Shown piece after piece: positions 1 through 37,564 of a stretch of 37,564 nt of DNA. Positions within the stretch are counted from its first letter, which is position 1, and each line of letters opens with the position of its first letter. The translations under genes and the position numbers were made by a program. Under the pieces are notes generated by a model, which made no database searches, was not told where the DNA came from, and saw only the letters and a program-made list of their open reading frames with translations. The stretch spans positions 1-37,564 of IMG/VR virus record IMGVR_UViG_3300028895_000085, one strand, 5' to 3'. Source of the stretch: a virus.

Positions 1-38
1 CTCCACCTATAGTCCCGCCCCCGCCACCCCCTATATTT

Positions 39-491
39 GTGGGTGCGGATGAGAAGAAGCGTGATAACGATCTCGGTGCCGAGATCATCACCATGCTATC
101 CAAGATCATCCGCATCACGTACGTGCCCGGCTGGCAGGAGATGCTGTACAAGTTCAAGGCAGCGGTCCAGCCGGGTGGTGTGGTGGATGCAGGGCGGCTA
201 CCATACTCGGCATCAGGTCCCAATCTGATGAGGCACGTGGGCAAGAAGTATGCACCGCTGGCCTGTCTGTACACACGGTTGACCTGGATCATCGTGTCCT
301 TCTGGCAGATCGTGTTGCATGATGAGGGTGGTGAGGAGGACATCAGGTACAGCGTCCAAGAGGTGGTGGATCTCATCGAGCACAAGGACGAACGTGGTAA
401 TCAGTACCATCTACAACAGATCCTGTCACGGTGTAACGTGGTGGGGAACGAACGCGACGGTTACGAACTCGAATGGCGGGGGACATTGTAA
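39..491 (+). CDS. hypothetical protein, possibly 5'-partial
   Basis: Unrecognised protein of about 150 residues. A GTG at 39 is the first start codon inside the window, but no Shine-Dalgarno precedes it and the frame stays open to base 3, reading through a proline-rich stretch (PPPPPP) like the one at the N-terminus of the ATPase at 4466. The true start may therefore lie off the left edge. If the molecule closes from 37564 to 1, an in-frame TAA at 37543 would make 39 the first usable start. Codon use matches the downstream genes, and the stop overlaps the next start (TAATG). A hydrophobic helix near residues 78-92 (LTWIIVSFWQIVL) may be buried or membrane-associated. Function unknown. Confidence 0.6.
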   Translation: MGADEKKRDNDLGAEIITMLSKIIRITYVPGWQEMLYKFKAAVQPGGVVDAGRLPYSASGPNLMRHVGKKYAPLACLYTRLTWIIVSFWQIVLHDEGGEEDIRYSVQEVVDLIEHKDERGNQYHLQQILSRCNVVGNERDGYELEWRGTL

Positions 492-658
492 TGGCAGCAG
501 ATGCTGACGACAAGGCCGCATGCACCGCGTTCCTGAAACACATTGAGGACCTGATTGCGGCGAAGTATGACTATCTCACCGACATGTGCGTGGAGAATGA
601 CATCGCACTGGATGATGCACGGAAGCGGTTCATGGATCTCATGCTGGAGCAGTACTGA
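491..658 (+). CDS. small hypothetical protein (55 aa)
   Basis: Small, acidic, largely helical protein wedged between the first gene and the DNA polymerase. I chose the ATG at 491 because it overlaps the previous stop (TAATG) and follows a GGGGGAC Shine-Dalgarno-like run. An upstream in-frame start at 473 has weaker support. Its TGA overlaps the polymerase ATG (ATGA), so translation of the two is probably coupled. No motif recognised; it may be a replication accessory peptide, but only position suggests this. Confidence 0.6.
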   Translation: MAADADDKAACTAFLKHIEDLIAAKYDYLTDMCVENDIALDDARKRFMDLMLEQY

Positions 659-2724
659 TGGAACTGTACCAACAGGTACTACAATCAGCCGGGTTTCCAA
701 CGGACGTGCTCGTGCTCGACTGGGAAACCTATGCGGACGATGAATACAATCTTCGCAAGAAGGACATCTACTACCCGGACTACGTGGCCGACGATCGGTT
801 CGAGATCCTTGGGCTCGGGTACCATCGGCTACCGGAACAGGGTAAGCCGTCGATGTTCATGCCCGCCCATGATCCGGGGCACATCGAGGAGATCGTGCGG
901 CTGATGAAACACTGGTACGGTGACAACCTGGAACGGTGCACGGTGTCCGGTCAGAACCTGTTCTTCGATCTGCTTGTGCTGCGTGAGAAGTACGGGATCA
1001 CACCCAGGTACACCGTCGATACCCTGGACCTGTCACGCCACCTGGATGCACGTGACCGGCATGACCTGGGACACAACGCCAAGAAGTATGGGGCGGCAAA
1101 GCCGAAGGGCGACACCAAACGGTTCTTCGGGTTACGCCCACGCACGATGGTCGAGAAGGACTGGCAGGATATCGAGGAGTACTGCTGCGGCGACATCGAT
1201 ATCACTGCCTACCTTCTCAAGTTGCTGTTGCCGAAGATCACTAGGCCTAATGTGGAACTGCGACTGGCGTGTCAGACGCTGCGGATGTTCCTCGACCCGC
1301 ACATTACGATCGACATGGAACTCGGCGAACGGTTGGCACGGGACATGACTGCGGAAATCACCAACGTCGTTGAGGCGACACGTAAGCATAGCATCCTGTC
1401 TGTGCTGCCGCCGTCTCCTGGTATGCGTAGACCACCGAAGGTACGCATGATCGAGCACGAGGACATCTCCAAGAATGGGTTGTTCTCGAACCTGCTGCGA
1501 CAGGCCCTGCCCGAAGGTGAGGACATCCCGATGAAGCAGGGCAAGAACGAGATGATCCCTGCGTTCTCCAAGGATGACGACGGGTGTAAGCACCTGCTGG
1601 CTCACAGTGTCCCGGCTGTCCGTGACCTGATGGAAGCCCGGCTGGCCATCAAGTCCTGGCCCACGCACATCAAGCGGGTCAAGCGGATCATGCGGCAAGC
1701 CCTGTGCAGGGATGGGATGTTCGGCATCCCGCTGAAATACTACGGCGGGCACACCGGTCGGTACTCCGGGGCGGGTGGCGTCAACGCCCAGAACTTCGGT
1801 GCTCGTGATGTGCACGAGTTGATTAAGCAGGTCGGCAAGATGCTGCGGGCAGAGTATGGGTACCTCATGGGTACCGGCGACTTGTCGCAGATCGAAGCAC
1901 GCAAGATTGCATGGCTTGCTGGGCAGACAGATCTGGTGGATCAGTTCGCTGCGGGTGTCGACATCTACTCGGACTTCGCCCAGAATAACATCTTCCACCA
2001 GGAGACACGCAAGCCCACTGATGAGGAGTGGGAGAATGACCCGGAGTTCGCCAAGCAGTTGAGCATTCGACGTGACTTCGGCAAGGAAGTTATCCTGGCC
2101 TGCGGGTACGGCATGGGTGGCACCACGTTCTACATCCGGTGCCGACAGAACAAGGGCCTGCGTCCGCTATTCGACAATGGCACGTACGACGCTGCGTTCT
2201 GCCATCACCTCGTGAAGCTATACCGTGGCCGATATACCAAGATCATCTCGTACTGGGGTGAGCTTGAGCGTGCGTTCCGGTTCGTCACCAAGTACCCGGA
2301 CCAGACGACAAAGGTGATGCACAACGGCCATGGCATTGAGTTCTATAACGAGAACGACATCACCATCCTGCGGCTGCCATCGGGCCGGTGCATGTTCTAC
2401 CCCAAGGCTCGGGTCGACGCTGAGGGTAAGCTGTCCTACACCACGGGCAAGGTCAAGTACCACCTGTATGGCGGGAAGTTGGCAGAGAACGTGACGCAGG
2501 CCAGTGCTCGTGACGTGTTCGGTGACGGGCTGTTGCGGCTTGAGGACAACGGGTTCATCGTTCTATTCAGCGTACACGATCAGGCTATCACGCTGATCCG
2601 TGATGACGATCAGGCCGAGGAACGGCTGGCCGAGATGCACCGGCTACAAACTGTGATCGAGCCGTGGTATGAAGGCCTGCCAGTCGCTACTGAGGGCAAG
2701 CTGGTGAAATGTTATGAAAAGTAA
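658..2724 (+). CDS. polA: family A DNA polymerase with 3'-5' exonuclease domain
   Basis: Phage replicative polymerase of the PolA/T7 gp5 type, 688 residues, without the 5'-nuclease domain of bacterial Pol I. The exonuclease motifs are intact: ExoI D21-x-E23, ExoII N100 to D104 (NLFFD), and ExoIII Y175-x3-D179. Polymerase motif A is DLSQIEAR from D408. Motif B/O-helix has R472, K476 and Y484-G485. Aligning by the R-x3-K-x7-YG spacing puts leucine (L480) at the position of E. coli Phe762. Motif C reads SVHDQ (H640, D641, Q642) where the family norm is HDE. Both core aspartates are present, so the enzyme is probably active. The start overlaps the upstream TGA. The next gene begins inside its 3' end, giving a compact replication operon. 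Confidence 0.96.
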   Translation: MELYQQVLQSAGFPTDVLVLDWETYADDEYNLRKKDIYYPDYVADDRFEILGLGYHRLPEQGKPSMFMPAHDPGHIEEIVRLMKHWYGDNLERCTVSGQNLFFDLLVLREKYGITPRYTVDTLDLSRHLDARDRHDLGHNAKKYGAAKPKGDTKRFFGLRPRTMVEKDWQDIEEYCCGDIDITAYLLKLLLPKITRPNVELRLACQTLRMFLDPHITIDMELGERLARDMTAEITNVVEATRKHSILSVLPPSPGMRRPPKVRMIEHEDISKNGLFSNLLRQALPEGEDIPMKQGKNEMIPAFSKDDDGCKHLLAHSVPAVRDLMEARLAIKSWPTHIKRVKRIMRQALCRDGMFGIPLKYYGGHTGRYSGAGGVNAQNFGARDVHELIKQVGKMLRAEYGYLMGTGDLSQIEARKIAWLAGQTDLVDQFAAGVDIYSDFAQNNIFHQETRKPTDEEWENDPEFAKQLSIRRDFGKEVILACGYGMGGTTFYIRCRQNKGLRPLFDNGTYDAAFCHHLVKLYRGRYTKIISYWGELERAFRFVTKYPDQTTKVMHNGHGIEFYNENDITILRLPSGRCMFYPKARVDAEGKLSYTTGKVKYHLYGGKLAENVTQASARDVFGDGLLRLEDNGFIVLFSVHDQAITLIRDDDQAEERLAEMHRLQTVIEPWYEGLPVATEGKLVKCYEK

Positions 2725-3223
2725 AGGGAAACAAGGACATGCAATTGACAGGGCGAAACTGGCCAGGAATGCAAAGCCACTCGGGGAACTCATCACAGGG
2801 ACAGCCGCAGCAAGACGTTCGGGTGTGCCCCCGGTCCCCATTGTACATGGAAACAGCAAACGGGTCGAGGATCGAGGGCGAACAGACAAACGGAAACGCA
2901 GTAGTGGGCGGGAGGCACAAGTCCTTCACGACTGCCTCAAGTCACTTCACTCGCTTGAAGTTTTCGCGTGGCGGAATAACACCGGGACACTCTGGACGAA
3001 CGGCCAGCCGGTGAGCTTTGGATACCCTGGGTCCCCGGATATCATCGGTGTTCTGCCAAATGGCAGGTTCCTAGGGGTAGAGTGCAAGAGTGCTACAGGC
3101 CGACAGTCGGCCAAGCAAAAGAAGTTTGAAGCGAAGCTAGGCACGAACAAGGGTTTGTATATCCTTGCACGTAGTGCCGATGAGATGCTGAGGAGATTGA
3201 AACCATGCCTACCCGAGAGTTGA
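2714..3223 (+). CDS. VRR-NUC domain nuclease
   Basis: A 169-residue PD-(D/E)XK superfamily nuclease of the VRR-NUC type, a family related to Holliday-junction resolvases and the FAN1 nuclease domain. The basic N-terminal 60 residues look disordered. The catalytic core is E67 in the first helix (REAQVLHDCL), GSPDI with D109, then GVECKS with E123 and K125, and a following Gln-rich helix (RQSAKQKKF). In phages these proteins cut branched or structured DNA during recombination or before packaging. The start lies 11 bases inside the polymerase gene with a GGTGAA site upstream. The 3' end overlaps the RecB-like nuclease gene. The exact substrate is inferred. Confidence 0.9.
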   Translation: MKSKGKQGHAIDRAKLARNAKPLGELITGTAAARRSGVPPVPIVHGNSKRVEDRGRTDKRKRSSGREAQVLHDCLKSLHSLEVFAWRNNTGTLWTNGQPVSFGYPGSPDIIGVLPNGRFLGVECKSATGRQSAKQKKFEAKLGTNKGLYILARSADEMLRRLKPCLPES

Positions 3224-4455
3224 GACTGTCGGCAAGCTCCAACGCGGACTTCCTGGCATGTCAGATGCGGTACTGGTTGTCCAAGATCTGCGGCCTGCGG
3301 GCCTCAGAAGAGAAGGACAGCACCCGAATCGGAAGCCTGTGGCACAAGTGTCACGAGTGTATCGAGCTACCGCCGGAGTCATTCTGCCCCAGGTGTGCGA
3401 AGCGGGAAGAGGTTGACCCCGCATGCTACATCTGTGACGGCACCGGGCGTGTGCCCAAGAACACCATGGACGTCGTCCAACGGTACCTCAACATGAAGTA
3501 CAGCACCACCCCGGACAACGTCACCGCTGATGACTGGGCGATCGAGCGTGTGCAGTTGCTGCACTCCCTGGTCGGGCACCAGTGGTACTACGGCGAGTGT
3601 GAGAAAGAGTTCGAGGTGATCGGCAGCGAGATCAAGTTCGAGCTACCTGTGTATAAGCCGGGTGGTCGGAAGAAACTGTCGAAGACGGTATTTGTCATCA
3701 AGATCGACCGGCTCGTGCGGCACAAACCTACTGGTCTCGTGTATGTGTGGGAGCGGAAGTCGACGGCACGATCGCTGAATGAGGACTACTGGCAGGGTCT
3801 CACCACTGGTGACCAGGTAATGGGGTACATCTTCGGTGCACGCAGGGCCCAGCAGATGGGACTGCTCAAGCCCTACGGTGTCGAGCCCGCTGATCCGCTG
3901 ATTGCCGGTGCCTACTGTGACGTGTGGCACAAGCCCACGATCAAGCCCAAGACCCTGAGCCAGAAGGATACCAAGACGTTCCGTGAGACCGGGGAGTACT
4001 TCGGTCAGACGTTCCGCCTTGAGTACTCGGACAATGGCCACGAGGTCAAGACCGTCCTCGTCGATGGGGAGCGGGCTGCGGTCACACAGGGCAAGGGCGG
4101 CATCTCAATTCACGAGACGCCTGCCATGTACGGTGCCCGGTTGCTCCGTGACGTCACCGAACGTCCCGAGTTCTACTTCGGCCAGCGTGCCCTGTGCCGT
4201 ACCGATCAGGAACTGGAGCAGTTCGCTGCCAAGCTACCGAGGATCGCACAACAGATCCGCTACGTCGAACGTAACGACCTGTGGATCGAGAACAAGAGTG
4301 CGTGCACGGCAACGTTCCGATGTGAGTTCTGCGACCTGTGTCGCAGTGGTGTTCAGTACCGGCCTGGGGATCAGGCACCCGTAGGGTATAAGCTCGGGTG
4401 GGGGTCGACGCCTCCGGTGCCCAAGCTGGACGGACAAGAAATCGAACTTGGTTAG
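3205..4455 (+). CDS. RecB-like PD-(D/E)XK nuclease with Cys cluster (Cas4/AddB-like)
   Basis: A 416-residue nuclease of the RecB/Cas4/PDDEXK_1 class. Visible motifs are H47 in SLWHKCHE, D168 in VIKIDRL, E183 and K185 in VWERKS, and a QxxxY-like helix near residues 203-208. A lone N-terminal cysteine (C19, in FLACQMRYW) plus C367, C373, C376 and C379 near the C-terminus match the split arrangement that binds [4Fe-4S] in AddB and Cas4. An extra CxxC...CxxCxG knuckle (C61, C64, C74, C77) resembling a DnaJ zinc repeat is inserted after the conserved His. Its likely role is DNA end resection beside the Sak4-like ATPase. Fe-S and zinc binding are inferred from spacing only. Confidence 0.88.
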   Translation: MPTRELRLSASSNADFLACQMRYWLSKICGLRASEEKDSTRIGSLWHKCHECIELPPESFCPRCAKREEVDPACYICDGTGRVPKNTMDVVQRYLNMKYSTTPDNVTADDWAIERVQLLHSLVGHQWYYGECEKEFEVIGSEIKFELPVYKPGGRKKLSKTVFVIKIDRLVRHKPTGLVYVWERKSTARSLNEDYWQGLTTGDQVMGYIFGARRAQQMGLLKPYGVEPADPLIAGAYCDVWHKPTIKPKTLSQKDTKTFRETGEYFGQTFRLEYSDNGHEVKTVLVDGERAAVTQGKGGISIHETPAMYGARLLRDVTERPEFYFGQRALCRTDQELEQFAAKLPRIAQQIRYVERNDLWIENKSACTATFRCEFCDLCRSGVQYRPGDQAPVGYKLGWGSTPPVPKLDGQEIELG

Positions 4456-4465
4456 GAGACAGACT

Positions 4466-5326
4466 ATGTCATCAGCACCACCTCCACCTCCGGCACCCCC
4501 GAAGGCACCACCGGCGGCACCGCCTGTGTCCAGTGGGGCTGCCATCTCCACCAAGACCTTCACGGTCGCAGCATGGACCGGCGAAGGCGAGGGGGAGAAG
4601 GTCATCCTCTACGGCCCGAGCGGTATGGGCAAGACGACGCTCGCTGCCATGGCACCGGAGCCGGTGTTCATCGGCTGCGATGATGGCGGGCGTAAGATCT
4701 GCAACCCGCTCACCGGCCAGCCCGTGCTGCACGTACCTGGCGTTGAGAACTTCGCCGATGTGCGTGGGGCCCTGCACTCCCCGGTGTTCGACGACCACAA
4801 GACCGTCGTGATCGACACCGCCACGGAGTTGCAGCACTGGTGCCTACCCCACATGTTCGCCACCATCAAGCATGACAAGGGACATGCGGTGAAGAACATC
4901 GAGGGGTACGGGTTCGGCAAGGGGTACCGGCACATGTACGACACGATGCACGCCGTACTCGCTGATCTCGACGCCCTCGTCCGTAGGGGCAAGAATGTCA
5001 TCCTGATCTGCCAAGCGGCGTCGATGCAGGAGACCAACACAAGCGGTGAGAACTACTTCAAGGACGGGCCGGATCTGTTCCATACGGACAAGAACAGTAT
5101 CCGCAACGACTACATTGCGTGGTCGGATCACGTGTTCCGCATCACGTGGGAGAATGCTGTCATCGACAAGCGGAAGATCTCCCCGGTGCAGGGACGTATG
5201 GTGAACACGCGACCGGATGCGTCGTTCTTTGCCAAAAGCCGTGGTCCCAAGTTCGCTGACTACCCGGCTGTCACGTTCTCGGGACCCAATGACAATTCAT
5301 TGTGGAGGATCATGTTCGGTGCATGA
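4466..5326 (+). CDS. Sak4-like RecA-fold ATPase (AAA_24)
   Basis: A 286-residue nucleotide-binding protein of the AAA_24 / phage Sak4 type. These are RecA/Rad51-core recombinases that anneal or exchange single strands with help from an ssDNA-binding protein. The start at 4466 follows AGGAGA; an in-frame TTG at 4448 lacks such a site. A proline/alanine-rich N-terminus (about residues 5-20) precedes the Walker A motif GPSGMGKT (50-57). Walker B is VVIDT (about 114-118), and a later strand NVILICQA fits the sensor position. The gene sits between the RecB-like nuclease and a candidate SSB, the usual neighbourhood of Sak4 proteins. It overlaps the next gene. Confidence 0.86.
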   Translation: MSSAPPPPPAPPKAPPAAPPVSSGAAISTKTFTVAAWTGEGEGEKVILYGPSGMGKTTLAAMAPEPVFIGCDDGGRKICNPLTGQPVLHVPGVENFADVRGALHSPVFDDHKTVVIDTATELQHWCLPHMFATIKHDKGHAVKNIEGYGFGKGYRHMYDTMHAVLADLDALVRRGKNVILICQAASMQETNTSGENYFKDGPDLFHTDKNSIRNDYIAWSDHVFRITWENAVIDKRKISPVQGRMVNTRPDASFFAKSRGPKFADYPAVTFSGPNDNSLWRIMFGA

Positions 5327-5603
5327 GGACGCGATCGCAAAAGGTACCATCGTCGGCGGGCAGACGCCCGGCCGGAACGAGCCGTGCCCGTGCGGGTCAG
5401 GGCTCAAGTTCAAGAAGTGTCACAACAACCCGGTCTTCAAGCAGACCGCATTCGAGGAGGCCAAGAAAGCGTACGCTGCAATGATGGCGTATCAGATCGC
5501 CAAGGCTGTGGCGAAGCGGGACGGGACACCTGAGCCTGCCAAACAACTCAACGTGTGGGACGTGAACGAGCAAGAGTCTAATGAGGAGAGCAAGCATGAG
5601 TAA
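5319..5603 (+). CDS. SEC-C motif zinc-binding small protein
   Basis: A 94-residue protein with a clear SEC-C motif, PGRNEPCPCGSG...KKCH, that is CxCx8CH, the zinc-binding module found at the C-terminus of SecA and in many small proteins. I chose the GTG at 5319 because GGAGG lies about 10 bases upstream and it gives a short overlap with the preceding gene. Earlier in-frame starts would read far into the ATPase gene. The rest is a helix (FEEAKKAYAAMMAYQIAKAVAK) and an acidic tail. The gene overlaps the next one by 8 bases. Its role beside the recombination genes is unknown; SEC-C often mediates protein contacts. Confidence 0.82.
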   Translation: MHEDAIAKGTIVGGQTPGRNEPCPCGSGLKFKKCHNNPVFKQTAFEEAKKAYAAMMAYQIAKAVAKRDGTPEPAKQLNVWDVNEQESNEESKHE

Positions 5604-6444
5604 CATTGACAGAGTCGGCAGTTTCCGTGGCAAGATCGTTGACCGTGCCATCGGCGAATCGACCGGTGGGTATCCGCAGGCTATCCTGCAGTTGGAAGCC
5701 TCCGAGATGTGGGACGTCGAGAACGGGGTGTGGGTGCCCTGGAACTTCGACGAGGTCGAGACCATCGCGTACCTCGTTCTGTTCGGCAAGAGCGGCAAGC
5801 CGACAGCGAGTGCCCGTCAGTTGATGAAGGCCACAGGCTGGGACGGTGTGGCGTTCCTCGACATTCAGGAGAACACCGAACTCAAGGATCAGATCCAGTG
5901 GCGGATGGAGGAGAACACGTGGGAGGGCAACACCACGATCCGGTGTCAGTGGATCGACGAGTACGACGCCGTCCCCGGCAAGAAGGTCAAGAAGCTGGAC
6001 AAGGGGGACATCGCCAAACTGCAGGCCAAGTTCGCTGGCGGGCTGCAGCAACTGAGCGGTGGGCCCAAGCCGAAGTCGGCACCGCCCGCTGCCCCGCAGC
6101 AGGCACCCGCTCCGGCCGCTGCTCCGGCTCCGGCACCCGAGCCTCCGTTCGAGCCCGATCCGCCTGCCGCCGAGCCGCCCGCTGCCCCGGAGCCCCCGGC
6201 ACCGCCTGCCGCTCCCGAGCCTCCGAAAGAGGAGAAGCCCAAGGCGACTCGCAAGCGTAAGCCCAAGGCGATCGACATGAACACCGCCTGGACGAAGTGC
6301 TTTGAGGCTGGCAAGGCTGCCGGTAAGACCGACGTCGAGATCACGCAGATCTGGACGGGCATCGTCACGGAAGCCGGTGGCAATGATGCGGTTGGCAAGG
6401 ACTGGAACCCGATCAAGGATGCGTTCGAGCAGGCCATCGCGTAG
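5596..6444 (+). CDS. candidate ssDNA-binding / recombination accessory protein
   Basis: A 282-residue protein in three parts: a beta-rich N-terminal domain (about 1-145), a long Pro/Ala/Glu linker (about 160-225), and a basic stretch (TRKRKPKAIDM) followed by a small helical C-terminal domain. The ATG at 5596 follows GAGGAG. Its position next to a Sak4-like ATPase and ahead of the primase suggests a DUF669-like or single-strand-binding role, because such partners are usually co-encoded. I see no acidic SSB tail and no diagnostic OB-fold signature, so this is inference. It is followed by a GC-rich hairpin before the primase gene. Confidence 0.5.
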   Translation: MSNIDRVGSFRGKIVDRAIGESTGGYPQAILQLEASEMWDVENGVWVPWNFDEVETIAYLVLFGKSGKPTASARQLMKATGWDGVAFLDIQENTELKDQIQWRMEENTWEGNTTIRCQWIDEYDAVPGKKVKKLDKGDIAKLQAKFAGGLQQLSGGPKPKSAPPAAPQQAPAPAAAPAPAPEPPFEPDPPAAEPPAAPEPPAPPAAPEPPKEEKPKATRKRKPKAIDMNTAWTKCFEAGKAAGKTDVEITQIWTGIVTEAGGNDAVGKDWNPIKDAFEQAIA

Positions 6445-6460
6445 TTTCGTGTCTGGTAAC

Positions 6461-6487
6461 GGGGGACAAGGACGTCCCCCTTCTTTG
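6461..6487 (+). terminator. hairpin, possible intrinsic terminator or attenuator
   Basis: Perfect 7-bp stem GGGGGAC (6461-6467) and GTCCCCC (6474-6480) with a 6-base loop, followed by TTCTTT. It lies in the 53-base gap between the linker-rich protein and the primase, the only real gap in this part of the operon. The T tract is short, so it may attenuate rather than fully stop transcription. Confidence 0.5.
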
Positions 6488-6497
6488 GGAGTAACCT

Positions 6498-8759
6498 ATG
6501 TCTGTGGACTTTGAAAGTATTGCAGTAGCAACGCGGGCCAACATGACGCCAGCCATGGCTGCCGTTCTAGTCGAGCAACTAGGCGACACCACCACGGTTG
6601 AGGCGATCGATAGGCTCGGCGTCGGGTACTACCCGGCAGAGAACGCATGGGTATTTCCAGAGCGGGACGAGACCGGAAAGATTGTTGGCTTGACCAAGCG
6701 GTACGAAAGTGGAAAGAAGATCGCATGGAAGGGATCGAAACGAGGGCTGTCTTATGAATGTCTCGGTATTCGACAAAAGGGCGGGGACGTTCAACCCCGC
6801 AACTTTATCCGGGTCGGTTTGGCTGAGGTACCATGCCCTATATGTGGGCGGGAGAATGACGGGTGCTTGGTTAGTGACGAGAACCCCGCTGACCCTGGTG
6901 CGGTCGTATGCGTACGAACGCCCAAAGGTGCAGTCAAGCCGCTTCCGCATGCGGGGTACCTACATCACCGTCACACCGACGCTGGTGTTAGAGGACGGCG
7001 AGTTCAGGTACTACCTACATCGGATCGGCCCACTGTTGTTACTGAGGGTTCATCTGATGGACTCACTGCGATGGGTATCAAGTACGTTGCAGTCGGCATG
7101 CCGCAGGCAGGTGCGGCGACACGAGCCCTATGTGACCTCGTTAGGGGCCGTGAAGTTATCATCGTCGGTGACAGGGACGCCCACGGCGTGGGGCAAGCGA
7201 GTCTTGAGAGTACCTTCCAGACTCTGCTACCTGCTTGCAAAAGCGTGGTTAAGGTGCTGCCGCCGGAACCGTTTAAGGACCTCCGGGGTTGGAATCCCAC
7301 CGCAGCACAGTTTGAGAAGCATGTTCAGGAAGTTGGTGACACGCAAAAGCTGACCACAGTGCTGGACAGTGACGCACCGTACGACATGCTCAAATCCTGG
7401 GTGCAGAACACGCACGTGTACCGTGGGCATCGCATCCTCCACTACCTGCAGGAGGAGTTCTACAAGTGGAGCGGCAACAAGTACCGGAAGATCACGCAGT
7501 CCGAACTACGGCAGGCGTGGTACGAATGGTTCTCGACGCGACAACTATCGCAGAACTCCAAGAACGGTGTGCAGGTGGTGGACATCAAGCCGAGCTTGAA
7601 CATGATGCGGAACCTTGACGACGCCGCCAAGGCGTACTGTCACGTGCGGGTGGAGGACTCAGCCCATGAACCGCTGATCCTCAAGACAGGTGAGAGCATG
7701 GACCTCACCAGGGCAGTGGTGTTCAAGAATGGTATCTACCATGTGGAGCAGCAGCAGCTTACTCCGATCACACCGGATATCTTTCTGACCACGACGCTGC
7801 CGTACGACTACAACCCGAAGGCACTGTGCAAGCTGTGGGAATGGTTCGTCGCGGACATCTTCAACGGCGATCAGGAGTGCATCGACCTGCTGCAGGAGTG
7901 GATGGGGTACTGCCTTATCGCCTCCAACCACATGCAGTCTATGATGTTCTTCTTCGGCGTGCCGGGATCAGGGAAGTCCACGGTGGGTAAGGTCATGGAG
8001 GCCCTGCTTGGCAACGATCGCACGGCCGCGACCAACACCAACAGTTTCAAGGATCTGTTCGGTCCTGCCGCCCTGATTAACAAGTACGTCGCCATCATGT
8101 CAGAGTCACGTGATACCAATCGCGGCGACATTGACAAGCTGCTACAGGCATGGAAAGCCATCACCGGTGGTGACACGATCAGCGTTCGCAGGTTGTATAA
8201 GAACGCCATGGACGCCCGGCTGTTCTGCCGTCTGATGTACATCGCCAATGACGTGCTACCCTTTGATGACACAAGCCAGGCGATGAGCGGGCGTACGAAT
8301 CTGCTGTACTTCCCGAACAACTACCGTGAGGCCAACCCGGATCGTATGCTTGATACCAAGTTGAAAGCGGAGATCCAGGGCATAGCCCTGTGGGCTATCG
8401 AAGGACTGCGTCGACTGCTGGCCAACGATCGATTCACTCTGCCGGATGCTTCCATGAAGCACCTCGACAACATCAAGGAACTGACCAACCCGATCGGTGC
8501 TATGATCGAGGAGTGCTGTGAGTTCGGCGATATGACTGACTTTCGGGCCAACTGTGCTACGATGTACGACCTGTGGCTTGGGTGGTGCCACAAGACCAAG
8601 ACCAAGAGTGACCTGAGTCGCATCGCGTTCGGTATGAAGTTGGGGAACCTGCAGAGACCGATGATTCGCAAGCAGTACATGGAGGGCGGCAAACGAACAT
8701 GGGCGTACGCTGGTGTACGCATCCGCTCACAAGCCATGGAAGAGTACCTGATGACGTAG
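6498..8759 (+). CDS. primase-helicase (zinc finger, TOPRIM, SF3/D5-type helicase)
   Basis: A 753-residue replication protein that should prime and unwind DNA at the fork. In order: a possible zinc site (C113, C116, C123, C138); a TOPRIM domain with E183 (VTEGSSDG), D225 and D227 (IIVGDRDAHG) and a PFKDLRGW motif near 258-264; a middle domain; then an SF3/P4-D5 type ATPase with Walker A GVPGSGKST (487-495), a Walker B-like VAIMSES segment near 531-537, and a sensor-like YIANDVLPFDD (581-591). The fusion resembles phage/plasmid P4-type primases, although P4 alpha uses a different primase fold. The start has GGGAG upstream. An overlapping 214-codon frame at 6709-7353 is a shadow, because the zinc and TOPRIM motifs lie in this frame. 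Confidence 0.93.
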   Translation: MSVDFESIAVATRANMTPAMAAVLVEQLGDTTTVEAIDRLGVGYYPAENAWVFPERDETGKIVGLTKRYESGKKIAWKGSKRGLSYECLGIRQKGGDVQPRNFIRVGLAEVPCPICGRENDGCLVSDENPADPGAVVCVRTPKGAVKPLPHAGYLHHRHTDAGVRGRRVQVLPTSDRPTVVTEGSSDGLTAMGIKYVAVGMPQAGAATRALCDLVRGREVIIVGDRDAHGVGQASLESTFQTLLPACKSVVKVLPPEPFKDLRGWNPTAAQFEKHVQEVGDTQKLTTVLDSDAPYDMLKSWVQNTHVYRGHRILHYLQEEFYKWSGNKYRKITQSELRQAWYEWFSTRQLSQNSKNGVQVVDIKPSLNMMRNLDDAAKAYCHVRVEDSAHEPLILKTGESMDLTRAVVFKNGIYHVEQQQLTPITPDIFLTTTLPYDYNPKALCKLWEWFVADIFNGDQECIDLLQEWMGYCLIASNHMQSMMFFFGVPGSGKSTVGKVMEALLGNDRTAATNTNSFKDLFGPAALINKYVAIMSESRDTNRGDIDKLLQAWKAITGGDTISVRRLYKNAMDARLFCRLMYIANDVLPFDDTSQAMSGRTNLLYFPNNYREANPDRMLDTKLKAEIQGIALWAIEGLRRLLANDRFTLPDASMKHLDNIKELTNPIGAMIEECCEFGDMTDFRANCATMYDLWLGWCHKTKTKSDLSRIAFGMKLGNLQRPMIRKQYMEGGKRTWAYAGVRIRSQAMEEYLMT

Positions 8760-8767
8760 GAGGCCCT

Positions 8768-8914
8768 GTGCCGTACGAATGTCAAGACTGTTTGGAGGAG
8801 TTCGAGACCCCGTTAGTACGTGGGGGTGGGGAGGGCGACCCAGACTGTCAGGCCACACAGTACTACGTGTGCCCGAATTGTGAATGTGAATCCTTTTTGG
8901 AGATCCAAGAATGA
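8768..8914 (+). CDS. small zinc-ribbon protein (48 aa)
   Basis: Short protein with a CQDC knuckle at the N-terminus and CPNCEC near the C-terminus, spaced like a zinc ribbon. The GTG at 8768 follows a full AGGAGG with good spacing; starting further upstream would read back into the primase gene. Its TGA overlaps the next ATG (ATGA). It is probably a small DNA-, RNA- or protein-binding factor. No family is assigned. Confidence 0.72.
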   Translation: MPYECQDCLEEFETPLVRGGGEGDPDCQATQYYVCPNCECESFLEIQE

Positions 8915-9573
8915 TCCGAAGCATAGTGACAATCGTGTCAGCGATAATACTCGGTGCCGCTATGGTGTTCGGCGTCGGCTGTGCCGCGATGTCCGAGTAC
9001 GTGACTCCGGCTCCGATCGACGGACGTGCCGTTGAGTATGTGGTGGACGCCGGGTTGGCGGACGCCAACGACTACGATGGTTACGCGAATCTGTACAAGG
9101 CCCGCAAGTTACAGATCCAAGTCGCCGCTGCCCATGAGGTCAACCTGCTCGAACTGGAGCAGATGATCGAGCAGGAGAACCTTGACGCCAACATCCTGCG
9201 TGGCATCATGGAACGCAGCGTGGCTGAGGCCACTGCCCTGGAGGAGGCGATCTTCGACCCGACCACGGGCCTGCTCGCTGCGGGCCTGGGTGTGCTCGGC
9301 ATATCCGCCGGTGGTGTGATCGGCCTGATGCGTAAGCGGCCTGGTGACTACACGGAGGCCGACATGACGGCAGCGTTGGCCGACCTCAAGGGCCAGTTGA
9401 ACGAGCGTGACCACCAGTTCATCGAGGTGGTTAGGAGCGTACAGCAGTACAAGGACAGTGCGAAGACATCCAATGACCCGGTGCTCGTTAAGGGTGCCGA
9501 GATGCTGAGCACCTTCCTGCGTACGCACACCAAGTCCACACAGAACGCCGTCAGTGCGGCGAAGCATGCGTGA
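8911..9573 (+). CDS. predicted membrane/lipoprotein-like coiled-coil protein
   Basis: A 220-residue protein with an N-terminal signal-like hydrophobic segment (about residues 4-23) ending in GVGC. This is a weak lipobox because the -3 residue is Gly. A Leu/Glu-rich helical region (about 65-112) follows. A second hydrophobic segment (about 120-140, GLLAAGLGVLGISAGG) leads to MRKRPGD, which suggests a positive-inside anchor. The C-terminal 80 residues look helical and soluble. No family recognised. A membrane protein inside a replication operon could tether replication to the membrane, affect superinfection, or help lysis; none of these can be chosen from the sequence. Confidence 0.62.
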   Translation: MIRSIVTIVSAIILGAAMVFGVGCAAMSEYVTPAPIDGRAVEYVVDAGLADANDYDGYANLYKARKLQIQVAAAHEVNLLELEQMIEQENLDANILRGIMERSVAEATALEEAIFDPTTGLLAAGLGVLGISAGGVIGLMRKRPGDYTEADMTAALADLKGQLNERDHQFIEVVRSVQQYKDSAKTSNDPVLVKGAEMLSTFLRTHTKSTQNAVSAAKHA

Positions 9574-9583
9574 GGAGATTGCG

Positions 9584-9874
9584 ATGAGGTTTCCACTTGC
9601 ACTTCGGAGTACAGTTGACCGGCTAGAGACTGAGAACGACCGGCTCAAGGGTCATCTTACCAGGGCTCTTGAGGACGGCGGCAAGCTCACAAAGCAGAAG
9701 AATGCTGCTGTCACTCGGTTGCTGCAGATCTCACACCAAGCCGTCGCAGAGCGTATGCGTCACAAGTACGCTACGGTCATGGATGAGAACGGGGACATCC
9801 ACCCGGCGTGCAGGGATTGCGATACGTACAGGAGCATCCGCAAAGCTGCGGAGGGCGTTTATGAAACTGACTGA
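9584..9874 (+). CDS. small coiled-coil protein
   Basis: A 96-residue protein with a heptad-like N-terminal helix (VDRLETENDRLKGHL) and a C-terminal PACRDCDTY segment holding a single CxxC. The ATG at 9584 follows GAGGAG at good spacing; upstream in-frame ATGs at 9554 and 9566 lie at the end of the previous gene. The 3' end overlaps the RecG gene by 14 bases. Function unknown. Confidence 0.62.
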   Translation: MRFPLALRSTVDRLETENDRLKGHLTRALEDGGKLTKQKNAAVTRLLQISHQAVAERMRHKYATVMDENGDIHPACRDCDTYRSIRKAAEGVYETD

Positions 9875-11831
9875 CGCTGTCGCAACGCTCAAGGGTATAG
9901 GGCCACGGAAGGCCCGAGCCCTCGGGCAACTGGACATCCACACCATCGGCGATCTGCTGAACCACTACCCGTCTCGGGTGGAGTTTCCGCCGGAGCCAGC
10001 GGATATCAAGGGGGTGCTGGAGCCCGGCAATACAGCCACTGTAGTAGGCACAGTGGACTTCGTAATAGGCTCGCCACGTGACAAGGCCTTCGCGTGCACC
10101 GTCAGAAGCGATCGCAGCGAGACATTCGGTGTCCGCTGGTTCAACATGGGCCGGTACCTGCGTAGTCTCAACGTGCAAAAGGGCACGGGCATTATGCTGT
10201 TTGGTAAGTACAAGGGCCCCGGCTGTTGGAATGACTTCGAGAATCCTGAGTTCAAGGTATTCCCCGCCAGCAAAAGGCCGGACCTTAGCGGCCTACGTGT
10301 AGTTACATATCCGGTAGCCAGCGGGATCACAAGCCGGGAGATCAGCCGCTATGTCAAGCAGGCCCTGCCATTGGCAAGCCTGAACGTAAGGCTGATCCAC
10401 GACCCGAAGGATCAGGTGCAGTATGAGACTGCATTGAAAGAGGAGAAGTACAACGAGTTGTTCTACATGCAACTCGCCCTGGCTGTGCAGCACCACCGAC
10501 GACGGGAGGCTGAGCCGAACGTGCAGTGCATCCCTACGCCCAAAGCGATCGAGGGGTACTTCCCGTTCGAGTTCACTGGCGATCAGCGTCAAGCAGTCTG
10601 GGATATACATGGTGACATCTGCAGTGACCACGCGATGAACCGTCTGCTGCAGGGTGACGTGGGTTCGGGTAAGACTGCTGTCGCCGCGTACGCTGCGATG
10701 ATGATGGCGTGCAATGGCGGGCAGACTGCAATCTTATGCCCGACGCAGGTGCTTGCGGAGCAGCACTACTGGTCACTCAAGAAACTGTTCGAGGGGGCCG
10801 GACTGCAGGTGTGCTTGTCCACCGGTGGTAACGTCAGCTATAGGAACTACTCCATATCTGATGTCGTCATCGGGACCACGGCACTGCTGGCTGAGGATAC
10901 GAAGTTCCGCAACCTGGGGCTGGTTGTGATCGACGAGCAGCACAAGTTCGGCGTCGAGCAGCGGGCGGAACTGGCCAAGCATGGCAACCCGCATATGCTC
11001 CTGATGACAGCGACACCGATCCCGCGTACGATTGCGATGACTGCGTTCGGGGATCTGGACGTCAGTATCATCAAAGAGATGCCACCGGGCCGTACGCCCG
11101 TAGAGACGTGCTGGTTTCAGTCGATGCCACCTGGGAACCACGCGGATGATATCATCCTGCACGAGCTTAGCCGGGGCAACCAAGTCTACGTTGTGTGCCC
11201 ACGGATCGAAGCTATCGATGATGAGATGCGTGCGGTGGAGGAAGTATACCAGGAGTATTGCCGCAAATTCGGTGCTATCGCGTCGATCGGTGTGCTCCAT
11301 GGTAAGATGTCGAAAGACTCGAAGCAGCTTACCCAGCAGTGGTGGAACTGCCCAAGCACCACCGGCAAGATCCTGGTTGCTACCACAGTGGTGGAGGTGG
11401 GGGTGGACAACCCGAATGCCACAGTCATGGTGATCGAGGGAGCGGAGCGGTTCGGCCTTGCCCAGCTTCACCAGCTACGCGGGCGTGTCGGCCGCAGCAA
11501 TAAGAAGTCGTATTGCTTCCTGCTATCGGACACCGACAGTGGCGACGGCAGGGCACGGCTGAAAGCGATGGAGCGTACGAACGATGGGTTCGAGATCGCG
11601 GAGCAGGACATCAAGCTACGCGGGCCCGGTGACTTATTGAGCACACGGCAGCACGGCCTGCCCGAGTTGAAGATCGCGGACCTCGTGGAGGACTTCGATC
11701 TGATGGTGGCGGCACGGGCGAAGGCACAAGCCTTGGTTGCCCTTGGCTCGGAGGCCTTTATGTACAGTCGGCATATGGACGAACTGAAACGCAGGCACGG
11801 TGACGTGCTGCATCTGGGGGACGTTGGTTAA
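9861..11831 (+). CDS. recG: RecG-type branch-migration DNA helicase
   Basis: A 656-residue SF2 helicase that reads as RecG along its length; bacterial RecG is around 690. RecG reverses stalled forks and migrates Holliday junctions. Features: helix-hairpin-helix-like GIGPRKARAL (12-21); a wedge-like OB region (about 55-135); Walker A GDVGSGKT (265-272); the RecG-type DEQH box with following FGV (358-364); motif III TATPIPRT; motif VI QLHQLRGRVGRS (535-546); and a C-terminal TRG-like segment around RQHGLPELKIADL. The ATG at 9861 is preferred because the RecG homology begins there. Chromosomal RecG is universal in many bacteria but seldom carried by phages; T4 uses the unrelated-lineage UvsW. 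The stop overlaps the next start (TAATG). Confidence 0.94.
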   Translation: MKLTDAVATLKGIGPRKARALGQLDIHTIGDLLNHYPSRVEFPPEPADIKGVLEPGNTATVVGTVDFVIGSPRDKAFACTVRSDRSETFGVRWFNMGRYLRSLNVQKGTGIMLFGKYKGPGCWNDFENPEFKVFPASKRPDLSGLRVVTYPVASGITSREISRYVKQALPLASLNVRLIHDPKDQVQYETALKEEKYNELFYMQLALAVQHHRRREAEPNVQCIPTPKAIEGYFPFEFTGDQRQAVWDIHGDICSDHAMNRLLQGDVGSGKTAVAAYAAMMMACNGGQTAILCPTQVLAEQHYWSLKKLFEGAGLQVCLSTGGNVSYRNYSISDVVIGTTALLAEDTKFRNLGLVVIDEQHKFGVEQRAELAKHGNPHMLLMTATPIPRTIAMTAFGDLDVSIIKEMPPGRTPVETCWFQSMPPGNHADDIILHELSRGNQVYVVCPRIEAIDDEMRAVEEVYQEYCRKFGAIASIGVLHGKMSKDSKQLTQQWWNCPSTTGKILVATTVVEVGVDNPNATVMVIEGAERFGLAQLHQLRGRVGRSNKKSYCFLLSDTDSGDGRARLKAMERTNDGFEIAEQDIKLRGPGDLLSTRQHGLPELKIADLVEDFDLMVAARAKAQALVALGSEAFMYSRHMDELKRRHGDVLHLGDVG

Positions 11832-12082
11832 TGGAACGTATACCACTAGCCCCTGGTGATTATGCCATAACCAGGAAGGGCAGAGTCTTTTCTTTTATAT
11901 CCAACCGTTGGTTAAAACCCAGTACAAACCGGGACGGCTATAAACGTGTAGTGCTCAGGACAAAAGACGGGCTACGTACTCTCGATATCCACCGACTCGT
12001 CCTTGAGACATTTGTTGGCCCTTGCCCGGAAGGGCACGTCGCGTGTCACAAGGCCATGGAGTTGCAGAATGCTACACTCTAG
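11831..12082 (+). CDS. truncated HNH homing endonuclease remnant
   Basis: An 83-residue protein with a NUMOD4-like start (DYAITRKGRVFSF), then the characteristic GYKRVVL...IHRLVLETFVGPCPEGHVACHK run of phage HNH endonucleases. The domain stops just after the first catalytic-type His (ACHK). The usual GD...N..ENL...H half is missing and replaced by a short unrelated tail. It is therefore probably an inactive remnant, with the 3' part lost at the junction with the next gene. Base composition is AT-richer than its neighbours, for example around 11885-11925, which fits a later arrival. Confidence 0.78.
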   Translation: MERIPLAPGDYAITRKGRVFSFISNRWLKPSTNRDGYKRVVLRTKDGLRTLDIHRLVLETFVGPCPEGHVACHKAMELQNATL

Positions 12083-12344
12083 TGAGCAAGAGGTCCTTGC
12101 CTGGTTGTCGACGGAGGCACGGGGGCGTGATCTAATCGTGTTCCATGCAATGAACAACCACCAGTGCAGGCCGGATGTATACTGGGATGATATCAAAAAG
12201 GTGATTGTGGTCGTAGTCACCACTCGCACCGGTGTTAAGATACCAGTGGGTGTGCGACTGCATCCAGTGACACGTGAACCTGTACACTTTGGTAGGCTGC
12301 CAAATGCCGAAGAAGAAGACACCGCCGAGACCATTACCCTATGA
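12069..12344 (+). CDS. hypothetical protein (91 aa)
   Basis: Start ATG at 12069 with GGAG eight bases upstream. The start lies inside the tail of the HNH remnant, so the remnant and this gene were probably joined by deletion. Pattern is alpha/beta: a helix (SEQEVLAWLSTEARG), strands (RDLIVFHAM, KKVIVVVVTTRTG), and an acidic tail. The strand order is loosely nuclease-like but no catalytic set can be shown. No family recognised. Confidence 0.58.
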   Translation: MLHSSEQEVLAWLSTEARGRDLIVFHAMNNHQCRPDVYWDDIKKVIVVVVTTRTGVKIPVGVRLHPVTREPVHFGRLPNAEEEDTAETITL

Positions 12345-12534
12345 CGATGTGATCCCCCTGGAGAAGGTGCAGGACTGGTTGTATCGGCGGACAGGCACCC
12401 TAGTGAAAGAGCCCTGGATCAGAAAGCAAGTTCGATCCAGGGCTCTTAGGACTATCACCAGGCCACGTCGGTACGGTGGGGGAACGTTCACGCGTGTGGC
12501 CTGGCTGGAAGACCTTATCAGCCGCTACTCCTAG
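12304..12534 (+). CDS. small basic protein, possible excisionase-like DNA binder
   Basis: A 76-residue basic protein. The ATG at 12304 has GGTAGG upstream and overlaps the previous gene by 41 bases. The layout (IPLEKVQDWLYRRTGT..., a basic middle, then AWLEDLISRY) resembles small winged-helix proteins of the excisionase/MerR-like group, but similarity is weak. Its coding sequence contains a perfect 14-bp inverted repeat (12407-12447). It is the last plus-strand gene; its 3' end overlaps the last minus-strand gene by 17 bases. Confidence 0.5.
   Translation: MPKKKTPPRPLPYDDVIPLEKVQDWLYRRTGTLVKEPWIRKQVRSRALRTITRPRRYGGGTFTRVAWLEDLISRYS
12407..12447. terminator. perfect 14-bp inverted repeat at the convergent junction
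   Basis: Arms AAGAGCCCTGGATC (12407-12420) and GATCCAGGGCTCTT (12434-12447) pair without mismatch around a 13-base loop. It lies inside the 76-residue gene and about 70 bases beyond the stop of the last minus-strand gene. That suits a terminator for late transcription; the minus-strand RNA continues CTCTTTCACT, a weak U tract. It could also be a protein-binding palindrome. Confidence 0.55.
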
Positions 12535-12718
12535 ATGCCAGCACCACGATCACACTGACTATCGTGGTTCCGAGGGCCAGCACAGTGGACACCGCAGCGG
12601 ATATGAACGCTGCTGACAGCCGCGTGTGCAGGGCGACGTGCATGGTAGTCCACTTTTCCAACCGCTCGGTACGCTCATCAAGGCGAATCAACAGTTCATC
12701 TCTCTCATCAGGACTCAT
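12518..12718 (-). CDS. small membrane protein, XhlA/holin-like
   Basis: A 66-residue protein with a charged N-terminal helix (RDELLIRLDERTERLEKW) and one C-terminal transmembrane segment (about 36-61, ending VSVIVVLASRSSG). This matches the small phage proteins related to hemolysin XhlA and one-segment holins, which often sit with lysis genes at the end of the late operon. Its ATG overlaps the stop of the 1252-residue gene (TAATG). It could instead be a virion-associated membrane peptide. No endolysin neighbour is visible. Confidence 0.6.
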   Translation of the reverse strand: MSPDERDELLIRLDERTERLEKWTTMHVALHTRLSAAFISAAVSTVLALGTTIVSVIVVLASRSSG

Positions 12719-15700
12719 TAGAACATACCCCTTCCCGGTGCTCTCCCAGGTGCCACGTTGTTCTCACCGTAGACCTGCACACCAATACCAAGAATGCCGA
12801 GCATGGACAGTATAGTGCCACGCGGCACCCCCTGGTCACGCATCACTTCATAGATGTCGTCAAGTGCGATCGGCGTTACCGATTCCTTGGCGATCCACAG
12901 CGGCGTCGTATCCCCGTCAAACGGGGTGTCGCCAGTGTACCCAGCCCACGCGATCGTGAACGCGGGGCTCACTTTGTTCTTGAGGAACTGCCCAACGGTA
13001 CGCTCCATGTCGTACCCGGACAGCGGCTGCACGTTGCCGAACTGATCCTTCCGCTCTTTGAACGTCATACGTCCGAGCAGCGTCAGCGTCTGTGACATAC
13101 CAGACAGCGGGTCCAGGCGGGTGTCGTCGAATCGGATCTTACCGAAGTCAGACGATCGTGTGTCCCACTCCAGTTCGCCACCGGCCAGTTGACCCAGGAA
13201 GTACACCGTGGCCAGGCCAGCCAGGTAGCGGCCCAGTTCCTTGGCGAACATGCGGCGTACCTTCTTGGTGCCACGCAGGCCGACCGGCACGATCTTACCA
13301 CGACGGTACTCAAGCTGTCCGCCGACAGTGGCCAGCATCTGGAACCGGCTCAGTGCTCTACGCGGTGCCCAGAAGATACCGTTCATCCTGTTCATCATCT
13401 GCTTCATGCTGGGACCACGGGTGACACCACGACCTGTCGCCATGTTGATGAAGTCAGCGATCGCCCGCCCCTCTTCCGGGGTGGGCCCGCCCTCGTCCGC
13501 GAAGGCCGCAGCCATCGCATCGTACGAGTCAGCACGTAGCAGGTTCAGCGTGGTCGAGAACGCACGGTCGGACGCCAACACACCCTGTGCCATGTGGCGG
13601 ATGCCGGGCACCTTGGACTTGGCGAGTGACCTGATCCATGTGGACCGGAACAGTTCCTCCCGATCGGTGAGTTCGCTGGCCTCAGACGTCTCCGTCAACT
13701 CCAGCCCGTCACGGAAGTAGTACACCGAGTTCGGCCGGTTGCGGATCGCAGCGTTGATCTCGTGTGCCTTCTGGTCCGAAGCCGCAGCACGCAGTGCTCT
13801 TGGCAGCGTACGCAGTGCACGGATCGGATGGCTCAGCAGGACCCAGCCGCCCTGGTTGCCGAGGGCACTCAGGTCGAACGAGGACTTGAGGGCCATGACC
13901 GTACGGGACGCTTCACCCAGTGTGTGCCACAGCGGATCTACTTCCCGCTGCTCGCGGATCTGTCGGGTGATCTCTGCATCCAGCCGTGCCATCTCATACT
14001 GCAGCCGCAGCGTCTTCGCACTGGGCTTGTTGTGCGTGGCCCGCTTCTTCGTATCGAAGTCACGCGATGCCAGCCGTGCCTTCAAGAAAGCAATGCGACG
14101 TTCCAACCGCTGCTGCTCTGCGGCCTCACTTTCCTTCTGCAACTTCTTCAAGTTGTCGAGTGTATCCTGCAACTTCTGGATAACAGGATCAGGGATGTCC
14201 CCAGGCACAGGCTGAGTCTTGCCCGGCATCCGCCCCTGCTCCATCCAGTACAGAACGTCAGCGATGTCAGTGCGAAGCTGCTTCACCTTGCGATACTTCC
14301 GACGCAGAGCCCGCAGGTACTGAGTCATCGAGTCGGTGTTCTGTGCCCGCCGGTCCATCGCACGCATGATCGCGTCAGTCAACTGACTACGCTCCATGCC
14401 TGGGAAGTGTTGCAGCACGGCACGCGACACAGCCTCCAGGTCGGCACCTTCCATACGAGACGCTACATTCAGCATCACGTTGTAGACCACCAGGTCTGTC
14501 TTCTCACGTGACAGCAGATCAGCAAGCTCGGTATCCTTGTCCGCATCGGACATCTTCGCATAGCGGCTCGTGGCCTGCTTCATCACCTGCTGCAGCCGAC
14601 TGCGGGTGTCCTTCTGGGCCGACTGCTTTGCCCGCTGACGCTTGCGTGCCAACTTCCGTGACTGCTGCTGGAAGTTCTCTTTGGTGTCCGCGTCCAGTTC
14701 CTTGCCGCCCTTGACCTTCACGGCACGGCCGATCACGTTCAGTGCGTTGGCATTGTCACCCAGTCTATGCTGACGTGCAAAACCCGCAGCACTCCACTCG
14801 GTACCAGCCCATCGCAGCACCTTGGTGATGACGCCGTGCTGCTCCTCAAGCTCACCCATCCGGCGGACGACGGTGTCGCGGTTGACATCGCCCTCCTCCA
14901 TGGCCTCAAGCTGCTGGGCCAACTGGTCGTGCTCAGCCTCAAGCTGCTCGGCCCGGATATCCAGCCCGTGCGTCTCCTCAGATGTAGCAGGTCTGGGATC
15001 GTTCAGGATGTCGTTGGCGATGTCCGGGGCCCGTTGGTCGTACCCGCCGTCGATCGCGGCTTGACGCCTGCTCTCCAGCGTCCCGGCAGGGATCTGCTCG
15101 GGCACCGGCGGGTTGCCCATCCACTGGCTCCGGGTCTCCATGTCCGCGTTCCGAGTAGACATATACGGACGTTCCGGGTCCGTTCCGCTCTCCGGTTGGA
15201 CCGCAGGCGGCTCCGAGATCGCATCAGCCGTTTCAGACGTCGCCGTATCGCCCACAGGAGCGGCGGTCTCGGGCTCAGCGGCCTCCGGGGTGGGTGCAGC
15301 CTCCGGCGTCTCAGGCAGCGTCTCAGGCATTCCTTCGGTTACAGTGGGTGTGAACCCCTCTCCACCGGGCCCAACCTCTGGAATCGGGGCCTCAACGGGC
15401 TCATCCGTGGACGGCGGGCGTAGTTCCTGCTCGACCGCCATCTTCTCTGTGGTCTCGACATCCCGCTGCCGCTGGATCTCGGACAGGATGCTGGCCCCGC
15501 TCTTGACTGCGGAGATACCGGACCCGAGGGCTTCGCCCACGATCGCACCACCGACAGCGGCACTGCCGAGCCGGACCAAGTCGCCCTTCCAATCCAGGTC
15601 GCGGCCGGTCGCAATCTCTGCACCGATGCCAGTACCCTCTTGGATCGCCTCTTGGATACCCTCAGCCGTGGCCTTCATCGCATGGTCGAACGTGATGTCC

Positions 15701-16476
15701 ACGCCTTCCTTCGCCATCTTCTTGAAGGCCTTCTCACGTGCGGCCTTCACGAATGCCTTGACGGCTTCCTTGTTACCACGCGTCAACATGCCCTCGATCT
15801 GCCACTTCTCGACAAGACCGATGATAGGTGCTGTAACCCAGCGTGCGGTGTTGGCGTTCTCGTGGCTCACGCCCATGTCACGCAGGTTCTGGTAGACTTC
15901 CTCACCGCCCATCGCAGCACTGGTGGCAACAACACCGGCCGGACCACCAAGGATCGCGGCGACAGTGGACATGCCGAACTGCGGGACGGACTCACCGACG
16001 AGGTTAATCAGGTACCCACCCGCACCACCACGCGTTGCCTTCATCGACTCGACTTCGGTCAGCTTGTAGATGTCACGGGCTTTCTTACGCAGGCTCTTGA
16101 TGGTCTTCTCCCGCTCCTCTTTCATACCTGGGAGATCCGGGGCCCACGATCCAGGCATACGCTCCCCGGCTTCCATCAGCGTAGCGAGCGTACCGGGGGC
16201 AGCCGCGATCGCACGGATACCACCGCGACCGATCGCCGTGTGCAATTCACCCAGCCGCGACCGTGGCTGCGTTGGTGGTGGAAGCGGTGTGCCGAGGTCA
16301 GACGCTGCGAAGTCAGCGGTTGGTGCCTCTTGTACCGGCACACCTGCCGCCTGGTCAGCGAGTGCTTTCTGGATTGCACCCTGGATCTGGGCACCTGTTA
16401 CCTGCGGTTGCTCCGCGACGGTGTCGAAGATATCCTTCTTCCCTTCGGATGCGACTCTGTCAAAGATATCAGCCAT
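12718..16476 (-). CDS. large internal virion / ejection protein (1252 aa)
   Basis: The largest protein in the window. It begins with a repeated IFD motif (MADIFDRVAS..., KKDIFDTVAE) seen at the start of many podovirus internal proteins. It has Gly/Ala-rich hydrophobic helices near residues 80-200 and 300-330, a Pro/Glu-rich linker (about 355-450), long charged coiled-coil regions (about 500-830), and a C-terminal region (RYLAGLATVYFLGQL..., LDPLSGMSQTLTLLGRM) like the large polyvalent-protein associated domains. Such proteins are packaged in the capsid and ejected to form a channel or escort DNA, as T7 gp16 or P22 gp16 do. No lytic transglycosylase or peptidase motif could be placed. AGGGGAA precedes the ATG. 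Confidence 0.72.
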   Translation of the reverse strand: MADIFDRVASEGKKDIFDTVAEQPQVTGAQIQGAIQKALADQAAGVPVQEAPTADFAASDLGTPLPPPTQPRSRLGELHTAIGRGGIRAIAAAPGTLATLMEAGERMPGSWAPDLPGMKEEREKTIKSLRKKARDIYKLTEVESMKATRGGAGGYLINLVGESVPQFGMSTVAAILGGPAGVVATSAAMGGEEVYQNLRDMGVSHENANTARWVTAPIIGLVEKWQIEGMLTRGNKEAVKAFVKAAREKAFKKMAKEGVDITFDHAMKATAEGIQEAIQEGTGIGAEIATGRDLDWKGDLVRLGSAAVGGAIVGEALGSGISAVKSGASILSEIQRQRDVETTEKMAVEQELRPPSTDEPVEAPIPEVGPGGEGFTPTVTEGMPETLPETPEAAPTPEAAEPETAAPVGDTATSETADAISEPPAVQPESGTDPERPYMSTRNADMETRSQWMGNPPVPEQIPAGTLESRRQAAIDGGYDQRAPDIANDILNDPRPATSEETHGLDIRAEQLEAEHDQLAQQLEAMEEGDVNRDTVVRRMGELEEQHGVITKVLRWAGTEWSAAGFARQHRLGDNANALNVIGRAVKVKGGKELDADTKENFQQQSRKLARKRQRAKQSAQKDTRSRLQQVMKQATSRYAKMSDADKDTELADLLSREKTDLVVYNVMLNVASRMEGADLEAVSRAVLQHFPGMERSQLTDAIMRAMDRRAQNTDSMTQYLRALRRKYRKVKQLRTDIADVLYWMEQGRMPGKTQPVPGDIPDPVIQKLQDTLDNLKKLQKESEAAEQQRLERRIAFLKARLASRDFDTKKRATHNKPSAKTLRLQYEMARLDAEITRQIREQREVDPLWHTLGEASRTVMALKSSFDLSALGNQGGWVLLSHPIRALRTLPRALRAAASDQKAHEINAAIRNRPNSVYYFRDGLELTETSEASELTDREELFRSTWIRSLAKSKVPGIRHMAQGVLASDRAFSTTLNLLRADSYDAMAAAFADEGGPTPEEGRAIADFINMATGRGVTRGPSMKQMMNRMNGIFWAPRRALSRFQMLATVGGQLEYRRGKIVPVGLRGTKKVRRMFAKELGRYLAGLATVYFLGQLAGGELEWDTRSSDFGKIRFDDTRLDPLSGMSQTLTLLGRMTFKERKDQFGNVQPLSGYDMERTVGQFLKNKVSPAFTIAWAGYTGDTPFDGDTTPLWIAKESVTPIALDDIYEVMRDQGVPRGTILSMLGILGIGVQVYGENNVAPGRAPGRGMF

Positions 16477-16488
16477 GATGTTCCCCTA

Positions 16489-17628
16489 TTAAAACGTCAG
16501 GCCACGGGCTCTTGCTAGTTCACGTGCACGCTGCTTGTCTCCACCGGCTTCCTGTAGGAGGGCACGAGCCTGCTCCGCAGTAACCTGTCTTCCAGCACGT
16601 CGCTGCTTCGGCATGGCATTGCGTACGCCATTGGCCATTGGGCTGGCGGCACCGGCGAGGTCGGTGACACGCTTGCCAATAAGTTGCTCTGCGGCAGCAC
16701 GGGACTCTTCACGCAGCCGATCCTGGGCGTCAAGTGCCCACTGGTACTGCTGGATCTGGTCCGGGGTCGCAGGCACATAGTCACGCTTCTCATCCGGGGC
16801 AGGCCTGCCGTATCGATCGGTGCCAGTCCACTCTGTCTGCGGCTTGAGTACCATCAACTGAGCCGGTACATCCCATCGCTTGAATGGACGGTCCTTGGCC
16901 GGTTCCATCTTGTACTGAGCGATCAGCCCCTGAACAGACGACATAAGCTGTCGGTTTCGCTGCACCACCTCGTACGGACTCTGGTACTTGGGCGGGCGGA
17001 ATGCAGTGACTGGCACGTCGAATCCGAGCACCTTGTATTGCAGCGAGCGAGCGGCGTCCTCGTTGATGATACCCTGCTCAGCAAGCCCGGCATACGTTTG
17101 AATCTCCTTCATTCGCAGTGCCTGGTTCAGGCGTATCTGGTGCTGGGTGCTTGCCTTCTGCTGTGTCAATGCCTCGACTTGCGGCTCCAGCTTGCTCTTG
17201 ATCCGCACCCACTGCTTGCTGTACTGATTGTTGATCTGTTGTATACGCTGCCGCTGCTGCTCCTGATCTGCTCCGGAGTTACGAATAGACACAACGTCTA
17301 TCTGATACTGCTTGTAGGACGTATCCAGTTCTCGCTGAATGGGCTCTTTGACCTTGGCAATCTGTTGGTCGAATATGGACAGTTGGCTCATCTCCTGCTC
17401 ACCCTGCCACGTGGCCAGGCTCACTGGATCTATCCTGGTGACATCCTGATTGTTGCCAGTCACGGCATCCGGATACACGGGTTCAGCCATCCCCGTAAGT
17501 GGATCGGCGACCATCGTACCCGCTTGACTTATAACGTTGCCCTGTGGATCGGTCATCTGAAATGCAGGCCCGCCGATCTCACCGGCTGCTGGTAGCTGTG
17601 CTGTTGGTAGTCCGCCCAAGTTTGCCAT
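16489..17628 (-). CDS. putative internal virion protein (379 aa)
   Basis: Glutamine- and charge-rich protein with a flexible N-terminus (about 1-60) and long helical stretches (about 75-200, for example QRELDTSYKQYQIDV), then a mixed region and a basic C-terminus. Start follows TAGGAGAAC. Position directly before the 1252-residue protein and after the fibre-like gene suggests an ejection protein analogous to P22 gp7/gp20. This rests on gene order and composition, not on a recognised domain. Confidence 0.5.
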   Translation of the reverse strand: MANLGGLPTAQLPAAGEIGGPAFQMTDPQGNVISQAGTMVADPLTGMAEPVYPDAVTGNNQDVTRIDPVSLATWQGEQEMSQLSIFDQQIAKVKEPIQRELDTSYKQYQIDVVSIRNSGADQEQQRQRIQQINNQYSKQWVRIKSKLEPQVEALTQQKASTQHQIRLNQALRMKEIQTYAGLAEQGIINEDAARSLQYKVLGFDVPVTAFRPPKYQSPYEVVQRNRQLMSSVQGLIAQYKMEPAKDRPFKRWDVPAQLMVLKPQTEWTGTDRYGRPAPDEKRDYVPATPDQIQQYQWALDAQDRLREESRAAAEQLIGKRVTDLAGAASPMANGVRNAMPKQRRAGRQVTAEQARALLQEAGGDKQRARELARARGLTF

Positions 17629-17637
17629 GGTGTTCTC

Positions 17638-18801
17638 CTATTTCGTCGTAATCTGCCGTGAGCCGACAGTGTCCTTCTCGAAATGGAAGCCTACTGTCTT
17701 TATCTTAGCATCGCCGCCATACTCATCAGCAGATGCAGCTATGCGTTCCAGGGTGAAATGAACTTGGTCACCCATGCCAAAGTTTGTCCCTGTTATCGCA
17801 GCAAAGGTCGAGGTGTACAACTTGTACTGTGTGTCGATATCCGTTTCTATTGTTATCGTGGTGGCCGCATCCAAGGTCGCACCATTGGCCTGCACTACAT
17901 AGGTGAGTTGCCACTTGACCTTATCGGTACCGGTCGGTGCCGCATCGCCCTGCCAGTGAACATGGAAGGATAGATCAGAGCCCTCTTTATAGGAGTGCGG
18001 GATCTCTATAACACCGCTCACCTTCTCACCGACAGCGAAACCGTAAGTGTAGATACCAGTATCTGCACCATTTTCGTCCGTGAATGTCACTTCGTCAGGC
18101 AGGCTTGCAGCGGGGCCACCTAGTGCTAAGCCGCCGACGTTCGCATCATCCCATACAGTAGCGGCCCCGTTGAACTCCAGCGTACCGTCTGCCTCAAACT
18201 GCGAGTAGTCCGTAGTCCCGCCGTCCCCAAATGTCGAGGCACCGGCAGTAATCCCGGCAAATGTTGGGCTTGCCCCAGTGTGTATATCCTGGGGCGTCGA
18301 CAACGTGATAGTGCCAGCACCGTTGGCCACGTTGACCTGGTTCACCGTGCCTGTAATCGTGGCCAGCACCGGGTCAGCACCTGCACTCCCGATCGGGATC
18401 TGTCCGTTCGACGCAACACCAAGCGGCGTTACCGGGCCCGTACCAGAACCCAGCAGGATACCATGGTCGGTCAGCGTAGCTACGCCAGTACCGCCCTTGG
18501 CCACGATCAGCGGATTGACGATACCGATCGTGACACCACCAGCGGCATCGTCGGCAACGTCGATCTCGTCAGCAGTGCCACTGACGTAGTCGATCAGGTT
18601 CTCACTGACTAGTGTCTTGTCAGAATCAGCCCCTACAAGACGGTCGACTGTGAGGTCATCGATCGTCAGCGACCCAAAGCCAGGGTCCGCGTTCGGCCCG
18701 AGGGCGTCACGGATGCGAGCGATCGCTTTCGCGGTGTCACTCGCAAACCGCTCGTACGGATCGTACGGCGACGGAACATTGATGGCGTTGTTTAGGCTCA
18801 T
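17638..18801 (-). CDS. tail fibre / appendage-like virion protein
   Basis: A 387-residue Gly/Thr/Ala-rich beta protein. The N-terminus has a helix (ERFASDTAKAIARIRDAL) that could attach to the virion. The middle contains fibre-type short repeats (DHGILLGSGTG, SNGQIPIGSAGADPV, GTVNQVNVANGAGT, DIHTGASPTFAGIT) common in environmental phage fibres. The C-terminal domain (about 245-375) looks like a beta-sandwich (FHVHWQGDA..., KLYTSTFAAI). The ATG overlaps the previous stop (ATGA). Its likely role is host-surface binding or a capsid/tail appendage. Confidence 0.7.
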   Translation of the reverse strand: MSLNNAINVPSPYDPYERFASDTAKAIARIRDALGPNADPGFGSLTIDDLTVDRLVGADSDKTLVSENLIDYVSGTADEIDVADDAAGGVTIGIVNPLIVAKGGTGVATLTDHGILLGSGTGPVTPLGVASNGQIPIGSAGADPVLATITGTVNQVNVANGAGTITLSTPQDIHTGASPTFAGITAGASTFGDGGTTDYSQFEADGTLEFNGAATVWDDANVGGLALGGPAASLPDEVTFTDENGADTGIYTYGFAVGEKVSGVIEIPHSYKEGSDLSFHVHWQGDAAPTGTDKVKWQLTYVVQANGATLDAATTITIETDIDTQYKLYTSTFAAITGTNFGMGDQVHFTLERIAASADEYGGDAKIKTVGFHFEKDTVGSRQITTK

Positions 18802-19538
18802 ACTATCCTCGGGGCCCCAAGTATCGGTACTGGACTAGTGTTCATCTGCTGCGACGGTGCGTTCAGATCAGCGATATACCGCTGCAGTGACTGGTTGGCC
18901 AGGTTGGAGTGGAACTGCATGGCCTGGCCAGCCTCTGCCACAGCAGCACCACGATCGGCGGCATACCGAGAAGCAGCAGCACTGACATCGGTGCCGTAAC
19001 GAGCCGTCTCCGCACCGACCTGCGTGCCGTACACATTGGAAGCGACCTGCCCTAGATTCTGCAGCACACCGGCCTTGGCCTGGGCGACACCCACGTTTGT
19101 GCCAGGGCGTACTGCCTGCTCATAGGCAAGCTCAGCGGCTGGCATGTTAAGCACGTTGGCCATGCCGGACTGCACGTGCTGCATGGCGATGTTACTCATG
19201 GTCCGCCGCTTGCCGGTCTGGTACATCTTCTCTACGTCACTGTCTACACCAGACAGTGCCGCAAGGGCACGCTCAAACGGCTGTGCCACGGACTGTGGTG
19301 TACCGGAGCCAGCAGGGGCTGAGGTAGTTGCCGCTGGAGCGGCACTCTTCTTCTTCGCAGCCTTTTCCCGCTCGTAAGCGACCTTCATTTGATCGCGTAG
19401 TGTCTGGGCCATCGGTGTCTCTTTACCAAAGGCCGACAGCCCACCGGCACGGGCCATGTCACGCCACACCTTCTGCAGTTCCATGTAGGACATGTCCTTG
19501 TAGTTGGACGGCAGGCTTACAGTTCTCGTGAACGCCAT
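18798..19538 (-). CDS. putative internal virion/ejection protein, Ala-rich
   Basis: A 246-residue helical protein with an Ala/Lys/Pro linker (about 60-85) and Ala-rich helices around residues 155-225. It lies between the nozzle-like protein and the fibre-like gene in a late-operon position where P22-like phages encode gp14/gp7. Start/stop overlaps join it to both neighbours (TAATG and ATGA). No enzymatic motif. Assignment rests on context. Confidence 0.45.
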   Translation of the reverse strand: MAFTRTVSLPSNYKDMSYMELQKVWRDMARAGGLSAFGKETPMAQTLRDQMKVAYEREKAAKKKSAAPAATTSAPAGSGTPQSVAQPFERALAALSGVDSDVEKMYQTGKRRTMSNIAMQHVQSGMANVLNMPAAELAYEQAVRPGTNVGVAQAKAGVLQNLGQVASNVYGTQVGAETARYGTDVSAAASRYAADRGAAVAEAGQAMQFHSNLANQSLQRYIADLNAPSQQMNTSPVPILGAPRIV

Positions 19539-21073
19539 TATCTTAGTCTCCTACCTGGTGCTCCCTGGTTGAGGAGCAGTTTCTCGAAACCCCAGGTTTC
19601 GCCCAGGGTGCTGTTCCCAATTCGTATCCCGGCATAGGCCCCACGGACGCCACGCCTGCGTTTGCCGCCACGCTTGCGGCCGGGACCCTTGAATGTCAGT
19701 GACAGTTTGTACCCGGTGCCAGCGATCAGTTCCTCGTACAGTTCCTCAGCAACTTCCTTCGCCCACACGTACATGTAGACGTCGTCGGAATCGGCCTCAG
19801 ACCCACCGAGCCCGCCACCAGACAGCACGACATCGAACGATGCCAACGAACCGTCACGCCCGTCTGCAGCCAGGGGCAGTGGACCGTAGTCCACATAGCT
19901 GTCGATAGCGATCCCGTCGTCATTAGACGTGGTGCTGTCGGCTACTCGCATGTACCCGTCCGCACACCCCTCGATCCGCCCCTTATAGTCCGGGTCGTTG
20001 GCGTTGTAGTTGAATTGGCTGTACACGGCATGATCTGTCGACCCATCCGTGTCATAGAAGAAGCCCTGCGATCGGAGGTCATACCAGTACACCTGGCTGG
20101 TCGAGGAGGCCAGCAGCGTGATGCAGATCTTGATCCCAATACGGACAGGATCATAGCCCATCGTGATGCGGTGCGTCGATGGATCAGCATCCACTGTGTT
20201 CACGATATCCGGCAAAGCCTCTTTGCTCACGGTCTCAACTACAAGGGCACCACGGTTCATGCGATGCAGCCCACCGCTGCCCCAGAACCACAGGTTGCCG
20301 TCACCGTCGAAGCACCAGCTTGTGCCGTCGAAGATACCGATCGTCTTGTCCACGGCAACCAGTCGACCACCGAACGCTGGGTTGTCGATCATAACGTGGA
20401 CCGAGTTCGCACACCCGAATGCGATCTGCCCATCACGCACCGGGATGATAGCCCGGACTACGTCACCAATCGCACCCGCAGGTCCGGTGCCAATCACAGT
20501 TGCACGATCAGCGGTGGTGCGGTAGATGTTCCAGTCCCATGGGTTGCCGGACGCTGACGTCGGTGCCTGGTGTGGGTAGTTCCTGTCGCCGGACAGGATC
20601 AGTCTGCCGCTGGACACGCCTACGAGATAAGCCTGATCGGGCAGCGAGCCGTACAGCGTCGAGTCCCCGCCGTAGACCGTCCAGTCGTACCAATGCGGCG
20701 GTGCCGTCTCGGCTGCGTTCGTGGTGAAGCTAATCGCGTTACCGTCGTCATCGGTACCTGTCACGGTCTCTGAGTTCTGGAACGTAGCCACGGTCGTGCG
20801 GTACCCGTAGATCGTACAGGCACCGGACAGGGTCGTGATGTAATCGACGATCATCTTCGCCGCACTGGTCCCACCGGTGAGGATGTTACCGCGATCGGGC
20901 GGATGCGAACCGAGTGCCGCAGTCGTGATCTTCACGTTCTGGAAGTCAGCAACCTTGAGGTTGGTGCCATTCGCAATGAACACCTTCCCGTACGCCTCGG
21001 CCATCTGCAACTGGTCAGCGGTATTGAGATCACCGACCGAAGCGGCCAATGCTACCATATCTCCTGCTGCCAT
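19538..21073 (-). CDS. beta-propeller / tail nozzle-like protein, main part
   Basis: A 511-residue beta-rich protein with blade-like repeats (AYGKVFIANGTNLKVAD, YLVGVSSGRLILSGD, QIAFGCANSVHVMI, GDGNLWFWGSGGLHRM, QVYWYDLRSQGFFYD). The pattern fits a propeller such as podovirus tail nozzles (P22 gp10, T7 gp12). It begins abruptly with a blade and lacks the N-terminal LKGLHRGG...RGGQR signature, which is encoded separately at 22831-23058. The N-terminal part thus appears detached, with three genes in between. A very basic GRKRGGKRRRG run lies near the C-terminus. Its TAATG overlap with the LamG gene couples translation. The specific homology is inferred from pattern. Confidence 0.58.
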   Translation of the reverse strand: MAAGDMVALAASVGDLNTADQLQMAEAYGKVFIANGTNLKVADFQNVKITTAALGSHPPDRGNILTGGTSAAKMIVDYITTLSGACTIYGYRTTVATFQNSETVTGTDDDGNAISFTTNAAETAPPHWYDWTVYGGDSTLYGSLPDQAYLVGVSSGRLILSGDRNYPHQAPTSASGNPWDWNIYRTTADRATVIGTGPAGAIGDVVRAIIPVRDGQIAFGCANSVHVMIDNPAFGGRLVAVDKTIGIFDGTSWCFDGDGNLWFWGSGGLHRMNRGALVVETVSKEALPDIVNTVDADPSTHRITMGYDPVRIGIKICITLLASSTSQVYWYDLRSQGFFYDTDGSTDHAVYSQFNYNANDPDYKGRIEGCADGYMRVADSTTSNDDGIAIDSYVDYGPLPLAADGRDGSLASFDVVLSGGGLGGSEADSDDVYMYVWAKEVAEELYEELIAGTGYKLSLTFKGPGRKRGGKRRRGVRGAYAGIRIGNSTLGETWGFEKLLLNQGAPGRRLR

Positions 21074-21861
21074 TATACGTCCTCGTAGAAAAGTCTGTTG
21101 TTGCCAACTGCGACCAGGAGTCGCTTTGTCTTGCCGGTGTCGTAGCTACCGCTGATGATCTCGGCCAACTCTGCACCTGCAGACAGGCCAGAGGTACAGG
21201 CTATCGTGGCCGACGCATTAAGAAAGTCACCACCAGCCAATGGATGGTCGTTCGAGTCGAACGTCGGACTGTTGTACGCTGTTAGGTTGTTGGAACCCTG
21301 GTCATCGTTCGCATCTTCAAGTAGCGGCCAGTAGTATACAAGGTTCGCTGCGGCAACATCCGCTGGGGAGTTTACACCATCTGCCAGGGACGCAGCGTTC
21401 GCATCAGACAAGGCAATGTTGTACACCGCACACTCGGCCAGTCGGCCAGCAAAGTGCGACGTCGGCGAAGCGGCAGCACGAGCACCTAGCAGAAAGTTCG
21501 CACAGCCGGTTAGAGCCTTGGCTGTTGCGTTGGTACCTTTGTTCCCACCGTCCACGTAGATCCTGCGGTCATTCTGTGCGGCATATACGGCTACGAAATG
21601 ATGCCAAGCCCCGGCAGCGTACCCAGCGGTTGTGGTTGCTACTGCCCAGGATGACACATAAGTCATCGCACGCACAGACGCACCACCTAACCCCTGTATC
21701 AAGTGGGCGTTGGCCGTAGAACCGAACTTGTCAAGGCTGGCGAGGGCCGGGTTGTGCGTCAGATTGTCGGCCTTGAACCAACCTACGACGGAGAATGGGT
21801 ATGTGTCGTATACTGTGGTCGTAGCCAAATATTGAGTTGATCCGTTGAGTACAACACTCAT
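21073..21861 (-). CDS. LamG/ConA-like adhesin with propeller-type C-terminal strand
   Basis: A 262-residue protein whose first 165 residues are a LamG/concanavalin-like jelly roll: FSVVGWFKAD, AGAWHHFVAVY, RRIYVDGGNKG, FAGRLAECAVYNIALSDA. Such domains bind glycans or proteins. After a linker the protein ends KTKRLLVAVGNNRLFYEDV, which strongly resembles the end of the 187-residue protein two genes upstream and reads like one blade of the nozzle protein that follows. It is probably a receptor-binding or decoration protein docked to the tail. Confidence 0.75.
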   Translation of the reverse strand: MSVVLNGSTQYLATTTVYDTYPFSVVGWFKADNLTHNPALASLDKFGSTANAHLIQGLGGASVRAMTYVSSWAVATTTAGYAAGAWHHFVAVYAAQNDRRIYVDGGNKGTNATAKALTGCANFLLGARAAASPTSHFAGRLAECAVYNIALSDANAASLADGVNSPADVAAANLVYYWPLLEDANDDQGSNNLTAYNSPTFDSNDHPLAGGDFLNASATIACTSGLSAGAELAEIISGSYDTGKTKRLLVAVGNNRLFYEDV

Positions 21862-21872
21862 GCGTCACCTCG

Positions 21873-22268
21873 TTAGGATAGCGTCAGTGTCAACTGGCTT
21901 GCCTGGAATCGCAGCGTCTTACCTGATGTCACAGCAAGGCTGGAATCCAAAGCCCCATGAGCCAGCATGTTTCCACCCGACGCCGCATCATACAGTGCGA
22001 CATGAGTGATCGTGCCCCAATCACCAGTAGCCTCGGCGAACGCCAGCACAGCCGAATTGCTTATGGACCCAGCCGCTGCTGCTGCCCAGTCACTACCGGC
22101 CGTCAGAAGCCGGACGTAGGAACCGCCGGATGGCTCAGCCAAACCGCTGGCGTCATCAGTGGGATCAGCGGTAGACAGTGCCAGGTACACGGTCGGCGTG
22201 GCGAACGCTGTTTTACCAACGATAAGCTCAAGTACCTTGTTCTCTGCGTAATCTGCAAGGCTACCCAT
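21873..22268 (-). CDS. small beta virion protein of a common phage family
   Basis: A 131-residue protein of the type starting GSLADYAENKVLELIVGK and continuing VYLALSTADPTDDASG..., often annotated as a tail fibre or structural protein in environmental phages. It is mostly beta with a jelly-roll feel (WGTITHVALYDAASGGNMLAHG). Its start overlaps the stop of the 187-residue gene (TGATG). It lies inside the adhesin cassette interrupting the nozzle gene. The precise role is unknown. Confidence 0.62.
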   Translation of the reverse strand: MGSLADYAENKVLELIVGKTAFATPTVYLALSTADPTDDASGLAEPSGGSYVRLLTAGSDWAAAAAGSISNSAVLAFAEATGDWGTITHVALYDAASGGNMLAHGALDSSLAVTSGKTLRFQASQLTLTLS

Positions 22269-22831
22269 CAGGCTATGCTTTCATAATAAAAGGTTGACTC
22301 TGCTGCGGCCACCAAACGCTTCTTGGTTGCCTTACCCTCGGGCGGTGAGAACGTATACGTATCACCATACAGTTTCAATGTCTTTAGGTACGTATCCGTA
22401 GACCAAGTAGAACCGCCGTTATAGCTGGTTAGGCCATACCAAGTGACGATCTTCTCGTAGATCTGATAGTCGTTTGTGGCGTCACCACCATCCGTCTCAA
22501 ACACCACTGCGTACTCAGTACCGTTTGTCAACTGGACACCATTGGTAAACGTCTTACCCAGTATCCAAGCAAAACTAGTGGAAAACTCACTAGCATTTAT
22601 CAGGCACGTATCGATAGGTGAGCCAGTTGGATGGTGCGACCCGTCCACATTGTAAATAGCGACACGGAACGGCTCGGGCGGTGAGCCATCCTTATAGCCG
22701 TACACATCTACTTTTGTGAGGCTGCAGTCCTGTGCAGGCGTGAACGTCATGCCGTACCAGTAGGTTGGGCGAATAATGTTAAGCCGACCGCCAGTCGTAT
22801 CAGGTCGGTTTATCAACAGTATCTCAGCCAT
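22268..22831 (-). CDS. beta-sandwich adhesin-like protein with propeller-type C-terminal strand
   Basis: A 187-residue protein with the pattern of phage and environmental 'choice-of-anchor R'-type beta-sandwich domains: CSLTKVDVYGYKDG, FRVAIYNVDG, LTNGTEYAVVFET, YNGGSTW. It ends KATKKRLVAAAESTFYYESIA, matching the C-terminal peptide of the LamG protein at 21073. The ATG at 22831 overlaps the stop of the 75-residue gene (TAATG); the longer frame upstream would overlap that gene. Likely a receptor-binding or decoration subunit. Confidence 0.65.
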   Translation of the reverse strand: MAEILLINRPDTTGGRLNIIRPTYWYGMTFTPAQDCSLTKVDVYGYKDGSPPEPFRVAIYNVDGSHHPTGSPIDTCLINASEFSTSFAWILGKTFTNGVQLTNGTEYAVVFETDGGDATNDYQIYEKIVTWYGLTSYNGGSTWSTDTYLKTLKLYGDTYTFSPPEGKATKKRLVAAAESTFYYESIA

Positions 22832-23058
22832 TATGACGGACTCTCCACTGAACTGACAGAGCAGATGGCGACGACAGGTTGTGCCGCACCACCAATCTGA
22901 TCGCCAGCACCCCACTTCGACTTGCCGTCACGCTGCCCACCGCGAAGGCGACCGCCATAGTACGGCCGCACGTTCTGCAGGTTCGGGCTCGTCTGTTCCG
23001 GCTGAGCCCCGTGGGGCCCGCCACGATGCAGTCCTTTGAACGGGAATCTCAGGATCAT
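22831..23058 (-). CDS. N-terminal fragment of nozzle-like protein (75 aa)
   Basis: Short protein with the signature FPFKGLHRGGPH..., TSPNLQNVRPYYGGR, LRGGQRDGKSKWGAG. From memory of phage sequences this looks like the N-terminus of full-length nozzle/propeller virion proteins, where more blades normally follow. Here the frame ends after QPVVAICSVSSVESPS. Its start overlaps the adaptor gene stop (ATGA) and its stop overlaps the next ATG (TAATG), so it looks like a maintained small gene rather than a sequencing break. Confidence 0.6.
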   Translation of the reverse strand: MILRFPFKGLHRGGPHGAQPEQTSPNLQNVRPYYGGRLRGGQRDGKSKWGAGDQIGGAAQPVVAICSVSSVESPS

Positions 23059-24317
23059 TGCTCATACTCCACGATCGGTCGCTGGACGTAGTTCACTCTC
23101 GGGCCGCTGCCGGATCGCATGATCCCGAGCTTACGCGGCACGCTACGCTGGTCGGTCTGGTATGCAGCCGTAAGGTCCTCAGTGATGTACTGATTCCAGT
23201 AGCCACGATCTACGTCGGTGAACTCTTTCTCCACGTGGCCACGCACAGCAGACAGGATCGCGTTGTCGAACTGCAGCCCTGCCGGATGGAACTGGTCGAG
23301 TTCCACATAGTACGCAGAGTTCGCAGCCGGGTCGGTGCCACCAGCACCACCAGAGATGTCAAGCCAATCGGCGACGGTGAATGCACCGGTCGACCCAACA
23401 TAGTCTGTGACGACGGCATAACTACCCTTGCCTGTGTCACTGATGACCTTGATGGTGTAGGCGTTGAAGTAGTCGTCAGGATACAGCCCGGCCAGCGACG
23501 AGTCCGTCAGTGACGTAGCATCGGCAGCCGAAGCGGTACCGGCAATGATGTCCATCTTATCGAACGACGCCTTGTACGGGAACACGATCGTGTTGGCCTC
23601 AGTGGGCTCGGGATCGATGATGAACTCCCACCGGCGTTGCGTGGCACTCGGCTTGATCGCAGCAACAAACGGTGCGTCGTTCTGGTACACGTCGACTTCC
23701 CGCAGCCTACGAATGTTCTCTTCACTCGTCCACTCGATACCCACAGCATTCTGCTCGGCGGCGAATGTGATGCCACCAGTGTACTGTCCCTGGAAGTCCT
23801 GGGTCAGGAGGTACCGGGCAGGGTCAGATTCGATGACCTGCGTGGATCGGCAAATACGGTACTGGCTCGTGGTGTCGGGCGTAGATCCACCGGACAATGC
23901 AGAGAAGGTAAACGTCCCGCTCGCTCCGGTGAAGTCGGTGACAGTAGCGTATTCATCCACACCCGTCCCCGCAGTGATTGTGAGCACGTACCCATTGAAG
24001 TAGTCATCGGCGTAGGTCCCCGCAATGCTGCTGTTCACCAGTGTGGTTGCTGTACCGGATGTGGCTGTCCCTGTGAAGCTCGGGACAAGGTTGATCTCCA
24101 TCTCACGATTACGCCAACGCCAGCCCTGGGAAGGCCCGTGGGCGATGAAGTGACGAATGGCGTTATTCACAACGCGGAGGCACCGATCGAGGTCTTCGGT
24201 GTCCACGGGGATAGTCGCTGTTTGGTCGCCGGATGCACCGTAGTAAGCGATCTCGGCAGCCAGTGCGGCCTCAAGAACGAGGTCGTATACTGATAGTGCA
24301 CTCGTAGGCTCAGCCAT
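23055..24317 (-). CDS. tail adaptor (P22 gp4-like) with two inserted beta repeats
   Basis: A 420-residue candidate head-to-tail adaptor. The helical N-terminus (YDLVLEAALAAEIAYYG..., LDRCLRVVNNAIRHFI) and C-terminus (LQFDNAILSAVRGHVEKEF) fit P22 gp4-type adaptors, which bind the portal. Two related beta segments are inserted: residues about 83-156 and 259-338, sharing DDYFN-x-Y, YA-x-VTD, and G-x-FT followed by a GG...PD/DP loop. Gene order after capsid genes and before the nozzle parts supports the call. A terminator-like hairpin precedes the gene. Confidence 0.68.
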   Translation of the reverse strand: MAEPTSALSVYDLVLEAALAAEIAYYGASGDQTATIPVDTEDLDRCLRVVNNAIRHFIAHGPSQGWRWRNREMEINLVPSFTGTATSGTATTLVNSSIAGTYADDYFNGYVLTITAGTGVDEYATVTDFTGASGTFTFSALSGGSTPDTTSQYRICRSTQVIESDPARYLLTQDFQGQYTGGITFAAEQNAVGIEWTSEENIRRLREVDVYQNDAPFVAAIKPSATQRRWEFIIDPEPTEANTIVFPYKASFDKMDIIAGTASAADATSLTDSSLAGLYPDDYFNAYTIKVISDTGKGSYAVVTDYVGSTGAFTVADWLDISGGAGGTDPAANSAYYVELDQFHPAGLQFDNAILSAVRGHVEKEFTDVDRGYWNQYITEDLTAAYQTDQRSVPRKLGIMRSGSGPRVNYVQRPIVEYEQ

Positions 24318-24332
24318 CTTTCAAGTTCCTTT

Positions 24333-24381
24333 ACAAGAAAAAGAAGCGGGACCGGGCAGGGGAACGAATCCCAGCCCCGCT
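24333..24381 (-). terminator. intrinsic terminator between head and tail genes
   Basis: On the minus strand, a stem AGCGGG/CCCGCT (bases 24376-24381 with 24345-24350) encloses further G/C-rich pairing (GGG with CCC) and is followed by TTCTTTTTCTTG. It lies in the 75-base gap between the second ConA-like gene and the tail adaptor, so it would reduce tail-gene transcripts relative to capsid transcripts. Confidence 0.62.
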
Positions 24382-24392
24382 GTTGCTACCTG

Positions 24393-25418
24393 TTACGAGC
24401 GAGCACCCTCTTGGAGGATACGCACCCAGTCAACAGACATCTCGGCATCCTTCGCCGCACCCTCCGTCTGTGCCACGTAGGTGAGGCACATGACGGCATT
24501 CGGGATGTTCGCGGTAACGGAACTTGTGTGAACGAGCACACCGTCCGCATACCACTTGATGCTGGTTAGGCCATCGATCACGAAACCCAACTTGATGTAG
24601 GTATCGTCAACAGTCGTGGCCTTGTCGGCATCGATGTCCTCGGCATCCGCACGAGCGGCACACACTGACATCTTGTCGGCGGTCGAGGCCCCGTGGTGGA
24701 ACCACAGTGCCTTATCGACGGTGTCCTCCAACGCACCTGCGGCGATAACCGCCGTCTGCACACCGGCAAGGCCGATGGCGAACTGACCAGTCAACGCACT
24801 GTTGTCGTTGAATTTCACGCGTGCCTCGAACCGGATAGTTCGACCGGCGGCAGGCTTGAACATGCAGTTGGTGAGTTGCACGTTCACACCGTCATCAGCA
24901 GAAGCGTCGACGTCACCCTGCGAATCGACCAACAGGACGCCACCGTCCTCATCGACCACCGGCGAGATGCCGCCGGACGTTACCTGCGTAATGACATAGC
25001 CATCGGCAGTGGTGACGTCTATCTCACCGAGGTAGTCGTTGAAGTAGTAGAACCCGGCGGTCGGGTCCAGCATCACTTCAAGCAGCTTGGAGTCATCCCA
25101 GATCAGCGGCGACGGGCCAGCACCGGCCGCAGTGCCAGACTGATTGGCACCCTCCAACGCGGCAACCGCGTTATCCGGCGTCAGCACCTTGTTGAAGTCT
25201 GCACTTGCCGAAGTACCCTCGTTGATGTACCGTGCCCCGCTGTCCGTGTCGATGAACTCACAACCGGGGGCGTACCCAGTAGCCGCGTCGGACGGAACCA
25301 TGGTGCCGTATACCAGAGTTTTCCCGTCCTCAGTGACATGCTGAGATTTCGGAGTAGCAATCCCAGCGGGTGCCGGGATGCTCTCCATATCCTCAAGTTC
25401 CTTGTACATGTAACCCAT
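24393..25418 (-). CDS. ConA-like capsid decoration protein, larger paralog
   Basis: A 341-residue protein with an N-terminal extension (about 1-110) and a jelly-roll domain: AGFYYFNDYLGEID, GRTIRFEARVKFND, YIKLGFVIDGLTSIKWYADGVLVHT, MSVDWVRILQEGARS. These blocks match the neighbouring 265-residue protein in order and spacing, so the two are paralogs. Position just after the major capsid gene suggests head decoration. Start follows a strong GGAGGTGA. A decoration or glycan-binding role is inferred. Confidence 0.68.
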   Translation of the reverse strand: MGYMYKELEDMESIPAPAGIATPKSQHVTEDGKTLVYGTMVPSDAATGYAPGCEFIDTDSGARYINEGTSASADFNKVLTPDNAVAALEGANQSGTAAGAGPSPLIWDDSKLLEVMLDPTAGFYYFNDYLGEIDVTTADGYVITQVTSGGISPVVDEDGGVLLVDSQGDVDASADDGVNVQLTNCMFKPAAGRTIRFEARVKFNDNSALTGQFAIGLAGVQTAVIAAGALEDTVDKALWFHHGASTADKMSVCAARADAEDIDADKATTVDDTYIKLGFVIDGLTSIKWYADGVLVHTSSVTANIPNAVMCLTYVAQTEGAAKDAEMSVDWVRILQEGARS

Positions 25419-25431
25419 GTGTCACCTCCTC

Positions 25432-26229
25432 TTAGCGACCGTTGGCGACCTTGTCGTAGGCGAACCGGGCCCAGTCCACGTACAGACCGAGTTGGGCAGC
25501 CTCACAGTCCTTGACGCCGATCGCGATGGTCATTTCCTTGTCCATCGTGTCGTTGTCCAGGTTGTCGATGTCGTACGTCGCAACCTGGGCACCATCGGCG
25601 TAGAAGTACAGGGTCTTCTTGCCGTCGAACTTGATGCCGAGCTTGACGTAGGCGGTACTCTTGGTCGACGCGTCCGCCAGCACAGTGGCCGGGAAGTTGG
25701 CACTGCCACCCTGGTTGATGACAGCGTCCCAGTCCTGAATGGTGGTCGCGTTCGAGATCGCCTGGAAACCGACGAAGTTCTCGTCGATGATCGACGCACC
25801 GTCGTCAGCGATCATTTCGGCAGTGGCACCGGCCGACTCGATCAGTCCGACGAAACAGGCGAAGTCATCTGCGGCACCAGCGGCACTCAGCTTCACGCTC
25901 GCCTCGAACCAGAACCGCTTACCACTGTTCATGGTGAGCAGGTACATGTCGTTCTTGGCGATCGTCGCCGAGTCGTTGTCGGCACCGGAGCCCTCCAGCA
26001 GGATCTGACCATCGGCCACGTCGGCGACGTTGTCGACGTCGGCGTTGGTACCAGTCAGGGCCCACAGGGGCACCGAGCTATCGGTGGCGACAGGGCTGGT
26101 GAAATCGTCGAAGACGTAACCCAGCAGTTCGGGGGCGATCAGGGCCTTCTCGACGGGGCAGTCACCCCAGACGTTCGGAGAAGGCTGGCCAGCGGCACCC
26201 TCGTCGTTGTACAGAACTCTCAGACTCAT
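25432..26229 (-). CDS. ConA-like capsid decoration protein, smaller paralog
   Basis: A 265-residue protein with the same jelly-roll blocks as its neighbour: LGYVFDDFTS, KRFWFEASVKLS, YVKLGIKFDGKKTLYFYADGAQVAT, LGLYVDWARFAYDK. It directly follows the major capsid gene. Its leader carries a small hairpin, an (AAC)5 run and a strong AGAGGAGA ribosome site, which suggests high expression as expected for a decoration or second head protein. Confidence 0.68.
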   Translation of the reverse strand: MSLRVLYNDEGAAGQPSPNVWGDCPVEKALIAPELLGYVFDDFTSPVATDSSVPLWALTGTNADVDNVADVADGQILLEGSGADNDSATIAKNDMYLLTMNSGKRFWFEASVKLSAAGAADDFACFVGLIESAGATAEMIADDGASIIDENFVGFQAISNATTIQDWDAVINQGGSANFPATVLADASTKSTAYVKLGIKFDGKKTLYFYADGAQVATYDIDNLDNDTMDKEMTIAIGVKDCEAAQLGLYVDWARFAYDKVANGR

Positions 26230-26233
26230 TGTA

Positions 26234-26280
26234 TTCTCCTCTTCTCAGAGTTGTTGTTGTTGTTCCTGGGCGTCACCAGG
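26234..26280 (-). promoter_or_regulatory. leader with hairpin, (AAC)5 run and strong RBS
   Basis: In the gap after the major capsid gene the minus strand reads a hairpin CCTGG-N6-CCAGG (26280-26265), then (AAC)5 (26264-26250), then GAGAAGAGGAG before the ATG at 26229. CA/AAC-rich unstructured leaders are known to favour ribosome loading; the hairpin may mark processing or partial termination. Function inferred. Confidence 0.4.
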
Positions 26281-26281
26281 A

Positions 26282-27391
26282 TTAGCTGGTGATGGCCTTG
26301 TGGATGACGAAGCCAGCCGCACGCGGACTGTCGCACCAGATGTTGTGGGCACCGTCCTTGAACATCGTCCACACCGTGTGCTGCTTCGTGCCACCGTGGA
26401 CCGGACCCCGGATGTTCATCCAGTAACCGGCGTACACGATCGGCATGAAGTGGGCGAAGTCGATGCAGTACCACGGGTCGGTGGTGTCGCCCGTGACAGG
26501 GTCGGTCGCACCTTCCAGGGAATCGATCGCCATGACATCGTGACCGTTGATGAGCATGTCCGTGCCCTCGGTCACGACCATACGGCCGAACGCTTCCTTG
26601 GTCTGGTGGACGTCGTCCTTGGCGTCGAGGTAGTCGAACATCGCCACCTTGTTGGAGAAGCCGGTGTAGATACGCCGCTTCGCCGACTTCCGCACCTCGA
26701 ACTGCGTGGCACCCAGAGGGGCCTTGAACCGGGCGTAGAGGAACGCCTTACGCAGTTTGGTGATGAGGGTGTTGTCGACCGTGGTGTACGTATCGGCCCA
26801 GTTCTTCCAGGTCGAGTAGGTGTTGGCGTTGATGCCCGCACACTCGTAGCTGGTGGTGCCGTTACGGAACCGGATGGTCTGACCGACGAAGTCGCCGACC
26901 GAAGTCGCATCGGCATCGGCCATACGAATGTAGTATGGGATGCCTCGCGGGTACTTGTCGTCGGACGCACTGGTCGGGGCCTGCCACAGAGCGGCCTCGA
27001 ACAGGTTCGCCAGATCCCACATGGCCTGCATTTCCTTGGCCTGAGCGAGATCGATGAAGCCCTCGGGGTTGGACTTGTTCTGCAGGATCTCGAACTCGTC
27101 CCAGGACCAGTTGGTGGTGACACGGGCCCACGGCATGGTGAACTCGTGAACCGTCTCGCCCTGGCTCAGTTCGTCGATCTCGTAGTAGCCGACGTACCGG
27201 GCGTTGCCGGTTGGGCTCAGGATCGCCTTGCCAGTGATCGTGGTCCCGCCCTGCTTCTTCATGCTCTCCTCGTTGAAGATTCGAGCGGCCTCGAAGTTGT
27301 GGTCGTCCCACGTCACCGTCAGTTCGTTGCGGGGGTACCGCGTGTGAGTGAAGGCAACCAGGCCTGCCAGTTGGTCATAGGTGTAACTCAT
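26282..27391 (-). CDS. major capsid protein
   Basis: A 369-residue protein placed directly after the scaffold gene and three genes after the portal, the standard position and size for an HK97-fold capsid protein. Content is mixed alpha/beta with motifs such as GYYEIDELSQGETVHEF, an N-terminal region rich in charged residues, and a long helix (EMQAMWDLANLFEAALW) compatible with the spine helix. No protease-cleaved delta domain is obvious; the separate scaffold supports that. A 535-codon antisense frame over this gene is a codon-bias shadow. Confidence 0.85.
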   Translation of the reverse strand: MSYTYDQLAGLVAFTHTRYPRNELTVTWDDHNFEAARIFNEESMKKQGGTTITGKAILSPTGNARYVGYYEIDELSQGETVHEFTMPWARVTTNWSWDEFEILQNKSNPEGFIDLAQAKEMQAMWDLANLFEAALWQAPTSASDDKYPRGIPYYIRMADADATSVGDFVGQTIRFRNGTTSYECAGINANTYSTWKNWADTYTTVDNTLITKLRKAFLYARFKAPLGATQFEVRKSAKRRIYTGFSNKVAMFDYLDAKDDVHQTKEAFGRMVVTEGTDMLINGHDVMAIDSLEGATDPVTGDTTDPWYCIDFAHFMPIVYAGYWMNIRGPVHGGTKQHTVWTMFKDGAHNIWCDSPRAAGFVIHKAITS

Positions 27392-27408
27392 TTCTTCCTC
27401 CTAGAGAC

Positions 27409-28500
27409 TTACGCGAAGACTTCGTTCAGCTTCGCGGCCATCTCGTCAACTGCTTGGTCCTTGTTGTACTTGCTGTCACCAGAACGGTCTGGTGACGCGT
27501 TGGCGTTGGGCTGCAATGTGAGCCCGCGTTCACGCCTCTTCGCCGACTTGGCGATTCGACGTCGAACGATCTGCTCTGCCATCGGGGCTGCCACTTCCAA
27601 GTGGGCACGCTCCATGGCTTCGGCAGTACTCATCTCCATCCCTGCAGCGGCAGCACCGTACAGCAGGATCTGGGCACGCTCACAAACCTCAACGCGGTTT
27701 GCTCGCTGGCCCGGAGTCAGATGCGACCAGTCACCGAGAACTTCCGGTGTCTCGCCGTACAGTTCGGAGTACGCCGTCATGTCATCAGCACCGAAGAAGG
27801 TGTTGATCTGTTGACGGGCGGCGACTTCCTCGTCCACCGTACGGGCGGGAACCACGGGTTGCTGCGGTTCCGGCTGCACTGGCTGTTGCACAGGCTGGCG
27901 GTCCTTCAAGAGTTCCAGCAACACGTCCGCCATCGGATCGTCCTCACCGTCGTAGTGATCCCGAACCCGTTCGATCAGTTTGTCGATCTTGCGGTTGGAC
28001 TTCGGGGCATCAGCGGGTTGCTGGGGTGTCGGCTCAGGCTGAGCCTGGGCCTTCTGTGCGGCCATACCCAGTTGACCAAGCTGCTTGGATGTCGCGTTGA
28101 CCATCTCGTGACACTTGGCCAGGGTTTTCGCCGCCAACTCCGGGGACTTGTCGTAGAGTTCCGACACTTCCTCCGCAGTCATGCCCATACGCAGGGCGGC
28201 ACGATAGTGACTGTCTGACAATGCTGGCTTGTCATCTTCCTCACCGGCGTCGTCGGCGTCCTGGGTAGGCTCGGGCTCACCTTCCTCGGGCTCATCAACA
28301 GGCTCGGGCTCCGGCTGGGGCTCGGGCTGCGGATCGGGCTCGGGGGTAGGCTCGTCCTTGCTGCCTTCCAGGTCGTCGGCTGGCGGGTCTTGGGTAGACG
28401 CGGCGGGCGTTACGCCTGCCGGGGCAGGGCCACCGTCAAAATCGATTTTGTTGATCTCTGCCTGCAAGGCATCGATCTCTTTTTGTTCAACGTCAGGCAT
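27409..28500 (-). CDS. scaffolding protein
   Basis: A 363-residue strongly acidic, proline-rich protein directly before the major capsid gene. Residues about 50-75 are Glu-Pro repeats (PEPDPQPEPQPEPEP). Helical and coiled-coil segments follow, with a basic region near the C-terminus (RRRIAKSAKRRERG), a common capsid-binding end in scaffolds. It would assemble the procapsid and then leave. No protease motif is visible. Confidence 0.8.
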   Translation of the reverse strand: MPDVEQKEIDALQAEINKIDFDGGPAPAGVTPAASTQDPPADDLEGSKDEPTPEPDPQPEPQPEPEPVDEPEEGEPEPTQDADDAGEEDDKPALSDSHYRAALRMGMTAEEVSELYDKSPELAAKTLAKCHEMVNATSKQLGQLGMAAQKAQAQPEPTPQQPADAPKSNRKIDKLIERVRDHYDGEDDPMADVLLELLKDRQPVQQPVQPEPQQPVVPARTVDEEVAARQQINTFFGADDMTAYSELYGETPEVLGDWSHLTPGQRANRVEVCERAQILLYGAAAAGMEMSTAEAMERAHLEVAAPMAEQIVRRRIAKSAKRRERGLTLQPNANASPDRSGDSKYNKDQAVDEMAAKLNEVFA

Positions 28501-28510
28501 CGTAGTTCCC

Positions 28511-28870
28511 CTAACAAACTTTCGTCATACGCCGACGCTTACGCTGCATCGGCTTGTGAATACCTCTCTTTTCGAGGTACGCGTCATGCTGTGCGTAGTT
28601 CTTGAACACCGGCCGGTTGCATCGATCCAACTCAACGTCGGGATACAACCGCTGGTGCTCGGCTCGCTGCTCTGGGTGAATCGCCAGGGCATCCGAGTGA
28701 AGTTCCTTGCTGTAGCTGTCCTTCCGACAGCGTGGTGCGTTGGCCATCAGATCCTTACGCATGGGCTCGCCGCATGCCTTGCACGTCTCGTCGCGGCTGG
28801 ACTCAGCCATCGGCTTGACGATGTCATCGCGTTCCCCACACGCGTCACATACGTAAGCGTAGATCGGCAT
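28511..28870 (-). CDS. FmdB-type zinc-ribbon protein
   Basis: A 119-residue protein starting MPIYAYVCDACGERDDIV, with a second CKACGEPM knuckle: the CxxC...CxxC layout of FmdB-type regulatory zinc ribbons. These commonly occur as small orphan genes and have been annotated as regulators without proven function. The C-terminal half is basic (KPMQRKRRRMTKVC). It lies between portal and scaffold. TAATG overlap with the basic protein gene. Confidence 0.78.
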   Translation of the reverse strand: MPIYAYVCDACGERDDIVKPMAESSRDETCKACGEPMRKDLMANAPRCRKDSYSKELHSDALAIHPEQRAEHQRLYPDVELDRCNRPVFKNYAQHDAYLEKRGIHKPMQRKRRRMTKVC

Positions 28871-29130
28871 TACTTTCCTCCTCGCAACTTCTTGAGTTCG
28901 GCCGGGCTGAGTGCACCCGCAAGAGCATCATGCTCACGCTGGCGGCGGCTCACAGCCTTTTTCCTCTTTGCTTTTTTCTTCCGCTTCTGCGGCTTGCCCC
29001 AGTTAGGGTCCTGCATCTGCGGATACCGCCGTTTCATATTGAACTCGGCCTTTGTTTCCTCAGCAAGAGTACCTTTACCAACGGCGATCTTCTTTTTCTT
29101 CTTCTTCTTGGGTTTTCCGAACAGGGGCAT
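28870..29130 (-). CDS. very basic small protein (86 aa)
   Basis: Lysine-rich protein with KKKKKKK near the N-terminus (about residues 8-15) and KRKKKAKRKKAVSRRQR in the middle. The ATG at 29130 overlaps the portal stop (TGATG); a GTG one codon earlier is also possible. High positive charge suggests nucleic-acid contact, perhaps in the procapsid or packaged DNA, but no family is recognised. Confidence 0.6.
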   Translation of the reverse strand: MPLFGKPKKKKKKKIAVGKGTLAEETKAEFNMKRRYPQMQDPNWGKPQKRKKKAKRKKAVSRRQREHDALAGALSPAELKKLRGGK

Positions 29131-30956
29131 CACATCCCACCTTTCATCTGTGCCTGCCCGAGGGCGGCTGTCCTCTGGGCGTCTTGATTGAACATCTGAG
29201 TCGGGGTCCCTAGCGGTGAGCCGCCCACTGGGAAACCTCCGTTCTGCATCGTACCCATGCCGCCACCAGCAGCTTGGCCCTTGGCACCCTTCTTCGGTGA
29301 CCCGACCATATCAGAGAACCATTCCATGCGTGCACGGAATGTCGGGTCCTCCCAGATGCCATCGACGATACCCTCAACACCGAGATCTTCGGCGACGTTA
29401 GATAGGTACGTCGAAACGTTGAACTGCATACCAGCCTGTGTCGCCACCTGCAATGCCATGAATGCCTGCGGGATCACCTGGCCAACAAAGTACGACAAGA
29501 CCCTCTCACGTGTCTGCGGATCGACAATGCTCATCGATCGCTGCACGATCTCGAATCCCAATGTGTCAAAGTTACCAGTCTTGTCGGCGGGCGTTAGGAA
29601 CATCTGTCGCTCCTCGCCAGTAGGCATACGCTTAACAAGCGGGATGCCCGGCTGGTCAGGCTGGAACAGCAGGTCATCGTTGTGCATGAACCACGCCTGC
29701 TTCCCGGCGATGTCCGCCGTGGTTTCGTAGGTCATGTCACGCATATCGTTGATACTGATCGACGCGTTCTGCTGCAGGATCTGCTGGCCAGTAGCCTTGC
29801 TGGCGTTGATTGCGGAACCGCTCATCATATCCGGGTTGCCAGCGACCAGATTGAACCAACCGTACAGGTTCTGCGTCATCTGCACAGTGCCCTGATCGGC
29901 ACCTTCAAACGACTGGATATTGATAGCACTCGGGTCCTCGGTCGGCAGCCACTGCCCGTCGAGTGCATCGTGGATCGCCTCAGCCGTATCGAACTGAGCC
30001 GGATTATACAGGCCGACGTTCTTCTGTCGATCGGATTGGTCCATCGCTTTCTTGAACAGGCGGTTCGTCATGTCCGCCAGGTCACGCCACACACCAACAG
30101 GTGCGACCGGAAATGGGTTATCCGGCACAGGCTGCGTGATGGTGCCATACGTGTACAGCCCGTCATCGGGACCGTAGTACTCTTCGACCTTGAGGAAGTC
30201 CTTCGCGGTCGCTTCCGCAGGATCAGGGATGTAGCATATAGCGTCAGCTTCGGGGACCCACACTTCCACAACATTGACGTAGTCCTGCCAGGCGTTGAAG
30301 ATCATGGAGTTCGGATCTTCCTGCGTGATCGCCTCCGACCGCTCGGTCTCGTGCTTGCCAGTCGCACGCGGCAGTCGCTTGATGAGGTCGTGATCCCAGC
30401 CGTCGAGATCCAGCAGCTTGGCCCGCTCGATGCGGACTCTGTGGCCCACAAATTTGCTCTCGTCGAATCTTCGGCACATCGGGTCCACGGTGAAGTCGTC
30501 CAGGCTCACCAGCTTGGTGTAGATCTGCATCGGGTCGACATCGATATCGGCGTCGATCGTGATCTTCTGGCCGGACTGAGCGAGTGACGTCTTGTAGATA
30601 CTGAGGCCACCGAGTGCGGTGTCGACCAGACCGGATCGCAGAATGCGGTGTAGCTTCAACTTCTTGTGCAACTGCGTCAGTCCGAGCCCGACCTTCTCCG
30701 CGTACTCACGCTGCTGCAGCAGATCGGTTAGAACCTTGGTGGCACCCGGCTTCTGAATCAGGTTCGGAATCATGGCACGAATGGTGAGGAACACCAGGTT
30801 GATCGGTCGCTCACCAGTGAGCCCATACTTCTGGGCCATGTACGTGCCCATGTACTCGCGAACAGCGTACGCCCGAGCCTTACGGAAATGCTCCAGTCGC
30901 TTGAATCCCTCAAGGACGCTGTCACCAAGTTTCTGTGCGGTCAGTGATCTCGACAT
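29130..30956 (-). CDS. portal protein
   Basis: A 608-residue portal of podovirus size, lying directly after the large terminase. It has the expected N-terminal helices, a central mixed region (KLVSLDDFTVDPMCRRFDES, a typical portal wing strand block; NPFPVAPVGVWRDLADMTNRLF), a long helical stem (ATGQQILQQNASISINDMRDMTYETT), and a Gly/Met/Gln-rich flexible tail. It forms the dodecameric ring through which DNA enters. The fold is inferred from pattern and gene order. Confidence 0.88.
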   Translation of the reverse strand: MSRSLTAQKLGDSVLEGFKRLEHFRKARAYAVREYMGTYMAQKYGLTGERPINLVFLTIRAMIPNLIQKPGATKVLTDLLQQREYAEKVGLGLTQLHKKLKLHRILRSGLVDTALGGLSIYKTSLAQSGQKITIDADIDVDPMQIYTKLVSLDDFTVDPMCRRFDESKFVGHRVRIERAKLLDLDGWDHDLIKRLPRATGKHETERSEAITQEDPNSMIFNAWQDYVNVVEVWVPEADAICYIPDPAEATAKDFLKVEEYYGPDDGLYTYGTITQPVPDNPFPVAPVGVWRDLADMTNRLFKKAMDQSDRQKNVGLYNPAQFDTAEAIHDALDGQWLPTEDPSAINIQSFEGADQGTVQMTQNLYGWFNLVAGNPDMMSGSAINASKATGQQILQQNASISINDMRDMTYETTADIAGKQAWFMHNDDLLFQPDQPGIPLVKRMPTGEERQMFLTPADKTGNFDTLGFEIVQRSMSIVDPQTRERVLSYFVGQVIPQAFMALQVATQAGMQFNVSTYLSNVAEDLGVEGIVDGIWEDPTFRARMEWFSDMVGSPKKGAKGQAAGGGMGTMQNGGFPVGGSPLGTPTQMFNQDAQRTAALGQAQMKGGM

Positions 30957-30967
30957 GTCATCCTCTG

Positions 30968-32878
30968 TTAAAACGAGTATTCCCTTTGCCAGCCCTTCTG
31001 TCTCCTCTTGGAACGACGCCAGCCGTTAAACCGGCCTTCCCAAGAAGCCTCGGGTGCATCCGAGTAGTTCGTGCGGGGCTTTAGCTTGCTCTTGTTCAAC
31101 GTCGTAAGGGCATCGGCAATCGTACGGTCCCCGTGCCCCAGATAATCAGCCTTACTCTTGTCACTCAGTTCCGCCGGGCCAACGCCGCCACCGGGGTACG
31201 TGATGTACGTCTTGGTCTGGTCGATGCTCTGCTGGTCCCGGTTGATGATCTTGTTCTCAAGCATGGCACGCTCGTACGCCCGGAGCAGCAACTGCTTACG
31301 CTCACGGTTCGAGTGCCAGCCGTACTTGGCTTTTTTCTTGGTCGTGACTTCACCGATCGTCTCATCGCGGTAGTAGTGCGGATACCGCATGATCTTGACG
31401 AACACGTGCCCGAAGTCCCAGCCTGGCCCGTTCATTTCCCAGACGACGAACGGCAACTTGCGGGGTGCGGCACCTCCGACCCATAGGGCCAGAGCGGCGA
31501 TAGTTCTCGCGGCTTCGTACGGTGGGGTAGTCTTACTAGCCCACTTCGCAACGATCTCCCCCGTCTGATCGCACTTGACGGACGCGACGGACTCTGTGGT
31601 TGTCTCACCGCCTTGCCCCTTCGACAGGTCAATGCCGATAGTGTACGTCTTGGACTGGTCGAGCCGCCCCTTCTTCAAGGGCACCCATACCATCAGATCG
31701 CCCTTGGACTGGCGGGTCAGCTTGATCGATTTCATGTCACGACGTCGCAGCAATCTACCGACAGACGCGTTTGAAACCTTGTCTCGCAACTCGACGTGCA
31801 GCCGGTGCCGTGGAGCACGGCAGTACATAACGGCGTGCTTATCGAGATCTGTGTTGGTAAAGAACGTGTCACCGACCGCACCCTCTTGGGCGTAGATTTC
31901 CTTGGCGACTTCCTTCCATCCGTTACGATCGATCTCGTGCTCGATAAACGGCGACGTGACGCGGTACTCTTTCGTCGCCTCATCCTGCACGATAAACCGG
32001 CCCTTGCCCTTGACTGGGTGGTCCCATGCCATCAGGTTGAACACCTTGATGCGGCCTGAGTTCTTCCAGGTGGAGTAACAGGTACCCGGCAGGTCAACCG
32101 TGCTGTTCACCAATCGGCATGAAGTTACCGGGGCGGTAGCACGCTTGATGGATTCGCCATTCTCCACCTTGGAGAACTCATCGAGCAAGAGTATAGCACA
32201 GCGGTCGCCAGAAAGGGCGGCACGGTTAGTGGACTCACCAGCGATGGTGGACCCATTCAACTCGTTGTGCAAACGCATACTTGTCCGATTGTCACGCCCC
32301 CGGCGAAGAACGCCAGGTGGGCACATCCAGTGCGGCAAGTACGTGTTAATCAGGTCGTGCTTGTAGAACAGTGACTTCGCAATCGGACTGTCCACCATGT
32401 CCTCTACACGGGACATCTCACGCAACTGAGTGCCCGGCCGGTTCAGCCAGATCCAGTGGAACAGCAGGATGTGCAGCCACGACGCACCCATTTCACGGCT
32501 CTTATCGGTGAGCCCATCGTGACCATTGTAGAAACAGTCGAGGGCCCAGGACAGCCACTCACGCTGCCGTTGGAACGGCAGGAATGGATGCAGTGCCTGC
32601 TTGGCCGGAATGTATCCGCCACCCGTGTTATCAGGGTCAACCTGAATCTCCCACAAGGTGAACGCAAACGTGGAGATCCAGAACAGGCAACTCTCCCTGG
32701 AGGCCGCAAGCAAGTCACGCTGCAGCACGGGGTCACTCTCCGCTCGCCGCAGCAGCTTGATGCGATACTCCATGTTCGCCGCTTCGCCCATCGGAACCTT
32801 CAACCCCGTCTTGGGGCAGGTCCAGATGTTAGGCTCATTCGGGAACGGAGTCGCCAGTTTCGGTTTCACCGTCGACAT
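30968..32878 (-). CDS. terL: terminase large subunit
   Basis: Packaging motor with ATPase and nuclease domains, 636 residues. I chose the ATG at 32878 because GAGGAAG lies about nine bases upstream; an in-frame ATG at 32905 has no such site. The Walker A-like motif is DKSREMGASW (about 125-134) and Walker B is ILLLDE (229-234). The RNase H-like nuclease carries D417 (TIGIDLSKG), E481 (VVWEMNG) and D584 (GHGDRTIADA). The basic C-terminus may contact the portal. The start overlaps the preceding gene, as usual for small/large terminase pairs. Confidence 0.93.
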   Translation of the reverse strand: MSTVKPKLATPFPNEPNIWTCPKTGLKVPMGEAANMEYRIKLLRRAESDPVLQRDLLAASRESCLFWISTFAFTLWEIQVDPDNTGGGYIPAKQALHPFLPFQRQREWLSWALDCFYNGHDGLTDKSREMGASWLHILLFHWIWLNRPGTQLREMSRVEDMVDSPIAKSLFYKHDLINTYLPHWMCPPGVLRRGRDNRTSMRLHNELNGSTIAGESTNRAALSGDRCAILLLDEFSKVENGESIKRATAPVTSCRLVNSTVDLPGTCYSTWKNSGRIKVFNLMAWDHPVKGKGRFIVQDEATKEYRVTSPFIEHEIDRNGWKEVAKEIYAQEGAVGDTFFTNTDLDKHAVMYCRAPRHRLHVELRDKVSNASVGRLLRRRDMKSIKLTRQSKGDLMVWVPLKKGRLDQSKTYTIGIDLSKGQGGETTTESVASVKCDQTGEIVAKWASKTTPPYEAARTIAALALWVGGAAPRKLPFVVWEMNGPGWDFGHVFVKIMRYPHYYRDETIGEVTTKKKAKYGWHSNRERKQLLLRAYERAMLENKIINRDQQSIDQTKTYITYPGGGVGPAELSDKSKADYLGHGDRTIADALTTLNKSKLKPRTNYSDAPEASWEGRFNGWRRSKRRQKGWQREYSF

Positions 32879-33272
32879 CGTTTGCAACTTCCTCAGCCAA
32901 GTCATTGATGCGTGTTGCGTTCATCCGTGAGATCTTATCCGGCAGGCTCTCATTCGGTCCATCGTCCCTCTTGTCACCTGAACCCGGTTTGCCGTCAACT
33001 CGATCGAGCACGATCTTGATGTAGTCCAGATCGGGCTCATGCTGGATGCCCTCGTCATCCTTGTGCGGCAGGGCCTTCTTCCAGATGTGGCGAGCCATAC
33101 GCTCGGCCTTACTCATAATGCGGGGTGGGCCGGGGTTCGGCCCGTCATCGCACTCGACCTCTGTAAGCTCGGTTCCGATCGCCCGCAGCATTTCGCTGAG
33201 AGCCTTACCGGCCCGCTGCTTCTTACCAAGGTCACGCATGTCGTCACCGTATTCGTGCGGCTCTTTGCTCAT
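32835..33272 (-). CDS. putative terminase small subunit
   Basis: A 145-residue hydrophilic protein directly before the large terminase and overlapping it by 44 bases. Features such as MSKAERMARHIWKKAL and YIKIVLDRVDGKPG resemble small terminase-like proteins of environmental phages (the RVEGKP-type motif). The tail is acidic (DVDGETETGDSVPE). A DNA-recognition helix cannot be pinned down, so the call rests mainly on position and motif flavour. Confidence 0.62.
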   Translation of the reverse strand: MSKEPHEYGDDMRDLGKKQRAGKALSEMLRAIGTELTEVECDDGPNPGPPRIMSKAERMARHIWKKALPHKDDEGIQHEPDLDYIKIVLDRVDGKPGSGDKRDDGPNESLPDKISRMNATRINDLAEEVANDVDGETETGDSVPE

Positions 33273-33541
33273 CTTTTCCTCAACCGAAACCCGAGCCGCC
33301 AGAGGAGACCTGTTATCTCCCCGGCCGCTCGGGTCACATCCTCTTCACTCAACTTCCACAGGGCAGCGTGCATCGCCTCATGGACCACGGTCTCGAACCC
33401 ACGCTTGGTACTGATGTCCTCGAACACATGGATCGAGGGCGTCGGGTCATCAGGGTCATCGCACATACCATGAACGAGGGCGGGATCGATACAGATGTCG
33501 TACCGTACGCCGTTGAACCAATGTGTGCGAACGTTCCTCAT
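33269..33541 (-). CDS. minimal HExxH metallopeptidase-like protein
   Basis: A 90-residue protein with VVHEAMHAAL (H54, E55, H58), the zincin HExxH signature, on a helix with alternating hydrophobic residues. A possible third ligand lies at E66/E67 (SEEDV). Small phage zincin-like proteins of this size exist, but their targets are mostly unknown. It overlaps both neighbours by four bases and precedes the terminase genes. It could be a true peptidase or a structural zinc protein. Confidence 0.68.
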   Translation of the reverse strand: MRNVRTHWFNGVRYDICIDPALVHGMCDDPDDPTPSIHVFEDISTKRGFETVVHEAMHAALWKLSEEDVTRAAGEITGLLWRLGFRLRKR

Positions 33542-33807
33542 ACCCGGTACACCACTCCAGCCTGGTTCCCAACCTCGAACACGGCAGACGCCTTACGCAC
33601 GCCGCCGTGTGTGAACACGAACAGATACTTCCCCGATGTGGGGAACTCGACGTCTGCGTAGTAGATAGGCTCGTCTGCCATTTCCTTGAACTTCACGTTG
33701 TTGTCCAGCAATCCCATTGTCGATACGTCGTACAACCTTGCTCGTACTACGAGCCCGCTCTCCCACCCAGACGACCGGTACAAGATCCGGTTACGTCCTG
33801 GTGTCAT
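33538..33807 (-). CDS. small Ig-like beta protein (paralog of next upstream gene)
   Basis: An 89-residue beta-sandwich-like protein: GLVVRARLYDVSTMGLLD, EPIYYADVEFPTSGKYLFVFTHGG. The strand pattern closely tracks the 116-residue neighbour (GLTVQMDVYDEADVLDAG, GRYKATFTPGAEGDWSVQIDDG). Likely a small virion or decoration subunit. TGATG-type and short overlaps keep it in the operon. Confidence 0.6.
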   Translation of the reverse strand: MTPGRNRILYRSSGWESGLVVRARLYDVSTMGLLDNNVKFKEMADEPIYYADVEFPTSGKYLFVFTHGGVRKASAVFEVGNQAGVVYRV

Positions 33808-33810
33808 GGC

Positions 33811-34161
33811 TTACCCAATCATTGGGGGCTGGCTCAGATCCAGACCGTCTACCTTGGTCTCCACGCTCTGCAGGTTCGCCCCAATACTCTGGATGTTGTA
33901 GCTACCTACGGAGAAGTGCTTGACGACCTTGCCCCCTGTGCCGTCATCGATCTGCACAGACCAGTCGCCCTCAGCACCGGGGGTGAACGTGGCCTTGTAT
34001 CGGCCGGTCGTACCGATCTCAGTCATGGTTGTGGACTGCCCGGCGTCGAGCACGTCGGCCTCGTCATACACGTCCATCTGGACGGTGAGACCGGATACGA
34101 CACCCTTGCCCTGAAACACAACCTTGATCGCTTCGCCTACCTTGTAGTTCTTCTTGCCCAT
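33811..34161 (-). CDS. small Ig-like beta protein with C-terminal helix
   Basis: A 116-residue protein with an Ig-like beta domain (about 10-88) and a C-terminal amphipathic segment (YNIQSIGANLQSVETKVDGL) that could trimerise as a short coiled coil. It is related to the 89-residue downstream gene. The domain type is common in phage surface proteins. The start overlaps the 47-residue gene stop (TGATG). Confidence 0.62.
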   Translation of the reverse strand: MGKKNYKVGEAIKVVFQGKGVVSGLTVQMDVYDEADVLDAGQSTTMTEIGTTGRYKATFTPGAEGDWSVQIDDGTGGKVVKHFSVGSYNIQSIGANLQSVETKVDGLDLSQPPMIG

Positions 34162-34304
34162 CAGTTCCTCGCCTTCTGCTTGAGTGCCTTCATCTTCTGT
34201 TCAAACTGCTCGAACGTGATCTTCCCGAAAGCGAGGGCCCAACGCAAGTCATACTCAGCCCGGCCTATCTGCCGTGGCCGCTGCGTGTCACCCTTTCCGC
34301 ACAT
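34161..34304 (-). CDS. 47-residue small protein
   Basis: A small gene that fills an otherwise empty 147-base slot. The minus-strand ATG at 34304 follows GAGGTGAG; the product begins MCGKGDTQRPRQIGRAEYD, has a helical centre (DLRWALAFGKITFEQF) and a basic end (KQKARN). Its TGA overlaps the next ATG (TGATG), and its start lies just past the previous stop. The basic, mostly helical character suggests a nucleic-acid or protein-binding peptide. Function unknown. Confidence 0.62.
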   Translation of the reverse strand: MCGKGDTQRPRQIGRAEYDLRWALAFGKITFEQFEQKMKALKQKARN

Positions 34305-34307
34305 GGC

Positions 34308-34568
34308 TCACCTCTTCGCGTGGTTGCTCACCAGCAGTCGCATGGCGTCCTGGTTGCTCAGGCTCTCATGCACGTACATGTAGAGTGTGTTGCCGTTGCC
34401 GTCCTGCCACGGACGCAGGGTGTAGGTTTCGACGTCGATACACGCCGCCTCTGAGTAGTGCGGCGTGAACTTGTACTGTTCCTTCGGGAAGATCGGAACA
34501 TGCAGCGTTGGCATCACGTTCACAACATTGACTCGTCTTCCGTCTGCTCGTCCACCGATAAGAACCAT
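34308..34568 (-). CDS. hypothetical protein (86 aa)
   Basis: Small mixed beta protein (VNVVNVMPTLHVPIFP, CIDVETYTLRPWQDGNGNTLYMYVHE) with a strong GGGGGAGGTGA ribosome site and a TGATG overlap with the GroES-like gene stop. No family recognised. Confidence 0.58.
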   Translation of the reverse strand: MVLIGGRADGRRVNVVNVMPTLHVPIFPKEQYKFTPHYSEAACIDVETYTLRPWQDGNGNTLYMYVHESLSNQDAMRLLVSNHAKR

Positions 34569-34927
34569 CAGTTCACCTCCCCCACAGGAACCGGAGCGGC
34601 CAGGCCGGTCACGAGACGCGGCTGCGGCTTCTCCTCGTAGTCTTCCATGTCACTCGTCCAGACGACGGCGACATCCTCTTCCTTCACGACCAGGGCGGGC
34701 TCGCCTTCGTACTCCAGGTCGAACGCCCCAGTCTGCATGACACGCATCATCGTCAGCAGCGGGACGAGGATCTTGTCACCCACCTTGAGTCTCTTGCACT
34801 CAGGTCCGGCACAAACGACCTGGCCACGCTTGCTCTCCTTCTTCGCGGAGTCAGGCAGCACGATGCCACGCTCGACATCGGCACTCTTCTCACGCACGAT
34901 CACCACGTTGTTACCTAGACACTCCAT
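34568..34927 (-). CDS. GroES-like co-chaperonin
   Basis: A 119-residue protein aligning by eye with Cpn10/GroES: NNVVIVREKSADVERGIVLPDSA includes the GIVL mobile-loop type sequence that contacts GroEL; then SKRGQVVCAGPE, KVGDKILVP and ALVVKEEDVAVVW at the expected spacing. It would cap host GroEL to help fold the capsid or other virion proteins, as T4 gp31 does. No GroEL gene is present. AGGGGAACAAG precedes the ATG. A Pro-rich tail of about 25 residues is extra. Confidence 0.85.
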   Translation of the reverse strand: MECLGNNVVIVREKSADVERGIVLPDSAKKESKRGQVVCAGPECKRLKVGDKILVPLLTMMRVMQTGAFDLEYEGEPALVVKEEDVAVVWTSDMEDYEEKPQPRLVTGLAAPVPVGEVN

Positions 34928-34970
34928 CTTGTTCCCCTAACAGATAGTCGTTACTCACGACAGTGTCGAT

Positions 34971-34991
34971 ATCTGCCGCCGGTCGGCAGAT
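34971..34991 (-). other. hairpin in the protease-GroES gap
   Basis: Perfect 8-bp stem ATCTGCCG (34971-34978) and CGGCAGAT (34984-34991) with a 5-base loop, in the 137-base gap between the protease stop and the GroES-like start. No T-run follows on the minus strand, so it is more likely an RNA processing or stability element than a full terminator. A short open frame crosses the gap but has no good start. Confidence 0.42.
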
Positions 34992-35064
34992 TGCTCGTTT
35001 CTCATCCACCTCGTCTTCCAGCGAGATGGTCTTCTCGATACGCTGCCCCGCCCCCAGGGGGATG

Positions 35065-36150
35065 CTATTTCTGGAACTCGCCGAGTCCGTTGCGGTACCT
35101 GTGGTACAGCATGTCGTACTCGCTCTCCTCTTCCTTCTCGACCACATTGAATCGGCACAGTGCCAACTGCGTACGGACGTCGTCGACAGTGTCACGGAAC
35201 CGAGCGACAGGCACCGAGAAGTTCAGTGTGTCACCCTCACCCGCAACCAGGACGCCGATCACATTGCAGTCGAGATCGAACACAGGCCCGCCTGAGTTAC
35301 CCGGATACGCCGGGCTGGTGGTCTGCAGCATTACGTGCCAGTTGTAGCACTGGTACCGTTCCCATCCCGCCTTGCGGTTATACAGATCACGGTTGATGCC
35401 GGACACGATACCGAGTGACACGCTGTTGAAGTTGTAGATGCCGTGCGGCGAGCCCATGATAAAGACCTTGTCGCCCATGCGTAGCCGATCGATCTCAGCG
35501 AGTTCCGCGTAGGGGAGGTCGGGCCTCTGTACGTACTCCACGTAGTTCTTCTGGCTCAAACCATCGGCAGGTGCCCACTGCGGGCCAGGTCGCCGTGCGT
35601 GTTCGAGGTCCAACTGCATGAAAGCAATGTCGTTCTCTTTGTCCTCGATCGCGTGCTTGACCGGGAAGATCCGCCCGTCGTCCAGCTTGATGTCGTATTC
35701 ACCGTACTGACCGTCAGTGACATGCTTCGCGGTGAAGATGATCCCATCACTGGAGATCAGACAGCCGGAACCCTGGCACTCGCCCTTCTTGTAAACATGC
35801 ACGACCGCACTGCGGACCATGGCGACCTCGTCGGCGATGCCATCGTCACGTTCCGCAATCGTGACACGCTTGGTCACGGGTTGCTTGGTGACGACAGTGG
35901 GCTTCTCAGTGGCGAGGATGAGAGCCACGATGGCAGCGATGGCGATAAGGATCGTCGCCGCCACGTGCGGGCCGACCGAGACGGGCATGTCGGGCTTGGG
36001 TTCCGATTTGATGGCGTCCTGTACCAGTTCGTTACTCATGCTGTTCCCCTCGGTGAGTAGCCGGTAGCAAGAAAGCAGCGAGTATATGGCTACGAATACA
36101 CTCGCTGCAATGAGTGTCGGGCAGATGGTCTGCTCGGCGTTCGTCATCAT
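35065..36150 (-). CDS. membrane-anchored trypsin-like serine protease
   Basis: A 361-residue protein with two N-terminal transmembrane segments (about 12-32 and 64-81) and a chymotrypsin/HtrA-type protease domain: H143 in FTAKHVTDG, D174 in KENDIAFMQLD, S286 in PGNSGGPVFD. No PDZ domain follows. The ATG at 36150 overlaps the previous stop (ATGA). A second in-frame ATG at 36039 has a strong GAGGGGAA site and would give a 324-residue form with one membrane segment. In transcription order it comes right before GroES and the packaging genes. It is not a standard prohead protease family. The target could be virion, host envelope or host defence proteins; this is not shown. Confidence 0.85.
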   Translation of the reverse strand: MMTNAEQTICPTLIAASVFVAIYSLLSCYRLLTEGNSMSNELVQDAIKSEPKPDMPVSVGPHVAATILIAIAAIVALILATEKPTVVTKQPVTKRVTIAERDDGIADEVAMVRSAVVHVYKKGECQGSGCLISSDGIIFTAKHVTDGQYGEYDIKLDDGRIFPVKHAIEDKENDIAFMQLDLEHARRPGPQWAPADGLSQKNYVEYVQRPDLPYAELAEIDRLRMGDKVFIMGSPHGIYNFNSVSLGIVSGINRDLYNRKAGWERYQCYNWHVMLQTTSPAYPGNSGGPVFDLDCNVIGVLVAGEGDTLNFSVPVARFRDTVDDVRTQLALCRFNVVEKEEESEYDMLYHRYRNGLGEFQK

Positions 36151-36503
36151 ACGTTCAGCGGGTTCCGCTTGATCTCGGTGAGGTAGAACGTCCCGCCGTT
36201 GGTGTCACTCTGGTAGTGCAGAGTGTTCTCACCCTCGGGCATGTTGACCACGATGGCCTTCGACTTCGGGCACATCCACGCGATGTTCGCGGCGGTCGCC
36301 GTGGTGAGGATGCCGAGCAGAATGTTGCCGGTGTCGGTCGCCATGATGAGGTACGACTTGCCGCCGGTGACGGTGAGCGTGTGGTCCCCGCCGTCCGCTG
36401 CGGCGTCTGTCGCGGTTTGGCCGGTGGCGTGGACGGGATCTGCCGATACGGCACCCGGAACGGCGTTTTGGCCCCCGTTTGAGGCGAGTTTCACTACGTG
36501 CAT
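36147..36503 (-). CDS. small beta-rich virion-like protein, first late gene
   Basis: A 118-residue Ala/Thr/Gly-rich protein with strand-turn patterns (GDHTLTVTGGKSYLIMATDTGNILLG, GENTLHYQSDTNGGTFYLTEI). It resembles small phage structural proteins but no family is certain. AGGAGA precedes the ATG. It is the first gene of the late operon, about 80 bases downstream of a possible promoter at the dyad cluster. Confidence 0.6.
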   Translation of the reverse strand: MHVVKLASNGGQNAVPGAVSADPVHATGQTATDAAADGGDHTLTVTGGKSYLIMATDTGNILLGILTTATAANIAWMCPKSKAIVVNMPEGENTLHYQSDTNGGTFYLTEIKRNPLNV

Positions 36504-36591
36504 GTCCGGTCTCCTGATTCGATTTCGATGGTCTTCTCCATAAGTCCGTCGTGGGAACCGCGTAGACGGGTAAATTCACCGGGTTTCTCTG

Positions 36592-36621
36592 TAAATACGT
36601 CATAAAAACCCCGGATGTCAA
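36592..36621 (-). promoter_or_regulatory. candidate late promoter
   Basis: Minus strand TTGACA (36621-36616) and TATTTA (36597-36592) with an 18-base spacer. The -35 is perfect, the -10 weak (3 of 6). It points at the late operon starting at 36503 and overlaps the first dyad, so a dyad-binding protein would block or guide polymerase. Confidence 0.4.
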
Positions 36622-36677
36622 CAAATATGTTGACATTTCGGCGGAATCTGTCAACATTTGTGTTGACTTTTCCGGGG
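36609..36677. repeat. double dyad cluster (operator or origin element)
   Basis: Dyad 1 is ATGTCAACA-AATA-TGTTGACAT (36615-36636); dyad 2 is GTCAACA-TTTG-TGTTGAC (36650-36667). Centres are 33 bp apart, about three helical turns. An outer inverted repeat CCCCGGA (36609-36615) and TCCGGGG (36671-36677) encloses both. Four octamer copies alternate in orientation. Confidence 0.72.
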
Positions 36678-36730
36678 AGGGGGTATTCTGGACAAGTTGG
36701 GTCGGGTTTCTGAATTTTGGTGTCGAGTGG

Positions 36731-36750
36731 GGGTCTCCCACGGGGGACCC
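36731..36750. other. strong G/C hairpin
   Basis: GGGTCTCC-CACG-GGGGACCC forms an 8-bp stem with one G-T wobble and a 4-base loop. No T tract follows on either strand, so it is not a standard terminator. It may be structural or regulatory in the control region. Confidence 0.4.
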
Positions 36751-36897
36751 ATACGCAAATCCCACCAAACCAAGGGTACCACCCCCACCCCCAAAACGAC
36801 AAAAATCCTGCAAAATTCCCCGATTCATTTGGCACACACGCATTCATTCCCCATACTATAAGCATAGGCCAATGGTGGCTAATGCCTGGGGGTGACT

Positions 36898-36951
36898 ATG
36901 GATCGCACAATCTGGATACTGGCCGTACTTACATACATGGCACTTTGCTAA
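36898..36951 (+). CDS. 17-residue hydrophobic micro-ORF
   Basis: ATG at 36898 after GGGGGTGA, encoding MDRTIWILAVLTYMALC, then TAA, with the next gene's own GGGGGTGG site right behind it. It could be a leader peptide or a tiny membrane peptide. A TATAAG box lies 36 bases upstream. It is short, so chance remains possible. Confidence 0.35.
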   Translation: MDRTIWILAVLTYMALC

Positions 36952-36963
36952 GGGGGTGGCACA

Positions 36964-37161
36964 ATGGCAACCGCACGCGAATACGCACAAAGCATTATGA
37001 AAACTGCCGAACAACTACAGAATTGGTATGCTGAACACCCCGAACGGGATGATATGCGGCTACAGCTATCACAGACCTATTCGGAATTCGGTAGGCTGGC
37101 CGATGATATCATGGATACACCAATAGCGGAACAAGACCGCATTTACGGCCAACCAGAGTAG
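36964..37161 (+). CDS. small helical protein (65 aa)
   Basis: Begins MATAREYAQSIMKTAEQLQN and is predicted to form two amphipathic helices; acidic overall. It has a GGGGGTGG ribosome site and is followed by a good intrinsic terminator, which argues for a real transcription unit. It is isolated in the control region, as early phage regulators or host-takeover peptides often are. No family recognised. Confidence 0.6.
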   Translation: MATAREYAQSIMKTAEQLQNWYAEHPERDDMRLQLSQTYSEFGRLADDIMDTPIAEQDRIYGQPE

Positions 37162-37185
37162 AATCGGCCCGAAAGTTTACGCACT

Positions 37186-37230
37186 GGGGGCGTGTGGCGT
37201 GGGTCTTAGACCACCACCACGCCCCATTTT
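37186..37230 (+). terminator. intrinsic terminator
   Basis: Stem GGGGCGTG (37187-37194) with CACGCCCC (37218-37225), extended inside by TGG/CCA and a GGTCT-TAG-ACC element, followed by ATTTTACT. It lies just downstream of the 65-residue gene. Confidence 0.72.
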
Positions 37231-37313
37231 ACTACTACTGCCCATAGTAGCAACCCCCTACACCAACCACACCCCACGATTGCACCAACCTTCCCCCAAC
37301 CTATGTCACTCAG

Positions 37314-37424
37314 GTTAGAGTAAAAAAACCGCACGCACGCTATCGTAAAGGCCTATTTCTTTCTTTTTACTCTATCTACTCTAACTAAAGAGAAAAAAAT
37401 AGAGTATAGCAAAGCCCATAGGCC
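37314..37424. repeat. inverted heptamer cluster with AT-rich core (candidate origin)
   Basis: Four copies of TAGAGTA in mixed orientation: 37316-37322 (+), 37368-37374 (-), 37377-37383 (-), 37400-37406 (+). The first and third extend to a perfect GTTAGAGTA/TACTCTAAC pair. GGCCTAT (37350-37356) and ATAGGCC (37418-37424) bracket an AT-rich core, and another ATAGGCC lies at 36864-36870. This resembles iteron plus unwinding element layouts; function is not shown. Confidence 0.55.
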
Positions 37425-37564
37425 ATTTACACACCCCACCCCACACGCTACAATCCTGAAACATTCCCACACACGCCCCACACCCTAACGCGTTTCCCCC
37501 TATAGGATATTTTTAGACTCCCAAAAGTCAGTGAAGTCGGTGTAAATCGCCATAACCCACACCC

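Follow-up and report, generated by a model that had tools for sequence, protein, structure and literature searches.

Locus Layout and Gene Content

The window, by which we mean the whole stretch of DNA analyzed here, is a 37.6-kb virus record (IMG/VR IMGVR_UViG_3300028895_000085, 37,564 nucleotides) with podophage-like head genes on the minus strand, including a portal and a major head protein recognized with PHROGs. Also on the minus strand, genes of 420, 75, 187, 131, 262, and 511 aa follow one another in that order. The 420-aa gene (23055..24317) lies directly before the 75-aa gene and is a candidate adaptor (tail tubular A) gene by position only, with no family match in Pfam or PHROGs. The podophage tail nozzle is a hexameric gate protein under the adaptor, and intact nozzle genes directly follow the adaptor gene in several other phages. 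Between the major head protein and the adaptor position, the 265- and 341-aa genes (24393-26229) are paralogs of each other (BLASTP E 2e-8, 24% identity).

The five genes after the adaptor position are tightly packed, with stop-start overlaps (TAATG/TGATG) at three of their four junctions. The 75-aa gene (22831..23058, minus strand) encodes the N-terminal piece of a nozzle (the N-piece), and the 511-aa gene (19538..21073, minus strand) encodes the nozzle core, consisting of the remainder of the propeller, an inserted domain, and the C-terminal platform part. Between them lie three genes, all on the minus strand, that the original prediction had described as beta-rich, two of them adhesin-like, and domain searches agree with that description. 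Adhesin 1 (187 aa, 22268..22831) starts at the ATG at 22831, with a longer reading of 215 aa from an upstream GTG, and has weak DUF4082/lectin-like similarity (PF13313, 19.5 bits against a cut-off of 28.4, E 0.001). The 131-aa protein (21873..22268) matches the Gp80 family of GP4 fibre I (PF23140, 134.6 bits against a cut-off of 27, E=3.2e-39; 8jou, E=1.1e-9). Adhesin 2 (262 aa, 21073..21861) carries a laminin-G/concanavalin-type lectin domain over residues 7-154 (PF13385 Laminin_G_3, 67.7 bits against a cut-off of 27.6, E=1.6e-18). Both adhesins end in a hairpin motif: tail 1 of class "A" (GKATKKRLVAAAESTFYYESIA, 22271..22336, minus strand) and tail 2 of class "G" (GKTKRLLVAVGNNRLFYEDV, 21076..21135, minus strand). 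The Gp80-like protein has no such tail.

For the 511-aa protein, scans of IMG/VR and GTDB genomes returned 42, 80, and 6 loci; for the 75-aa protein they returned 13 and 80. These sets overlap, and the description of the core draws on the overlapping sets of 42 and 80 relatives. The full N-piece alignment varied too much to be used for scanning the collection; a closer subset worked. The nozzle family is common in metagenomes. No cultured member was found: tblastn gave no recognizable homologs of the 75- or 511-aa proteins in cultured phages, and N-piece and core profiles gave no significant match to the intact nozzles of cultured phages. Four of the six relatives from genome assemblies (L135-L140) sit in Planctomycetota bins, a weak hint at the host. 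Among the related loci the inserted bodies vary and include LamG, lectin-like, NosD-like, Fn3-like, and propeller-like domains, several of them weak matches.

Descent of the N-Piece and the Core from One Nozzle

In related viruses, the N-domain is nearly always encoded separately. Of 133 distinct N-domain ORFs, 130 are short and stand alone, and the short ones end a few residues past the last strand (..PVVAxCSVSxV); in the window, this first propeller strand reads ..QPVVAICSVSSVE. Differences in N-piece length stem from start calls and contig ends. In one relative, L140, a LamG-like domain is inserted before the last strand of the N-piece, and the gene still finishes with that strand.

Two relatives are unsplit. 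L230 (733 aa) and L223 (1492 aa) each contain the N-domain, an insert, a hairpin-like stretch, and the core in one ORF, with E-values for N-domain and core of 1.2e-21 and 1.8e-71 in L230 and of 8e-22 and 2e-61 in L223. The hairpin-like stretch, RELIAVCGGDIYHGD in L230, lies between insert and core; in both ORFs it falls below the tail-profile threshold and was read by eye, and in L230 a weak alignment with the beginning of the core profile supports it. The L230 insert has no similarity to the 341-aa protein of the window. These single ORFs show that the N-piece and the core are one protein by descent and that the place now taken by the adhesins is an internal insertion site. It had been proposed that the 75-aa gene is the N-terminus of a propeller/nozzle protein continued in the 511-aa gene, and L230 and L223, in which the two are joined, confirm it. 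Because these ORFs connect both parts, the search for full-length homologs does not refute the idea of a split nozzle.

Predicted Fold

Neither the 75- and 511-aa proteins nor their profiles gave anything significant in Pfam, PHROGs, or PDB sequences, so the nozzle assignment rests on fold. In the relative L110, the N-piece and an ORF containing adhesin, tail, and core share one frame, so that the natural DNA, with the stop codon counted as a residue, gives one chain. This read-through chain was modeled with AlphaFold2 (56 alignment rows) at pLDDT 86.7 and pTM 0.75, with values of about 90 or more for both the last N-piece strand (65-74) and the hairpin (259-274). The alignment used (A3) misplaced the last five residues of short N-piece rows, and in earlier alignments MAFFT misplaced the N-pieces. 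Foldseek matched the L110 model to about ten solved nozzles at E-values from 3.6e-16 to 5e-8, the matches being nozzles or complexes of SU10 (3.6e-16), P22 (8.5e-10), GP4 (6.6e-9), Pa223, A4, VP1, Carin 1, LME-1, E1004, and Kp9. The nozzle fold, a platform plus a beta-propeller, is thus seen in the model of a homolog of the window's 511-aa core. Taken with the evidence for common descent, this fold supports well the conclusion that the window locus is a podophage-type tail nozzle encoded in pieces, whose missing strands are carried by the adhesin genes.

The L110 model also places three short strands in the N-piece (32-35, 41-44, and 48-51, in a block of confidence 61-90), and the N-piece probably gives platform strands besides its propeller strand. 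In the T7 nozzle, the first 45 residues contribute three platform strands and the N-terminus completes the C-terminal platform barrel; a strand from the opposite end closes blade 1 (PMC6702177). The N-terminal propeller strands of the SU10 nozzle are likewise in blade 1 (PMC9509320), and in both phages this blade brings together strands from the two ends of the propeller domain (PMC6702177, PMC9509320). By homology with blade 1 of T7 and SU10, the N-piece strand and the hairpin would be neighbors in blade 1, with the adhesin sitting in the loop between them. A second model, built for L012 from tail 1, tail 2, and core but without the N-piece, reached pLDDT 65 on a shallower alignment; values are around or below 50 for both hairpins and for a large share of the last part of the propeller, and the model places neither tail. 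This poor model fits a need for the N-piece, a reading confounded by the shallower alignment.

Shared C-Terminal Hairpins

The original prediction noted that the 187- and 262-aa proteins share a C-terminal peptide although their bodies differ. The two tails, KATKKRLVAAAESTFYYESIA and KTKRLLVAVGNNRLFYEDV, are marginal when compared with each other alone (local score 40, 7/18 identical), as the bodies alone score 37 by chance. A profile built from the tails of relatives, with both window tails left out, scores them at 21.1 and 21.5 bits, and none of 4000 shuffles (2000 for each protein) exceeded 5.9 bits. Moreover, the motif is largely confined to ORFs from the N-piece through the end of the nozzle gene: it is present in 118 of 199 ORFs of at least 100 aa inside the cassette plus nozzle versus 4 of 818 elsewhere in the loci. 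By these measures the shared peptide is real. It was also correctly seen as the stretch that should directly precede the core, because relatives carry the sequence corresponding to the last adhesin's tail immediately ahead of the core, on one chain. What needs correction is its description as one propeller strand: it has two strands, which form a hairpin. In 67 of 75 cases, a free tail runs to within about two residues of the stop codon.

The tails fall into two classes that are distinguished at motif position 7. Of 41 first tails, 35 have A there and none has G; second tails have G in 35 of 40, and the single tail of the type I loci described below has G in 13 of 21. The window follows this pattern (..VAAAES.. 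in tail 1, ..VAVGNN.. in tail 2). Only the second class directly precedes the core. The two tails are thus two conserved and different classes that probably fill different slots, and one adhesin can probably not take the other's place at a shared socket. Of the suggested exchangeable receptor modules, then, the part that stands is that the last adhesin carries the stretch preceding the core, while a single shared socket is weakened by the class difference. Three tails are present in L105 and L090, two on separate adhesin ORFs and one starting the core gene. At 21073-21090 of the window, the final codons of the tail, TAC GAG GAC GTA (YEDV), include a GAGGAC that lies shortly before the start codon (ATG) of the 511-aa gene; the tail's end may therefore double as a ribosome-binding site.

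A Chain Break That Moves

Gene arrangement was scored in 82 loci with complete core genes, and three arrangements were found, each with a separate N-piece. In type I (35/82), adhesin and core share a single ORF, and the tail, where it can be detected, lies between the two. In type II (30/82), an adhesin with tail 1 is followed by a core gene that begins with tail 2. In type III (17/82), to which the window (locus L043) belongs, adhesin 1 with tail 1 and adhesin 2 with tail 2 precede a tail-less core. The break is therefore found before tail 2, after it, or not at tail 2 at all, and on the core tree, built with a quick method, it has changed state at least 21 times. Sister lineages differ in state (L028/L029, L025/L042, and the window's L043 versus L045/L046).

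The near relatives of the window, L045 and L046, are of type II and have neither the Gp80-like gene nor the LamG gene; over its length, their adhesin 1 is homologous to the 187-aa protein of the window (97/185 identical in L003, which is the same contig as L045). Of the 17 type III loci, 14 have the Gp80-like gene, which there invariably lies between the two tails; it also occurs in a single type II locus (1 of 30) and in none of the 35 of type I. The simplest reading is that a cassette made up of the Gp80-like gene and adhesin 2 was inserted where the core gene begins and has since provided the tail instead of that gene, and the concentration of the Gp80-like gene in type III loci agrees with such an entry.

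Some cassettes show further rearrangement. Adhesin 2 is seemingly split in L008 (6203-8001) and L032 (6473-8001) into a long NosD/DUF5123-like part and a short tail-bearing ORF. Freestanding HNH endonuclease ORFs lie in the cassettes of L034 (2934-3681) and L042 (6439-7285), and the ends of these ORFs repeat the end of the preceding gene (..SVTVID* / ..SVTVVD* and ..ELNITLS* / ..GLNITLS*), as if each had been inserted before the 3′ end of a gene and that end had been re-created upstream.

Proposed Assembly and Alternative Explanations

We consider it probable, and the best explanation of the locus, that this is a split nozzle whose separate chains re-join by strand donation from the adhesins. 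An ancestral nozzle would have gained receptor-binding domains as an insertion after its first propeller strand, and the gene would then have been broken at and around that insertion, so that the hairpin came to end the adhesins and the core to start after the hairpin. The pieces would be made side by side from the overlapping genes and would re-join without a covalent bond. In such an assembly, the N-piece would supply strands of the platform barrel and the first propeller strand, and the C-terminal hairpin of an adhesin would be laid into blade 1, or a neighboring blade, beside the N-piece strand, fixing the adhesin domain outward on the nozzle. This pairing of chains in the virion and the site of tail 1 are our inferences, and receptor binding by the adhesin bodies is guessed from their domain types.

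The other explanations differ in how the pieces are joined or in where the tails go. That programmed frameshifting or stop read-through joins the pieces into one nozzle polyprotein would suit the stop-start overlaps and the loci in which the N-piece and the next ORF share a frame. However, the N-piece junction occurs in all three phases (43, 33, and 11 loci) and its spacing ranges from -4 to +24 bases, a mixture that speaks against programmed frameshifting. No slippery site common to the loci was observed, and most start codons in the window have GGAG/GAGG-like sites upstream. Across loci, a GGAG, GAGG, or AGGA word lies upstream of the ORF after the N-piece in 22 of 87 and upstream of the nozzle ORF in 36 of 85, compared with 9% of random places, which fits in part with coupled re-initiation. 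We judge translational joining very improbable. Still harder to credit is an intron or other spliced element parting the N-piece from the core: HNH endonuclease ORFs do occur in the cassette of some relatives, but most loci have no HNH gene there, Rfam finds no known intron family in the window, and the intervening DNA is conserved coding sequence.

If there were instead one socket, adhesins 1 and 2 would be alternative modules, and the six nozzle subunits of a virion could present mixed receptors. Both tails do have the same hairpin motif, the number and kind of bodies vary, and two loci have three tails, yet nearly every locus keeps its first and second tails in separate classes, with not one first tail among 41 carrying G, and the second class alone is found directly before the core. 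Two fixed slots fit these data better, and a single socket seems quite unlikely. The remaining alternative, which we also regard as unlikely but less so, is that tail 1 fastens adhesin 1 to a site outside the nozzle, such as the adaptor, its motif being a leftover of a blade duplication. Type I loci need one tail only, which makes tail 1 surplus to a seven-bladed propeller, and tail 1 forms a distinct class and was not placed in the L012 model. Against this, tail 1 is highly conserved and free tails end close to the stop, which argues for a specific strand-pairing role, and an added eighth blade is equally possible.

The podophage nozzle as such is already known. In the literature searched, we found no description of a nozzle that is split, that carries an insertion in blade 1, or whose strands have moved to receptor genes. 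Podophage receptor binding usually proceeds via fibres or spikes docked outside the adaptor and nozzle; here the receptor module is seemingly part of the gate itself, and a separate gene carries the strands that complete the gate. More tentatively than the split nozzle itself, we can envision a gate propeller completed in trans by host-binding subunits that give two strands each, with two slots per nozzle subunit, perhaps through an added blade. Receptor contact could then act directly on the channel-closing blade, and moving a gene together with its own socket strands could change host range. If true, this would offer a concrete route from receptor contact to channel opening and a simple account of one-step host-range gene exchange, in which gene shuffling swaps grips. 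It would also be a natural design of a split propeller.

Comparison with Known Systems

The SU10 nozzle (gp17; 7z4b, 7z47) is the best solved fold match and shares with the present family the platform, the propeller, extra domains inserted in the propeller, and N-terminal strands in blade 1 (PMC9509320). In contrast, it is one polypeptide of about 900 residues with its insertion between blades 2 and 3, and its fibres attach as separate trimers via a dock loop. T7 gp12 has the same completion of the platform barrel by N-terminal strands and closure of blade 1 from the other end (PMC6702177), and P22 gp10, the nozzle/stabilisation protein, matches in fold. Both T7 gp12 and P22 gp10 are unsplit, however, with no adhesin described in blade 1 and no detectable sequence similarity. 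Ralstonia phage GP4 has both a nozzle that matches in fold (8jov) and a Gp80-like protein in its tail module (PF23140; fibre I gp80, 8jou), but its nozzle is a single chain of 518 residues.

A Gp80-like gene follows an adaptor-like gene in C72C1, ct2t2046 (MW202462), and Methylophilales phage Venkman, and in the first two the order continues with a 236-276 aa protein and then the nozzle, whereas the nozzle gene of Venkman is located about 7 kb farther along. The nozzles of all three phages keep their own N-terminus, and strand a and the next hairpin are apparently linked by a short loop.

The closest analogy in working, with no relation implied, is the donor-strand complementation of chaperone-usher pili, in which an Ig-like fold is completed by one N-terminal strand of another subunit. 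In both systems a fold would be completed by a strand from another subunit, but here two C-terminal strands would dock, and the fold that they complete would be a propeller.
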